Made by a program: the position numbers and the translations under genes. Below, piece after piece: positions 1-50,366 of a stretch of 50,366 nucleotides of DNA. The stretch covers positions 1-50,366 of the IMG/VR virus record IMGVR_UViG_3300011258_000154, one strand, 5' to 3'. The first letter of the stretch is position 1; the number at the start of each line of letters is the position of its first letter. The notes under the pieces were generated by a model, which did no database searches, was not told the DNA's origin, and worked only from the letters and a program-made list of their open reading frames with translations. Origin of the DNA: a virus.

Positions 1-423
1 AGCAATTCCATTCGGCCCTTTCTCGCAGTTCCATGAGAAACAATTACTAGCCCTAGCACCTTGCTTCAAACTCGCATCACACTTCTGGACAACAACTTTC
101 ATGTTGCGTGGAAGTTTACTGAAGTTACTCGCCTCCTGTGGATACATACTTAGTGGAGCAAATAAACTCCAGACATGTTCACTGTCAGTCGGTTGACACG
201 AACCTTGCATGTTGCCCATCGTGGTATCGGCAATAGACTCACCAAATAATATTGGACACTTACACGTTACCTCTGGATATACATCTCCAGAATTAGCCAC
301 GATCCTCCGACCTGTGGGTTGACATGTAGATGCCGCGCAGAGTGCGTACTCTCCCTTGCAAATAGTTAAATCTGCGTAAGCAGGTGACACCATTAAAGCT
401 AATAATACTATTAAATATTTCAT
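1..423 (-). CDS. Cys-rich secreted protein, C-terminus cut by window edge
   Basis: Reading from 423 to the window edge gives 141 codons without a stop. The N-terminus is a clear Sec signal peptide (MKYLIVLLALMVSPAYA, probable cut before D18). The mature part is rich in Cys (CKGEY, STCQPTG, TCKCP, QKCD, SNCFSWNC), which suggests a disulfide-bonded periplasmic or virion-exposed protein. An AAGGAAAG ribosome-binding site lies just before the ATG. It is the first of several secreted or membrane proteins at this end of the late gene block. I do not recognise a named family, and the true length is unknown. Confidence 0.75.
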   Translation of the reverse strand, partial: MKYLIVLLALMVSPAYADLTICKGEYALCAASTCQPTGRRIVANSGDVYPEVTCKCPILFGESIADTTMGNMQGSCQPTDSEHVWSLFAPLSMYPQEASNFSKLPRNMKVVVQKCDASLKQGARASNCFSWNCEKGPNGIA

Positions 424-459
424 TTACTTTCCTTTTTCTGCAAATGCTGATCCTGTTAG

Positions 460-561
460 TTAAATGCAGGGCGGCTCACACATCATTCTATCTACACCGT
501 AAAGAATAACAATGGCAAATATTGTTAATGCTATCCCTATCCAGATCCATTTGTTTTTCAT
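460..561 (-). CDS. 33-aa single-pass membrane protein
   Basis: This short reading frame starts at ATG 561 behind an AGAAAGG ribosome-binding site and ends at TAA 460. It encodes 33 residues: a KNKW N-terminus, one hydrophobic helix (about residues 5-21) and a short Cys-containing tail (MMCEPPCI). It fills the gap between two longer membrane or secreted genes on the same strand. Function is unknown; small lysis-related or envelope-modifying peptides often look like this, but nothing specific identifies it. Confidence 0.55.
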   Translation of the reverse strand: MKNKWIWIGIALTIFAIVILYGVDRMMCEPPCI

Positions 562-573
562 TTTTTTACCTTT

Positions 574-1329
574 CTATTTAAATCCACCCAAGGCTTTCTT
601 AATCTGATCTTCCATGTCAGCCATGAGGTCTTTTCTTAATTGATCTTGAGCCTCAGTCAGTTCATCCTTTAACTTCCTGTTCGCCTTAACAAGATCATCG
701 ATTAACGACTGTGTCTCGGCTAGTTTAGTATCAAGGCGATCTACAATCCTATCTCTTCGCTCCTCTGAGCTTGCTATCAGCCCTCGAATAATTGTCACAT
801 TATCTGAGCTAACTTTATTTACATCCTCGACTGACTGCCTATTCCTAGCGTCTTGCTTCTCAAGTCGAACCTCTTGCTTGCTTAGATTGGCGTTCAGCTT
901 ATCTGAGGTCACCTCAATATGATTGTTTAATTCAGCTACATCTTGGTTCAAATCCATGCGTAGGTCGTGGATGTCAGTTTGGAGATTTGCGGAAATGGCC
1001 TTTACACTGTTGATCTGTTCTCGAATAACTGCCGAAGTCGCCTCGTCAACTTCCTTCAAAACCTTGAACTCTTTCTCTACAATTGAGAAGTCTTGCTCAA
1101 CCATTTTAAGCTCGGCATTTGTTTCGCTGATGTGAGACTCTATCCATCCCATATCAGGGCTGACATATTCCTGTACGGCCTTTTTCATGTCTTCGTAATC
1201 TTTGTAAAATTCAAAGACCGCCCAAGATCCACCTGCAAGTGTACCCATCAAAGGTAAAATCCAAATGAGCTTACCGAGGAAACCTTTGCCAGATACCTTT
1301 ACACCGCCATACTCTATTTCACTGCTCAT
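574..1329 (-). CDS. Membrane-anchored coiled-coil protein
   Basis: The 251-aa protein has a short polar N-terminus (MSSEIEYGGVKVSGKG), one transmembrane helix at about residues 18-40, then about 200 residues of heptad-like, Glu/Lys/Asp-rich sequence typical of a long coiled coil. The ATG has a strong AGGAGAAGG ribosome-binding site. It lies directly downstream of a secreted acidic-repeat protein (spacing 9 bp). The topology (N-in anchor with a long helical ectodomain) would suit a protein spanning the periplasm, such as an ejection or lysis accessory, but that is inference only. Proteins with a similar N-terminal motif occur in marine phages. Confidence 0.7.
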   Translation of the reverse strand: MSSEIEYGGVKVSGKGFLGKLIWILPLMGTLAGGSWAVFEFYKDYEDMKKAVQEYVSPDMGWIESHISETNAELKMVEQDFSIVEKEFKVLKEVDEATSAVIREQINSVKAISANLQTDIHDLRMDLNQDVAELNNHIEVTSDKLNANLSKQEVRLEKQDARNRQSVEDVNKVSSDNVTIIRGLIASSEERRDRIVDRLDTKLAETQSLIDDLVKANRKLKDELTEAQDQLRKDLMADMEDQIKKALGGFK

Positions 1330-1338
1330 AACCTTCTC

Positions 1339-3009
1339 CTACTTATATTGTAGCTCTATCATTTCATTCATAGTCTGGCTTCCAGAACCAAAGAATGCAA
1401 ACGCATTTGGACTAGCCCCCAAGTCACCGTCAGGGATTGACGGCAAATTAGAAAAGAAACCTTGTATATCTTGTAACTGATTTTGATTTAAAAAGAAATC
1501 CTTAGCGTTGCCACTGACAACTTGCATAATAATGAGTGTCTTCTGTTGAGATGTATCGTCATAGTAACTTGACTTGGACTTCATCTTCTTAACGATCTTA
1601 CTTGCGGCCTTCTGTTTATCAGTCTTCTTCTCTTCTTTGGTTTTTACTTTCTTCTCAGGCTCTTTCTTTGCCACGACTATTTTTTCTTTTTCTGGCTCTG
1701 GCTTAACTTCTTTCTCTGGCTCTGGCTCTACTTCCTTTTCCTCAACAACTACTTCTTCCTTTTCTGGCTCTGGCTCTACTTCCTTCTCTGCGACAACTAC
1801 TTCTTCTTTCTCTGGCTCAACCTCTACCATCTCGCCCTCTTCAGCTTTTTCAATTACAGGAGTTATCTCTGGCTCTGGCTCTGCTATTGGATCGGGAGGT
1901 TTAGTATCTATATCTATCTGTGACTCTATCTCAGCCTCTATATTTGTTTCGATTGCATCTATATCTATATTGGTATTTGTATCTGGCATTTCAAATGCAG
2001 GGATCTCTACCTCAAATGTAGGTATTTCATCAAAGCCAGCCACAATATCATCTATCTCAGCCTCAACGCTATCCATGTCAGAGTAGTCTTCTGTGTCTTC
2101 AGTAATTGGCGTTATCTCAATAAAGCCACCATCTGTCTCTTCAAAATCATTATTACCTATTAAATCCTCTACTAATTCTAACTCGGTATCTCCACCAATA
2201 TTAAGACTGACCCACTGCTCGACAGTTGTAATAGAGTTCGTAATAACCTGACTAATAACATTCCAGATTGTATTGATACTAACATCATCAAATACAGGCC
2301 CTATGGATAAATTGATATCTCGGCCGCCAATTTCCACGATAAGTGAGGTCAAGCTACCACCAAAATCAAACCCACCCGAATAGGATGCGTATCCTGTGTC
2401 TACACCTGCCGCAGATAAGACATCCGTACCAGCAAACTTAACTGAAGATCCATCTTTGCCTGTGATGTGCATGTATATGGAGTCAGCCGCGTCTTGCTTG
2501 TCTACTTTAATAGTATACGTTGTCTTGCCTCCATTGCTAATATTTAAATCTGATATATCAATAGTCTGTATAAATGTAGTTCCCATACCACTGACACCCA
2601 TCGTGGAGGTGCTATTACCAGAGCCTGTTATCTGAGCGCACTTATCTGCGCCAAGCTGACCACACGTAGATCCTGTTGACATACTAGCAGGCCCTTGGCC
2701 GCCCCAATCATAGTCCATAGCCCCTTTTTTCGTAGATGACACATAGGTAGAGTCAGATGCTAAAATGTCTCCAGAGTCTGTATTAACAACAGTGTCCACC
2801 GTTGTTTCTGTGTCCGTTGTTGTTATCGTTGTAATCCCACCATTTTCAGAATAACTTTCTTCAGTTACTGTTTCAATAATGGTGTAAGCTACATCTGGGG
2901 TGCATAGGCCGACTACATCCGTTGGACAGTTTATGTCTGCCTTAGAGGATGAGCAGTATAGTAACAATGCTAAGAAGCAGGCCACCTTTCTTACTGGTTG
3001 ATTTCTCAT
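1339..3009 (-). CDS. Secreted protein with acidic Pro-Glu-Lys repeats
   Basis: The 556-aa protein starts with a signal peptide (KVACFLALLLYCSSSKA, cut before DINCP). Residues of about 30-300 are Thr/Ser/Gly/Asp-rich and beta-like (TTITTTDTETT, a GGxDFGGSLTS stretch). Residues of about 300-385 are strongly acidic, followed at about 385-470 by imperfect repeats of EPEPEKEEVVV type and then a Lys-rich stretch. The C-terminus ends in MNEMIELQYK. The start overlaps the end of the upstream gene by 68 bp; because the signal peptide begins at this ATG, the overlap looks real. A charged, low-complexity linker in a secreted phage protein suggests an extended periplasm-crossing or virion-surface element. 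No family is recognised. Confidence 0.75.
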   Translation of the reverse strand: MRNQPVRKVACFLALLLYCSSSKADINCPTDVVGLCTPDVAYTIIETVTEESYSENGGITTITTTDTETTVDTVVNTDSGDILASDSTYVSSTKKGAMDYDWGGQGPASMSTGSTCGQLGADKCAQITGSGNSTSTMGVSGMGTTFIQTIDISDLNISNGGKTTYTIKVDKQDAADSIYMHITGKDGSSVKFAGTDVLSAAGVDTGYASYSGGFDFGGSLTSLIVEIGGRDINLSIGPVFDDVSINTIWNVISQVITNSITTVEQWVSLNIGGDTELELVEDLIGNNDFEETDGGFIEITPITEDTEDYSDMDSVEAEIDDIVAGFDEIPTFEVEIPAFEMPDTNTNIDIDAIETNIEAEIESQIDIDTKPPDPIAEPEPEITPVIEKAEEGEMVEVEPEKEEVVVAEKEVEPEPEKEEVVVEEKEVEPEPEKEVKPEPEKEKIVVAKKEPEKKVKTKEEKKTDKQKAASKIVKKMKSKSSYYDDTSQQKTLIIMQVVSGNAKDFFLNQNQLQDIQGFFSNLPSIPDGDLGASPNAFAFFGSGSQTMNEMIELQYK

Positions 3010-3640
3010 CCTTATTCTCTTTCTTAGATTTTTGTTTCTTAGCCTTTTCTCTCAGTTCTTTTTTCTTAGCCTTCTCAGCCGCTTTTTCCTTTTCGGCCCT
3101 TACTACATTGGCTGTTTCAATCATTTTTCGAAAGTGACTACCTTCCGGAATCATGGTTGGGTTCTTCGTCCACATGACTTTAGCCTCTTCGCCAATCAAG
3201 CCCTGGTCTAACAGAGAACCAAATGGACAGGTCGTTCCTGCCCTCCACATAGCGTCAAACACACGGCCAGATGGATCGCCACATAGCACAGAAACTGATG
3301 CCACTCGCAAACCGCTTTGCCCTAGAACCCTAGCTAATTTAATACGCTCACAGTTCAAATCAATAATAGCCTTACCTCTAGCAATGCCGAGGATCTGAGA
3401 TTGGATTGCTATAGAGTTAGCCGTGCCACAGGAATCATTTTGATTAATGTTAATACCTGGCGCACTTGCCGTTCCCACAGACTTATCTATGACAGTTGAG
3501 GAAACTGTATTGGAATCTGCGGCATGTGCTATCTCTGCGTAAAGAAAATAAGAAATGGTAACAAAAGCTACAATAAGCCAAAATATTGCAGTTTGTATTT
3601 TAAATTTTTTTCGCAGTATATTTTTTATTATATTTTTCAT
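2942..3640 (-). CDS. Exported Cys-containing protein with Lys-rich tail
   Basis: The 232-aa protein has a basic N-terminus, a hydrophobic helix (about residues 18-36) and a probable signal cleavage site at AHAADS. The middle (residues about 65-150) is well ordered, with four Cys in DSCGTAN, LNCERIK, VLCGDPSG and TTCPFG. Residues about 175-220 are almost all Lys/Glu/Ala and helical, and the last 12 residues are hydrophobic (LLLSIVTILLIL), giving a C-terminal anchor. Similar Cys-motif proteins occur in marine phage genomes without an assigned function. It sits between a small lipoprotein and the acidic-repeat secreted protein, and the three may form one envelope module. Confidence 0.7.
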   Translation of the reverse strand: MKNIIKNILRKKFKIQTAIFWLIVAFVTISYFLYAEIAHAADSNTVSSTVIDKSVGTASAPGININQNDSCGTANSIAIQSQILGIARGKAIIDLNCERIKLARVLGQSGLRVASVSVLCGDPSGRVFDAMWRAGTTCPFGSLLDQGLIGEEAKVMWTKNPTMIPEGSHFRKMIETANVVRAEKEKAAEKAKKKELREKAKKQKSKKENKDEKSTSKKGGLLLSIVTILLIL

Positions 3641-3643
3641 TGT

Positions 3644-3772
3644 CTAACTCCCCCAAGTGCAAATATTACTTATTGGGAACACTTCACAGTTTAAATTAGC
3701 ACATGATCCAAGAATTAACAAGAAACACAGTAATCCCCACAAAGAGAAGTCGGGCTTCCACTTACCTTGCAT
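3644..3772 (-). CDS. Small lipoprotein (42 aa)
   Basis: The frame starts at ATG 3772, inside the last codons of the preceding virion gene (11-bp overlap), and ends at TAG 3644. It encodes a basic N-terminus, a hydrophobic stretch and a lipobox (LILGSC, Cys at residue 24), then an 18-residue mature peptide with two more Cys. The features fit a signal-peptidase-II substrate anchored in the outer membrane. Small phage lipoproteins beside exported proteins can be outer-membrane spanins, but this one lies about 10 kb from the endolysin, so that role is only a possibility. The ribosome-binding site is weak. Confidence 0.5.
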   Translation of the reverse strand: MQGKWKPDFSLWGLLCFLLILGSCANLNCEVFPISNICTWGS

Positions 3773-5864
3773 TACTCGCGGCCAGTATTTTCTTTTTCTC
3801 AGCGTTACTAGCACCACTTATAATTTCGTCTAATGATGTAGAGGCATTAGCTGGTGGTGCAACATATCTAGATAAGTTTTCAGAAGCATCAGATTCAACT
3901 ATAGCTCCAGTTGTCGCAAAGCCTAAACCCCTGACGGCTGTTTCTACAAATTTTTCTAAAGCTAAGTCTCTAATCCCTGTTCTTTCTATTCTTTGCAATC
4001 TTTTCACGACATCCGCAGAATTGTTAGATACTAATATATCTGCAACTTCTATCATTTCATCCCTAGTAAGATCTGGAACTTTTCCTTGTATAAAGTTAAC
4101 CATACCTCTAAGTATAGCCGTCTTACCTCCAGTAGCGTAATCCATACCCATTTTGGCCGCAACACTACCACCAGTTTCAGTTCCTACTCTTGATTCTGCC
4201 TGTTGTGCTACAGACGTAACTGATTGCCTTTTAGGATCAACCATATTCAAAGCTCTAATAGCGTCACTAGATCTAGTTATTTTTTTAATTGCGCCTTCTA
4301 AAGAATCTTCTGGATATAATTTTTTAAAGATTGCTTGTGCATTTAAATCTTTGGGAGCCATACTTGTAATAAATGATTCTCTTTGTTTTGTTCCAAGTTT
4401 AAATTTAATAGATTTAGCAAATCCTTGCCTTAACGCTTCTATAGCCTCTCTGCCTCCTCGTTTTAAATAATCTTCTACCATTATTTCAACGTCTTCTGGA
4501 TCTGTTGTAGTTTTTGTAAGTTTTTGGCCATCTAAAAAAGCATTTTTAGCAACTTGTATAGTAGACCATTTTTTTCTTACTTCGGCTAACGATGGAGAAA
4601 TTAAATCAATTGCCTCCCTTAACTCAGTTTCAGAATTTTTAAATATAGCACCTAAACCGCCATTACCCTTTCTAAATGCCTCATCTGCCATGTCTGTTAA
4701 GGCTCTTCTCATTTCTTCCGAAGTTTCAAGATCTACATCTCTTAAAAGTTTGTATGTAGGCTCTTCACCCTTTACTTTAACTATTTCGAAGAGTTTACCC
4801 TTTGCTCTGTGAATAGGTTTTCTTCTAAGGTAGTCACTAATAAATTTAAGGTCTTCACCAGTAGATGCATTTAAAACTCTTTTTATTTCTTCACCTAACA
4901 TTAGGTTATTAAGTTGTAGGTCTATTGGTTTAATGTTTTTATTGCCAGATGAAAATATCTTTCTATATTCCGCAGAAGATAAATTCCTTATTTGAGTTTC
5001 ATTTAATTTTACAGCCTTAGCAATATTTTGGTCAGCTAATCCTGAAAGATCTGTAATTAATCCTGTTTTGACAATTTCTTTTAATTCATCATTTCTAGCT
5101 TTAAGTTGATCTACTATTTCTCCAACTCCTGCTTTATTATAAAGACCTTTTAACTCTATGGCCGCTTGTGGACTTATTTCTGCGATAGATTGATCTTTAC
5201 CAACGGCATCTAATAAATCTTCAAAAGAATATCCTGTTGATCTAGTAATTCTTTTTATTTCATCTTCAGTTCTTCTTGATATTTGACCTAAAAGTTTTCT
5301 TTTAGATGCATCGTATCCTGCCCTAGCCGCTGTGCTTGTTAGCCTGAAAAGACCTTGAAATGCAGGATTTGCCACTGTTCCTATTATGGCATCATCTATT
5401 CCAGAAGCTAATCTTTCTTCAATATCACCTTCTGATGTTCCAACTCCGTATGCATAGCCTTCTAATGCACCAACTGCGGCCATTCTTCCTAAACTTGGAG
5501 TTAAACTAGCCCCACCAGTTAATGGTGCGGTAAGCAATCCAGTTCCTAATGCACCACCTGTTTCGTATGCCATAGCCTCGTAAGGATTGTCTTCTTTAAA
5601 CTCAGCTAATTTTTCTCTTTGCTCTTCTATTCCTGCACTTGCGCCTTTGCCTGTAAGGACTCCTTTAGCACCTCCATATATTTCATCTGAAAAACCTAAA
5701 CTTGCTCCTTGAGCAAAGGCTCTACCTCTATCCGCAATCTTGGTAAAAAGAGATTTTTCTGCCTCTCTATCAATAAGACTTTCGTCTATTTCAATATTTC
5801 CTACGCCAGAGGGAAGGTTTGTTTCGTCATTTAATTTTAGTGCATCTAAGTCAATTCCACTCAT
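3762..5864 (-). CDS. Putative internal virion / DNA-ejection protein
   Basis: The 700-aa protein has an N-terminal segment with the pattern GFSDEIYGGAKG...NPYEAMAYETGGALGTGLL (about residues 58-115), which I associate with large internal proteins of marine short-tailed phages. A Gly/Ala-rich, membrane-compatible stretch follows at about 100-175. Residues 180-600 are mainly charged alpha-helix. It is preceded two bases upstream by another large, helical gene, and the two follow the tail genes, where ejection proteins usually lie. There is no recognisable catalytic motif such as a lysozyme. The assignment is by composition and position, not by a confirmed family. Confidence 0.6.
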   Translation of the reverse strand: MSGIDLDALKLNDETNLPSGVGNIEIDESLIDREAEKSLFTKIADRGRAFAQGASLGFSDEIYGGAKGVLTGKGASAGIEEQREKLAEFKEDNPYEAMAYETGGALGTGLLTAPLTGGASLTPSLGRMAAVGALEGYAYGVGTSEGDIEERLASGIDDAIIGTVANPAFQGLFRLTSTAARAGYDASKRKLLGQISRRTEDEIKRITRSTGYSFEDLLDAVGKDQSIAEISPQAAIELKGLYNKAGVGEIVDQLKARNDELKEIVKTGLITDLSGLADQNIAKAVKLNETQIRNLSSAEYRKIFSSGNKNIKPIDLQLNNLMLGEEIKRVLNASTGEDLKFISDYLRRKPIHRAKGKLFEIVKVKGEEPTYKLLRDVDLETSEEMRRALTDMADEAFRKGNGGLGAIFKNSETELREAIDLISPSLAEVRKKWSTIQVAKNAFLDGQKLTKTTTDPEDVEIMVEDYLKRGGREAIEALRQGFAKSIKFKLGTKQRESFITSMAPKDLNAQAIFKKLYPEDSLEGAIKKITRSSDAIRALNMVDPKRQSVTSVAQQAESRVGTETGGSVAAKMGMDYATGGKTAILRGMVNFIQGKVPDLTRDEMIEVADILVSNNSADVVKRLQRIERTGIRDLALEKFVETAVRGLGFATTGAIVESDASENLSRYVAPPANASTSLDEIISGASNAEKKKILAASNAR

Positions 5865-5865
5865 T

Positions 5866-7557
5866 TTACCAACCTTTAATTATAAATGTATCTTGATTTG
5901 GGAATGGCTTTACGCCCGTTCTAGAATCTTTTGCATTTAAAACAACTGCACCATTTGGCAAACTATTAAACCAATTATTTCTTTCTTCTGCAAATCGTGC
6001 AGTGTTTGTTGCATTGTCTGAATCTGGGTCTACTTCAAAAGAAGTAAACTTTTCGTATATTCCTTTATCTAATGCATCAAGTTTACCTTGTATGTATTTT
6101 TCACTTTTACCATCATATATAAGTCTTTTTCTAAGCCTAATCTCTTCTTGAGCATTTTTTGTTCTTTGGAACAAACTATACATTGTTAAGTAGTTTGTCT
6201 TTGCAGGTTGATCTAAAGACAAAATAGCTTGCTTGTATGCCCTGAACTCCATATCTGAAGTTGAACCTGAACCCACAGGACGCATTTTTGGGCCTAATTG
6301 ATTAGAAAGTGCTTCTAAATATTTTTGCCCTTCAACTTGTGATGAAGGTATTCCAAAAGCAGATGTTAATAAATTTCTCATTTGCAGTGTTGCGGATTGA
6401 AAACCACCTGTAATACTATGGTCTTCATCATTTAATAACAATTGCATTGCACTATCAAGTACAGGGAACAATTCATTAGCAACAGTTGCTTGATCTAGTT
6501 CAATTTTTACAAGTTTATCTATTTCTTTTCTTCTAAATGAAACTATAGAAGGAGTTTCACTTCCAGAAGGTGTTCTTGCAACAAGCCTCAGCCCTGAATC
6601 TGGATCTCTTGGGAAAAACCAACTTACATAAGATTCTGCTTGTATTACTGGTTTTCCTACTTGATCAGGATCATCTGTAGTTATTAAATTAAAAAACTTA
6701 TTGTAGTCATCGTCATTTTCTTCAACGCCATATTGTGATAAAAGTTTTTTAGCATCTTCATCAGTCTTGTATATAATACGATCTCCTTGCTCATATTTAG
6801 GAGCGTATTTTTTTTCTGCGGTTACTTCGGTTTCTAAATACCGACTAGCATCAACAGATTCGCTGTCTGTTAATAACGCATTTCCTAAAGGATCTATAGA
6901 AATAGTTCTGCCTATAATTTCTTCTACTTTTTCTTTATTATCGGGATTAATAAAAAATGATTTTAATATTTGTTTTGTTGTAGAAACAGTCTTATCATCA
7001 GTAACTTTAAACCCTGCGGCTTTAGCGGCTTTTATTTCGTCAGAGTTCATAAAATCTTTTTCTGGGCCTTGACCCTTATCAACAAGAACAGCTTTATAAG
7101 TTCCTGTAGATGATGGGGTAGTAGCGACTTCATAGCCTTTTTTAATTGCTTCATCCGCACTCATGTAAACGGCTTTACCATCCACCATTACTTTAACAGG
7201 TGCGCGTGCCGTAACTTTGTCAGGCTTCAAGGCTTTAGCCAGTGAGATAGCCAACGGCCCTGTGGCCTCCTTAGCTTTTCGGTTAGCCTCGACTTGCCGT
7301 ATATACTCATCGGCAGTAGGCTTAACGGCACTTGCCGCTGAACTTAATACTGTTGATCCTGGTTGTGACGCATTAGCCGCCATATTAGAGAAGAACTGTA
7401 GGGCAAGCTCTGCGCCTGATATTTCTCTTGGTTGAGGTGTAAGTGCTTGTGCGCCCTCTATTGCTTGACGCGCTAAAAGATCAGAACCAGCTATGCCTTT
7501 AAGAGTACCATAAAGGGGATCGTCTTCTAAATTAGTGTGGCTTACTCCTAAATGCAT
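5866..7557 (-). CDS. Large helical virion-associated protein
   Basis: The 563-aa product is predicted mostly helical, with an Ala-rich N-terminal third (residues 20-110), a small beta-like motif (PVKVMVDGKAVYMSADEAIKKGYE, and a second DFMNSDEIKAAKAAGFKVTDD unit of similar form at about 170-190), then a long charged C-terminal half. The two short units look like repeats of a 20-25 residue sequence. It lies in the run of genes between the tail proteins and the secreted block, so a structural or internal virion role is likely. No enzymatic signature was seen. Confidence 0.55.
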   Translation of the reverse strand: MHLGVSHTNLEDDPLYGTLKGIAGSDLLARQAIEGAQALTPQPREISGAELALQFFSNMAANASQPGSTVLSSAASAVKPTADEYIRQVEANRKAKEATGPLAISLAKALKPDKVTARAPVKVMVDGKAVYMSADEAIKKGYEVATTPSSTGTYKAVLVDKGQGPEKDFMNSDEIKAAKAAGFKVTDDKTVSTTKQILKSFFINPDNKEKVEEIIGRTISIDPLGNALLTDSESVDASRYLETEVTAEKKYAPKYEQGDRIIYKTDEDAKKLLSQYGVEENDDDYNKFFNLITTDDPDQVGKPVIQAESYVSWFFPRDPDSGLRLVARTPSGSETPSIVSFRRKEIDKLVKIELDQATVANELFPVLDSAMQLLLNDEDHSITGGFQSATLQMRNLLTSAFGIPSSQVEGQKYLEALSNQLGPKMRPVGSGSTSDMEFRAYKQAILSLDQPAKTNYLTMYSLFQRTKNAQEEIRLRKRLIYDGKSEKYIQGKLDALDKGIYEKFTSFEVDPDSDNATNTARFAEERNNWFNSLPNGAVVLNAKDSRTGVKPFPNQDTFIIKGW

Positions 7558-7570
7558 TACTTATTCCCTT

Positions 7571-8770
7571 CTATCTCTTATAAAGTGCGTAGGCTGATGC
7601 CAGTGACCCTAATGCACCAACGCCCTGACCGAACACGCTCGGAGCTTGGGCATACTGTTGCGTCATGTTATATCCGTAATTCTGAGTATTGTAGGGAGTT
7701 CCCTGAAGAACGCCTGATGCAAAGTTAATTTGCTCGTAAGGGTACTGCCTCTGATCTTGGTAATCAGCGTAAGCCATATCCAAGGCCATTTGATCTAAAC
7801 GCCTTCTAGCCTCACCTGTTGTAATAAGACCTGCGGCCGCTTGCTCTCGCAAACCTTGAACCATTGGAGCCATACTTGCGTAAGTCTCTTGCTGTCTTAA
7901 CCGAGAAGCCTCGTCAGTCTCGTAGCCTACTCTAGCCGCATCTTCCGCTCCAAATCTAGCCGCACGGTCAGCTTCAAAGCCACTACGCAGAGTATTCTCT
8001 GCCCCAAATCGAGCAGAACGATCGGCCTCAAAGCCACTACGCATGGCCTGTTCAGCTTGGAACCTAGCCGCACGATCTCTTTCGCTTGCAGATCTGTCTG
8101 CTTCAAATCTATTTGCCGCAAAGCCTAGACCTTCAGCGGCCGCCCTTGACCTTAAATCACCTGCGGATTGCGCTCCCTCAGAACCGAGCATAGCCTCTGT
8201 AATGCCAAGCCTAGAACCACCGAATGCGCCACTCCTAGCCGCACTAGCCCTAGCCATGTTTTGTTGAGCCATAGTTTGATCGCCAATTTCTCTGACTGCC
8301 GCATCTTGCGCTCCTTGGTAAATATCTAAGTAGGGTTGCGCTGTATCTAAACTAAACTCACCGAAAGAATCTCCTAATAATTCTTCACGGGTTGCACCTT
8401 GATAGTTTCCTAAAAGATCATCACGGGTTGCACCTGTATAGCTTCCTAAAAGATCTTCTCTGGACGTTGCCCCATATCCTCGCCCTAAGCCACCTGCCAA
8501 TTCAGTAGCTCTATCGATGTAGGGTTGGTATTCGCCTGCGGAACCTGCAAGCAAGTCTGCCGCCTGTTGCTCTTCAGGAGTTAGCTTAGAGCCATCGTAG
8601 CTTGCTATACGTTGCCCTTTGTAGAGAGGGTAAGGAGATTTTGCTAATTCTGCGGATTGTTCGAATAAACTTCTGCCTGCCGCAGAAACCCAAGCTGGGA
8701 GCGTTGTACCACTTACTGTCTCACCTGAACCTGGTAGGTTGATCGTTGAACTTGCACACATTGCACCCAT
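7571..8770 (-). CDS. Repeat-containing helical virion protein
   Basis: The 399-aa protein has two visible repeat arrays. Residues about 99-135 hold three units of GAT(S/R)xE/DLLG type. Residues about 215-290 hold repeated FEADRSARFGAE-like units of about 16 residues. The C-terminus is Tyr/Gln-rich (YPYEQINFASGVLQGTPYNTQNYGYNMTQQYAQ). The DNA shows the same arrays at about 7935-8110 and 8370-8470. Proteins of this type occur in marine podovirus structural blocks. Its position between a GNAT gene and a large helical protein supports a virion role, probably internal; the exact function is unknown. Confidence 0.6.
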   Translation of the reverse strand: MGAMCASSTINLPGSGETVSGTTLPAWVSAAGRSLFEQSAELAKSPYPLYKGQRIASYDGSKLTPEEQQAADLLAGSAGEYQPYIDRATELAGGLGRGYGATSREDLLGSYTGATRDDLLGNYQGATREELLGDSFGEFSLDTAQPYLDIYQGAQDAAVREIGDQTMAQQNMARASAARSGAFGGSRLGITEAMLGSEGAQSAGDLRSRAAAEGLGFAANRFEADRSASERDRAARFQAEQAMRSGFEADRSARFGAENTLRSGFEADRAARFGAEDAARVGYETDEASRLRQQETYASMAPMVQGLREQAAAGLITTGEARRRLDQMALDMAYADYQDQRQYPYEQINFASGVLQGTPYNTQNYGYNMTQQYAQAPSVFGQGVGALGSLASAYALYKR

Positions 8771-8771
8771 T

Positions 8772-9212
8772 TTATTTGACCTCCGTATATAGTGATCCTG
8801 CCTTTACAAGACCCAACCTTTTGAAAAAACTGTCTTTCCGTTCGATGTCACCTGAGTAGACATGTCCAAGTTTGACTATGACACTAGCCTCATTTCCAAT
8901 TTTAATAAAGGCTTTTACTAATTTTATTGCAATTTTAGAGTTTCGGCTTTCTGGTCTTACATAAAACCAGTAGTCTCCTAAGTATTCTTCGCTCGACCAC
9001 CAGTCGGAACCTAACATCCCACCAATTGACCCAACGACCTTTCCCTTGATCTCGGCAAGAAGTACAACACCATCATGTATAGCTGAGTTTATTGTGTCTA
9101 AAAGTTTCTTTGTGTTTATCGGAGACACTCTTATTTCTGTCTCAGAATGCATCTGCTTCAACAGATTAAAAACTTTAGATACATCAAATGGTGTTGCCCT
9201 TCTTAATTCCAT
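8772..9212 (-). CDS. GNAT-family N-acetyltransferase
   Basis: The 146-aa protein matches the GNAT fold: RRATPFDVSKVFNLLKQM (beta1-alpha1), VVLLAEIKGKVVGSIGGML (beta2-beta4), DYWFYVRPESRNSKIAIKLVKAFIKIG (the acetyl-CoA-binding motif A, with R/N in place of the usual RxxGxG/A loop) and a C-terminal SFFKRLGLVKAGSLYTEVK strand. GNAT enzymes transfer acetyl groups from acetyl-CoA to amines. In this position, between structural genes, it may modify a virion or host protein; the substrate is not visible. The stop codon abuts the neighbouring gene, so it is co-translated with the block. Confidence 0.8.
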   Translation of the reverse strand: MELRRATPFDVSKVFNLLKQMHSETEIRVSPINTKKLLDTINSAIHDGVVLLAEIKGKVVGSIGGMLGSDWWSSEEYLGDYWFYVRPESRNSKIAIKLVKAFIKIGNEASVIVKLGHVYSGDIERKDSFFKRLGLVKAGSLYTEVK

Positions 9213-9584
9213 CTACATGCCACCCAGTGCGCCCATTGGAGGCTCTTCCATTGGCATTGGCTGTTCCATCTCGCCTTGAACTTTATCTATGATTTCACCA
9301 AGTTCGGGTAGAACCTTCATCAAGACTCGCGCCACTTCAGGTGTAATTGCACTGTCGAGTAATGACAGTTCTTCCTGTGACATGTTCGCTATACGAGACA
9401 TTAGAACAATTTCTATTTCCTCGTCAGGCTCCATTAGTGCGCCCCTCGCTTCAGGTGGCATACCTTCTAGTAAGTCCTGATTAGAACCCTCCATAGGCGG
9501 CATATTAGCCCCCTCCATGCTAGGCATAGGTGGGCGTTCACCCATCATGGCCTCTTCCATCATCATTTCATCTTCTACGGCCAT
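9213..9584 (-). CDS. Met/Glu/Pro-rich acidic small protein
   Basis: This 123-aa protein begins MAVEDEMMMEEAMMGERPPMPSM and ends in a Met/Pro/Gly tail (PMEEPPMGALGGM). The middle (residues 55-105) is helical (IVLMSRIANMSQEELSLLDS). It is strongly acidic. Similar compositional bias (Met, Pro, acidic, GALG) is seen in the proteins at 33602-34261 and 33312-33590, so these may be one compositional class of small virion or chaperone-like proteins. The function is unknown. Confidence 0.6.
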   Translation of the reverse strand: MAVEDEMMMEEAMMGERPPMPSMEGANMPPMEGSNQDLLEGMPPEARGALMEPDEEIEIVLMSRIANMSQEELSLLDSAITPEVARVLMKVLPELGEIIDKVQGEMEQPMPMEEPPMGALGGM

Positions 9585-9585
9585 T

Positions 9586-10806
9586 TTATATCTCCTTTGA
9601 TTTGTAAAGTATTGACCAGTCTGACTTCTTGCAGAGCAATCCGACAGACCAACAAATCGGCTCTAAGATTTTCCTGTATACTTTACCTAAGTAATCAGGC
9701 TTATCTCTTTCACCATAAATATACGCAATCTCGTTAGCCCTGTGTCCTGCGACATGCTTCCAGAACTTAACGAACTTACCTTTACGCATTTGTTTAACCA
9801 TCCACACTGCCCAGACATGGTAGCCCCTGACATGTGTTGGCGTTAGGTAATCTCTTGTAAATTTGTAATCAAGTAGCACATGCTTTTTGTCCATTATCCC
9901 CTGACGCATAAGCTCATTGCAGATAACTCGACCACCTAATGCACCGCCTAATATTGCGCCTACTGGACCTAAAAGACTACCAACCATACTTTCGGGTTTA
10001 AAGAAACTACTAGCTATTGCAGATCCTAAATATTTTCCTACTCCTGAACCTACGGCTCTTTTTGCGGCTTGCTTAGGTTTCTCACCTGCCAACAAAGATG
10101 CACCGAATACGCCAAGACCTACTCCCAGAGCTTGTCCACCTTCACCGCTGAAAACACTTCCAGACCTTGCTGTAGTGTCAGGTTTTGATTTAAGACTTAC
10201 ACCAATTTCACTATATCTTTCTGGATTAGCCTGAATTGCCTTAAAAGCCGCACTACCGCCCTCAATAACTCCAGACTCATTTGCTCCACCTAATTTAGAA
10301 AGTTCTTGTGTTAAAAGTCTTTGTCTAGCAGTTTCAGGATTTTTAAGTATATCACGAAAACTTGATGAATAAAGATCTCCCTCTAAATAGCCTTTAGGAG
10401 TTTTATTAGAGCTAAACATATCGCCAACAGCACTTGACGTTTTATCAAGGAAATTACCACCAGATTGACTTCCATAAGAATCTAGAAAAGTCTTAGCTAC
10501 TAAAGGTGCGCCCACACTTACGGCTGTACCAGCAAGAACACTACCCCAACTTGGTAAGTTCGCATTAGGGTTTGTCGCGTTAGCCTGTTGAGCCATTCGC
10601 TCGTATTGATCAACTAATGCCTGTTGATTTGGGTCTGTACTGTCAAACGTGACTTCACCTGTCTGCACCATCTTAACAAACTCAAAAGGATCAACACCTG
10701 ACATTCCGTAATTCATAAGATTACCTGTATAGTCTTGCGACTGTAACTGACCAACTGGAACTGTTGTTGTTATGGGTGCTGTTTCAGGGATGTTTTCAAG
10801 TGCCAT
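9586..10806 (-). CDS. Virion protein with C-terminal CNELxRQG domain
   Basis: The 406-aa protein has a low-complexity N-terminal half and a hydrophobic Gly/Ala-rich central segment (about residues 220-290, VGLGVFGASLLAG, LLGPVGAILGGALGG). A distinct C-terminal domain at about 295-395 has the pattern ICNELMRQGIMD...RGYHVWAVWMVKQMRKG. I recognise that C-terminal pattern as one widespread in phage tail or internal proteins, often next to Gly-rich membrane-compatible helices. The layout fits an ejection or tail-associated protein. The ATG follows a GGAGATTACG ribosome-binding site. Confidence 0.6.
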   Translation of the reverse strand: MALENIPETAPITTTVPVGQLQSQDYTGNLMNYGMSGVDPFEFVKMVQTGEVTFDSTDPNQQALVDQYERMAQQANATNPNANLPSWGSVLAGTAVSVGAPLVAKTFLDSYGSQSGGNFLDKTSSAVGDMFSSNKTPKGYLEGDLYSSSFRDILKNPETARQRLLTQELSKLGGANESGVIEGGSAAFKAIQANPERYSEIGVSLKSKPDTTARSGSVFSGEGGQALGVGLGVFGASLLAGEKPKQAAKRAVGSGVGKYLGSAIASSFFKPESMVGSLLGPVGAILGGALGGRVICNELMRQGIMDKKHVLLDYKFTRDYLTPTHVRGYHVWAVWMVKQMRKGKFVKFWKHVAGHRANEIAYIYGERDKPDYLGKVYRKILEPICWSVGLLCKKSDWSILYKSKEI

Positions 10807-10815
10807 CGTAATCTC

Positions 10816-11139
10816 CTAGCTTATTTCTAATATACTTGCCACAACGTGTAGCCTATTTGCGGTTGCCGCAGTTACTTTTAGTATTTCACCCTCTTCAACA
10901 ACAAGAGGTGCAGTTAATAATTCTACTGTCGTGTTAGCACCAACAGCCTTAACTTTAAATAAACTAAACACTGCGGCACTTGCATTTGTTATTGTCACAG
11001 TGATCGTATCTGCGTTGCCTGTGTCTTCACTTACCAAAATACTCTTCACAATACTAGTGGTAGCATCAGGCGCAGTGTATAAAGTTGTGACACTTGTAGA
11101 TGTAAGGTCTAATTTTGCATTTTTATAATTATTTGCCAT
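10816..11139 (-). CDS. Small beta-rich virion protein
   Basis: I place the start at ATG 11139 (MANNYKNAKLDLT), because it forms a TAATG overlap with the stop of the upstream 59-aa gene; a longer in-frame reading lacks an ATG. The 107-aa product alternates hydrophobic and Thr/Val-rich strands (TLYTAPDATTSIVKSILVSE, ADTITVTITNAS, NTTVELLTAPLVVEEGEILKV). This pattern occurs in short phage tail-associated or decoration proteins in marine genomes. A structural role is likely, but no exact function can be given. Confidence 0.65.
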   Translation of the reverse strand: MANNYKNAKLDLTSTSVTTLYTAPDATTSIVKSILVSEDTGNADTITVTITNASAAVFSLFKVKAVGANTTVELLTAPLVVEEGEILKVTAATANRLHVVASILEIS

Positions 11140-11318
11140 TACCCTATAAACCACCCTGCCGCTTCAGCTTTTTCAGCCGCGTCTTCAATACCAACACTCT
11201 GAGCAAAGTAAGCCGCCTGACGCTCTAGCTCTATAGTGTTTATTAATCTCCCCATGTAACTCTGATTATATTCATTAGGAGCTTGGGGTAATCTCATTAA
11301 TTGTGTAGGTGCGCTCAT
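11139..11318 (-). CDS. Small helical virion-cluster protein (59 aa)
   Basis: The frame starts at ATG 11318, which overlaps the TGA of the upstream 702-codon gene (ATGA), and its TAA overlaps the next start (TAATG). These couplings on both sides strongly support a real gene. The product begins MSAPTQLMRLPQAPNEYNQ and continues as an amphipathic helix with ELERQAAYFAQSVG, then an acidic end. It probably acts with its neighbours in tail assembly, but nothing more can be said. Confidence 0.75.
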   Translation of the reverse strand: MSAPTQLMRLPQAPNEYNQSYMGRLINTIELERQAAYFAQSVGIEDAAEKAEAAGWFIG

Positions 11319-13423
11319 CTTAAACCATCCACTTTTGCGTTAATTCTAAATGTACCCATCGACCAATCATCAGCCGTTCCAGTGCTGTAAAATTTAATTG
11401 CTATCTGGCGACCCTTTGCCCGTGTCGATACTTTCTGTGTTGAACTTGTTATTGTAAACGGCCCCTTCGTAACCTCGGTAGAATTAGGATATTTACGAGT
11501 ATTAAGATCTACATAAAGATTTGTATCAGAAGTCATTGTAACATCTGGAATTACTTTATCGACTAAATATAGATTTTCACCATCTTGAGTTATTTCACGG
11601 GGGGATGATTCGACATACGCACTCATAGCAGAACCATCTGCCGAAGTTCCAGTTTCGTGATTGTAAAGATAACCGCTAGGATCAAAGGCAAATGGAACTT
11701 TCCTAAACCCAAAGCTATCTAGCCAAGCTGTCCTATCCATTGCTCCAATAGACCAAGCATTCTCAAGGTAGTTAAACGTCACATAAGAATCTGGCTCTGG
11801 GTTTTCAGTTCCTGCGGAATTATCATTACTCACATAAAACCACGTTACTTCTTTAAATTTTTTATTGTGAGCCACAATTGTTTTATCAATAAAGTCTCTC
11901 TGCAATCTATCAAATACAAAATACTGAACTGAACATGGTATTTCTTTTACGACACCATCATAAGTAAAGAAGTTATTTCTACCCATCCAATAAACATTGC
12001 CGTCTATGTTAATCATTGTGTTAATACCTGCCGCACCTGCATTGGTCGCCAGTAGCCTGAAACTAAATATAAATGGAGGGCCAACAAACGTCATACCATA
12101 AATAGCTTCGTCTGTGGATATAATAGTTTCTTCACGGGATGAAACCATAGTAATAACTTTTGTACCAATCTGAAGTCTTTGATCGCCTGCCGTATTTGTT
12201 GCAGTTGGCCCCCACTTAGTAAAATCTTCTTGAGTAGACCACCTGACAAGCATCGGATCAAAAGTTCCTGAACTGTAATCTGAACAGCCACCTGCAATAT
12301 AGTGTCTATCTGGAAAGCTAATTGTACTCACTCTAACTTTAGCAGGAACACTGTCTGCACCACTTTCAGCGGAAACCAATGACGCTCTTGTACTTGGCCC
12401 ACTTGATGTATCCCAGTAATATAAAGCACCACCTCGAACAGTCGCTATGAGGTCTTCACCCCATAAATCTAAATCCCAAGATGAGTTTTCTAGTGATATG
12501 TCTGCCTCAGACTCCGCTCTAGGAGTACCCCAAGTAGATTCACCCCAACCACCTGCGCCCCAACCGAGGGCAGGAGTTGCTGATTGTGCGCCCAATCCTG
12601 CATCAGAACCTATTAAATAAGTAAAGACGGCAACTAGCCCACCTCCTGTAGCCGTACTACTTGCCGCTGAATCCAACGTAATCGTGTATGTATTAGCTGT
12701 TAAAAGTGTTATTTGGTATCCAGCTTTCCTATTTAAAATTTCAGTAGAAACCCCACCGACTGCTGTTGCGCCACTTATAACAACAAAGTCTCCGTCTTTA
12801 GCTCCGTGAGCATTGTCTGTAATTGTAACTGTCGTTGTTCCATTTGTAGCTATTGGATTAATTAACACTCTAACAATAGCGGTTGCATCGCTGTGAGTTG
12901 CGGCTGAGGTAGAATTTGTTCCGCGTGTGCAACCTGTTAAATCAGAACCACTAATTCCTGTGTAGGTTATTATCTCGTCATCCACTTTAAATGCGCCTGC
13001 CGTTGGAAAGCCTGACACAGATACAAGAGTAATAGTTGTTTCGCTGTTGTCTAAAGCCTCACCTAAAACGCCTGTCTGAGCAGATGTATCTCTAGCAGGT
13101 GTTATATCGTAAAGAGAGCTATCTTGAATTATGTAAAGGTGATTATTAGTGCCGACAGCTATTCTGTCTTCCCCATCCGTAATAGATCTCCAGAAAACCA
13201 TTTTACGAGCTATGCCTTGAATAGTAGTTTCTGTATTTGTTGTACTTCCATCGGCTGTTAAGGCTGTTATTGTATCTTTAACCCAACCACCTATTTTAGT
13301 TGGGTATCCATTTTTAAAACGAATTAAATTACTGTCCACCCAGAACGGCCCATTCTTTCCTGCCGAATACTCAGTAATGTCTTTTACAACACCTGGTTTA
13401 AATTGTAATAATTGTAGTGTCAT
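11315..13423 (-). CDS. Tail / DNA-stabilisation protein (P22 gp10-like role)
   Basis: The 702-aa protein begins with the pattern LLQFKPGVVKDITEYSAGKNGPFWVDSN, then LIRFKNGYPTKIGGW, which I associate with large structural proteins of marine podoviruses often annotated as stabilisation or tail proteins. Residues about 125-200 hold a small inserted beta domain, and about 270-300 have a Trp-Gly-rich stretch (LGWGAGGWGESTWG). The rest is beta-rich with repeated blades (GNVYWMGRNNFFTYDG, KEVTWFYVS), as expected for a tail nozzle propeller. The assignment by analogy to P22 gp10 or T7 gp12 is inference. It overlaps the next gene by ATGA. Confidence 0.7.
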   Translation of the reverse strand: MTLQLLQFKPGVVKDITEYSAGKNGPFWVDSNLIRFKNGYPTKIGGWVKDTITALTADGSTTNTETTIQGIARKMVFWRSITDGEDRIAVGTNNHLYIIQDSSLYDITPARDTSAQTGVLGEALDNSETTITLVSVSGFPTAGAFKVDDEIITYTGISGSDLTGCTRGTNSTSAATHSDATAIVRVLINPIATNGTTTVTITDNAHGAKDGDFVVISGATAVGGVSTEILNRKAGYQITLLTANTYTITLDSAASSTATGGGLVAVFTYLIGSDAGLGAQSATPALGWGAGGWGESTWGTPRAESEADISLENSSWDLDLWGEDLIATVRGGALYYWDTSSGPSTRASLVSAESGADSVPAKVRVSTISFPDRHYIAGGCSDYSSGTFDPMLVRWSTQEDFTKWGPTATNTAGDQRLQIGTKVITMVSSREETIISTDEAIYGMTFVGPPFIFSFRLLATNAGAAGINTMINIDGNVYWMGRNNFFTYDGVVKEIPCSVQYFVFDRLQRDFIDKTIVAHNKKFKEVTWFYVSNDNSAGTENPEPDSYVTFNYLENAWSIGAMDRTAWLDSFGFRKVPFAFDPSGYLYNHETGTSADGSAMSAYVESSPREITQDGENLYLVDKVIPDVTMTSDTNLYVDLNTRKYPNSTEVTKGPFTITSSTQKVSTRAKGRQIAIKFYSTGTADDWSMGTFRINAKVDGLR

Positions 13424-13425
13424 AT

Positions 13426-13938
13426 TTAATCCATCATATCCAGTGCGGCTTCTAGTGTCTCTTTATTTCTTCGTGACCAACCTCGGCCAAATGTATCGAA
13501 TGTACTTAACCCTTCGTAGAATGCCTGTCTCTCATGGTAAAGTTTTTCTATTAAATCTTCCGCAGAACAATTACTAACCAAGCCAAGTGTAGCAGGCCCG
13601 ATAGCCCCATCTTGATCTGCGCCAACAATTTTCTGCAAAGCCTTAGCCACTCTGCCTGATCCTGAGTTTACAGCCCAATCAAAAACAGCAAAGTCTAATC
13701 CGGAATCAAGTGAATTACATTTACACCGATCCCAGTAATTACGCTTGTAGATTAGGGCGACATCTTCTTTTGTAAGGTCGCGCATTTCTTGCTCAGACAC
13801 TTCACGCTCAACCCAATCTTCGTATACTTTCTTAGTAACTCCTAGATTAGTAATGCCACCAGGATCATCTGGGTGGTTAACAAAACCGCCCTCATGCTCC
13901 AAAAGCATTTCTAGAGAGTGATCGTAATTCTTATTCAT
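13426..13938 (-). CDS. Endolysin, GH108 N-acetylmuramidase
   Basis: The 170-aa protein carries the glycosyl hydrolase 108 signature: LEHEGGFVNHPDDPGG with catalytic Glu16, then ITNLGVT. A C-terminal peptidoglycan-binding-like region (about 95-165) contains LQKIVGADQDGAIGPATL. GH108 enzymes cleave the N-acetylmuramic acid-beta-1,4-N-acetylglucosamine bond in peptidoglycan. There is no signal peptide, so it should need the holin, whose gene overlaps it by one base (TAATG). The length is normal for the family. This is the main lysis enzyme of the phage. Confidence 0.92.
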   Translation of the reverse strand: MNKNYDHSLEMLLEHEGGFVNHPDDPGGITNLGVTKKVYEDWVEREVSEQEMRDLTKEDVALIYKRNYWDRCKCNSLDSGLDFAVFDWAVNSGSGRVAKALQKIVGADQDGAIGPATLGLVSNCSAEDLIEKLYHERQAFYEGLSTFDTFGRGWSRRNKETLEAALDMMD

Positions 13939-14399
13939 TATACTTTCCTTGCTTTATCGATAGCCCTTGACCCAAACCAGAAAGCTAGAATAGCCGCAAA
14001 TATTCCTTTTGTTTCATCATCCCATAAAACTTGTATGGCCTCGGCAAAATTAGTTCCAGACTTTAGAGCTTCCATAAGTAGTGTTATTTCAATAGTCGCA
14101 AACAAAAGAAAGAATGCGTATGTGATTACAGGACGCACAGATTTTTGCAATCCAGCTATAAAGCCTACACCCTTATTAATAGATATATCATGTTGGATAA
14201 GTCGATCATGTTCTTTGTCGGCTCCCATCGTTTCATACATTTTAAGATCTTGATCGTAGCCAGAAGCTCTTAGCTCTGCCATAGCTTTCATCTTATCTAA
14301 TTCATGCTTATTGTCTTGTTTCCTAGCAAATGAATCTGTAATTGCTGGAACGGCTGAACTTGCAAAACCTAAGACTGTTCCTAGTATTGATAGCATCAT
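13938..14399 (-). CDS. 3-TM holin (GTA holin-like)
   Basis: The 153-aa protein has a hydrophobic N-terminus (MMLSILGTVLGFASSAVPAI), a charged helical segment with RKQDNKHELDKMKAM, and two further transmembrane helices near residues 88-107 and 130-145. The ending LAFWFGSRAIDKARKV and the RPVITYAFFLLF motif match the holin type first described from gene transfer agents of alphaproteobacteria (three TM helices). It would permeabilise the inner membrane and release the endolysin encoded right after it. Translational coupling is tight (TAATG). Confidence 0.85.
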   Translation of the reverse strand: MMLSILGTVLGFASSAVPAITDSFARKQDNKHELDKMKAMAELRASGYDQDLKMYETMGADKEHDRLIQHDISINKGVGFIAGLQKSVRPVITYAFFLLFATIEITLLMEALKSGTNFAEAIQVLWDDETKGIFAAILAFWFGSRAIDKARKV

Positions 14400-14408
14400 A
14401 TTCCCTCC

Positions 14409-14732
14409 CTATTTCATTTTGGTTTTAGATATTGCGGAACCTGTTATGTATGCCGCAACAATACCAGTATTAGCAATTAAAAATGTAGACAGTACAGGCG
14501 ATATAGATTCCATTCTGTCTAAAGAAACTATAGGCAGTAACAACAACGCCACTGCTACAATTGAAACAGCCATAGAAATTATTGCCATTAAGCGTTGCGT
14601 ATCAGCTTGATTGTCTTCATTTTCTAAGCGCACAAAAAAAGCATGTTTTGACATTTCACTGTCTGTAATTACTCCATCCCCATCAGCATCCGCTACTGCG
14701 TACTTGCTATCTGTTTGAAGTTTCTTCGTCAT
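14409..14732 (-). CDS. Membrane protein with one EF-hand
   Basis: The 107-aa protein has a perfect 12-residue EF-hand loop at residues 15-26 (DADGDGVITDSE, ligands D15, D17, D19, V21 backbone, T23, E26), followed by a linker and two transmembrane helices (about residues 47-70 and 78-102). Its position between the XhlA-like gene and the holin puts it in the lysis cassette. The EF-hand probably binds Ca2+ on one face of the membrane. It could be a second holin or a lysis-timing regulator that senses Ca2+; that role is inference. It lies 9 bp upstream of the holin gene. Confidence 0.8.
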   Translation of the reverse strand: MTKKLQTDSKYAVADADGDGVITDSEMSKHAFFVRLENEDNQADTQRLMAIISMAVSIVAVALLLLPIVSLDRMESISPVLSTFLIANTGIVAAYITGSAISKTKMK

Positions 14733-14894
14733 TTACATTCTCCAGAGCATACCTGCAAGAAGAACAATCATAGTTCCTGCACTTCCTATGAGTATAGCCT
14801 CAATTCTTTTTATTCTCAAAATTGTTTCTTTCCATCTCTCTTCAAGTTGGACTTCTACAACTGTAACTCTTTTATCCAAATCTACCATTTTCAT
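14733..14894 (-). CDS. XhlA-like small membrane protein (53 aa)
   Basis: The frame opens at ATG 14894 after a GGAGAG ribosome-binding site and stops at TAA 14733, directly against the next ATG. The product has a short N-terminal coiled coil (VDLDKRVTVVEVQLEERWKE) followed by one C-terminal TM helix (about residues 33-50). This coil-plus-TM form resembles the hemolysin XhlA family, which helps lysis in phages and prophages. Its place at the head of the EF-hand, holin and endolysin genes agrees. Length is a little short for XhlA. Confidence 0.65.
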   Translation of the reverse strand: MKMVDLDKRVTVVEVQLEERWKETILRIKRIEAILIGSAGTMIVLLAGMLWRM

Positions 14895-14909
14895 TAATAC
14901 TCTCCATTC

Positions 14910-15257
14910 TTACGACCATGATTGTGATGATTCATCCCATACATAAGATCTATCATTTGAAGGAAGAGCCACGGGAGCTTCCCATATACATGTAGTCTCA
15001 TTTAATACCCAAGAAGGATATGGCTTCGGTTCTATAAACGCATCTCTAACTGTATCATAAGTGAAACCTATACCAGCGTAATTCTTACGAATATTACCAT
15101 TGTAAGATGTTTGCACCCAAGTACCGCCTAAAAGATCCGCACAATATTGCGCTCCTACTGCCTCTGATTCATTTCCATCTTTATCAAGAATATCACTATT
15201 ATTAACAACAATCACTTGCGTTACTAATCCGCTTTCTATTTTTGCAAAATGAGCCAT
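14910..15257 (-). CDS. Virion/tail-fibre-associated protein of marine phages
   Basis: The 115-aa protein starts MAHFAKIESGLVTQVIVVNN and continues GGTWVQTSYNGNIRKNYAGIGFTYD...DAFIEPKPYPSW. I recognise this pattern as a common protein in marine cyanophages and other marine phages, generally near tail-fibre genes and thought to be structural. It is beta-rich with several aromatic residues. It follows the glycine-rich fibre gene by 11 bp. The exact role (tip, collar or assembly) is not known. Confidence 0.7.
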   Translation of the reverse strand: MAHFAKIESGLVTQVIVVNNSDILDKDGNESEAVGAQYCADLLGGTWVQTSYNGNIRKNYAGIGFTYDTVRDAFIEPKPYPSWVLNETTCIWEAPVALPSNDRSYVWDESSQSWS

Positions 15258-15268
15258 GTATTCCCCTA

Positions 15269-16222
15269 TTAATTCTGGAATTTATACCTAATAACAACAA
15301 TGCCAGATCCACCGTTAAATGTTCCGTTACTTAAACGTGGGCCGCCACCGCCACCGCCTGTATTAGCCCCACCTGAACTACCTCCATTTGCACCGCCACC
15401 TCTGCCATCTGAGCCATCGCCTCCACCACCGTTACCGCCTTCACCGCCACCGTTTGAAGCTCCTTCACCGCAACCGCCACCGCCACCTGCGTAGTATGTT
15501 CCGTTAAGCCATTGTAAGCCAACTCCACCATCACCACCCTCAGATGAGCTTCCGTTTGTTCCTACTGCGCCAGCCCCACCGCCACCGCCTGCGATACCAT
15601 CACCGTGACCACTACCACCGTTATTACCTTGTCCTGAAGTACCTGACCCTGGACTACCATTATTCGCTGAAGCTCCACCACCCGAACCTCCATTACCACC
15701 ATTTCGATTATTCCATGATGAACCGTGACCACCGCCAGTTGATGTTGTTCCTAAACCAACAGAATTTGAACCTTGCGCTCCTACATTGCTGTTACCAGTA
15801 GCTCCTCCACCAATAGTAATAGTATGGCCAGACGCGGAGGGTGTGGCTCCAGTAATAGCTTGATAACCACCTGCCCCTGCTCCTGAAGAGTTATCATTAC
15901 CCGAACTGCCACCACCAGCGACTACAACATAATCTACATTGCCTGATGCGGCATTACCTTGCGTATTAACTGTAAATGTTCCTGACCCTGTAAAGGTGTG
16001 GTATTTGTAGTCACCTGATGTACTTTCTGTACCACCACTGGCCGCATAGTAAGTAACTGCGGATTTACCATACCCATCAGACATATCAATAGCACCAGAG
16101 GAAACATCAAACAAATCACGCACGGCAGTACTGCCCATATTGATTGTGGCTGTTGCTGTGTTATCAAGTTCTACATTTACTTGTTGTAAAGATATAGGGT
16201 TTCCTGCTGATGGTAATGCCAT
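15269..16222 (-). CDS. Gly-rich tail-fibre tip / adhesin
   Basis: The 317-aa protein has an N-terminal attachment domain with the pattern SLQQVNVELDNTATATINMGS...DMSDGYGKS (residues 11-70), a YHTFTGSGTFTVN beta module at about 93-110, and then over 180 residues dominated by runs of Gly with Ser/Asn (GGGGGAGAVG, GGNGGGGDGSDG). The C-terminus is GSGIVVIRYKFQN. Such Gly-rich regions form polyglycine-II lattices in receptor-binding tips of other phages, so host recognition at the cell surface is the likely job. GC skew and repeats in this stretch stand out from the flanking DNA. Confidence 0.8.
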   Translation of the reverse strand: MALPSAGNPISLQQVNVELDNTATATINMGSTAVRDLFDVSSGAIDMSDGYGKSAVTYYAASGGTESTSGDYKYHTFTGSGTFTVNTQGNAASGNVDYVVVAGGGSSGNDNSSGAGAGGYQAITGATPSASGHTITIGGGATGNSNVGAQGSNSVGLGTTSTGGGHGSSWNNRNGGNGGSGGGASANNGSPGSGTSGQGNNGGSGHGDGIAGGGGGAGAVGTNGSSSEGGDGGVGLQWLNGTYYAGGGGGCGEGASNGGGEGGNGGGGDGSDGRGGGANGGSSGGANTGGGGGGPRLSNGTFNGGSGIVVIRYKFQN

Positions 16223-16225
16223 GTT

Positions 16226-17833
16226 TTATCTCGCTTTCAATTCTTCAATCTCAGCTTTTAGTTCTTTAATCGCTTCAATTAAGTAACCAGTGATATTGCC
16301 GTAGTTTACACTTAGTGTACCCATTTCATCATCTGCGGTGAGTACAAGTTCTGGTGCTATCTTCTGTAATTCTTGAGCGATGACACCTGATGAATCTTTG
16401 CCTGTTTCATTACGCACATAATGCACACCTCTCATCTCGCTTACTTTAGATAGGGCATCTGGGATTGTGGTTATGTTAGATTTCAAGCGTTCATCAGAGA
16501 AAGCAGTAACATCGTTGTTGAATGTTGCGGCTCCTGCCGCTGACATATCTAGTGTCAGGGCTGTGATTGTTGAGCCACCATCATTACCTTTAAAAAGCAA
16601 GTCTTTATCAGAAACTGCACTCTGAATAACAAAATTACTAGCACTATTAGCAAGATAAGCTATTCCCGTACCATCATCTAAGATAGTGATATTACCGCCC
16701 CCTGCATCAATGTTTATCTCTCCAGCGACATCAAGGGTAAGATTGCCAGAACTTAGACCAATAGTAGTTCCATCAATATTGAAGTTATCAATGTCAATGC
16801 CAGCGTCTGCGGTTATTTTTCCGTTAAATGTAGCCGCACCAGCTTCTGACATATCTAGTGTCAGGGCAGTAATAGCTGACCCACCATCGTTACCCTTAAA
16901 AAGAATATCTTTATCTGAAGCGGCAGTTTGGATGTGGAAGTTACCAGAAGAATTGCTAAGGTGTGCATATTCAGTACCACCATCTTTAAATGTTACGTCT
17001 CCGCTATCAGCATCAAGGTTAATAGTACCAGCTACATCAAGGGTAAGATTGCCAGAACTTAGACCAATAGTAGTTCCGTCGATGTTGATGTTGTCTATGT
17101 CTATACCTGCGTCTGCTGTAATCTTACCTGCGGATACAATAGTTCCTGAGTTAGTAAAGTTACCAACCACATCAATTAAAGTGGCAGTAAGCTCAATTTC
17201 ATCTGTTGCCGCAATATCAAGCACTGTAGCACTAGCACCTTGTATGAATTGACTTGCATCATTAAAGCATAATTTATTAGTGCTATTAAGAGTTAATCCT
17301 GTTCCATCTGTGTGCGTTAAAGTGGTATCTGTATCTGCACCAAAACCAAGAACTGCTGAGTCTGATTTTAAAGTAAGATCATCATCAACCTGAAGATCCA
17401 CAACAGACAAAGTAGAAAAAGCATCTATAACAGCCGCGCCAGAGCCAGCCCCATCAAGGTAAACAGCTTTTGTTTGCCCTGTGGTAATAGTAACATTAGC
17501 TCCAGAACCTTGCGAAATAATAATGCTTTGAGATCCAGAAGTTGCATTGTGAATAAAGCAAAATTTATTTACTGTATTAGGCCCAATTGTAATTGTACAA
17601 GTGCTGTCAAGAGTTCCTGTATATTTAATAAACAATGCCCTGACAGGGTCAGTTGCACCATCCGCAATTGTTGATGTATGCGTATCGGCATTAGTTGTAA
17701 TAGCTTCTGTGCCGAAACCAAACGCTTCCGCAATTAACTCTAAGTTTGTATTTGTTACTGTACCCCATGACCCAGACTGATCGCCTGTTGCCATCTCATT
17801 GAGCCTGAGGTCATTTACATAGGTACTAGCCAT
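16226..17833 (-). CDS. Tail fibre with C-terminal S74 autochaperone
   Basis: The 535-aa protein ends in a peptidase S74 intramolecular chaperone domain (about residues 446-535), with AFSDERLKSNI supplying the Ser446/Lys451 pair that performs self-cleavage in this family, and a coiled coil at 515-535. Residues 236-337 and 338-439 are two tandem copies of a 102-residue beta-rich repeat starting GKITADAGIDIDN. The N-terminus (residues 1-60, with LNEMATGDQSGSWG) resembles attachment regions of marine fibres. It probably forms a trimeric fibre that binds the host and releases its chaperone after folding. Confidence 0.88.
   Translation of the reverse strand: MASTYVNDLRLNEMATGDQSGSWGTVTNTNLELIAEAFGFGTEAITTNADTHTSTIADGATDPVRALFIKYTGTLDSTCTITIGPNTVNKFCFIHNATSGSQSIIISQGSGANVTITTGQTKAVYLDGAGSGAAVIDAFSTLSVVDLQVDDDLTLKSDSAVLGFGADTDTTLTHTDGTGLTLNSTNKLCFNDASQFIQGASATVLDIAATDEIELTATLIDVVGNFTNSGTIVSAGKITADAGIDIDNINIDGTTIGLSSGNLTLDVAGTINLDADSGDVTFKDGGTEYAHLSNSSGNFHIQTAASDKDILFKGNDGGSAITALTLDMSEAGAATFNGKITADAGIDIDNFNIDGTTIGLSSGNLTLDVAGEINIDAGGGNITILDDGTGIAYLANSASNFVIQSAVSDKDLLFKGNDGGSTITALTLDMSAAGAATFNNDVTAFSDERLKSNITTIPDALSKVSEMRGVHYVRNETGKDSSGVIAQELQKIAPELVLTADDEMGTLSVNYGNITGYLIEAIKELKAEIEELKAR
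16517..17128 (-). repeat. Two tandem 306-bp units in the tail-fibre gene
   Basis: Positions 16823-17128 and 16517-16822 encode two consecutive 102-residue units. Both start GKITADAGIDIDN, share DGTTIGLSSGNLTLDVAG and SDKD-LFKGNDGG, and end AGAATFN. The copies differ mainly by conservative changes in the middle. Such units can expand or contract by recombination and change fibre length. Confidence 0.85.
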
Positions 17834-17834
17834 A

Positions 17835-18254
17835 TTAATCGATCCTTACTATTGCGTTTGCCCCTGCCGCTGGGAAAACAATTTGAAATGTACCGCCTGC
17901 GACTGTGAAGTCACCACCAAAAGCTAATACGGCAATCGCTTTGTTACTATTAGATGAATTATAAATTAAAGCACCATTCGCTGTAAATGTTGCAGAAGTC
18001 CAACTTGGATCAGCCGAGTCAAAGTAAGCTGTAGTGCCACTTGTTGCCACAGCCCTTGATGTTAACTCAACACCCCCAGTTGCATATCCATTACCATTAG
18101 CAACCTCATAAGTAGATGAGTATGCTGTAGTTGCGGCTCCTAAACTAGCAGAACTAGTGTAGAGAGCAATTTTTATTGTATCCGCGACAAGGTCATGCTG
18201 TTCATCTAAAATTTCAGCCTTGAAACTTGTACACATTGCCTGTGAAATAGCCAT
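17835..18254 (-). CDS. Beta-rich phage structural protein
   Basis: The 139-aa protein reads MAISQAMCTSFKAEILDEQHDLVADTIKIALYTSSASLG, then alternating beta segments (YATGGVELTSRAV, TAYFDSADPSWTSATFTANGALIY, FTVAGGTFQIVFP). I know this pattern from structural proteins in many tailed phages, located between connector and fibre genes. It is translationally linked to the upstream adaptor gene by a one-base overlap at 18254. Its precise place in the tail is not known. Confidence 0.7.
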   Translation of the reverse strand: MAISQAMCTSFKAEILDEQHDLVADTIKIALYTSSASLGAATTAYSSTYEVANGNGYATGGVELTSRAVATSGTTAYFDSADPSWTSATFTANGALIYNSSNSNKAIAVLAFGGDFTVAGGTFQIVFPAAGANAIVRID

Positions 18255-18880
18255 TATATTCCTCCATTGTATTCAGCCGTGTAATCTCTTAGCATTTCTT
18301 GCTGGAATAACTGAGCCGATTCATCGAATTGTTGTTTGTATAAGGTTAACGTATTTGCGTCTTTTAGGAAAGCAGAAGTTTCATACAGGCAAGCCGCCAG
18401 TAAAAGGTTTTCTGCGTGATTGCCTAGCCACGTTGTCGTGTTGCTAGATGTTAAGCCTGCCGCTGGAGCAATAAACTCAGCACTGTAAGCAAGAGTTGCA
18501 TCAGGCGTTGGGGCAAGAGTTATAACAGTTCCTGATGTACCTGCCGAACTCGTACTGTACATTATTGGCGTTCCTTGAGTTGTCGAGTTTGGCCAATAAT
18601 CTCTTAGATAGGAATCTATCCTGTGATCTAAAAAGCTAACAACATTGCTAGACGTTATAGATACATTCCTAATCATTCTTGCACTTGCGATTGTGTATTG
18701 GGAAGTTCCTGCGACAAGATTTGCCGCTGAGGATGTAAACCTAAAACATGGCAAGTTTGGCAACCTTTGAAAAATCATCTCTTCAGCTTGGCTAATGATT
18801 TGATCTATAGATGCCGATAATTCAGAAGAATCATCCTCTGTAAAATTTTGTATATTTGATACTAAAGTTGAATAATTCAT
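18254..18880 (-). CDS. Putative head-tail adaptor
   Basis: The 208-aa product starts MNYSTLVSNIQNFTEDDSSELSASIDQIISQAEEMIFQRL, a helical segment like that of phage adaptor proteins (SU10 adaptor type), then a beta-rich core (TSQYTIASARMIRNVSITSSN...VITLAPTPDATLAYSAEFI) and a C-terminal helix pair (ENLLLAACLYETSAFLKDANTLTLYKQQFDE). It would sit below the portal ring and link head and tail. The neighbours are tail proteins on both sides. The name is by analogy of layout. Confidence 0.65.
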   Translation of the reverse strand: MNYSTLVSNIQNFTEDDSSELSASIDQIISQAEEMIFQRLPNLPCFRFTSSAANLVAGTSQYTIASARMIRNVSITSSNVVSFLDHRIDSYLRDYWPNSTTQGTPIMYSTSSAGTSGTVITLAPTPDATLAYSAEFIAPAAGLTSSNTTTWLGNHAENLLLAACLYETSAFLKDANTLTLYKQQFDESAQLFQQEMLRDYTAEYNGGI

Positions 18881-19522
18881 TTACTCACCCCATCCTCCTT
18901 CGCCAAATCCTTCTTGGCCCCAACCAAGGACTTGAGGACTTTCAGTTCCTATTGCGCCTGTACCTGCTACTCCAGATTCAGTTATGGAAACGGACATGTT
19001 TCCATCACCACTTTCACCAAATCCTCCTATTGCGCCTGTACCTGCTACTCCTGTTTCAGTTAGTGTTAATACAAAATTTACAGTTCCTATTGCGCCTGTG
19101 CCTGCTATGCCTGTCGCAACAACAGTCGGATTTAGTACAACTGTTCCTATTGCGCCTGTTCCTGCTACCCCACTAACTGTAACTGTAAGATTTATAGTGT
19201 TAATTTCTGCATTTACACCATTTCCAACAGCACCTATACCATTCATTCCAATACCAGGTAGATTTCTAGGATCTACTGTCCAGTCTTGAGTATACCCAAC
19301 AAAGAACGTAAAATTGTCAGGATCATTATCAGGTCTAGGCTGAAATAAAGCTGTCGCATCTATAACATTTTTTGCAGGTGTTAACTGAGGTTGCTTAGGG
19401 TCGTACTCTTCAGGCTCGACACGCAAATTATCCCAAGTCGTTTTAAGGTTTTTGTATTTAACCTTAAAACCACTTATGTCGCTCATCGCATTTGATTTTT
19501 TACCTGATGCGTATCTTGCCAT
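18881..19522 (-). CDS. Structural protein with GVAGTGAIG repeats
   Basis: The 213-aa protein has an ordered N-terminal half (residues 1-95, with FFVGYTQDWTVDPRNLPGIG) and a C-terminal half with four copies of G(V/I)AGTGAIG spaced by about 20-25 residues of beta-strand sequence. It ends in a Trp-Gly motif (GWGQEGFGEGGWGE) similar to a segment (GWGAGGWGESTWG) in the 702-aa tail protein. The repeats look like short beta-hairpin modules. A tail or fibre-attachment role is likely. The shared Trp-Gly motif hints at a common partner. Confidence 0.6.
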   Translation of the reverse strand: MARYASGKKSNAMSDISGFKVKYKNLKTTWDNLRVEPEEYDPKQPQLTPAKNVIDATALFQPRPDNDPDNFTFFVGYTQDWTVDPRNLPGIGMNGIGAVGNGVNAEINTINLTVTVSGVAGTGAIGTVVLNPTVVATGIAGTGAIGTVNFVLTLTETGVAGTGAIGGFGESGDGNMSVSITESGVAGTGAIGTESPQVLGWGQEGFGEGGWGE

Positions 19523-19525
19523 TTC

Positions 19526-20209
19526 CTATCCTAAGTTCATTCCTGTTGGATAAATCCGTAAACTTACTCCATCATTATCAGCCGAAGCCGCTAAATCAAA
19601 CGATTTCTGATAAACATTTTCTAAAAGTTGAAATTTATCAGGTGCATATTTCAAAGCCAATTTACTTGATAGACCTGCACATATACAATCAGACCACCGA
19701 TATGGAACATCAGCATCTTGATATGATGCTGTTACGTCTTCCAATTGGTTTACTGCCCAGTAACTTAAACTGTAAGTTGTAACGTCAGGTATTTGCCAAA
19801 CGTAAATTTGGGGAGTGTACTGCTTGTTTATCATGTATTGACTTGGTTTTCCCGAACTTGTTTTATTTGGAATTTGATTATAATCTGTAATCGATATTCT
19901 ATCTATTACCTGATCTGCCGTGTCAGTGCCTGCGCTATCTTTCACGACAACATCGATAAGATCTACAGTTCCAACAGGTAAAGTATATGGAGTCGTTTGA
20001 TCTTTAACTAAAGTTATACTTGCGTTTGTAACTGTCCAGTAATTTATACCACGATTAGACCATTCAGAAAATAACAGGTTCAAGCTCCTTCTAGCCGAAG
20101 AAGCCTGATCGCCTGTTCTCGTTTGAGGGTCTATACCACAACGCTCATAGGCTTCTGCTATAATCTCTTCGACATCGGGTCTATATGCGAATGTTCCTGA
20201 AGTTGCCAT
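19526..20209 (-). CDS. Tail accessory / head-tail connector (P22 gp4-like role)
   Basis: The 227-aa protein begins MATSGTFAYRPDVEEIIAEAYERCGIDPQTRTGDQASSARRSLNLLFSEWSNRGINYWTV. This is a pattern I recognise from a conserved podovirus-type connector protein in which helices pack under the portal. The rest is beta-rich, then helical (DCICAGLSSKLALKYAPDKFQLLENVYQKSF). In P22 the comparable protein (gp4) closes the portal channel and binds the tail. The overlap with the next gene is one base. Confidence 0.72.
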   Translation of the reverse strand: MATSGTFAYRPDVEEIIAEAYERCGIDPQTRTGDQASSARRSLNLLFSEWSNRGINYWTVTNASITLVKDQTTPYTLPVGTVDLIDVVVKDSAGTDTADQVIDRISITDYNQIPNKTSSGKPSQYMINKQYTPQIYVWQIPDVTTYSLSYWAVNQLEDVTASYQDADVPYRWSDCICAGLSSKLALKYAPDKFQLLENVYQKSFDLAASADNDGVSLRIYPTGMNLG

Positions 20210-20622
20210 TAATAATCTTTAGATGCCCTGATAACAATCTGGTAAGCATCGCCTGCCGCGCCTGCACCAGTTGTTGTGAATTTAATATCGCCTGTTGAAT
20301 TAGTTCCGTAAGTGCTAGTGCTTGGTAGACCTCCGAAAATAGTAAAGTCTTGGTAACCACTTTGACCTTCGTCAAGGTGAAGAACTATAATATCTGTATC
20401 TGCGTCAGCTAAAACCTCAACAGTCATAGCATTTATAATCCACCAACATTCTAAAATACGAAGACCTGTACAGGTATCGCCATTAGCATTTTTAGTTAAA
20501 GCGGAAACATCTATTTTAGAAACAGCACTCTCATTGCCACCATCTACATATTGATACTGAAAAGCAAAAGTAACTTCTCTGGTACTTTCGCTGATCTTTG
20601 TTACAGTTGTAATATCAGCCAT
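20209..20622 (-). CDS. Conserved marine phage structural protein
   Basis: The 137-aa protein (MADITTVTKISESTREVTFAFQYQYVDGGNESAVSKIDVSALTKN...) is beta-rich, with a central helix-like segment RILECWWIINAMTVEVLAD and a C-terminal VIRASKDY. Comparable proteins appear in marine phages between capsid and connector genes. It starts behind an AAAGGATTAAATA leader that follows a hairpin at 20643-20662. A head decoration or neck role would fit, but none is shown. Confidence 0.65.
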   Translation of the reverse strand: MADITTVTKISESTREVTFAFQYQYVDGGNESAVSKIDVSALTKNANGDTCTGLRILECWWIINAMTVEVLADADTDIIVLHLDEGQSGYQDFTIFGGLPSTSTYGTNSTGDIKFTTTGAGAAGDAYQIVIRASKDY

Positions 20623-20642
20623 TATTTAATCCTTTATGAAGT

Positions 20643-20662
20643 AGTAGGGGTTTCCCCCTACT
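20643..20662 (-). terminator. Intercistronic hairpin, weak terminator
   Basis: The 8-bp stem AGTAGGGG/CCCCTACT with a 4-base loop lies between two structural genes. There is no clear T-run after it on either strand, so it may shield or process mRNA more than end transcription. Confidence 0.45.
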
Positions 20663-20679
20663 TTAATTAGAACCTTTTA

Positions 20680-21186
20680 TTACTGGTCGGCAAACGCAGG
20701 TGCAGTTGCACCTGTAACAGTTCCAAAGATTTGATAGTTTGTGGAATCTTTACCAATAATTGTAACATCAAACCCAGCAGGAACATTTAATTGAATACTG
20801 CTATTTGAGTTACCATCAGAAAATACTGCGCTCACTTCATTATCAGTGTCTAAAAATGTTACTCCACCAACATAAAAATTAGTATTGCCTGGTGTGACAA
20901 TTATTGCATCTGTTGCATCAGCCGCACCACCTGCATAAACAAATCTAAAAACAGACCCAGCAATTGGTGCTGGTAATGTATAGGTGTTGTCTTGACCACC
21001 ATCTGGAACAAGCAAAACTCTTCCACTGTGAGTGGCGTTGGTTAAGGTTACGTTACCATCTGAAAGACTTACAGGGCCATCACCGATTGTAGTAACCTCT
21101 GTAATTGTTCCAGTAGTAGCATTTTTACTTATAGTTTTAAGGGTAGTTTCAGACCGGATTGGCCCTGAAAATGTTGTATTAGCCAT
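20680..21186 (-). CDS. Putative capsid decoration protein
   Basis: The 168-aa product is almost entirely beta-like and Thr/Val/Gly-rich (TTFSGPIRSETTLKTISKNATTGTITEVTT, HSGRVLLVPDGGQDNTYTLPAPIAGSVFRFVYAGG, GFDVTIIGKDSTNYQIFGTVTG). It is the first gene after the major capsid gene and its terminator, which is a common place for head decoration or fibre proteins. No family name can be assigned with certainty. Confidence 0.6.
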   Translation of the reverse strand: MANTTFSGPIRSETTLKTISKNATTGTITEVTTIGDGPVSLSDGNVTLTNATHSGRVLLVPDGGQDNTYTLPAPIAGSVFRFVYAGGAADATDAIIVTPGNTNFYVGGVTFLDTDNEVSAVFSDGNSNSSIQLNVPAGFDVTIIGKDSTNYQIFGTVTGATAPAFADQ

Positions 21187-21242
21187 GTTTATCTCCTTAT
21201 CTTGGCAAACGTCAGCCGCACCATGCGACTGTTAAGGAATGA

Positions 21243-21260
21243 AGGAGGGCGAACCCTCCT
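21243..21260 (-). terminator. TTCG-loop terminator after the major capsid gene
   Basis: On the minus strand the stem AGGAGGG and CCCTCCT closes a TTCG tetraloop, followed by TCATTCCTTAA. It lies 15 bp after the capsid stop codon. The extra-stable loop suggests a partial terminator or a 3' protective hairpin that raises capsid expression over downstream genes. Confidence 0.7.
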
Positions 21261-21274
21261 CCACATTATTATAT

Positions 21275-22183
21275 TTAAGCCGCTCCCTCAGAGCCGAAAA
21301 CGCCACGCCAGTCGGTGAAGCCAAAGCTGTAACGCTCACGCACCTTATAACGTACATTTCCAGTTTCGAAGTCGCCTTCCATGCCTTTTTTCATAGGCGA
21401 TCTTTGGAACATCTTCAGTCCATCTGGAACATCAGTTGTCACGAACCACGCATCAGAGTCTGTCAATCTACGCATAACGTGTGACCCACCTGGTAGGTAT
21501 CCGTTATTTTTAATTGCGTTGATTGCATTATTAGCTGTGTCGTTCTGAAGGTCTGATTGCAAGATACGATTTGCAGTAAAGGTGTAAGCAGTTGGAATTA
21601 CCAACATCTGACCTTGTGCCGCAATTCGAAGACCACGATCATCTTTCATATCAGCTATGTTAATAAGCACAGCTTCTAGTGAAGTCTCAGATAAATCAGC
21701 CGCTGTTCCCAAAACATTAGACTGGTTTCCAGATCGGGTTGGGTGTGATGCACTTAAAAGTGTAACTCCGTCACCGCCTGTGTAGCCTGCTGTTTGTGAG
21801 AAATTAAGGACGTTAGCCGCTTTTAGCTCCTTAGTGGAAGCCATAGAACGGGCTAGTGCCTTAGTGTAGCGTGAAGCAATCGAACCATACTGGCCATCTT
21901 CTTCAGCTTCTTCGCTGATTGCGAAAGCCAAAGCGATTGTTTCGTGCTGATAACGTGCAGTCCATTGCTGACCTGCATCGTCATATGAGATTGCGCTACC
22001 CTCATTTTTGGTAGGTGCATTTCCGAACCCTTGTAGCAAAACATCTTCTTCGAATGCTTTGTTACTTGTGTTGGAAGAGAACACCGCTGAGTATTCTGGT
22101 GGATAGCTGTCGTACTCAAGCCCAAAGAGGGTATTGAGTCCTGGTTCAAGCATTTTAGCAAAACTTGCTCTATTTAAAGCCAT
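21275..22183 (-). CDS. Major capsid protein (HK97/Mu gpT-like)
   Basis: The 302-aa protein has the pattern FAKMLEPGLNTLFGLEYDSYPPEYSAVF followed by FEEDVLLQGFGNAPTKNEGSAISYDDAGQQWTARYQHETIALAFAISEEAEEDGQY, and later ASHPTRSGNQSN and QGQMLVIPTAYTFTANRILQS. This is the layout I know from Mu gpT-type major head proteins with an HK97 fold. It is downstream of scaffold-like genes and followed by a strong hairpin. It should form the icosahedral shell; no protease gene is seen nearby. Confidence 0.88.
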   Translation of the reverse strand: MALNRASFAKMLEPGLNTLFGLEYDSYPPEYSAVFSSNTSNKAFEEDVLLQGFGNAPTKNEGSAISYDDAGQQWTARYQHETIALAFAISEEAEEDGQYGSIASRYTKALARSMASTKELKAANVLNFSQTAGYTGGDGVTLLSASHPTRSGNQSNVLGTAADLSETSLEAVLINIADMKDDRGLRIAAQGQMLVIPTAYTFTANRILQSDLQNDTANNAINAIKNNGYLPGGSHVMRRLTDSDAWFVTTDVPDGLKMFQRSPMKKGMEGDFETGNVRYKVRERYSFGFTDWRGVFGSEGAA

Positions 22184-22196
22184 TGTTCATACCCTC

Positions 22197-22748
22197 CTAT
22201 ATGCCTGCGCTGTCTTTTAGAAGATGCTCGTTTATTAGCACTTCCATGACGGCATTCGCACCAAAAGCATTTTCTGGTGCATCGTAAAGAGCTATGATCT
22301 TACAGGTAGCTGTACCTGCGGCCATAGTTCCACTAATTTCAAACCCAGATTGACCTGTTGTGGTCGAACCTGCTCCAGCAACAACATCAGCACAATTACC
22401 AATGTTAGTCTGTGCAGGAGATCCTGCGGATTGAACTTTGAATACAGTGTATGGGTCGTCATAGATATAAAGAATTATATCTGTGGCGACTGTGCCTGAA
22501 GGCCAGTATTCACTGTAAACGTATGAGCCATCACTTGCTGTGTAACTACACCCATCAAACACACCGATGTTATTAACCTCGGTTGCTGAATGTGGAGTCA
22601 CAAGTCCTGTAGCAATGATAATACAAAGATCACCTTTGAAGATGTTCTCTGCTAATTCACTTGCACAAGTATACTTGTTAGTCCTTGGTGCATTACCGCT
22701 CATGTGGCGAGTTGGGACAAACCCAAAGGCTGAATCTGCATTAGCCAT
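22197..22748 (-). CDS. Capsid-associated protein
   Basis: The 183-aa protein starts MANADSAFGFVPTRHMSGNAPRTNKYTCASELAENIFKGDLCIIIATG. This form is found next to gpT-like capsid genes in marine phages. It is beta-rich (GVFDGCSYTASDGSYVYSEYWPSG, DIILYIYDDPYTVFKVQ) and Cys-containing. It lies 13 bp upstream of the capsid gene, so it is probably a head decoration or cement protein. Confidence 0.7.
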   Translation of the reverse strand: MANADSAFGFVPTRHMSGNAPRTNKYTCASELAENIFKGDLCIIIATGLVTPHSATEVNNIGVFDGCSYTASDGSYVYSEYWPSGTVATDIILYIYDDPYTVFKVQSAGSPAQTNIGNCADVVAGAGSTTTGQSGFEISGTMAAGTATCKIIALYDAPENAFGANAVMEVLINEHLLKDSAGI

Positions 22749-22774
22749 ATTTTCGCTCCTTTAGCGTTAAAGTT

Positions 22775-23260
22775 TTAATCATCCATAGCAGACAGTGGTC
22801 TGCCACGGCTCGCTGAAGACTTCCTATCTTGAAAGATCGGTTGTCCATTGTTTCGTCCTATCGCATCAAGTTCGCCTACAACTGATTCATTTTGCTCAAT
22901 GTTCCTGTTTTCATAGTAAGCCTTTTGAGCTTCACGTTTTTCAACAGGCATTTCACAGAGCAACATGCCTTCAATTCCAATTGAACCTGCCCACTGGCCG
23001 TGATTGATAGTCGGAAACAACTTATCATCTTTAACGGAGTCAGCAGGGCGTGGTTGCCATCCTTCTCGCATACGCTTGTATACGTTGTCTGGCGTTTCCT
23101 TACCCTGAATCGAGGTAGCTATCCATCGTTGAACATACCCTGGACGAGCTTCTGGAGCGTCCAACAATGCTGGTGGTTGCCATGCGGTATCGGGGCGAGG
23201 AGCCTCCTCACGCACAGAATTACGGGTTTCACTTGCGCGAACATTTCTTGCTTCAGCCAT
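22775..23260 (-). CDS. Head-module hypothetical protein
   Basis: The 161-aa protein is polar and Arg/Glu-rich at both ends, with a more ordered centre: ARPGYVQRWIATSIQGKETPDNVYKRMREGWQPRPAD and GIEGMLLCEMPVEKREAQKAYYENRN. This centre resembles proteins that accompany scaffold genes in marine podoviruses. The C-terminus (QDRKSSASRGRPLSAMDD) looks disordered. It is probably involved in head assembly, but nothing enzymatic is visible. Confidence 0.6.
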   Translation of the reverse strand: MAEARNVRASETRNSVREEAPRPDTAWQPPALLDAPEARPGYVQRWIATSIQGKETPDNVYKRMREGWQPRPADSVKDDKLFPTINHGQWAGSIGIEGMLLCEMPVEKREAQKAYYENRNIEQNESVVGELDAIGRNNGQPIFQDRKSSASRGRPLSAMDD

Positions 23261-24184
23261 TTAACTATTCCTTTCTAGTTTTCTAATTTCCGAGGCGTAG
23301 CGTTTTAAACCAGCCTCATCTGTTATTCCAACTTCTCTAGCCGCTGATAGTTGTTGCTTAGTCAGGCGAACCCTATTGCCCTTGTAGTTTGGAGAACCAC
23401 CGCCTGTAGAGGGCGCGACTGGTGACCTACTTTTGGTTCTCGTCGGTTTACTCGGACTTGATCCTGAAACTAACTCAGGAAATACGTTTTGTAAACGATT
23501 ATTTAATTGATTATAATATTCATCACTGTCCTTGTCGAACCCTTCAATATCTAATTGGACATCAATGGCTCTTGCGGCCGCAGTTTCACGCTCGTAACCT
23601 GCGCCATTAAACCACTTATTTTTATCCCACCACTGCATTGCCTTTACAGGGGCAGGGTCTTGTGCCGCTTGCACCGCCCTACCGACAGTTGGGGATGCGG
23701 TTTCCTGTTGCACTCTTTGGTTTTTCTGCATTTCTGCTACACGCATTGCGGCTCTCATGTCTGCCATCTGTTCCGAGAAATCTACTTGAGCTTCTGTATC
23801 GCCCTCCTCGACAGCTTTTTTTAGAGCTTCCTTAGTTTGTGCGTATCTCTGGTTAAAGGCATTTTCAGAATTTTGCTGAGATCCTTTCTCCAGTCTTTCT
23901 AGCCGAGCGGCAAGTTGTGCATTCTGCTCTTGTATTTGACGAGCCTGAACTTCTGCATCTCTGCGTTGCGCCACTAACTTCTGGATTCTTTTCTGAACTT
24001 TTTCTCCATACTCAGGATCTTGATCAGGTTTTTTCTTGGCTTCCTTTGTCTCCTCCTCGACAATATCATTAACTTCCTCCTGCGGATCGTCAGTGATTTC
24101 GATTTGGAACTCTTCTGGCTCTGCTTTAGCCTTTTTTATTTCGTCATTGATTTCCTCAATAACGCTGTCTGCTTCACTACTCAT
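23261..24184 (-). CDS. Putative scaffold protein
   Basis: I start the gene at ATG 24184 (MSSEADSV), because a TTGGAGGACG ribosome-binding site lies 8 bases upstream; the in-frame extension would lack an ATG. The 307-aa protein is highly charged, with an acidic N-terminus (about residues 1-50) and a long coiled coil at about 60-165 (GEKVQKRIQKLVAQRRDAEVQARQIQEQ). A basic C-terminus (KLERNS, with NRVRLTKQQLSAAREVG) follows. Basic C-terminal helices in scaffolds bind capsid subunits. Position just before the capsid genes supports the call. Confidence 0.72.
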   Translation of the reverse strand: MSSEADSVIEEINDEIKKAKAEPEEFQIEITDDPQEEVNDIVEEETKEAKKKPDQDPEYGEKVQKRIQKLVAQRRDAEVQARQIQEQNAQLAARLERLEKGSQQNSENAFNQRYAQTKEALKKAVEEGDTEAQVDFSEQMADMRAAMRVAEMQKNQRVQQETASPTVGRAVQAAQDPAPVKAMQWWDKNKWFNGAGYERETAAARAIDVQLDIEGFDKDSDEYYNQLNNRLQNVFPELVSGSSPSKPTRTKSRSPVAPSTGGGSPNYKGNRVRLTKQQLSAAREVGITDEAGLKRYASEIRKLERNS

Positions 24185-24202
24185 GGTTGCGTCCTCCAAG
24201 TT

Positions 24203-24601
24203 TTACGCTAGATATGCGGAGATTTCAGCCTCTTCAGGAATAATCGATGTTAATTCATCGTCATTCAGTAAAAGAAACTTAACTCCATTGATTGTGATCT
24301 TTTGACCTGCATACTTTCCATACGTCACACGATCATTAACTTTTGGACTTAACGTCTTCCAAGCCTCTCCCGTGTCACGATCTCGGTATGCCAAATCTCC
24401 CATAGCCGCAATTCTGCCGTGGGATGTCAGATACTCTTCATTGTCTTTTGAGATAGGGGCGAGATATAGACCGCCCTTTGTTTTCATGTTCACCTGATTT
24501 GGTTGAACTAGAACTTTCCAATTAAGTGGCTTCGGCAATTCGGCCTTAGTTACACTTCCTTCGCTTTCTTCGTCTTTCCAGACTGCATGTTGATGAGACA
24601 T
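24203..24601 (-). CDS. GroES-like co-chaperonin
   Basis: The 132-aa protein contains the Cpn10 fold pattern: a KPLNWKVLVQPNQVNMKTKGGLYLAP stretch (about residues 24-49, the usual RVLV start and mobile-loop region), RIAAMGDLAYRDRDTG, KVNDRVTYGKYAGQKITINGVKFLLLNDDELTSII (about residues 86-120). GroES caps the host GroEL; phages such as T4 carry their own version (gp31) to fold a large capsid protein. This gene precedes scaffold and capsid, in agreement with that job. The protein is longer than bacterial GroES (about 97 aa), with extra residues at both ends. Confidence 0.85.
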   Translation of the reverse strand: MSHQHAVWKDEESEGSVTKAELPKPLNWKVLVQPNQVNMKTKGGLYLAPISKDNEEYLTSHGRIAAMGDLAYRDRDTGEAWKTLSPKVNDRVTYGKYAGQKITINGVKFLLLNDDELTSIIPEEAEISAYLA

Positions 24602-24603
24602 GT

Positions 24604-24801
24604 TTAATCATCCTCTTCGTTAAAGTTTTTAAATGTTTCGTCGATTAAGTCGGCAGACCTCTGTAAGCCTTCCGCTACACCAACGTCCTTCTGATATGCT
24701 CCGAAGTCAACTTCTCGACCCAAGAGCATTTTTTCAGCTATCTCTAGCCGTTCCTTCTTCAGATTGTCTTTTATCTTCTGAAGTAGATCTGTTATCGTCA
24801 T
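24604..24801 (-). CDS. Small helical protein near head module
   Basis: The 65-aa protein (MTITDLLQKIKDNLKKERLEIAEKMLLGREVDFGAYQKDVG...) is predicted as two amphipathic helices with a loop containing FGAYQ. Short proteins of this form lie next to terminase or capsid genes in marine phages. An AAAGG ribosome-binding site precedes the ATG. The function is not known. Confidence 0.65.
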   Translation of the reverse strand: MTITDLLQKIKDNLKKERLEIAEKMLLGREVDFGAYQKDVGVAEGLQRSADLIDETFKNFNEEDD

Positions 24802-24859
24802 CTTTTACCTTTCCAGACATATTTACGCCCTTGACGAATATTTTCACATCTTTACTCAT
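24734..24859 (-). CDS. Possible 41-aa polar protein
   Basis: The frame starts at ATG 24859, just after the stop of the Lys-rich gene, and overlaps the next gene by 66 bases. The product has a short ordered start (MSKDVKIFVKGVNMSGKVK) and then a disordered, Ser/Asp/Glu-rich tail. It has an AAAGG-type site 9 bases upstream. The big overlap makes it doubtful. Confidence 0.3.
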   Translation of the reverse strand: MSKDVKIFVKGVNMSGKVKDDDNRSTSEDKRQSEEGTARDS

Positions 24860-24860
24860 T

Positions 24861-24977
24861 TCAGTAACCTTTCTTACCGCCTTTTTTCTTTCCACCTTTT
24901 TTCTTCATTTTTTTCTCCTTTTTTTTATTTTTGGTTTTACCGCCTTTCATAAGCGAACCAAACGATGTTCTATTCAT
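24861..24977 (-). CDS. Lys/Gly-rich 38-aa protein
   Basis: The frame starts at ATG 24977 after an AGGAG site at 8 bases and ends at TGA 24861. It encodes MNRTSFGSLMKGGKTKNKK followed by Lys/Gly-rich repeats (KKKGGKKKGGKKGY). A very basic peptide of this type could bind nucleic acid or the acidic scaffold. It is the first gene of the leftward late block from the divergent control region. Similar Lys-rich peptides occur in marine phages. Confidence 0.55.
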   Translation of the reverse strand: MNRTSFGSLMKGGKTKNKKKEKKMKKKGGKKKGGKKGY

Positions 24978-25200
24978 ACACCTAACTCCTATGAATTACA
25001 ATTGTCACGTCATTTTGAACGTATGATTTACTATAGTCGTAAATCATACGCTTCATACACCTTTTGACCCCCGTATGAAATATGTATGAAAAGCGTATGA
25101 AAACGTATGAAATATATTACATTTAGTACTTGTAATTGCTTGTGTCTGCTATTATATGTTATGTATAGAGAGAAAAAACGAATCACTAGGGAGAAACAAA
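24978..25200. promoter_or_regulatory. Divergent control region with GTATGAAA iterons and a 12-bp inverted repeat
   Basis: This 223-bp gap separates leftward late genes from rightward early genes. GTATGAAA starts at 25073, 25084, 25095 and 25105 (spacings 11, 11 and 10 bp, about one helical turn). Reverse copies (ATCATAC, TTCATAC) lie at 25043 and 25052, and one variant lies at 25021. Positions 25020-25031 and 25039-25050 form a perfect 12-bp inverted repeat (CGTATGATTTAC) with a 7-bp centre containing TATAG. The right part holds promoter A. Helical phasing suggests cooperative protein binding, as in an iteron origin or operator. Confidence 0.7.
25129..25168 (+). promoter_or_regulatory. Promoter A of the repeated early promoter family
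   Basis: The sequence CTTGTAATTGCTTG ... TGCTATTATATG has a TTGTAA -35 box at 25130-25135. It has an extended -10-like TGCTATTAT at 25147-25155, or TATATG at a 17-bp spacing. The same block is found at 27773-27813 and, on the minus strand, near 40450-40495 and 42028-42072. Confidence 0.6.
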
Positions 25201-25578
25201 ATGGAAGATTATCAAAGAAAATTTTTAATGAATTACATACCATCTTATATTCTTTTAGATGAACTAACCAAAAAAATTAATCACCTTTGTGAGGGTGATG
25301 ATACGACTTTGGATATGATAAAGCCACTTCAAGCAAAAGAAATGGAATTGTATCGTGCTGTGGGCCAACAACGGAGAGATGCAGAAGAAAATGTAATAAA
25401 ATTTACTGAGATGTTTGATGAAAATGCCGTCGATATTGTTCGTATAAACGCTTACCATACATTTCGTGAACATGTAGGGCCATGCGAAGATTTTGACGAT
25501 CACATGGTAGAAGCATTTATAAATGCAATAATAAACAAAAGCGAAGATCATTGTAGAGATCTTTACAATCACGTTTGA
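25201..25578 (+). CDS. Early hypothetical protein (125 aa)
   Basis: I start at ATG 25201 because the invariant leader CTAGGGAGAAACAAA precedes it. The product is hydrophilic and mostly helical (MEDYQRKFLMNYIPSYILLDEL, then NHLCEGDDTTLDMIKPLQAKEMELYRAVGQQRRDAEENVIKF), with an aromatic/acidic C-terminal part. It is the first gene of the rightward early island, behind promoter A. No family is recognised. Early phage proteins of this size often interfere with host functions. Confidence 0.7.
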   Translation: MEDYQRKFLMNYIPSYILLDELTKKINHLCEGDDTTLDMIKPLQAKEMELYRAVGQQRRDAEENVIKFTEMFDENAVDIVRINAYHTFREHVGPCEDFDDHMVEAFINAIINKSEDHCRDLYNHV

Positions 25579-25593
25579 AAGAGGAGAAACATA

Positions 25594-25848
25594 ATGGAAC
25601 ATTTTAAATACAACCAAAAAATCCGAGCTTATGACTACAAGCCATCAGAAGGATTTGAGAAGTTTATTGAAGGTGCAGTTATTTATAGTGGCATGATTAA
25701 ACATCCAAAATATAACATCGATATGTATGAGGGTTACATTATTCAGGTTACAAACGCTGATGATGAAAATGATCCGCGCATTGGTGACATTGCCTATGTT
25801 CCTTTTGAATCAAGTTTTGATTGGGAAGATCGTATTACCGCAATTTAA
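25594..25848 (+). CDS. Early hypothetical protein (84 aa)
   Basis: The 84-aa product begins MEHFKYNQKIRAYDYKPSEGFEKFIEGAVIYSGMIKHPKYNIDMYEGYIIQVTNADDEN and ends with VPFESSFDWEDRITAI. The alternation suggests a small beta-barrel or SH3-like fold. The leader is GAGGAGAAACATA, a variant of the shared early leader. The gene follows the previous one by 15 bp and ends before a GGGGAGC hairpin. The function is unknown. Confidence 0.65.
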   Translation: MEHFKYNQKIRAYDYKPSEGFEKFIEGAVIYSGMIKHPKYNIDMYEGYIIQVTNADDENDPRIGDIAYVPFESSFDWEDRITAI

Positions 25849-25854
25849 TTAAAA

Positions 25855-25893
25855 GGGGAGCAAAAGCTCCCCACAATCCAAGGGAGAAACAAA
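25855..25893 (+). promoter_or_regulatory. Hairpin-leader element H1
   Basis: GGGGAGC (25855-25861), a 4-base AAAA loop and GCTCCCC (25866-25872) form a perfect 7-bp stem. It is followed by ACAATCCAAGGGAGAAACAAA and then the ATG at 25894. The same module occurs at 27107, 27509 and, on the other strand, at 41609-41571. The hairpin may insulate the ribosome-binding site from upstream translation or act as an RNA-processing or pause site. Confidence 0.7.
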
Positions 25894-26169
25894 ATGAAAA
25901 AAATCGTAAATGAAATTGCAACTCTGAAGGCTCAGATTGCAGAATTGTCAAAAGACTTAAAAGCTAAAGAGTCTGTATTAAAGGCAATCGGTTCTGGAAC
26001 ATACGAGGGTAGTGAACACTACGTTGTCGTTTCAGAGGCAACTCGTAAAACTCTAGATATGAAAGCTGTTAGAGCAAAATTATCTAGGCAGTTCATTCAG
26101 GCAAATACGAATGAGACTGATTACCTTACTCTTAAAATTTTTGGGTATGGTAAAAAGATAGCCGCTTAA
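25894..26169 (+). CDS. Coiled-coil early protein (91 aa)
   Basis: The 91-aa product has an N-terminal coiled coil (KKIVNEIATLKAQIAELSKDLKAKESVLKAIG) followed by a compact region (SEHYVVVSEATRKTLDMKAVRAKLSRQFIQANTNE). The coil plus a small basic domain recalls short host-takeover or nuclease-inhibiting proteins of phages such as Gam-type fragments, but the match is not strong. It sits behind hairpin-leader H1 and before the terminator-like E element. Confidence 0.65.
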   Translation: MKKIVNEIATLKAQIAELSKDLKAKESVLKAIGSGTYEGSEHYVVVSEATRKTLDMKAVRAKLSRQFIQANTNETDYLTLKIFGYGKKIAA

Positions 26170-26173
26170 CAAT

Positions 26174-26215
26174 GCTTGACACTACTAGTTATTGCTAGTA
26201 GTGTCTTCATATTAA
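26174..26215 (+). terminator. Hairpin E: terminator with promoter-like bases
   Basis: GACACTACTAG (26178-26188) and CTAGTAGTGTC (26195-26205) form an 11-bp perfect stem with a 6-base loop, followed by TTCATATT. As a plus-strand structure it can end transcription of the upstream genes. The same bases begin CTTGACA...CTAGT.ATTGCTA, which matches 15 of 20 bases after the -35 box of promoter D. It may combine a stop and a start function. Confidence 0.5.
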
Positions 26216-26237
26216 CGAATCACTAGGGAGAAACAAA

Positions 26238-27098
26238 ATGGCGAAATTGGCAAATCAAGAAGTGGTTAAAGAATTAACCGAAAAAGCAATTATCAGCATC
26301 GAAGATGCTATTTCAAAGGGTCTAAGTTGGAAGCCTGAATTTAAAGGCACTGGTGGACTTGCGTATAATATGTTTACTGGCAATGTCCTAAGTGGCGGCA
26401 ATCAGTTGATTGCACTACTTTCTGGAGTTGACACTCGGTGGGCAACACCGAAAGCCCTCAAAGCTAAAGGCGTAGCTTGGGCGAAGGGATCGAAGACGAC
26501 TACGTTCTTATTCCCAATCACAATCACCAAAGATAGTAAAACTGGTGAAAAGCTAGAAAATCCGTTTATGTATTTCAAAACGTACCGAATGATTAATGGT
26601 GCGGATATTGTCGATTTACCTCAAGAAAAGTCTGATGAAGTCACTCTAGAAGAGAGACACACCAAGATCGATGAGCTTGTAGCTGTACTTGGGGCAGATG
26701 TCCGTGAGAGCAGTAGAGGTCAGTGTTTTTATAACTATAGAGATGACTACATCCACATGCCGTTTAAGAAGTATTTTGATTCTATCGATAGTTATTACTC
26801 TACTTTATTTCACGAGATCGGTCATTTTACTGGCCATAAGAGCCGCTTAAATAGGCTTGGTAAACAAGATAAATCTGAATACGCTTTCGAAGAGCTAGTG
26901 GCTGAGTTGTTCAGCATCTACGCCTGTAAGTTTTTTGATATATCTTTTGAGCCTACAGAAAATAATGCCACTTACTTATCAAGTTGGCTCAAGGCTCTAA
27001 AGCAAGATGCTTCATTCTTATGGAAGGCATCAAGTCGGGCAACAGACATATTAAACTATGTCTTGCAAGCCCAAGAAGAGCTTAAAAAAGCCGCTTAA
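26238..27098 (+). CDS. ardC: ArdC-like antirestriction protein with zincin domain
   Basis: The 286-aa protein has an N-terminal ssDNA-binding domain typical of ArdC (TEKAIISIEDAISKGLSWKPEFKGTGGLAYNMFTGNVLSGGNQL, residues about 14-57). It also has a C-terminal zincin-like metallopeptidase domain with HEIGH at 192-196 (zinc ligands H192, H196; catalytic E193) and EELVAEL near residue 219 for the third ligand. ArdC proteins bind single-stranded DNA and protect incoming plasmid or phage DNA from restriction. This suits an early gene. It has its own leader (CACTAGGGAGAAACAAA) and a hairpin upstream. Length is close to usual ArdC (about 290-300 aa). Confidence 0.85.
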   Translation: MAKLANQEVVKELTEKAIISIEDAISKGLSWKPEFKGTGGLAYNMFTGNVLSGGNQLIALLSGVDTRWATPKALKAKGVAWAKGSKTTTFLFPITITKDSKTGEKLENPFMYFKTYRMINGADIVDLPQEKSDEVTLEERHTKIDELVAVLGADVRESSRGQCFYNYRDDYIHMPFKKYFDSIDSYYSTLFHEIGHFTGHKSRLNRLGKQDKSEYAFEELVAELFSIYACKFFDISFEPTENNATYLSSWLKALKQDASFLWKASSRATDILNYVLQAQEELKKAA

Positions 27099-27106
27099 AT
27101 TTAACA

Positions 27107-27145
27107 GGGGAGCCTTGCGCTCCCCACAATCCAAGGGAGAAATAA
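27107..27145 (+). promoter_or_regulatory. Hairpin-leader element H2
   Basis: GGGGAGC (27107-27113), a CTTGC loop and GCTCCCC (27119-27125) form the stem, then ACAATCCAAGGGAGAAATAA precedes ATG 27146. This is the same module as H1, and it lies directly after the ardC stop. Confidence 0.7.
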
Positions 27146-27304
27146 ATGTTGGATGATACTAAACCACCTCTGGGTTCTCGCATCAGGTCTATGATACTGG
27201 TCTACGATGCCTTCGGGGAAACCTACACCGATGCAGATAAGAAATTTGCATTAAAAATTATGGCTAACTTACTAAAGGAGGTAGTCGGTGATGACGTTGT
27301 CTGA
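27146..27304 (+). CDS. Small early protein (52 aa)
   Basis: The frame has an AAGGGAGAAATAA leader, starts at ATG 27146 and ends at TGA 27302-27304. The 52-aa product (MLDDTKPPLGSRIRSMIL...) is helical with an acidic Asp-rich end. It overlaps the next gene by 14 bases, which points to translational coupling. No function is recognised. Confidence 0.55.
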   Translation: MLDDTKPPLGSRIRSMILVYDAFGETYTDADKKFALKIMANLLKEVVGDDVV

Positions 27305-27446
27305 GTTAAGAGATTGGCTAGAGGTTCAAATAGAGCGGCATGAAAGGATGCTCGAAACCTCTAAAGATGCTCATGCAATTAAAGATTCAATGGCCAAGTT
27401 GGTGGCTTATAAACGAACTTTGGTTAGATCTAAGGGAGGTGAATAA
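27291..27446 (+). CDS. Small helical early protein (51 aa)
   Basis: ATG 27291 follows an AAGGAGGTAGTCGGTG ribosome-binding site located inside the preceding gene. The 51-aa product (MTLSELRDWLEVQIERHERM...) is one long amphipathic helix, rich in Arg/Lys/Glu, with coiled-coil character. It is the second of three coupled small genes. The function is unknown. Confidence 0.6.
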   Translation: MTLSELRDWLEVQIERHERMLETSKDAHAIKDSMAKLVAYKRTLVRSKGGE

Positions 27447-27447
27447 A

Positions 27448-27501
27448 ATGGAGTTTAGTTTATTAGGGTTTTTAATCCTTTTAATTATAACCAATCTTTA
27501 A
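27448..27501 (+). CDS. Possible 17-aa hydrophobic peptide
   Basis: A strong ribosome-binding site (AAGGGAGGTGAATAAA) leads into ATG 27448, which encodes MEFSLLGFLILLIITNL and stops at TAA 27501. Nearly the whole peptide is hydrophobic and would span a membrane. It is very short, but the good leader and the intergenic place before hairpin H3 support it. It could be a leader peptide or a membrane-active peptide. Confidence 0.4.
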   Translation: MEFSLLGFLILLIITNL

Positions 27502-27508
27502 TTAATCA

Positions 27509-27546
27509 GGGGAGCCTCGCGCTCCCCACAATCGTTTGGAGAAATA
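27509..27546 (+). promoter_or_regulatory. Hairpin-leader element H3
   Basis: GGGGAGC (27509-27515), loop CTCGC, GCTCCCC (27521-27527), then ACAATCGTTTGGAGAAATA before ATG 27547. The bases TTAATTAATCAGGGGAGC before and in the stem also occur in H4 (minus strand, 41617-41600 region). Confidence 0.7.
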
Positions 27547-27768
27547 ATGACTACTTGGAGATATAAGAATATAGATAAAATGCCCCAATGGGTAAAAGAA
27601 CAGTCGAGCATTCGTGAAGGACTTGAGCATATTATTTTTATGCATACAATGGAGGGCGAAAAACCTGCCGTTGTAGGGGATTATATCTACATGGATTCAA
27701 GAGGCCATGTGCATGTATATAAAGAAAATCCAAAGAAAAGTTTGTTTTTTAAGATATTTAATCGATAA
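27547..27768 (+). CDS. Early hypothetical protein (73 aa)
   Basis: The 73-aa product reads MTTWRYKNIDKMPQWVKEQSSIREGLEHIIFMHTMEGEKPAVVGDYIYMDSRGHVHVYKENPKKSLF and ends FKIFNR. It starts with GTTTGGAGAAATA. The pattern suggests a small alpha/beta fold with a His-containing motif (GHVHVYKE). It lies between hairpin H3 and promoter B. No family is known to me. Confidence 0.65.
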   Translation: MTTWRYKNIDKMPQWVKEQSSIREGLEHIIFMHTMEGEKPAVVGDYIYMDSRGHVHVYKENPKKSLFFKIFNR

Positions 27769-27772
27769 AGTA

Positions 27773-27813
27773 CTTGTAATTGCTCGTATTTGCTATTATA
27801 TATAATATATAAC
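27773..27813 (+). promoter_or_regulatory. Promoter B of the early promoter family
   Basis: TTGTAA at 27774-27779 is followed by ATTGCTCG and TGCTATTAT at 27791-27799. Together with the AGTACTTGTAATTGCT block, it is nearly identical to promoter A. It lies 18 bp before the leader of the gene at 27831. Confidence 0.6.
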
Positions 27814-27830
27814 CAAAAGGGAGAAAAAAA

Positions 27831-28391
27831 ATGGCATATGATGAAACATTAGGAAGTAAAGAGCGTTACTACGATGCAATCGATTATTATAGAATGGAAA
27901 ATGCACGAAAAGGCAAAATGAACAAATGGTTAAAAGATGTTCCTGATGCTCAAGAAATTCATGATTTTCTTATTGATAAAAATCATGGTTTTTTAGGTGA
28001 TCTTAACACTAGCATTTATAAGTATGGTAGCCTGACTGAAAATCAAACCAATGCTGTTCGTAAAATTATTGCTAACAATGTTAAACGCGCAGAGGCTCTA
28101 GAGGTAAAAAAAGCCGAAGAAGCTGAGGCAAGTGATTGGGTTGGCGTTGTAGGCGAACGTACTGAGTTCGACCTTACTGTTCAGCACGTTGCGACATTTG
28201 ATGGACATTACGGAACTGTTTACTTTAATATTTGTAAAGATGCAGATGACAACGTAGTTGTTTACAAAGGATCAAATGGTTGGGAAAAATCAACTAACGT
28301 AAAGTGTGTAGCAAAAATCAAAGAACACAGTGAGCGCGAAGGTGTAAAACAAACAATCATTCAGAGGCCAACAGTAAAGGAAGTAATATGA
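27831..28391 (+). CDS. Early hypothetical protein (186 aa)
   Basis: The 186-aa product has a helical N-terminal half (residues 1-90, YYDAIDYYRMENARKGKMNKWLKDV) with a Lys/Glu-rich coil (NNVKRAEALEVKKAEEAEAS), then a compact beta-like C-terminal domain (WVGVVGERTEFDLTVQHVATFDGHYGTVYFNICKDADDNVVVYKG). That pattern recalls small OB- or SH3-like nucleic-acid-binding domains, but the assignment is not certain. It is the first gene after promoter B and is coupled by ATGA to the next gene. Confidence 0.65.
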   Translation: MAYDETLGSKERYYDAIDYYRMENARKGKMNKWLKDVPDAQEIHDFLIDKNHGFLGDLNTSIYKYGSLTENQTNAVRKIIANNVKRAEALEVKKAEEAEASDWVGVVGERTEFDLTVQHVATFDGHYGTVYFNICKDADDNVVVYKGSNGWEKSTNVKCVAKIKEHSEREGVKQTIIQRPTVKEVI

Positions 28392-28567
28392 AATTTGGAA
28401 TGCAATTTACAAAAGGTGAGCTTAATCTAATCTTAAAGGGATTAAGCTCTCTCAGTGAGGCTAAGATGCTTCACGGCAGAATCTCTGCGTTAATTAAAAA
28501 CGCAGAGCATAGAAAAGCAACTGATGATGGGATTTACAAAACGCTCCCAGTGAATAAATTAAAATGA
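28388..28567 (+). CDS. Small early protein (59 aa)
   Basis: ATG 28388 overlaps the previous stop (ATGA), and TGA 28565 overlaps the next ATG (ATGA). The 59-aa product (MKFGMQFTKGELNLILKGL...) looks helical with a basic C-terminus. Coupling on both sides supports it as a real gene of the early island. No function is recognised. Confidence 0.7.
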   Translation: MKFGMQFTKGELNLILKGLSSLSEAKMLHGRISALIKNAEHRKATDDGIYKTLPVNKLK

Positions 28568-28734
28568 GTATTAAACCTCGAAAACATTGTAGTGAATGTC
28601 TAGGCGAAGGCATCATAGAAATCCTTGAGGTTGTCAGGGCAAGTGGTGATTATACCTACGCAGAGCTAGAGCATGTTGATGATAAAACTTGCGATTGGTG
28701 CGAGGGATCAGGAGAGGAGCCTGTTATTCATTAA
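28564..28734 (+). CDS. Small DnaJ-type zinc-binding protein (56 aa)
   Basis: The 56-aa protein carries CSECLGEG (Cys9, Cys12) and CDWCEGSG (Cys43, Cys46). This is the CxxCxGxG spacing of one zinc site of the DnaJ cysteine-rich domain. It is the last gene of the plus-strand island and overlaps the end of the opposite-strand gene by 4 bp, so the junction is convergent. It probably binds zinc and may bind a client protein or nucleic acid. Confidence 0.75.
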   Translation: MSIKPRKHCSECLGEGIIEILEVVRASGDYTYAELEHVDDKTCDWCEGSGEEPVIH

Positions 28735-29300
28735 AGTGTACCAGCACCAATGTCTGCTTGATCTATAGCAGTACCTGCCTTTTCTTCAATTTTTTCCATT
28801 TCTTTATTTCTTTTTGGCATCATATTATATAAAGCCTTTAATGCACCAAAACTACCTTTTACAATTGGCGCACCGATTGCCGCTCCAACGCCAAATTCAA
28901 CCAATGCGTCTGGGCTACCAACTTCAGGCATTCTCTTTAAGATTTCCTTTTGGTATTCTGAACTTCCTTTTTCTATTCCCTCAGATTCCAATCTAGCGTC
29001 AAGCTCTTCCCTAATTGCATCTCTGTACTTATTCATTTCTACGCCATACAAATATGCATTTATAGCATTTCCGAGATCTGACGCTATTGGGATTCTGTAG
29101 CCAGTTAAATCTTCTGATATTTGCCCACCTACATCTAATTGATATGGATCAAGACTAACACTAAAATTATCTAGGCGAGGATCTCTACCCCCGACAGATT
29201 GCCCTAAAGAATTAATCTCACCCGTAGCACCTGCGGCCGAACCTGCTGGCTTTCGTGATAACATATTTCTTAAAATTTGTTGTGGTGTAAGTTCTGCCAT
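28731..29300 (-). CDS. Hypothetical helical virion-block protein (189 aa)
   Basis: The 189-aa product begins MAELTPQQILRNMLSRKPAGSAAG, has a middle with charged helices (MNKYRDAIREELDARLESEGIEKG) and a hydrophobic Gly/Ala-rich stretch (ALVEFGVGAAIGAPIVKGSFGALKAL) near residues 133-160, then a charged end. It is the last gene of the leftward accessory block and meets the plus-strand island. A structural or membrane-interacting role is possible. No family is recognised. Confidence 0.6.
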   Translation of the reverse strand: MAELTPQQILRNMLSRKPAGSAAGATGEINSLGQSVGGRDPRLDNFSVSLDPYQLDVGGQISEDLTGYRIPIASDLGNAINAYLYGVEMNKYRDAIREELDARLESEGIEKGSSEYQKEILKRMPEVGSPDALVEFGVGAAIGAPIVKGSFGALKALYNMMPKRNKEMEKIEEKAGTAIDQADIGAGTL

Positions 29301-29491
29301 TAGGTATCTCCTGCGGATAGTTCTCTGGCCAGTATTCTTAATGTCTCTTGGAAGCCCTTATCTAGCTCCTTAGCGGCCTTAGCAAACTTTTTAGGGCTTA
29401 TGTCATCACTATCCAGACCTCGCCTCTCTAGGAACTTCTTAGCCGCTCTAATCTCCGCTTGGGCTACCTTTTTAATTGCCGCTCTTGCCAT
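29300..29491 (-). CDS. Small basic helical protein (63 aa)
   Basis: The 63-aa product (MARAAIKKVAQAEIRAAKKFLERRGLDSDDISPKKFAKAAKELDKGF...) is highly basic at the N-terminus and predicted to be two or three helices. It overlaps the next gene by one base (TAATG). It is one of the run of tiny basic proteins in this region. Nucleic-acid binding is likely but not shown. Confidence 0.6.
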   Translation of the reverse strand: MARAAIKKVAQAEIRAAKKFLERRGLDSDDISPKKFAKAAKELDKGFQETLRILARELSAGDT

Positions 29492-29497
29492 AATACC

Positions 29498-29755
29498 TCA
29501 CCATGCCTTGCACGACCAATATCGTGCTTTTGTTTTAGGGCCAGGATTATCGCAATTATGTCTCGCCCTGAAATTCTTCCTACGTCCTGCCTGTGTCTTT
29601 TTAATCTTCATGTTAGGATCTCCGAAGGTTACCCTTTTGACCTTATCGCCATCTGAGACATATACAACCGACTTCTTCTTGCCGTAACTTGTCTCACCCT
29701 TAGCAATGCGTCTGGGTTTATTTAATTTTACACTCTTACCTTTGTATGTTGCCAT
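29498..29755 (-). CDS. Conserved basic protein of marine phages (85 aa)
   Basis: The 85-aa protein begins MATYKGKSVKLNKPRRIAKGETSYGKKKSVVYV and continues RVTFGDPNMKIKKTQAGRRKNFRARHNCDNPGPKTKARYWSCKAW. I recognise the pattern (KLNKPRRI...FGDPNMKIKK...FRARHNCDNPGPKTKARYWSCK) from cyanophage and other marine phage genomes. Its function is unknown. The many Lys/Arg and the His/Cys set suggest nucleic-acid binding, perhaps with zinc. Confidence 0.75.
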   Translation of the reverse strand: MATYKGKSVKLNKPRRIAKGETSYGKKKSVVYVSDGDKVKRVTFGDPNMKIKKTQAGRRKNFRARHNCDNPGPKTKARYWSCKAW

Positions 29756-30507
29756 TACTGCGCTCCTTTTGGTAATGCCCCAAAATTCAATCTAGGTAAA
29801 TCAGATAAACCTACTTCAGAATTTATTTTTTTTACTTCAGCGTCATTTAAAACACGATTTACTTTCATTGAACCACTAATAAGCCAATTCCCTTGCATGT
29901 TTGGATTTGTTTTATACTTATAAAAACCACCCACTGGAAGTTGGTCAGTTATGTGAGCCTCTCGAAGATTTATCTCTCCCTTTCTAGGCCCACTTTTAAC
30001 AGTGCTTGCACGATTAATAGCTTCAGACTGCCAATCAACATCATTTGGAAACTCTACTTCTGCCCAAACTTGATTTTCAGGTCTAAAATCTGGTTTAGTT
30101 AAAGATGCGTTGGATTTTCCTCCAATATGAGTGGCAATAGGATAATCTCCCCCATGCCAACCTGGTCTAAATGCTAATGGCCCAAGTTTTGATTTTACTT
30201 TTCCACTTGTCGTTTGTTCTCCAATTTTAGCGTCTACCCACGAACCTATTTTAATTGGTGATTTAGAATCCACAAATAATGGAAACAATTCATTAGGATT
30301 CTTAGGGTCAATTCTAAATAACTTATACGCTTTAACTGTTTTTTTAGGCTCAGAACCTTTTTCTGGCTTAACCGCAATATCTTCAGTTATAGTATCTATT
30401 TTTCTTGCAACATCATCATTAATTGCTGAACCAAATTTATCACCTAGATAATCAATAAAATCATCAGCTTTATTTACAATACTTTTAAGCGCACCAGCTC
30501 TACTCAT
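29755..30507 (-). CDS. Polyvalent-like domain protein (250 aa)
   Basis: The 250-aa protein has a charged helical start (residues 1-55), then a compact domain at about 60-225: AYKLFRIDPKNPNELFPLFVDS, KLGPLAFRPGWHGGDYPIATHIGG, NQVWAEVEFPNDVDWQSEAIN, then GGFYKYKTNPNMQGNWLISGSMKVNRVL. I have seen this pattern as a module of very large phage polyvalent proteins, where it may be an ADP-ribosyltransferase-like or related effector domain; I am not certain. It ends in FGALPKGAQ, like the protein at 31055-32974. That shared tail links the two. Confidence 0.55.
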   Translation of the reverse strand: MSRAGALKSIVNKADDFIDYLGDKFGSAINDDVARKIDTITEDIAVKPEKGSEPKKTVKAYKLFRIDPKNPNELFPLFVDSKSPIKIGSWVDAKIGEQTTSGKVKSKLGPLAFRPGWHGGDYPIATHIGGKSNASLTKPDFRPENQVWAEVEFPNDVDWQSEAINRASTVKSGPRKGEINLREAHITDQLPVGGFYKYKTNPNMQGNWLISGSMKVNRVLNDAEVKKINSEVGLSDLPRLNFGALPKGAQ

Positions 30508-30662
30508 TAGCCCTTGTGTACCTTCTGTATATCGAACGATGCTTTCTTACTTGCGCCCTTGTGTGGCTTGTAGCCACCAGTAGGGTTCTTCATTAGCTTA
30601 AAACTAGCCCCAGACTTCATCCAGTGGTAACCTTTGGGAGCTTCTACTGCTTTTTTTGCCAT
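30507..30662 (-). CDS. Basic mini-protein with KPHKG motif (51 aa)
   Basis: The frame starts at ATG 30662, overlapping the previous stop (TAATG), and ends at TAA 30507, overlapping the next start (TAATG). It encodes MAKKAVEAPKGYHWMKSGASF, then KLMKNPTGGYKPHKGASKKASFDIQKVHKG. The YHWMKSGxxFKLMK and KPHKGAS patterns recur in marine phages as small basic proteins of unknown job. Coupling on both sides confirms the frame. Confidence 0.75.
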   Translation of the reverse strand: MAKKAVEAPKGYHWMKSGASFKLMKNPTGGYKPHKGASKKASFDIQKVHKG

Positions 30663-30898
30663 TACTTCTTACCTTTCCAGTTGGTACGTTTTGCACTTGT
30701 CTTTCGTTTTGTAGCCGCCTTGCCTGCCTTAGTCTTACACTGCGCCATAGTCGGACGGCAAGCAGGATAACCTTTTCTCTTGCTAGAAGTGCGTGACTTC
30801 CTACCACAAGGCTTGCCTGTCTTACAGTCTACCCAACCCTTACCGCTGTTCTGGGAGAACCATGTTCTTAAACTATTACTACTTCTTTTTTTTGGCAC
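30662..30898 (-). CDS. Basic Cys-containing protein (78 aa), GTG start
   Basis: The best start is GTG 30898 (MPKKRSSNSLRTWFSQN), with GGGGTAAG upstream. The product has the pattern WVDCKTGKPCGRKSRTSSKRKGYPACRPTMAQC, with four Cys, then a Lys/Arg-rich tail. I recognise this as a small domain found in marine T4-like and other phages, possibly a DUF5872-type or related zinc-binding unit. It overlaps the upstream gene by 20 bases and the downstream one by one base. Confidence 0.7.
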   Translation of the reverse strand: MPKKRSSNSLRTWFSQNSGKGWVDCKTGKPCGRKSRTSSKRKGYPACRPTMAQCKTKAGKAATKRKTSAKRTNWKGKK

Positions 30899-31052
30899 TT
30901 TTCTTACCCCAGTTCTTAGCTCCTACTTTTCTACACTTAACTAAAGCACCTGATCCATATGCACTTGGCCATGTACCACCATTTCTAGTGTAACGTGCTT
31001 TTACCTTTTTATAACAGGCATCTCTTTTTGGTTTTTTCTTTTTTGCAGGCAT
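30879..31052 (-). CDS. Basic DUF5872-like mini-protein (57 aa)
   Basis: The frame starts at ATG 31052 and stops at TAG 30879. The product reads MPAKKKKPKRDACYKKVKAR, then YTRNGGTWPSAYGSGALVKCRKVGAKNWG and a Lys tail. The CYxKVKxRY...WPSAYxSGALVKCRKVG pattern is well known from giant viruses, marine phages and cyanophages (DUF5872-like). The function is unknown; a small, basic, Cys-pair nucleic-acid-binding fold is plausible. Confidence 0.75.
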   Translation of the reverse strand: MPAKKKKPKRDACYKKVKARYTRNGGTWPSAYGSGALVKCRKVGAKNWGKKSAKKKK

Positions 31053-31054
31053 AA

Positions 31055-32974
31055 TTACTGCACTCCTTTCGGTAATGCACCAAGTCCAAGGTTGTCTAAT
31101 TGAATATCAGTGAGGTTTTTTAATCGTTCTGTATCAGTTCCAATTCTATTGGACTGACTACTTCCGTTATCATCTCGTAGATTCCGACTATCTCGTCCTC
31201 CGTCACCTTCTCCACTGATCCTCTTTTCTCCAGACGACGAAGAAGAGCGTTGTCCATGAGCCTTCGTTGACGGGCCGTTGTTGCCTGAAGCCTTTGATCC
31301 CCCAAAGCCTTCCCAACTTTTATCGAATACTCGTCTTGTTGCATCAATTCTCTCCTTATCTGTTCCTGTCCATTTCATTGCGACGACTTCAGGCATACCC
31401 ATACTTTCATCCCACCCTTCAATCTTCCATTGACGAATAAGATCATCGTAGGCGGCTTGCCCTCTTTCACTTATATAGTATTTGCTATCAAATGCAATGC
31501 TTTTAATTGGTTTAAATCCGTATTCCTCATAAGTTTCTGGTAAAAAACCATCTGGATATTTTTTAGATTTAACTGCAAAAGCGTTTAAGATTGTTGCGCC
31601 TTCCTCAATAGCCTTACCTAATACCGCAGGTGACGCAACACCTTTTGCTCCAAGCTCATTGCTAACAACCCCAACAAGATCAACTTCGTTAGGGCCGAGT
31701 TCTATTCCCATCCAAGAATAATCAGGATCTTTATTTAAAGCAAATTGAATACTACTATCATCGCCAAGTCCGTATGCTTTAAATTTTCCAGATTTAACCA
31801 TTTCATTAATATAGCTAGGACTGTAAGGCTCTAATGAAGGAAAAGACGCACTGTTCTCTAAATTTCTTGAGAATTGTGTGGTACTAAAACCGCCTTCTTT
31901 TACAGAAACTCCAGAAGTTCTCCACCTGTTATTTAAACTATCCCGAAGTAATAAAGCCTTTCTCGGCCCTAATCCTTCGTAGTCAGTTGTTCTTGTAATA
32001 AGATCGGCTTTGTTTTTAGTCATAAGCTCTGTAGGCAAAGCTCTTTCAAAAGTATATTGAAATTGATTTAATGGTCGAGGCGCACCTTTTAAAACTCCAT
32101 ATTTTTCAAAAAATTCTGGATTCATAGTTCGCCAATTTACAGGCTGATTAAATCTTCCTATTATTTCACCACCAATGCCGTGGGAATACGCCCTATTTGT
32201 GGGTAGTCCTTCCTCAGCTAAATTTACAAATTTATTATCAGGCTTTATAAGTAATAAAGAATCCATTGGATTAACACCTGCAAATTCTTTTTGCATTGTT
32301 TCATCTAAAATTCTTCCGATATTCGGAACGCCTAATTTTTGCATACCAGGTTGGGCTAACTTATCTACTAAAATTTTTCTAGCATCAAAACTTAATGCAT
32401 CCATATATTCATCTATATTTTCTGATTGAAAGCCAGGAAAGTCAGCAAGACGTTGAGCGTCTTTATTCTTAGACATTTTTCCGTAGTTTGAAATTTCATC
32501 ATTAATAGATTTTAATGCCTTTGGGTCTATACGACCAGTATCCATATAGGCTTCTATTGTTCCTAATATGTTGTCCATTGTAATAAGGTTAGACCTATGG
32601 GTTCCTTGCCCCATTGCCGATACAGAATATAAATCTGCGCCAGCTCTAGGAGCCTTACCTTCAGAGGCAAAAGCTAGTCCTGCGTCTTTATACTTTGGTA
32701 AAGCTCCGTAAAGAGGGCCACCTGTTAATTCTGAGAATCTAGTAGTTCCTGCCGCATCAATTCCTTTATAAATATCGCCAGTCTTTAAAAGATCCGCAGG
32801 TAATGTTCCTATTTTTGCTCCAACTAAATCTTTAGGATCAACAACAGGAATATTTTTATATTCAACTTTAGGTTGGTCTTTATACTTTTGTAATACCTTT
32901 TGTAAGGTTGTTCCAATGTCTTTGAAACGTCTACCTGATAAAACACCTTTTGCAATATCATCTAAAAGAGCCAT
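31055..32974 (-). CDS. Large modular polyvalent-like protein (639 aa)
   Basis: The 639-aa protein has a start MALLDDIAKGVLSGRRFKDIGTTLQ. A domain at about residues 47-135 has the pattern DLVGAKIGTLPADLLKTGDIYKGIDAAGTTRFSELTGGPLYGALPKYKDAGLAF, which resembles a module of large phage polyvalent proteins. An ordered middle follows, with a Ser/Gly/Arg-rich low-complexity linker at about 570-615, ending in LGLGALPKGVQ. The shared C-terminal tag with the 250-aa protein suggests a common export, packaging or cleavage signal. The function is unknown; injected effector is one idea. Confidence 0.55.
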   Translation of the reverse strand: MALLDDIAKGVLSGRRFKDIGTTLQKVLQKYKDQPKVEYKNIPVVDPKDLVGAKIGTLPADLLKTGDIYKGIDAAGTTRFSELTGGPLYGALPKYKDAGLAFASEGKAPRAGADLYSVSAMGQGTHRSNLITMDNILGTIEAYMDTGRIDPKALKSINDEISNYGKMSKNKDAQRLADFPGFQSENIDEYMDALSFDARKILVDKLAQPGMQKLGVPNIGRILDETMQKEFAGVNPMDSLLLIKPDNKFVNLAEEGLPTNRAYSHGIGGEIIGRFNQPVNWRTMNPEFFEKYGVLKGAPRPLNQFQYTFERALPTELMTKNKADLITRTTDYEGLGPRKALLLRDSLNNRWRTSGVSVKEGGFSTTQFSRNLENSASFPSLEPYSPSYINEMVKSGKFKAYGLGDDSSIQFALNKDPDYSWMGIELGPNEVDLVGVVSNELGAKGVASPAVLGKAIEEGATILNAFAVKSKKYPDGFLPETYEEYGFKPIKSIAFDSKYYISERGQAAYDDLIRQWKIEGWDESMGMPEVVAMKWTGTDKERIDATRRVFDKSWEGFGGSKASGNNGPSTKAHGQRSSSSSGEKRISGEGDGGRDSRNLRDDNGSSQSNRIGTDTERLKNLTDIQLDNLGLGALPKGVQ

Positions 32975-33012
32975 TTTAATTACCTGTTAAAAGATTAATT
33001 CTATCTTCTTTT

Positions 33013-33177
33013 TTACTTTTTAGCTTTTTCTGATAGAATCAAACCAAGTACCGAACAACCAAGCCCGATAAACAGCCCTTCACCTCCAAGACCTAAAATT
33101 AATGAAAGAGCTATAATTCCTATTCCAACTGCACCCCAACTTGACGGCTCAGATAGTCTGTTCATAATCCATTTCAT
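33013..33177 (-). CDS. Small membrane protein (54 aa)
   Basis: ATG 33177 overlaps the stop of the preceding gene (ATGA) and is preceded by AGGAAGGAAAAG. The 54-aa product is MKWIMNRLSEPSSWGAVGIG, then two hydrophobic stretches (IIALSLILGL and LFIGLGCSVLGLIL) rich in Gly, and a Lys tail. It likely forms a hairpin of two short TM helices, a form seen in holin-like or pore-forming peptides of phages. It is not in the main lysis cassette. Confidence 0.65.
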   Translation of the reverse strand: MKWIMNRLSEPSSWGAVGIGIIALSLILGLGGEGLFIGLGCSVLGLILSEKAKK

Positions 33178-33311
33178 GTTCTTTTCCTTCCTTTTGTTTT
33201 ATAGCCAGAGGCATAAATCGCTCTGCCCTGACGCTCTGCTTGCTTCTTAGTCTTGTAAATCTTTCCAGACTTACCCCATCGGTAACCACCTTTAACTTTC
33301 GTTACAGGCAT
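33174..33311 (-). CDS. Conserved 45-aa basic protein
   Basis: The frame starts at ATG 33311 and overlaps the next start by ATGA. The product MPVTKVKGGYRWGKSGKIYK, then TKKQAERQGRAIYASGYKTKGRKRT, has the VKGGYRWGKSGKxYxTKxxAExQGRAIYASGY pattern I know from many phages and some viruses, in a 40-50-aa protein of unknown function. It is fully convincing as a gene by sequence alone. Confidence 0.8.
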   Translation of the reverse strand: MPVTKVKGGYRWGKSGKIYKTKKQAERQGRAIYASGYKTKGRKRT

Positions 33312-33590
33312 TTAACCTCCAAGAATCTTATTCATCATTTCGTGAACATCGCCAGAACCGACTTTCATCACTTTGACTTTCATATTCTTGCCGTCATCCA
33401 TCATTTCCATGTCTTCCTCTTCGTACTCTTCATCATCGTACATGCCGTACTCACCATGATGGCAGAGCAATAGGAAGTTCACAAGCTGATCGTCACTCAT
33501 GTCTAAACCATCTGCATTGTGAGGGAAGCCCATTTTCTCTTCGAAGAGTTCTGCATTCTCTTCCATGTTCTCTACATTTACTTCAGCCAT
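33312..33590 (-). CDS. Very acidic small protein (92 aa)
   Basis: The 92-aa protein has an acidic N-terminus (MAEVNVENMEENAELFEEKMGF), then a Met/Asp/Glu-rich middle with DDEEYEEEDMEMMDDGKNM and a small C-terminal part (KVKVMKVGSGDVHEMMNKILGG). The acidic centre could mimic DNA or bind basic partners, of which there are many nearby. The start follows AAAGGAGAATAAA. The function is unknown. Confidence 0.6.
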   Translation of the reverse strand: MAEVNVENMEENAELFEEKMGFPHNADGLDMSDDQLVNFLLLCHHGEYGMYDDEEYEEEDMEMMDDGKNMKVKVMKVGSGDVHEMMNKILGG

Positions 33591-33601
33591 TTTATTCTCC
33601 T

Positions 33602-34261
33602 TTATCTATTATCCATACTCATTCTTTGTCTTCTAATTGCGTCTAATTCTGCATCAGTCATTGGGCCTGATGGTGGACTTACATTTATACTCATTCTTTG
33701 TCTTCTAATTGCTTTTTCTAGGTCGGTCATTGCGCCTGATGGTGGACTTACATCCATACTCATTCGCTGTCTTCTAAATGCGTCTAATTCTGCATCAGTC
33801 ATTGGGCCTGAGCCTTCAACATTCATCGCATTTCTATATGCATCCAACTCTGCATTAGATGTAGAACCTGAACCAATACGACCTAAAGCACCCATAGGAG
33901 CATCTGGTTCCCCACCAAACATTTGTCCTAAAGTATCCATAACAGATCTCATTGTAGCCCTTGGATCATTCATTAACCTATCCATAAAACTTTCTTGAGC
34001 CTCAGGAGGTAATGCGTTCATAAACTCTTCGGCCATCATAAACTCTTCGTCAGTCAATGCGCCTGCATTCAGTGCTTCTACGCCTACTTCACGCGGATCT
34101 ATTGCGCCCATAGCTCCGTACATATCATCGCCAGTTCCGCCTGGTGGTACTGATAATTGAACTCTTTCATCTTGAATAATTGGATCACGATCTATTTCAG
34201 CCTGAGCAATCATTCTGTCTAGTTCTATTTGCTCTTTTAATTGTTCTTCTGTCATTGCCAT
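33602..34261 (-). CDS. Met/Asp-rich protein with C-terminal repeats
   Basis: The 219-aa protein has an acidic helical first part (EEQLKEQIELDRMIAQAEIDRD) and a middle with DEEFMMAEEFMNALPPEAQESFMDRLMNDP. Three C-terminal repeats of (P/A)MTDxExAxRRQRMSxxVSPPSG form at residues 153-176, 177-199 and 200-219, after a degenerate copy at 133-152. The compositional bias matches the protein at 9213-9584. It may be a flexible virion or assembly protein. The function is unknown. Confidence 0.6.
   Translation of the reverse strand: MAMTEEQLKEQIELDRMIAQAEIDRDPIIQDERVQLSVPPGGTGDDMYGAMGAIDPREVGVEALNAGALTDEEFMMAEEFMNALPPEAQESFMDRLMNDPRATMRSVMDTLGQMFGGEPDAPMGALGRIGSGSTSNAELDAYRNAMNVEGSGPMTDAELDAFRRQRMSMDVSPPSGAMTDLEKAIRRQRMSINVSPPSGPMTDAELDAIRRQRMSMDNR
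33605..33805 (-). repeat. Tandem 69-72-bp repeats in coding DNA
   Basis: Three direct repeats encode (P/A)MTD..RRQRMS..VSPPSG units of 24, 23 and 20 residues, with a degenerate fourth unit upstream. On the plus strand they show as repeated ACTCATTCTTTGTCTTCTAA-like blocks at 33616, 33691 and 33757. This is the sort of array that can gain or lose units by slippage. Confidence 0.7.
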
Positions 34262-34274
34262 TATTTTATTCCTT

Positions 34275-35612
34275 CTATGACGCTATTGGTAAATTATATG
34301 CCTCAGTTGGTCTGCCTCTTCTCCAATCAGAACCCTCCTCAGCGTAATAGCCAGCATTAGGAGCCGTGTAATATTCTCCTGTAACTGGGTTATAAAAGTC
34401 TGTTAGGACTTGCGCTGATGGGCCACTACCGCTGTATATACCTGCTGGTGAAACACTCGCCATGTAGGTCGGCTGACCTGACCCAAACTTACCTCCGTAA
34501 GAGCTTTGACCTATAAGGGTTGGATCGCTTGGAGCATATTTTCTATAATTAAAATACATTGATTGTTCATCGTCATTATTAACCGGTGGCATTAATTGAT
34601 CGAAAGCATTATTATCATTATCGTTTTCGTTATCAAAATTAAAATATCTAAGCGCACCAGCTTCGCTCATTTTACCGTCAGGCAAATCCTTATACGACGA
34701 GCCAACATCTATAGTTTGATCTCTTTTTATTTGCTCGGCCATAACTTCTTTAAGATCCATGTCTTTACCATATAGATCTTTTGCTTCACTTAAAGAATCT
34801 CTTCCAAGAACTTTATTGATAATACCACTAAAAACACCAGGCTTTTTATTTTTATATCTGTCATAAGCTATCATAGCACCAGCTACGGGAGCCGCTGGCC
34901 CCATCATATTTGCAACTAACGCTGGGCCTACTGTTCCTGCAAGTTTACCTGCAATGCTCTGATAGTCTTCTGTGTATCCAATTTCTGGATCGAAATCAAA
35001 TCGACCAGTTGTAGGATTAAAACTTAACCCAGGAGCACCTGGATATTGAGAATTCTTGTTGTAGACAACTCTATTACCCATGCCGACAGTTCCTATAGGT
35101 GTATATGTAACCCCATCAAAAATAGATCTTTCTATCTTTGGATCTAATGTGCCTTCATCAAAAGCCTGTTGATTAGTGCCATACTTGGAATCTCTTGCAC
35201 CCGTTCTGGCTATTTGACTTAATTTATTTGGACTTGGTAAGTTACCAAGGTCTGTTCCAAAGAAGTTTCCTCTTGCATTTATACCACCAGCGGTAGATCT
35301 TCTTCCCTCATCGTCATACTTAACAAAACTTTGACCTTCGAGCTTTAATCCTTTTTCTGCTAATTGCTCTTCTAAAACATCTCCGTAAGTTGTGTCTGTT
35401 CTATATGATGGGTCAACTTTTGCTCTTGGATCAAGAGTTGGAACCCGTGTATCTAAGTAAGCATCTGCCGCAAACTTTCCTGCATCTCTATCTCTAAAAT
35501 AGGCTCTAGCTTCTGCGGCTGTTTTACCTGCCTTAGAAAACGCTTTCCTTGTTTCCGCATCTTCTGGAGTGGAATTTCCACCCTGATGTCCACCACTACC
35601 ACCAAAACACAT
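34275..35612 (-). CDS. Putative virion protein (445 aa)
   Basis: The 445-aa product begins MCFGGSGGHQGGNSTPEDAETRKAFSKAGKTAAEARAYFRDRDAGKFAADAYLD and has a middle with a hydrophobic Gly/Ala/Pro stretch (GTVGPALVANMMGPAAPVAGAMIAYDR, about residues 225-252) and a Tyr/Asn/Pro-rich C-terminus. It sits two genes downstream of the portal, in a block of accessory structural genes. The composition is like that of internal or tail-tip proteins. No specific family is known to me. Confidence 0.55.
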   Translation of the reverse strand: MCFGGSGGHQGGNSTPEDAETRKAFSKAGKTAAEARAYFRDRDAGKFAADAYLDTRVPTLDPRAKVDPSYRTDTTYGDVLEEQLAEKGLKLEGQSFVKYDDEGRRSTAGGINARGNFFGTDLGNLPSPNKLSQIARTGARDSKYGTNQQAFDEGTLDPKIERSIFDGVTYTPIGTVGMGNRVVYNKNSQYPGAPGLSFNPTTGRFDFDPEIGYTEDYQSIAGKLAGTVGPALVANMMGPAAPVAGAMIAYDRYKNKKPGVFSGIINKVLGRDSLSEAKDLYGKDMDLKEVMAEQIKRDQTIDVGSSYKDLPDGKMSEAGALRYFNFDNENDNDNNAFDQLMPPVNNDDEQSMYFNYRKYAPSDPTLIGQSSYGGKFGSGQPTYMASVSPAGIYSGSGPSAQVLTDFYNPVTGEYYTAPNAGYYAEEGSDWRRGRPTEAYNLPIAS

Positions 35613-35616
35613 AAAA

Positions 35617-35844
35617 CTATCCTCTTCTTACTTGTGGTTGAGCCATAGATGCCATAACGCCATCTAATGCGCCCTGACCCCTGTCACCCCTGATTTCAGC
35701 TATCTTATTCATCAAATACTGCGTCATTACATCACCACCCTGAGGCATTTGACCTTGTGGCATAGGAGGCTGACCCTGTTGTATAACTGGGCCAAATGCC
35801 TGTGGATTAATCGGTGCTATAGAGGCCAACATATCATACGCCAT
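35617..35844 (-). CDS. Gln/Pro-rich small protein after portal
   Basis: The 75-aa product (MAYDMLASIAPINPQAFGPVIQQGQPPMPQGQMPQGGDVMTQYLMNKIAEIRGDRGQGALDGV, then MASMAQPQVRRG) is Pro/Gln/Met-rich. It overlaps the end of the portal gene by 11 bp. It may be a small head-tail or portal-associated factor. Little more can be said. Confidence 0.55.
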   Translation of the reverse strand: MAYDMLASIAPINPQAFGPVIQQGQPPMPQGQMPQGGDVMTQYLMNKIAEIRGDRGQGALDGVMASMAQPQVRRG

Positions 35845-38335
35845 CGTTCTTCATTGCCTCCATCTGTAGTTCAGCCGCATTTTTCTCTCGCTCTAACTGA
35901 ATATCAGCCGCGTTCTTCTCACGTTCTAACTGTAATTCAGCCTCTAGCTTCGCTACCTTAGCCTGTAGGTCAGCCTGAGCCTTCATCTGCTCGATTTGCA
36001 TGTCTTGCTGTGCTTCTGCCTGTTTAATCTGGATATTTGATTGCGCTTTAGCCTGATCCGCTTGTATTTGCGATTGAGTTCTAGCTTTTAATGCCTCAGT
36101 CTCTAATTGTGCAAGCTGTTGCGCGTACTGTAGTGGATTACCCTGTTGCTGACCTTGTTGCATAGCCGCTTGCAGAGCAGGAATTGGTTGCATTTGAGGC
36201 GATGCCTGAACAACTTGAGCCGCCCTCTGGCTAATCAACCTGTCTAAATCAGGGTTTACATCCTCAAATTTAAAGTCTGGGTCTTTAAAGTCAGGCATTG
36301 GCGGCATTTCCATGCCAATACCAGCCTCCATTCGAACTCTGTAAAGTAACGCAATATGCTCCGCTATGTGAGCTACCAGTACAGGTTGGATTTGTGCCGC
36401 ACCTGGATTGCCGCCCAGAGATGGATCTTGCATAAACTGTAAGTGAACAGCAATGTGAGAATCGTGATCTTGCTCAGGAAACGCACGAATTGGCTTGCCG
36501 TACATCACCGACATGTTCTCATCGATCGGATCCATCTGGACAGCCTCCTCAGGCGGCTTCAGGATCTCATCAATGTTGGGAACTCGTATCGCCTCGTACA
36601 TCCGCTTGTATGCGCTGTATAAATCGTGGAATTGAGGTGCTGACTGAGCCATCTGTAAAATAGCCTGAGCCTGAGCAATCCTCTGTGCCGTTGAAAATAT
36701 GTTGGGGTCACTGACTGGGAGGATGTCAATGCGATCGTTGAAGTCTGCCGCGAATATCTGTTCGCTACTACCCGACAACGAAAATGTAAACGATTCGGGC
36801 AAGTTCTCTGCGTTTAGTTCAGCCAGTAGCTTGAACTCTTGCCCTTGAGCGTAATGCAACCTTTTGTGGATGGCCGAGAACGCTTTACTGCCTTGTTCTA
36901 TCAAAGCCACTGTGGAGCCTACAGGTGCATTAGGGTTTACATCCCCAACATTTAAATCCGCTGTACTCGCAAATCTCTGACCTGCCTGAACAATAAATCC
37001 AAGCAAATTAAAGAGCGACTGACTTGGCTCCTTAAATGGCAATGGCATTATCGCCTTGTTAACGTCATCAACTGTTGCGTCTAAATCTACGAACTCGCCA
37101 GGATTAACCTGAACTTCTCCACCCGAAACTCTTCCTCTTAACTTAAAGCCACCTTGCATATTCGCAAATGCCGCTGAATCAAGCAACGCCCTAAGTGAGC
37201 CTGTTGCCGCTTTTCCTAATCCACCGATCATGTGGTATAGGCCAAAACCATAAAAACCTAAACCTGGTAAAAACTTATAAGAGACAAACCAGTCTCTCCT
37301 GATCTTGCTTTCGTCATCCTCTCGCCAGTTTCTCCTGACACTCACAATCGACTGATTGTCGTAATCAATCGTAACAACGTATGGGAAGTGAACTTCGTTG
37401 TCCTCCTCCTCGTCATTGTCGTAATCGCTTACACCACTAAACTTCTCGTAGACATGCATCTCTAGCAACGTCACGATTTGATCTTGTGCGTCATCGCCAT
37501 ACTGGTCAACGCCCTCAATCTCGCCAATGGTATCTCCAGATGGATCTAAGTCACTGCCCTGATATTCAACAGGAAGATAATAGCCAGACTGAACGTATCG
37601 GTTATAATCGTTTTTCGGTAATCGAATTACTTGCGTGTACCGAGGTGATGTCGGTAAATCCTTGCTCTCTGGAGCCACAACAAAATCTTCTGCCTTTACA
37701 AACTGGGCGCACTGCCTGTCCATATTCGCATCCCACCAAACCTTCTTAAAGGTCTGACCGACCAAAGGTAGGTGGAATAGCATTTGATCTAAGTCTGGGA
37801 AATACTCAGGCATCTCCTGAGTAATCTGGTAATTCATAAATTCTCTGACGCGCCTTGACTGCTCTTCTAGCTCCTCATTAGGATCGCCAACAATAACAGT
37901 TTTCACTGGGCCGCCTGATGGGTATAACTCCGCAATCGCTCTGGCGTTAAACTGTGTTGCCGCCTCAGCGATCATCGGGTGGACAACTGTCGATAATCCA
38001 CGGGTCGCTCTCTCATCTTCTGATTCGTCTAAGCCACCGTCAGGGTCTACTGTCTTCAATCCCTCCTTGTATCGCTCCTCCCACTCAGATCTAGAATCTT
38101 TGTCAGTCTCGAAATACGAAATCAAAGTTTGCGCTTTTCGCATTAGATCTCGGTCGTCAATCACTTCTGCCAAGTTCGAATCAAAATCGTTTGGCGAATC
38201 TTCAATGCCAATGTCTAGATCTGGATCGCCAACTAAAACTTCTTCCTGTGAGATTTCTTCGACTTGCAGATCATCGGCTGGTGCGCCTTCTGCAAATGGT
38301 GCTAATTCATTAGTGAGAATTGGTGACCTAGCCAT
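35834..38335 (-). CDS. Portal protein (833 aa)
   Basis: The 833-aa protein has the podovirus-type portal layout: an acidic N-terminus, a helical stem (about residues 95-200) with ALIAELYPSGGPVKTVIVGDPNEELEEQSRRVREFMNYQITQEMPEYFPDLDQML-like content, a wing domain, and a GLGFYGFGLYHMIGGLGKAATGSLRALLDSAAFANM stretch at about 350-385. The C-terminal 200 residues are Gln-rich and coiled coil, with a duplicated LEREKNAA(D/E)IQ unit. It forms the dodecameric ring through which DNA is packaged and ejected. It lies directly after TerL with an 8-bp overlap. Confidence 0.9.
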   Translation of the reverse strand: MARSPILTNELAPFAEGAPADDLQVEEISQEEVLVGDPDLDIGIEDSPNDFDSNLAEVIDDRDLMRKAQTLISYFETDKDSRSEWEERYKEGLKTVDPDGGLDESEDERATRGLSTVVHPMIAEAATQFNARAIAELYPSGGPVKTVIVGDPNEELEEQSRRVREFMNYQITQEMPEYFPDLDQMLFHLPLVGQTFKKVWWDANMDRQCAQFVKAEDFVVAPESKDLPTSPRYTQVIRLPKNDYNRYVQSGYYLPVEYQGSDLDPSGDTIGEIEGVDQYGDDAQDQIVTLLEMHVYEKFSGVSDYDNDEEEDNEVHFPYVVTIDYDNQSIVSVRRNWREDDESKIRRDWFVSYKFLPGLGFYGFGLYHMIGGLGKAATGSLRALLDSAAFANMQGGFKLRGRVSGGEVQVNPGEFVDLDATVDDVNKAIMPLPFKEPSQSLFNLLGFIVQAGQRFASTADLNVGDVNPNAPVGSTVALIEQGSKAFSAIHKRLHYAQGQEFKLLAELNAENLPESFTFSLSGSSEQIFAADFNDRIDILPVSDPNIFSTAQRIAQAQAILQMAQSAPQFHDLYSAYKRMYEAIRVPNIDEILKPPEEAVQMDPIDENMSVMYGKPIRAFPEQDHDSHIAVHLQFMQDPSLGGNPGAAQIQPVLVAHIAEHIALLYRVRMEAGIGMEMPPMPDFKDPDFKFEDVNPDLDRLISQRAAQVVQASPQMQPIPALQAAMQQGQQQGNPLQYAQQLAQLETEALKARTQSQIQADQAKAQSNIQIKQAEAQQDMQIEQMKAQADLQAKVAKLEAELQLEREKNAADIQLEREKNAAELQMEAMKNDGV

Positions 38336-39842
38336 ATAATGTCATCCTTCTTTGCTCAGTGTATTCATCATCTTCGTAATCATCAGTGTGGCCGACAAAC
38401 CAACCTTTTCGCAATCTTAGCCATGCTTGCGTACATGTGTCAACTATGTCGTCATTATCTCCAGCAGGAAATGCTGAACATATGTCAATTAAATCCTTAG
38501 CCCACTTTTTATCAAAAGGATAGTAAATTCTTCCATCTTCTAACAATGCGGAACTTGCGTGCGCCCTCGCTTGCTTATCTCGGTCAGGCAGGTATTCGAT
38601 AACAGGTATGCCAGCCATACGCAAATCTTGCAATAGAGATTGACCAGATGCCTTCTTTTCGATCAACACTGCGTCAGGCTCCCACTCGTAATATGAATCT
38701 TGGGCAATGCGTCTTAGGTCAGGATAGCTGACCCTATCGTACCACATATCTAGAACCATGATGTTCATCATGCCATCTTTCCTGAACACGCCCCAAGTCG
38801 TTCGAGCCGAGTAGTCTGCGGATTCTTTTGTGCTGAATGCCGTATCGTAGCTCTGAATAACGTACTCAATGTTTGTCGGTAGGTCTTGGCTCTCCCAAGG
38901 AACCCACCACTTGGCTTTTAAGATTCCACCACCCTTCGGTGCAGGACGTTGCTGTAGCTGACCCGCACTGGCGTAACTTCCAAGGCTCTTCTCCAGATTG
39001 TCGAGCGTTCTGCCGTCTATTCTTTCTGGCCAGAGCAAATCGCCTTCTTCTGTTCTCGGATCGTCAAAGCCTAATGAAGATACAGTCGGTGTTGGGTGGC
39101 CAACCTCATACCGAGCAGGCAAACACAAGTGATCCCATTCGTGGCCTAGATCGTTTGCCAAAATGTGGCCTGTCAAGTCATTCTCATGGACTCTCTGCAT
39201 GATAATGATAAATGCGCCTGTTCTGGGGTCGTTAAGCCGTGTTTGCATCGCCTGATCCCACCAATCAAGGACACCCTGTCTCACAAGTGAGCTTTCGCTC
39301 TCTCTGACGTTGTGTGGGTCGTCAATAATAATTATATCGCCACCCTCACCGGTTAACGCCCCATCAACCGATGTTGCAATCCTTGCGCCAGTCTTATCGT
39401 TCTCAAATCGTTGCTTTTGGTTTTGGTCAGATGTTAAATCAAACATTTCGCTAAAATGATCCTGATACCAGTTACTGTCGAGCAACCTTCGGCACTTAAC
39501 GCTATCTCTGATCGACAGAGAGCTTGCGTAAGACGCATAAAGGAACTTTTTGTCAGGTTGCTTCGTCCAAGTCCAAGCAGGCAGTGCTACGGCCACAGAA
39601 ATCGATTTCATATGTCTGGGAGGCACGTTTATGATCAGGCGTTTAATATCGCCCTCCACAACGGCCTGTAGGTGATCGGAAATGGCATCGATGTGCCAGT
39701 TGTTCACAAAAGGTTGAGCAGGCTCAATAGACGGCCAACTAGCCTTCGTAAACTCCCTCAATGATCTCCGATACTTCTCGGCCCTCACTTGCTCCAGTGT
39801 CAGATTGCTTAAATGCATTTTCAAGCTGTTCAAGTTGGTCAT
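38328..39842 (-). CDS. terL: Terminase large subunit
   Basis: The 504-aa protein has the TerL ATPase with a variant Walker A PPRHMKS at residues 74-80, Walker B IIIIDDP at 170-176, and a C-terminal RNase H-like nuclease with Asp333 (QSYDTAFS), Glu395 (LIEKKASG) and Asp464/465 (DNDDIVD). It is the packaging motor and headful or cos nuclease. I chose ATG 39842 because AAGGATTCCAA precedes it; this gives a 104-bp overlap with terS. The order terS-terL-portal is standard. Confidence 0.95.
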   Translation of the reverse strand: MTNLNSLKMHLSNLTLEQVRAEKYRRSLREFTKASWPSIEPAQPFVNNWHIDAISDHLQAVVEGDIKRLIINVPPRHMKSISVAVALPAWTWTKQPDKKFLYASYASSLSIRDSVKCRRLLDSNWYQDHFSEMFDLTSDQNQKQRFENDKTGARIATSVDGALTGEGGDIIIIDDPHNVRESESSLVRQGVLDWWDQAMQTRLNDPRTGAFIIIMQRVHENDLTGHILANDLGHEWDHLCLPARYEVGHPTPTVSSLGFDDPRTEEGDLLWPERIDGRTLDNLEKSLGSYASAGQLQQRPAPKGGGILKAKWWVPWESQDLPTNIEYVIQSYDTAFSTKESADYSARTTWGVFRKDGMMNIMVLDMWYDRVSYPDLRRIAQDSYYEWEPDAVLIEKKASGQSLLQDLRMAGIPVIEYLPDRDKQARAHASSALLEDGRIYYPFDKKWAKDLIDICSAFPAGDNDDIVDTCTQAWLRLRKGWFVGHTDDYEDDEYTEQRRMTLYG

Positions 39843-40206
39843 TTGGAATCCTTGTTAAATCTATGACATGTCTCTGCTCAACAGTTGACTGAATTTCTTG
39901 TTTATCCACCCAACCTGCTCGGTTCTTCAGGTAGAAGATAATGGCAGTGTTATCTTTTTCCACAGTAGCATTTTCAAAGAGTGCATTGGTAACTTGATCA
40001 ATGCCACTGGCTTGCCCCCTTTTTATAGCTTCCGAAAATTCCGAATTTTCTGCTTGATGAAGCATGAAAGTTGACACTGAAACACCTAACATTCCAGCAC
40101 ACTGTTCCTTCGTTAAACCCTTAGCCATAAGGTTTTCTGTTTTACTTAGGACATCTTCGTTGATTTCGAACTTAGGTCTTCCCACTAATTTTTTAACTTT
40201 ATTCAT
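39739..40206 (-). CDS. terS: Terminase small subunit
   Basis: I start at ATG 40206 (MNKVKKLVGRPKFEINEDVL), after an AAAAGG site; the extended reading starts with TTG. The 155-aa protein has a helix-turn-helix near residues 25-55 (LMAKGLTKEQCAGMLGVSVSTFMLHQAENS), and LKNRAGWVDKQE at about 95-107, typical of phage TerS proteins. It binds the packaging site and activates TerL. It lies just downstream of a strong terminator (40255-40282) that separates the early region. Confidence 0.85.
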   Translation of the reverse strand: MNKVKKLVGRPKFEINEDVLSKTENLMAKGLTKEQCAGMLGVSVSTFMLHQAENSEFSEAIKRGQASGIDQVTNALFENATVEKDNTAIIFYLKNRAGWVDKQEIQSTVEQRHVIDLTRIPNDQLEQLENAFKQSDTGASEGREVSEIIEGVYEG

Positions 40207-40254
40207 TTTCAAACCTTTTGTTTAACCTTGTTTTCAATATACACATTATTTTGC

Positions 40255-40282
40255 AAAAAAAAAGCCCCACCGAAGTGAGGCT
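40255..40282 (-). terminator. Strong intrinsic terminator between early region and terS
   Basis: On the minus strand AGCCTCAC-TTCG-GTGGGGCT forms an 8-bp stem with one T-G pair and a TTCG loop, followed directly by a run of nine T. It ends the small transcript carrying the 47-aa gene at 40291-40434 and separates early and packaging genes. Confidence 0.9.
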
Positions 40283-40290
40283 GATTTTGT

Positions 40291-40434
40291 TTAAATTTTA
40301 TCTATTTCTATTATGTGATAATCTAAACTGAACATTGATTTAATTTTTTGTTTACTGTTAGCAAGAATTTTTAAATATGTGTAACTACCTTGAGTGTTAT
40401 TTTTTTCCAAAAGTATTACTAAAAATTTTTTCAT
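40291..40434 (-). CDS. Small early protein (47 aa)
   Basis: The frame starts at ATG 40434 after the invariant leader CAAGGGAGAAACAAA and ends at TAA 40291. It encodes MKKFLVILLEKNNTQGSYTY, then LKILANSKQKIKSMFSLDYHIIEIDKI, a small alpha/beta pattern with Lys-rich parts. It is in a one-gene unit flanked by promoter C and the terminator. This organisation (promoter, leader, one small gene, terminator) is convincing. No function is recognised. Confidence 0.7.
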   Translation of the reverse strand: MKKFLVILLEKNNTQGSYTYLKILANSKQKIKSMFSLDYHIIEIDKI

Positions 40435-40449
40435 TTTGTTTCTCCCTTG

Positions 40450-40495
40450 TTTCTATACATTATAGATAATAGCAATTACTAGCACTTTCAAGTGC
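40450..40495 (-). promoter_or_regulatory. Promoter C of the early promoter family
   Basis: On the minus strand CACTTGAAAGTGCTAGTAAT continues into TGCTATTAT (40466-40474). The -35 TTGAAA (40486-40491) lies inside the perfect 16-bp palindrome AGCACTTTCAAGTGCT (40481-40496), which could be an operator. The promoter overlaps the end of the upstream oxygenase gene. Confidence 0.6.
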
Positions 40496-41063
40496 TATTA
40501 ACTATTTTTTTAAATTCTTTTAATCTTTTTGTATTCAGTTCAATTACATTAAAATTAAATGACACGATTGTTTTTCTAATATCATTTTTTACCATAGGCG
40601 CACGGTGTGGTGTCATTGCAGGAAACATTACAACATCTCCTTCTGAAACTTCTGGTATTTTTAGCGAGTTATCCCACAACTCTGTAGGTGGAGCATTTAC
40701 AGGGTATTCCAAGTAATAAACACCTGTGTAATTTTCACTATGTACATGCCAACCGTGAATCGAATCTTTTAAATATTGTTGATACCAAATTGCTTTCAAC
40801 GCAATACCATTGTAGCCAATAAAGTGTGACATCTCAGCTAACTTATCAATCAGAGTAGGTAGTAATTGTTTCACCCAAGGTCTATCAAAATCTGAATGGT
40901 TTTCCCAATCTAGTTTAGATATGTTATTTTCTCCACCATCCTTAAAATCAAAAAGGTTTGGATCTTTTTCCTGATTTATTTTTTCTAATATTAATGGTTT
41001 ATAAAAATCATGTTCGGATAATCTATCACGGATATAATGATTTTGTATTGGCAATTTAAACAT
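40488..41063 (-). CDS. Putative 2OG-Fe(II) oxygenase
   Basis: I start at ATG 41063, after GGAAGGAAGCAACGTA. The 191-aa protein has the double-stranded beta-helix pattern: GWHVHSENYTGVYYLEYP (His106 and His108) and GDVVMFPAMTPHRAPMVKNDIRKTIVSFNF (distal His153, Arg163 for the 2-oxoglutarate carboxylate). These enzymes couple 2-oxoglutarate decarboxylation to substrate oxidation. In phages they may hydroxylate proteins or modify bases. It is distinct from the second oxygenase at 46509-47066. The acidic metal ligand is not certain. Confidence 0.75.
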   Translation of the reverse strand: MFKLPIQNHYIRDRLSEHDFYKPLILEKINQEKDPNLFDFKDGGENNISKLDWENHSDFDRPWVKQLLPTLIDKLAEMSHFIGYNGIALKAIWYQQYLKDSIHGWHVHSENYTGVYYLEYPVNAPPTELWDNSLKIPEVSEGDVVMFPAMTPHRAPMVKNDIRKTIVSFNFNVIELNTKRLKEFKKIVNST

Positions 41064-41081
41064 TACGTTGCTTCCTTCCAA

Positions 41082-41210
41082 TCATTTTTTAATGTAGAGC
41101 TGACCATTAAGGTAAGCCAGTTCAATCATGGTACGTTCAAGATCGGTTAATTTTTGACCTTTAAGTATTTTACACTCTTCAATAACTTCTTTTAATGTAT
41201 GTTTACTCAT
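41082..41210 (-). CDS. Small early protein (42 aa)
   Basis: ATG 41210 is preceded by a near-perfect AAAGGAGGGATT site. The 42-aa product (MSKHTLKEVIEECKILKGQK...) is helical with an amphipathic pattern. A longer in-frame start is unlikely because of that site. The function is unknown. Confidence 0.6.
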   Translation of the reverse strand: MSKHTLKEVIEECKILKGQKLTDLERTMIELAYLNGQLYIKK

Positions 41211-41220
41211 AATCCCTCCT

Positions 41221-41412
41221 TTATAATTTAATAAAATTAAGTGTACTTCCAAGTTCGTAATGAAAGTATTCATGCCCGACTTCTAGGCTCGACAAGGTAT
41301 CGATAACGTCGTCGGTAAGATCCCACGCATCAGATTCTTTGATTTCATCTAATGCAACAACCTCTGGCTTTGCATCTTCGTAACCTTCCAACCATTTCAC
41401 TAAGAATTTCAT
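41221..41412 (-). CDS. Small acidic early protein (63 aa)
   Basis: The 63-aa product (MKFLVKWLEGYEDAKPEVVALDEIKESDAWDLTDDVIDTLSSLEVGHEYFHYELGSTLNFIKL) is acidic with a KFLVKWLEGY start that resembles a beta strand. ATG 41412 overlaps the stop of the previous gene. It is part of a three-gene small cluster. No family is known. Confidence 0.6.
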   Translation of the reverse strand: MKFLVKWLEGYEDAKPEVVALDEIKESDAWDLTDDVIDTLSSLEVGHEYFHYELGSTLNFIKL

Positions 41413-41570
41413 TTCATATGCCTTTCCATTTGATTAAGGGTAAAAAGTAAATTCCACAATTTAGATTGCAGATAACTATTGTAGTCTGAATCACCCGACA
41501 ATCTTTCTGTTAATTCTACTATAAACTCTTTTTGTTCATTGAGCTTTTCTTTAGTGGTCATATTTTCCAT
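41409..41570 (-). CDS. Small helical early protein (53 aa)
   Basis: The frame starts at ATG 41570 after the shared leader CAAGGGAGAAACAAA and hairpin H4, and ends at TGA 41409, overlapping the next start. The 53-aa product (MENMTTKEKLNEQKEFIVELT...) is a helical, charged protein. It is the first gene of a cluster of three. The function is unknown. Confidence 0.65.
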   Translation of the reverse strand: MENMTTKEKLNEQKEFIVELTERLSGDSDYNSYLQSKLWNLLFTLNQMERHMK

Positions 41571-41609
41571 TTTGTTTCTCCCTTGATTGTGGGGAGCGCG
41601 AAGCTCCCC
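41571..41609 (-). promoter_or_regulatory. Hairpin-leader element H4
   Basis: On the minus strand GGGGAGC, loop TTCGC, GCTCCCC (stem 41591-41609), then ACAATCAAGGGAGAAACAAA and ATG 41570. It is the inverted-orientation copy of the H1-H3 elements. Confidence 0.75.
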
Positions 41610-41616
41610 TGATTAA

Positions 41617-42006
41617 TTAAAAATAAGATGCGATTGCTTCTGGAACATCTGATTCGTTTAAACGACCTGATGATAAAGTTAATGCGACTGGCGCAATCTC
41701 TTCAGCTTCAAAATCAACCCAAGCATTTGAACCATAACGTGGATCTGTTGATGACCAATGATCTGATGTTAAACCTTCAGAACCTTCTGTCTTAACAAGA
41801 TCAGATACACAATTAATAAAACGATCTGCACTATCTTTATCGTCTGAACCAAAAGTATCTAGCACCCAACGACGACCTGACGTAGCTTCAGCAAGCACTT
41901 GCCACACTGTAACATAATTAGGCCGACCATCTTCGTCACAACCGTTAGCTTCATAAACCCAATCTCTAGCATAAAAAACTAGACCTTTTGCTTTAGTGAT
42001 TTCCAT
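41617..42006 (-). CDS. Early hypothetical protein (129 aa)
   Basis: I start at ATG 42006 because the invariant leader CAAGGGAGAAACAAA precedes it. The 129-aa product begins MEITKAKGLVFYARDWVYEANGCDEDGRPNYVTVWQVLAEATSGRRWVLDTFGSDDKDSADRFINCVSDLV, with aromatic strands and a C-terminal acidic part (EEIAPVALTLSSGRLNESDVPEAIASYF). It could have an alpha/beta fold. It lies directly behind promoter D. No family is recognised. Confidence 0.7.
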   Translation of the reverse strand: MEITKAKGLVFYARDWVYEANGCDEDGRPNYVTVWQVLAEATSGRRWVLDTFGSDDKDSADRFINCVSDLVKTEGSEGLTSDHWSSTDPRYGSNAWVDFEAEEIAPVALTLSSGRLNESDVPEAIASYF

Positions 42007-42027
42007 TTTGTTTCTCCCTTGTTTGTT

Positions 42028-42072
42028 TCTATATATTACAGATAATAGCAATTACTAGCATTGTCAAGTGCT
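42028..42072 (-). promoter_or_regulatory. Promoter D, best copy of the early promoter family
   Basis: The minus-strand sequence CACTTGACAATGCTAGTAAT contains a perfect TTGACA (42062-42067) and continues into TGCTATTATCTGTAATATAT (TGCTATTAT at 42042-42050). The upstream terminator ends only 5 bp away. It should drive the 129-aa gene and those after it. Confidence 0.65.
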
Positions 42073-42076
42073 GAAC

Positions 42077-42114
42077 AAAAAAAAAGACCCCCAACTCAAT
42101 TTGAGTCAGGGGTC
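42077..42114 (-). terminator. Strong intrinsic terminator T2
   Basis: On the minus strand GACCCC-TG-ACTCAA-A-TTGAGT-TG-GGGGTC, followed by nine T, forms a long hairpin. It ends transcription after 42173 and lies directly before promoter D. The T-run and stem are close to ideal. Confidence 0.92.
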
Positions 42115-42173
42115 AGTCACCCCCTAAGTTTTGGGAGAAACAAGCGTCATAGAGGCGACCAGACGCAGGGGGT
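42115..42173 (-). ncRNA. Candidate structured small RNA with anti-leader loop
   Basis: Between the stop of the 84-aa gene and terminator T2 lies a short region that can fold on the minus strand as a three-way junction: outer stem ACCCCC/GGGGGT (42168-42173 with 42119-42124), arm GCGTC/GACGC (42144-42148 with 42162-42166), and arm GTTT/AAAC (42128-42131 with 42138-42141). The latter carries a CTCCCA loop. TTGTTTCTCCC is an 11-base perfect complement of the GGGAGAAACAA leader of at least six early genes. I infer a 3'-UTR-derived antisense RNA; expression is not shown. A decayed leader copy is the alternative. Confidence 0.4.
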
Positions 42174-42427
42174 TAACTCACTTGATGGGCAAGGCATAAA
42201 TATGCGGCTCCATCCGTACTTGAATCTTTGCTTGGTTTATACGCTAATCTGCTAATTTTTAAAAGCGTCATCATTACACAGGCATCGTGTGGTGTTATTT
42301 CTACATCAAGGTATGCGCTCCACAGTTTCGCCAGTCTCTTAAAACTTTCTTCGGGTGGGCCGTATGAACTCTGACGATCTTCATCCACCAACTTCTGCGC
42401 TTCCTTTAATAATTCACTTGCCTTCAT
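42173..42427 (-). CDS. DUF6378-like protein (84 aa)
   Basis: I start at ATG 42427, after AAGAGGAAAAGAA. The 84-aa protein matches the phage family DUF6378: a KASELLKEAQKLVDEDRQSSYGPPEESFKRLAKLWSAYLD stretch, then DVEITPHDACVMMTLLKISRLAYKP and DGAAYLCLAHQ. This family is widespread in phages and adjacent to nucleotide-metabolism or replication genes. The fold may be related to all-alpha NTP pyrophosphatases such as MazG, but that is not certain. The start overlaps the previous gene by ATGA. Confidence 0.75.
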   Translation of the reverse strand: MKASELLKEAQKLVDEDRQSSYGPPEESFKRLAKLWSAYLDVEITPHDACVMMTLLKISRLAYKPSKDSSTDGAAYLCLAHQVS

Positions 42428-42630
42428 TTTCTTTTCCTCTTGTAGTAATCGTCTGGTAGGTGAGCGGCACAGAACCACATTCCAAATTGATTATCCATTA
42501 ATGAAACATCCAAACCGAAGGATGCATCAGTGTCGCCACACACTGAACAGGGATGCCAAAAGATCCTCGACCCTTCTGTACCTTTGACCTTCCTAAAGCG
42601 TGGCCTAATATCTGTCGTCTTACTTCCCAT
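42424..42630 (-). CDS. Small zinc-finger-like protein (68 aa)
   Basis: The 68-aa product has HPCSVCGDTDASFGLDVSLMDNQFGMWFCAAH, giving a CxxC pair (Cys28 and Cys31) plus a Cys-x-x-His pair (Cys54 and His57), probably a zinc site. The ends are basic. It is the first gene downstream of the iteron region and is coupled by ATGA to the next gene. A regulatory or nucleic-acid-binding role is plausible. Confidence 0.65.
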   Translation of the reverse strand: MGSKTTDIRPRFRKVKGTEGSRIFWHPCSVCGDTDASFGLDVSLMDNQFGMWFCAAHLPDDYYKRKRK

Positions 42631-42794
42631 ATAATCCTCTTTTTTCGGTTCCCGTATGAAATAGGAATTATACTATATATAATTCCTATTCCTACGCCTC
42701 GTATGAACTAGCGTAGGAAAAGCGTATGAAACGTATGAAACGCATTCGTAAGTCATTGTTTTTATTACATTCGTGTTTTCATACGTTTTCATAC
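42631..42794. promoter_or_regulatory. Candidate replication origin with iterons and a 12-bp inverted repeat
   Basis: GTATGAAA copies start at 42654, 42724 and 42733, with near copies at 42701 (GTATGAAC) and 42713 (GTAGGAAA). Reverse copies TTTCATAC lie at 42777 and 42787. Positions 42661-42672 and 42678-42689 form a perfect 12-bp inverted repeat (ATAGGAATTATA) with a CTATA centre, very AT-rich. The region lies just downstream of the primase-helicase gene and overlaps its last six bases. The same iteron occurs at 25.0 kb. Confidence 0.65.
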
Positions 42795-44654
42795 TTTGCC
42801 CTCTTTCGATAACAGCCAGATTTGACCTTGGTTCATACAGATAAAATCACCTGAAATCATAGCCTCCAAAGTCTGCTTCCACGCGCTTCTATGGTTCGAT
42901 CCAGTGAACTTCCCAGTGAAGTGTTCACGCACATCTTCCTCCTGAATGACCCAGTAAGTATGCGGCTCTGGCCACCCAGTTCCTGCTGGGTTTGGTTGCC
43001 CAACTTTATCTGACTTGAGTTGATTAAAGCACTCCAAGAACAGCCTCTGGTTCTTACCTTTGGGTTGCTTCTTCTTCGCATCCTCCAGTTCCTCAGCGTC
43101 AACCTTCTGAATGATCACAGTCGTAATGTCATCGCCATCTGGATCAACACCAAGAACTGAGACGTTCAGCCTGAATGAGTATGCCGCACCACCCTCTAAA
43201 TCTCTTTGCTTCGTGCAGAGTGCTGTTCTGATACCACTCTCATTCTGAACGTCCAGTTCTATCTCAGTGTCGAGTGCCGCCTTCAATGCACTCGAACCAC
43301 GCGCTCCCTTAGCGGCATCTTTGCCTGTATGATGCACTATCATAAGGTGAGCGTTCGAGATGTTCCTGAGTATATCACAGTTCTTTATGAATTGCGACAT
43401 ATCTTCCGATGTATTTTCATTAGCCCCTGCCATTGCTCTGGACAGTGTATCCACAACAATCAGGGCAATCTCGCCCTTCTCATTGCGAATCTCATTGCAT
43501 AAGTTCTCCAAGGTGGGCAGATCAACGTCACTGTTAAACATATCGACAGGACTTGGCCTGACGGCTAACAGTGCGTTCTCATCTCCGTAATGCTCTTTCA
43601 GGGCGTAAACTCTATTCCTGAAGCTATTGCCACCCTCTGTGGCCATGTACAGCACAACACCCTCGACAACTTTGTTTCCGTTCCACTCTCTGCCAGTGGC
43701 AATGTGCCAAGACATATCTAGGGCTAGGAAAGACTTACCAGTGTTGGAGGCTCCGTAAAGACAGCTCAGTTGATTTGCACCGAGCCAGTTCTTTATCAGG
43801 TAATTGTTTGTGAGGATTGGCTCTGCATCGTCAGCCCAGAATACACTATCCTGAAATCTTCTTGGCGTTAGAAACTTCTGCACAACTTCTGCACCTCGCG
43901 CAACCCACAGATCATTGTAATCCATATTCTTCGGTGGGAGCATGTAGGTCGTGCCGTGATCTTCCTTCGCCTTCTCAGCTCCCTTGATCCCTGCCTCATC
44001 ATTATCGGCACACACAATAAACTCTGCGTGTGGCTTGGCGATCTTCAGGGATTTAATAACTTCCGTAATGTTGTTGGCGTTTAACGCAAACACGGCAGGC
44101 TTGCCTGTGGCCTCACTGATAGACGCGGCAGTCGCCCAACCTTCAGCAATATACGCCAAGTCTGTAATCGTTCCACCAAGGACGCTGAAGTTACCAACGA
44201 CTGGCATGGCCTTCGAGAACTTCTTGTTTCCCTCAGAACTAATCGTCTGAGTTCCGACCTTCTTTCCCATGTGATTGTTAATTGGAATGACGAGGTTACC
44301 ACCATCGATCAGTGCGTTATGCTGTGCGATCTTCTTCTTGGCCAAGTAAGGATGTTGAGTTGAGACACTCGGCCACTCTATTTCCTTAGTGGTAAAACCG
44401 TTTTCCCTCTCTGGCCACAATCCCTGTGAACGTAAAATATTCGTAATCTCCTTGAAGTCATTGCACTGTCTGCACTGAACCTTCACATCTCCGTTATACT
44501 CATTAATCCAGAACCTATCCTTGCCACCGCAATTTGGACACGCCCCATGATACTCTCCCTGTGTAACCTGCTTCAAGTTTAAACTCTGAACGATCGTACT
44601 CGACCACTCTGACCAACGCGCTGATTTGTATTTTCCTTTACTATCGTCTATCAT
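42789..44654 (-). CDS. TOPRIM primase with RepA-like helicase
   Basis: I start at ATG 44654, after GAGGCGG. The 621-aa protein has a CPNCGGKDRF...CRQC zinc finger (Cys39, 42, 61, 64), a TOPRIM domain (YIAEGWATA with Glu171; CADNDEAG with Asp217/219), and a C-terminal RepA-type RecA-fold ATPase with Walker A YGASNTGKS (about residues 300-308) and Walker B LIVVDT (Asp402). It makes RNA primers and unwinds DNA at the fork. The C-terminus is a winged-helix-like domain. It is the central replication gene here; no DNA polymerase is seen. Confidence 0.93.
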   Translation of the reverse strand: MIDDSKGKYKSARWSEWSSTIVQSLNLKQVTQGEYHGACPNCGGKDRFWINEYNGDVKVQCRQCNDFKEITNILRSQGLWPERENGFTTKEIEWPSVSTQHPYLAKKKIAQHNALIDGGNLVIPINNHMGKKVGTQTISSEGNKKFSKAMPVVGNFSVLGGTITDLAYIAEGWATAASISEATGKPAVFALNANNITEVIKSLKIAKPHAEFIVCADNDEAGIKGAEKAKEDHGTTYMLPPKNMDYNDLWVARGAEVVQKFLTPRRFQDSVFWADDAEPILTNNYLIKNWLGANQLSCLYGASNTGKSFLALDMSWHIATGREWNGNKVVEGVVLYMATEGGNSFRNRVYALKEHYGDENALLAVRPSPVDMFNSDVDLPTLENLCNEIRNEKGEIALIVVDTLSRAMAGANENTSEDMSQFIKNCDILRNISNAHLMIVHHTGKDAAKGARGSSALKAALDTEIELDVQNESGIRTALCTKQRDLEGGAAYSFRLNVSVLGVDPDGDDITTVIIQKVDAEELEDAKKKQPKGKNQRLFLECFNQLKSDKVGQPNPAGTGWPEPHTYWVIQEEDVREHFTGKFTGSNHRSAWKQTLEAMISGDFICMNQGQIWLLSKEGKV

Positions 44655-44670
44655 AATATTGCCGCCTCGC

Positions 44671-44727
44671 AAAAAAATGGTGGTGTTCAGCCCAGTAGAA
44701 AATCCTTTCCTCAGAACTGGGCTGAAC
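44671..44727 (-). terminator. Attenuator hairpin between ssb and primase genes
   Basis: An 11-bp perfect stem (GTTCAGCCCAG at 44685-44695 with CTGGGCTGAAC at 44717-44727) and 21-base loop lie after the SSB gene. On the minus strand the stem is followed by ACCACCA and then seven T. It may limit transcription into the primase gene; the 7-base gap before the T-run makes it weaker than T2. Confidence 0.55.
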
Positions 44728-44738
44728 TTTAAATTTAC

Positions 44739-45350
44739 TTAAAATGGAATCTCATCATCATCTAATAAGTCTTCCACTGGGGCAGGAGCCGATACAAATG
44801 TACTATCCGTTGTGTACCCATCCACAACGCTAAATGGATCAGCCGCCACCTGTTCAGCCGCAAGTTCCGTAACTTGAACAGCGCGTATCCTCAGGGATAC
44901 ACCGCTCTCCGTTCCCGTATTGTAGGGAACGACAGTCACGGCAATGTTTGCCTTTGAACCTGACGTTAACCTGAAATCACTTGGAAAAGGATTTCTCTTG
45001 GCATCAACCTGTTTAGGTTGCTGAGTTTTATCAGAGCCGTACTTGGCCTTGATACGGCACTTGCCGTGATACTCAGTCGTTCCGTCATCTGTCTTGACAG
45101 TCTTGGCAGGTAGACGTTGCGGTTCCGCAGGCCACTTACCCTTTCCCATCGAAGCCGCATTCTTATACGCCTCCTTACAGATTCTTCCTAACGTAACTGC
45201 CTCGTCTTTCTCCATGACGAAACTTGTTTCATAGCAAGCTCCCTCATCATCCCACTGACATGGAACGGACTTATTCTCACCACTGTCAAAGCGGTAAGGT
45301 TGGTTAAGTCTTGGGTAAAGAACAGAGACATTATTTATTATATGTTGCAT
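44739..45350 (-). CDS. Single-stranded DNA-binding protein
   Basis: I start at ATG 45350 (MQHIINNVSVLYPRLNQPYRF), behind CGAAAGGAGTTGCACC. The 203-aa protein resembles the DUF2815/Enc34 type of phage SSB: an OB-fold start with NNVSVLYPRLNQPYRF, a KCRIKAKYG...PSDFRLTSGSKANIAVTVVPYNTGTESGVSLRIRAVQV core, and an acidic flexible C-terminus ending DDDEIPF, the hallmark tail that contacts replication partners. It protects single-stranded DNA during replication and recombination. It lies between a RecE-like exonuclease and the primase. Confidence 0.85.
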   Translation of the reverse strand: MQHIINNVSVLYPRLNQPYRFDSGENKSVPCQWDDEGACYETSFVMEKDEAVTLGRICKEAYKNAASMGKGKWPAEPQRLPAKTVKTDDGTTEYHGKCRIKAKYGSDKTQQPKQVDAKRNPFPSDFRLTSGSKANIAVTVVPYNTGTESGVSLRIRAVQVTELAAEQVAADPFSVVDGYTTDSTFVSAPAPVEDLLDDDEIPF

Positions 45351-45374
45351 GGTGCAACTCCTTTCGGTTTTAAT

Positions 45375-45391
45375 GTGTAGCACCCCTACAC
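45375..45391 (-). promoter_or_regulatory. Small hairpin in SSB leader
   Basis: GTGTAG and CTACAC (45375-45380 and 45386-45391) form a 6-bp stem with a 5-base loop in the 74-bp gap between the RecE-like stop and the SSB start, upstream of an AAAGGAG site. It may affect translation of the SSB. A longer leader structure is possible. Confidence 0.35.
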
Positions 45392-45424
45392 TGGGATAAG
45401 GTCAGAAGCTCCGTGACTTCCGCT

Positions 45425-46201
45425 TTAATTTTCCATCCACTTAGGTAAGTCGATGGTATTTACTTCAGGCCAGCCTGTTGAATAATCTTGAGTAACATCA
45501 GCCTCCCGTATTGTCTTTAACGTGTTTATCATTCGCATGTGAGCGTGGTTTAAATATTCGTCCGACAATGTGTGAACTTGCACTATAAACGGATTTGTCT
45601 TCTCAATGCAAATGAAAAAGAAATCTTTTACTGTCACGCCCTCTAAGTGCATAACATGCTTGTAAAATGCCGCCTGAATATCATACCCATAGTCACGCAC
45701 TGCCTTGGCAAAACCTTTGGGCGATGCATCCTGACATGTCTTAATATCAAACATTATGCGCTTGTGTGGCAGTAATCCATCTGGCCGACACTTCAAATCT
45801 AGCTCACATACCTTGTCGTGAACAAAGAAACTGGCCTCAGTAATGAGTAGACTATCCGTCAACATCTCATTTACATTCTCAGTAAACATAGCAGACTGGC
45901 TCATGTTCTCGGCCAAGTGATATTCCTTTTTGGGAAGTAGGATCTTGCCAGCAAGATCAGCGGCATCTTTAAGATCTTTCCAGTCCTTACCTCTGCGAGT
46001 TTCTGGGCCTTCAATAACTAAGTTCTTTTCAGGCTCAAGTAGCATGGCGTGGACTGCACTTCCTAAATCAAATGCGGCACTCTCTTTTCGCACCGCATTC
46101 TTCCAGTGGTAAATTGTCGATGTTGCAACGGCCTTTACATCGCTAGATGAATAAGAAGCATGTTCGTGATACTCCTTGTTGCTCAGATCTTTATCTATCA
46201 T
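45425..46201 (-). CDS. RecE-like PD-(D/E)XK exonuclease
   Basis: The 258-aa protein has the exodeoxyribonuclease VIII type signature: SNKEYHEHASYSSSDVKAV, then AFDLGSAVHAMLLEP (His51), Glu122 (ITEASFF), CRPDG (Asp141) and MFDIKTCQDAS (Asp152, Lys154), with YDIQAAFY (Gln176). Such enzymes resect 5' ends to give single strands for annealing and recombination. No annealase such as RecT is seen beside it, but the SSB is the next gene. It overlaps the upstream HTH gene by 4 bp. Confidence 0.88.
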   Translation of the reverse strand: MIDKDLSNKEYHEHASYSSSDVKAVATSTIYHWKNAVRKESAAFDLGSAVHAMLLEPEKNLVIEGPETRRGKDWKDLKDAADLAGKILLPKKEYHLAENMSQSAMFTENVNEMLTDSLLITEASFFVHDKVCELDLKCRPDGLLPHKRIMFDIKTCQDASPKGFAKAVRDYGYDIQAAFYKHVMHLEGVTVKDFFFICIEKTNPFIVQVHTLSDEYLNHAHMRMINTLKTIREADVTQDYSTGWPEVNTIDLPKWMEN

Positions 46202-46488
46202 TTAAAAAAATCCTTAAAGAATTTAACAATCGACTTTACCAAATTGCTTTCTGGGGTTTCTATTTTTACATCACCATTGGAATCCACAGTGTATGTATCC
46301 TCAATGATCACCTTCTCTGGGGAAGTATCCTCATGGTGGTAATCGAAGATCTGACTTGGCCTCTTATGCTTTAAGACATAATCAATTTGTGACCACTTCA
46401 GTTTTCTCTTGGCGGCAATCTCAGGCCGAGACAATCCGTCAACCGAATCATCCCAGATCTCGTCTACGAGTTTCTGTGTGTACCTCAT
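46198..46488 (-). CDS. HTH-type DNA-binding protein (96 aa)
   Basis: The 96-aa protein has an N-terminal helix-turn-helix-like region (EIWDDSVDGLSRPEIAAKRKLKWSQIDYVLK, about residues 10-40) and a hydrophilic middle with a short amphipathic C-terminal helix (LVKSIVKFFKDFFK). It begins the pair with the RecE-like gene by ATGA overlap. It may regulate early genes or load a partner; the target site is not known. Confidence 0.65.
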   Translation of the reverse strand: MRYTQKLVDEIWDDSVDGLSRPEIAAKRKLKWSQIDYVLKHKRPSQIFDYHHEDTSPEKVIIEDTYTVDSNGDVKIETPESNLVKSIVKFFKDFFK

Positions 46489-46508
46489 TTATATCCTACT
46501 TTCTGTTA

Positions 46509-47066
46509 TTATATTAAATTAAATGAGAAAGATATTCTCTCTTCATCTTTGTTCATATTAGGCCTTACTGAGTGCATTAACCAACTAGGAAATAAATATA
46601 ATACACCCTCCACCGCTGGCATCCACCAAAATAAAGATGTGTAATTATTATTCGGTCTACTTAAATCCGATTGCTGTAGTACATGATAAGCTGGGCTGTG
46701 AAACTCAATCTCGCCACAATTCTCAGGAGTTTTAACATAATAAACCCCCGATACTTTTGAATGAGGATGGCAGTGCAATTGATTAAAGTCTTTATATGAA
46801 TTTATATTACACCATATATTAGAAAATCCTACTTCACCGTAAGCAATTTTTTCTGAATATAAATTTGCATGTGAAGAAATTTCCTCCATAAGTTCTTTTA
46901 TATTCTCGTCATTCTTATCTAAATTCTCAGAATGAAATCCACCTCGGTTAGAAATGCTAACGCCATCTTGTTTCTGCTTAATATCAAAACAATATTTTTT
47001 TAACTCTTCATTGTTTAATGGGAGTTGCTCTGCGTAAATACCAATTTTGAATAAGTCATGTATCAT
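46509..47066 (-). CDS. 2OG-Fe(II) oxygenase (PF13759-like)
   Basis: The 185-aa protein matches the 2OG-FeII_Oxy_5 pattern: NIWCNINSYKDFNQLHCHPHSKVSGVYYVKTP (His98, His100 or His102), GEIEFHSP, then VLYLFPSWLMHSVRPNMNKDEERISFSFN (distal His165, Arg177 for 2-oxoglutarate). Many marine phages carry this type near tail or replication genes; the substrate is usually unknown. It is paired on the genome with the RHH/helper genes, and a second, different oxygenase is at 40488-41063. Low identity between the two suggests different substrates. Confidence 0.88.
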   Translation of the reverse strand: MIHDLFKIGIYAEQLPLNNEELKKYCFDIKQKQDGVSISNRGGFHSENLDKNDENIKELMEEISSHANLYSEKIAYGEVGFSNIWCNINSYKDFNQLHCHPHSKVSGVYYVKTPENCGEIEFHSPAYHVLQQSDLSRPNNNYTSLFWWMPAVEGVLYLFPSWLMHSVRPNMNKDEERISFSFNLI

Positions 47067-47240
47067 CTAAACAAACTCCGTTTTTGGATGATCTAGCAAT
47101 TTTGATATTTTGCGCTGTATCCTGATTCTTTCAGCCCTTTGTGAATTAGCAGGATCAAGAGGGTTCTCTGGCATCCAAAGGCTTTCTAATGCGTCACTGA
47201 TAAAGTTAAGCTCCACATCATTAAATCTTACTTCATCCAT
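47067..47240 (-). CDS. Small helical early protein (57 aa)
   Basis: I start at ATG 47240 because the preceding gene ends at 47242 (TAGTATG). The 57-aa product (MDEVRFNDVELNFISDALES, then LWMPENPLDPANSQRAERIRIQRKISKLLDHPKTEFV) is helical with a charged middle. It is coupled to the RHH gene upstream. The function is unknown; the two-helix form could be a DNA-binding partner. Confidence 0.6.
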   Translation of the reverse strand: MDEVRFNDVELNFISDALESLWMPENPLDPANSQRAERIRIQRKISKLLDHPKTEFV

Positions 47241-47241
47241 A

Positions 47242-47415
47242 CTAATACCCAAGCCCCTCAAGATATTCCTTGACAGCCATCTCAACAATAGCCGTTTTAG
47301 AAATACGAGTCTTGACCCAGTGAGCGTCTAGCTTATCCCAGACATCTGCCCTAAGTCGAACACCCAGTTGCTTATACTCGAAGCCTTCAACTCCTTTACG
47401 TTCATCTTTATCCAT
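47242..47415 (-). CDS. Ribbon-helix-helix-like DNA-binding protein (57 aa)
   Basis: ATG 47415 follows AAAAGGAGAGAGTA and promoter F. The 57-aa product (MDKDERKGVEGFEYKQLGVR, then LRADVWDKLDAHWVKTRISKTAIVEMAVKEYLEGLGY) has the RHH plan: a short strand QLGVRLRADV, a helix WDKLDAHWVK, and a helix KTAIVEMAVKEYLE. RHH dimers bind operators as repressors or partition proteins. Being just behind a promoter of the repeated type, it is a good candidate for binding the repeat near the -35 boxes. Confidence 0.75.
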   Translation of the reverse strand: MDKDERKGVEGFEYKQLGVRLRADVWDKLDAHWVKTRISKTAIVEMAVKEYLEGLGY

Positions 47416-47429
47416 TACTCTCTCCTTTT

Positions 47430-47480
47430 AATAGTAAATATATAACTAATGATAGCAATTATATTAGTCAAGCTCGTTCT
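47430..47480 (-). promoter_or_regulatory. Degenerate promoter F
   Basis: On the minus strand CTTGACTAATATAATTGCTATCAT has TTGACT (47466-47471) and TGCTATCAT (47449-47457), but the two are 3 bp closer than in promoters A-D. It overlaps the end of the upstream nuclease gene and precedes the RHH gene. Confidence 0.5.
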
Positions 47481-47923
47481 TGAAAGTTTATGATATTATC
47501 TCCACTAACTTTGATAGCGTCTCTTTTCATAAGAATTTGAGCCAGTTCCTCCCAGTTCTCCTTCTTGAAGTTTCCAGAGTGAAACCAAGTTAGTAAGTTC
47601 ATAAACTCTTGTATTGTGGGTTTGCCGTAAAGTGATTCGGCATCGGCAACTAATCCAGTAAACTCTTTGCCTATTCGGATTAGAACCCATGAGTTGCCAC
47701 CTTGCTCTCGGTATTGTTTATTCCACATCATTTGATTTAACATTAAACCTGAAGCAAATCTCTTGCTCGGCCACTTGGCTAAATACTTTAATTCGATCCA
47801 ACCTGACTGGCCATTGCGAATGTAATGAACGTCAGGCATTCCTCGCATCACAGAGTTCTCTACTCGGTGCATGTTCACAGGACAATTATCCCTGACTAAG
47901 TTCCAGAAGTTTTTCTCACTCAT
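47468..47923 (-). CDS. PD-(D/E)XK nuclease, VRR-type resolvase-like
   Basis: The 151-aa protein has the compact nuclease core: Glu22 (VENSVMRGMPDV), Asp31 of the PD motif, Glu44 and Lys46 in GWIELKYL, then GLMLNQMMWNKQYREQGGNSWVLIRIG. This pattern fits VRR-NUC or Holliday-junction-resolvase-like phage endonucleases. It may trim branched DNA after replication and before packaging. It overlaps the previous gene by one base (TAATG). Confidence 0.82.
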   Translation of the reverse strand: MSEKNFWNLVRDNCPVNMHRVENSVMRGMPDVHYIRNGQSGWIELKYLAKWPSKRFASGLMLNQMMWNKQYREQGGNSWVLIRIGKEFTGLVADAESLYGKPTIQEFMNLLTWFHSGNFKKENWEELAQILMKRDAIKVSGDNIINFQERA

Positions 47924-48963
47924 TATCTGTTACCTATTTTCTTTTTTGTATATGGGATCGCACCTATAACTTTAATTTTAGGAACCTTTCCAGTGTAATG
48001 CTCTACATCTTTTTGATACAAAAGTTCATTGGAGGCATAGGCATTCCACGCTTTAATGAGCAACTCATTTCTCATTGATGGATCAAATTTATATTTTGTT
48101 TCAAAGACAAGTTTCATTTCACTCTTAATCTTATTAATAAGTCTCTTAACAGGAAAATTTGGGTTCCAGTTTTGAGGATGTTCATTTGATAGATCATTAA
48201 AAAAACTTTGTATTGCCGCAGAGCTTTGTGAATTTCCTGCCTTTAAAACACTAAATGCTAAACATCTTGCGCCTGCCCACTGCCCTCCATTAACAATTAG
48301 ATTTTTTGATGTATTCTTAGTTATCCTAATAGCTTCTTGAAGAGCGTTCTTTTGAGTTTCAGACAATCCAAACAAGTAAAACAATTTTGCAAAATACTGA
48401 GCATCATGTGTGCTTGCTCTAGTCGTTAAAGCAATATACTTTTCGTCTACCTCTTTCCAATCATTCGGATTGTTTAAACCAAACCACTTTCTGTGTAGTG
48501 CAATCATGGGAGATATTTTCGTAGGGTTTGCAACACCCATAGCATAAAATATATCCTTATCTTTTTTTAGCATACCTGTATCTATTGTTGAAAATGCCTC
48601 TGGGTCTATACCTGCAACAAAGTGCTGATTAGGAATAGATATTCCCGTATTGGCAATAGCATGAAGTCTGTGTTGACCATCTTGCAAACTTCCAAACCAA
48701 TCAAATCTAATTGGATCTCCGTTAACTGCAAAATGATTATTCTTTATTTTTAATTCGTATTCTTTAACGTGAAGAGGATCTAGTGGCCTATTAAGTTTAG
48801 ACTCAGGGTGAGGTTTCCGATTTAAAAGATACCTTGCGCCCTCTGGCGTTAAACTAGGAACAAAATAAACATCATATGTTTCACCACTAGATATTTTTCT
48901 CATCATCTCTGGGTCTAAGCCGCCCGTCCACTCATTAATATTTTTTGTCTTTAAGTTATTCAT
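47923..48963 (-). CDS. ParB/sulfiredoxin-like domain protein (346 aa)
   Basis: The 346-aa protein has the ParB-type motif LQDGQHRLHAIANTGISI (DGQHRL at residues 95-100) in a region PLDPLHVKEYELKIKNNHFAVNGDPIRFDWFGS, with DPEAFSTIDTGMLKKDKD after it. The C-terminal two thirds are helical with GGQWAGARCLAFSVLK. Some proteins of this type are ParB-like CTPases or nucleases, others are regulators in phages and actinobacterial plasmids. Here it lies between the SNF2 helicase and the resolvase-like nuclease, so DNA processing is likely. Confidence 0.75.
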   Translation of the reverse strand: MNNLKTKNINEWTGGLDPEMMRKISSGETYDVYFVPSLTPEGARYLLNRKPHPESKLNRPLDPLHVKEYELKIKNNHFAVNGDPIRFDWFGSLQDGQHRLHAIANTGISIPNQHFVAGIDPEAFSTIDTGMLKKDKDIFYAMGVANPTKISPMIALHRKWFGLNNPNDWKEVDEKYIALTTRASTHDAQYFAKLFYLFGLSETQKNALQEAIRITKNTSKNLIVNGGQWAGARCLAFSVLKAGNSQSSAAIQSFFNDLSNEHPQNWNPNFPVKRLINKIKSEMKLVFETKYKFDPSMRNELLIKAWNAYASNELLYQKDVEHYTGKVPKIKVIGAIPYTKKKIGNR

Positions 48964-50366
48964 TATTCTTCCTCCATAAAAATTGACATTGGATCTTTGG
49001 TTACAATATCTGCGATAGACTTCTTTGTTCGCAGTGCTTGGATTATTTTACTGTCGATTGACTTGCGGCACTCAATATCAATGTAGGTCACATTTTTCTC
49101 TGTGCCTATTCTGTGCGCCCTGTCTTCTGACTGCATACGCTCCTCCAAGTTAAAGCTGTTCGAATAGTAAATCGCATACTCAGCCTTGTTGAGCGTAATA
49201 CCAATTCCACCTGCCTGTGGATTTGATATAAAATACTTTACATCGGGGTCATTCTGAAATTTATGTACGGCAAGCTCTCTGTCGTCATTAGAGACATCTC
49301 CGTGGTAACTTACCGCCTCAGAGCCTAATAGCTTCTCTATGGCTCTTAAATCGGCTTTAAACCGCGCCCAGATGATTGTCTTACCACTGATATTGCCTAG
49401 CACCTCTCTCAATGCCTCAATGCGTGGGTTTACTTTATCAATCGGAATAGATGAATCTTCGGTTGGAAACCAACCACATAATATCTGTTGTAGCCTGAGA
49501 AGCCGTGTAATCGCCTCTGGAACCTCTATCATGTTTCCCTCAAGCTCTGCGACAAAAGATTTCTTTAGCTCTTTGTAGAGCTTGCTCTGAGCCGCAGACA
49601 TCTCAACGTAGTGGCGTTGGTATATCTTCTCAGGCAAATCCAAGCACTCACTCTTCAGAACTCTGAAGCTGTACTTGCCAAGACGCTCGGTCAGTTCATC
49701 CATATTTTGGTAGCCGACAATCTGCTTGTTCTTAAATCCACCCATCACACAGTACCTCTCCTTAAACTTGTAGAGCGATTTCGCCTCAAGAATATCAGGG
49801 TTAAGAAATTTAAATTGGGCGAAGACATCCTCAGCACCTTTGGTCACTGGCGTACCTGTTAAGATTCTCTTGGCTATCACATTCGGATGTTTGCCAAACT
49901 TCGTAATCATCTTGGTGCGCTTCGAACTCGGTGTCTTTATACGACTACTCTCATCGACAACCATTAGCACCTTGCTCTTCTTCAGGGCTGTCATCATATG
50001 TTTCTGAGCCGTTACAGATGTAAATGCCTCCACGTTAAATGCGAAGATCTTTAATCCGTCATACTCCAGAACTTCATTGAACTCATCGATTTGCTTCTTC
50101 TTCATTTGAGATGAATAGAATGTCGCCCTGTACTCACAGGCCATGTGAGTTGGAACCTCATTGTTGACCCAATTCCTGTGGACACCATTCGGGGCAATAA
50201 CAATCACTGTGTCGATTGCCTTGTTCTCGTAAAGATATGCGGCAGTGTCGATTATGACTTTAGTCTTGCCAGTGCCTTGCTCCATGAGAAGTGCAAAGCC
50301 TTTCCTCTTCTTGCTAAGATCAAATGCCTTCATTTGGTGGGCGAATGGTTTTGTTTTAAACTTCAT
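48963..50366 (-). CDS. SNF2-type DEAD/H helicase (467 aa)
   Basis: The gene is complete; its ATG is the last three bases of the window. Motifs: Gln11 region, Walker A MEQGTGKT (residues 28-35), Walker B VVDES (136-140), LTGTPV (169-174), a helicase C domain with NPQAGGIGITL (382-392) and QSEDRAHRIGT (412-422). This is the SF2, SNF2-like layout in a compact form, as found in many phages near replication genes. It probably translocates on double-stranded DNA and clears proteins or aids recombination. The next upstream gene lies outside the window. Confidence 0.93.
   Translation of the reverse strand: MKFKTKPFAHQMKAFDLSKKRKGFALLMEQGTGKTKVIIDTAAYLYENKAIDTVIVIAPNGVHRNWVNNEVPTHMACEYRATFYSSQMKKKQIDEFNEVLEYDGLKIFAFNVEAFTSVTAQKHMMTALKKSKVLMVVDESSRIKTPSSKRTKMITKFGKHPNVIAKRILTGTPVTKGAEDVFAQFKFLNPDILEAKSLYKFKERYCVMGGFKNKQIVGYQNMDELTERLGKYSFRVLKSECLDLPEKIYQRHYVEMSAAQSKLYKELKKSFVAELEGNMIEVPEAITRLLRLQQILCGWFPTEDSSIPIDKVNPRIEALREVLGNISGKTIIWARFKADLRAIEKLLGSEAVSYHGDVSNDDRELAVHKFQNDPDVKYFISNPQAGGIGITLNKAEYAIYYSNSFNLEERMQSEDRAHRIGTEKNVTYIDIECRKSIDSKIIQALRTKKSIADIVTKDPMSIFMEEE

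Follow-up and report, generated by a model that had tools for sequence, protein, structure and literature searches.

Gene context of the replication block

The window, i.e. the whole viral record of 50366 bases analyzed here, for which no close DNA relatives were found in the phage collection, carries on its minus strand, from its end down to position 42173, a series of genes that includes a replication block. This block, which is assumed to be a single transcript, encodes a SNF2-type helicase, an exonuclease, a Gp2.5-type ssDNA-binding protein, a primase-helicase and a DUF6378 protein. The primase-helicase (42789-44654, minus strand) combines AAA_25, Toprim and primase zinc ribbon domains and matches PHROG primase families. 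The mechanically called start of its reading frame, a TTG at 44672, falls on the base with which the leader hairpin described below begins, and the true start is likely to be the ATG at 44654 (minus strand). The DUF6378 gene (42173-42427, minus strand; Pfam DUF6378, E = 2.5e-26) has an alternative GTG start at 42478 on the same strand and bears at its 3' end the RNA element considered here. Two further gene clusters, at 25201-28391 on the plus strand and at 40291-42006 on the minus strand, appear from their gene content and their own promoters to be early, and one of their members, the gene at 26238 (plus strand), resembles an anti-restriction protein. Elsewhere in the window, Rfam family RF03012 (Mu-gpT-DE) matches 21184-21237 of the minus strand with 62.4 bits (cut-off 49), downstream of a Mu gpT-like major head gene; the phage CRP-901 also has such a match.

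A three-way junction RNA followed by a terminator

The minus strand from 42077 to 42190 folds into a junction and a terminator with a free energy of -45.6 kcal/mol (z = -4.75), which none of 200 shuffled sequences equaled, thereby confirming the original prediction of a three-way junction with a strong terminator on this strand. The junction (42115-42178) is formed by an outer stem P1, within which the stop codon of DUF6378 falls, and two hairpins P2 and P3; the intrinsic terminator (42077-42114) comprises a 13-bp hairpin (42086-42114) and a T9 tail. All three stems contain G-U pairs, so that the pairing is possible on the minus strand alone. The loop of P3 (hereinafter L3) is the predicted CUCCCA at 42132-42137, closed by GUUU/AAAC. 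Together with the 5' strand of the weak P3 stem and two flanking bases, the CUCCC of this loop forms UUGUUUCUCCC (42133-42143, minus strand), which is perfectly complementary over 11 nt to the early leader described below. The loop of P2 (hereinafter L2; 42153-42158, minus strand) is UCGCCU, which is complementary to the ribosome site AGGCG of the primase gene. Four variants of the junction, when folded separately, attained the same shape with z between -4.5 and -6.3. The element lies between the DUF6378 stop codon and an intrinsic terminator, as in 3'UTR-derived small RNAs; no clear promoter for it was recognized at the locus, and no Rfam family matched at its site.

Conservation and compensatory changes in relatives

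The element was recovered in 29 other IMG/VR contigs, which divide into 20 of clade 1, with three forms (c1a, the type of the window, c1b and c1c, the latter from contig L010), and nine of clade 2 (L065 and others), whose primase is 73-74% identical to that of the window over its full length. In every contig having both, the RNA comes just after DUF6378. The clade 2 element, UUAGCUCAGAGUGAUAUCAACCGCCUUAAUUUGAUAUCAUGUGUUUCUCCCUAAGACACUGAGCUGA, differs from the window in its stems, and nevertheless folds independently to the same junction with the loops CCGCCUUAAU and CUCCCUA. Since MAFFT misplaced the stems across clades, the helices were aligned by hand, which made about 14 pairs of P1 and P2 comparable between the two well-separated clades available. 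Both sides have changed with pairing kept in four of the six inner P1 pairs and six of the eight P2 pairs, i.e. in about 10 of 14, the stems thus compensating between the clades. Amid these rewritten stems GUUUCUCCC and CGCCU are fixed in all RNA-bearing relatives of both clades. The leader GGGAGAAAY is likewise retained in both, the clade 2 leaders being mostly GGGAGAAATA, in which the ninth pair with the loop therefore turns to G-U, and some c1b leaders having drifted to GGGAGATAU. Thus, the diverged clade presents the opposite of a loss of loop complementarity under a retained leader: it keeps both. Identity between the window and c1b amounts to 96.8% in the junction and 100% in the terminator, as against 65.9% for the third codon positions of DUF6378, which points to constraint on the non-coding stretch. 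Taken together, these observations make it almost certain that the conserved, structured RNA element is real.

Beyond these contigs, the leader set and the RNA were absent from the stretches read of the isolated Roseobacter phages CRP-901, CRP-902, CRP-8xx and CRP-406. Distant primase relatives yielded no convincing case in which a repeated leader was accompanied by an RNA complementary to it, and inspection by eye revealed no junction 3' of more distant DUF6378 genes. When bacterial and archaeal genomes were scanned with a loose pattern, 46 matches were obtained, which with seven odd viral matches make 53 places, none of which had the leader; two of these places passed a permissive filter for folding or poly-T and were rejected, as the junction was not shown there. 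The leader context GGGAGAAACAAAATG occurs once each in several phage contigs in which the RNA was not found, some of them partly read, implying that a phage can have the leader and lack the RNA. Among the close relatives L006-L022 the gene that comes first after the RNA and the promoter varies widely; small accessory genes are swapped at this position, with the type of leader being retained.

A repeated early leader complementary to the P3 loop

The 11-mer GGGAGAAACAA occurs exactly seven times in the window: six copies lie directly 5' of AATG, and one, in reverse, is at 42133-42143. On the plus strand it precedes the genes at 25201 (25189-25199), 25894 (25882-25892) and 26238, the anti-restriction-like gene (26226-26236), and on the minus strand those at 42006 (42008-42018), 41570 (41572-41582) and 40434 (40436-40446), the context of the six ATG starts always being GGGAGAAACAAAATG. 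These exact occurrences verify the original prediction of a perfect 11-base complement at these six starts. The set is in fact larger than first listed, because the starts at 27146 and 27831 (plus strand) have leaders with one mismatch, GGGAGAAATAA (27135-27145; -16.3 kcal/mol) and GGGAGAAAAAA (27819-27829; -13.0 kcal/mol), respectively. When about 72 predicted gene starts were ranked by duplex energy with L3, the top ten, spanning -18.2 to -13.0 kcal/mol, fell within the clusters at 25201-28391 (plus strand) and 40291-42006 (minus strand), with the eleventh gene at -12.1 kcal/mol. Shuffled loops had as many strong targets in one of 1000 trials for both the window and clade 2, and in 45 of 1000 for c1b, where the count is only weakly significant. 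Cofolding of the RNA with its targets gave a modest net gain of about -4 to -6 kcal/mol, with unrelated genes ranking equally high; it is uninformative as a target ranking because loop-loop contacts are not modeled and the junction is allowed to unfold.

The regions around the leaders have further recurrent features. Intercistronic hairpins of the form GGGGAGC..GCTCCCC lie just 5' of leader genes at 25840-25880, 27100-27130, 27505-27530 and 41590-41620, and also in relatives. A 50-nt early promoter region is duplicated with 92% identity 5' of two leader genes (40447-40496 and 42023-42072), and regions of this kind precede leader genes in relatives. Two leaders are preceded by CGAATCACTAGGGAGA (25181-25199 and 26218-26236, plus strand), which is similar to T3/T7 RNA polymerase promoters around their start site, probably by coincidence.

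The complementarity suggests that the RNA is antisense to the early leaders, and several other interpretations have to be weighed against this. The best placed of them, which we nonetheless consider unlikely, is that a structured 3'UTR merely stabilizes or terminates the mRNA of the replication operon, with the loops kept for protein binding or folding and the leader match being incidental. This would be consistent with the placement of the RNA, which has a stop codon on one side and a strong terminator on the other, and with the lack of an evident promoter of its own. It would leave unaccounted the fact that the loop held fixed amid changing stems exactly complements the leader that these same phages repeat most often. 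Moreover, complementarity of six gene starts to one 11-mer never arose when the RNA was shuffled 2000 times with its dinucleotide composition kept, and the seven starts observed with 9-nt complementarity were equaled in only seven of these shuffles.

More improbable still is an antisense RNA directed chiefly against host mRNAs, in which CUCCC is a general seed against ribosome sites, with the phage leaders serving as side targets or decoys. C-rich loops such as CUCCC are common in bacterial small RNAs, and a resemblance to the alphaproteobacterial suhB/mmgR RNA (RF00519) covers UUUCUCCC, although at 17.5 bits it stays below the cut-off of 41. As against this, the complementarity of 9-11 nt goes past the generic core and picks one leader set among the phage gene starts, and that leader is retained in both clades.

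The original prediction had itself raised the concern that the matching bases might be a decayed, inverted leader copy read on the plus strand, which would render the complementarity trivial. The plus strand is indeed identical to the leader, and that of clade 2 reads GGGAGAAACACATG, so that an origin by inversion is possible. Decay is nonetheless strongly disfavored, since the motif is kept while the surrounding stems are rewritten, which is the opposite of decay; furthermore, there is no reading frame of note 3' of the motif, the G-U pairs would be lost on the plus strand, and the T tail of the terminator is on the minus strand. Equally remote is the notion that GGGAGAAACAA is a protein-bound DNA operator, with 42133-42143 as one more copy: several copies do lie close behind early-type promoters, but they lie at a constant distance from the start codon rather than from promoters, several others come after intercistronic hairpins instead, and an operator has no reason to occupy a hairpin loop with compensating stems.

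The second loop and the primase leader

All RNA-bearing contigs inspected, like the window, have AGGCGGCAA as the ribosome site of the primase gene, while this sequence is found 5' of the primase in none of 31 more distant primase relatives (about 53% identity or less, without a recognizable RNA). In the window the site is presented in the loop of a leader hairpin, UUGC-GAGGCG-GCAA (44659-44672, minus strand). Folding of this site in five variants gave a small hairpin in each, with the loop AGGCG (AGGC in one), and this exposure would allow a loop-loop contact with L2, which is UCGCCU in the window and CCGCCUUAAU in clade 2. Ranking of targets for L2 places the primase as the best or tied-best in 10 of 11 contigs, and as the best in the window. 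Shuffled loops reached the observed energy on the primase in 9, 39 and 0 of 1000 trials, and on any gene in 55, 218 and 27 of 1000, for the window, c1b and clade 2, respectively; these results are not independent across clades, because the clades share ancestry. The predicted L2-primase pairing is thus moderately significant, and we regard the primase as a plausible second target of the RNA, though short of a probable one. The original prediction recognized one anti-leader loop correctly and missed both CGCCU, the other loop that does not vary, and the primase leader as its candidate target. In four contigs (L009, L010, L065 and L067) a long hairpin lies 30-50 nt 5' of the primase start; its stems are rewritten between the clades and its loop UUGGAGAG, from which the loop of the window differs, is kept. 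This loop could pair weakly with L3.

A potential timing and feedback mechanism

The window ends at the helicase start codon, and the leader of the helicase is known from sister contigs only: in L078 and L085, CCAAGGGAGAAACAAAATG stands behind an early-type promoter as the leader of the helicase that heads the replication block. A circular genome, which might have revealed the corresponding leader of the window, was considered and rejected, as the opposite end of the window is not compatible with it. If the helicase leader holds, the RNA would end an operon whose first gene and primase are both its predicted targets.

From the above sequence comparisons, we consider it probable that the RNA is a 3'UTR-derived antisense to the early leaders that blocks early translation and exerts feedback on the replication operon. 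The minus-strand 3'UTR of the operon, running from helicase to DUF6378, would terminate in a folded RNA about 100 nt long, comprising the 64-nt three-way junction and the terminator, which is probably processed from the operon transcript or might start from an unrecognized promoter. In infected cells, the CUCCCA of L3 would then pair with the ribosome site GGGAGAAAY of the early and accessory genes and thereby repress their translation, while L2, through CGCCU, may make a loop-loop contact with AGGCG in the ribosome site of the primase-helicase of its own operon. Transcription of the operon would in this manner lower the output of the genes that have the leader, among them the first gene of the operon in the sister phages, and cap the synthesis of primase, the combined outcome being a timing and feedback switch.

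The fuller proposal, that this is a two-headed phage antisense RNA of a new class in marine phages, with L3 serving the early regulon and L2 a kissing contact with the primase, is more tentative and rather less likely than not to hold. If true, the transcription of the replication operon would itself time the switch from early functions to replication, and a part of phage timing would be accomplished by RNA alone. The repeated leader would make many early genes a single regulon of a small RNA from the replication operon. This provides a directly testable prediction for environmental phages without a known regulator, and repeated leaders in other phages may similarly have matching RNAs.

Comparison with known phage antisense RNAs

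In its likely action the RNA is most reminiscent of the c4 antisense RNA of P1 and P7. The latter is described as a three-stemmed RNA cut from a longer transcript, whose loop b' is directed at the ribosome site and loop a' at a sequence upstream of it (Citron and Schuster 1990, via PMC5320573 and PMC12197685). Both are compact, phage-encoded three-stem RNAs with loop antisense sequences that cover ribosome sites of phage mRNAs, and the processing from a longer transcript that is known for c4 is proposed here. In c4, both loops act on one target, ant, the RNA lies upstream of ant, is processed by RNase P and has a role in immunity; here, in contrast, one loop would address many genes via a shared leader and the other a different gene, and the RNA lies in a 3'UTR, 3' of DUF6378. 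The c4 family (RF01695) had no match at the gathering threshold in the window, L064, L098 or L078, and none at the RNA locus up to E = 10. The RNA is, by both covariance model and target layout, not a member of c4.

The antisense RNAs sar of P22, with the target ant, and OOP of lambda, with the target cII, also limit the translation or stability of phage mRNAs (PMC12197685); each is reported with a single phage target, whereas here short complementarity in trans extends to many genes. The phage trans-acting small RNAs VpdS and PreS are closer in another respect, as the known phage examples, which are Hfq-dependent with largely host targets (PMC12197685, PMC13250501), share with the present RNA and other 3'UTR-derived small RNAs a position at an mRNA 3' end, an intrinsic terminator and short seed pairing in trans, which for the present RNA is predicted. 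Like the 3'UTR-derived forms, the RNA has a conserved seed complementary to the ribosome sites of its targets; unlike VpdS and PreS, it is predicted to act on early and primase genes of the phage itself. The original prediction of a new sort of phage switch is therefore to be narrowed: blocking of ribosome sites by phage antisense RNAs is already exemplified by c4 and sar (PMC12197685), and the new element is the predicted targeting of many genes via a shared leader.
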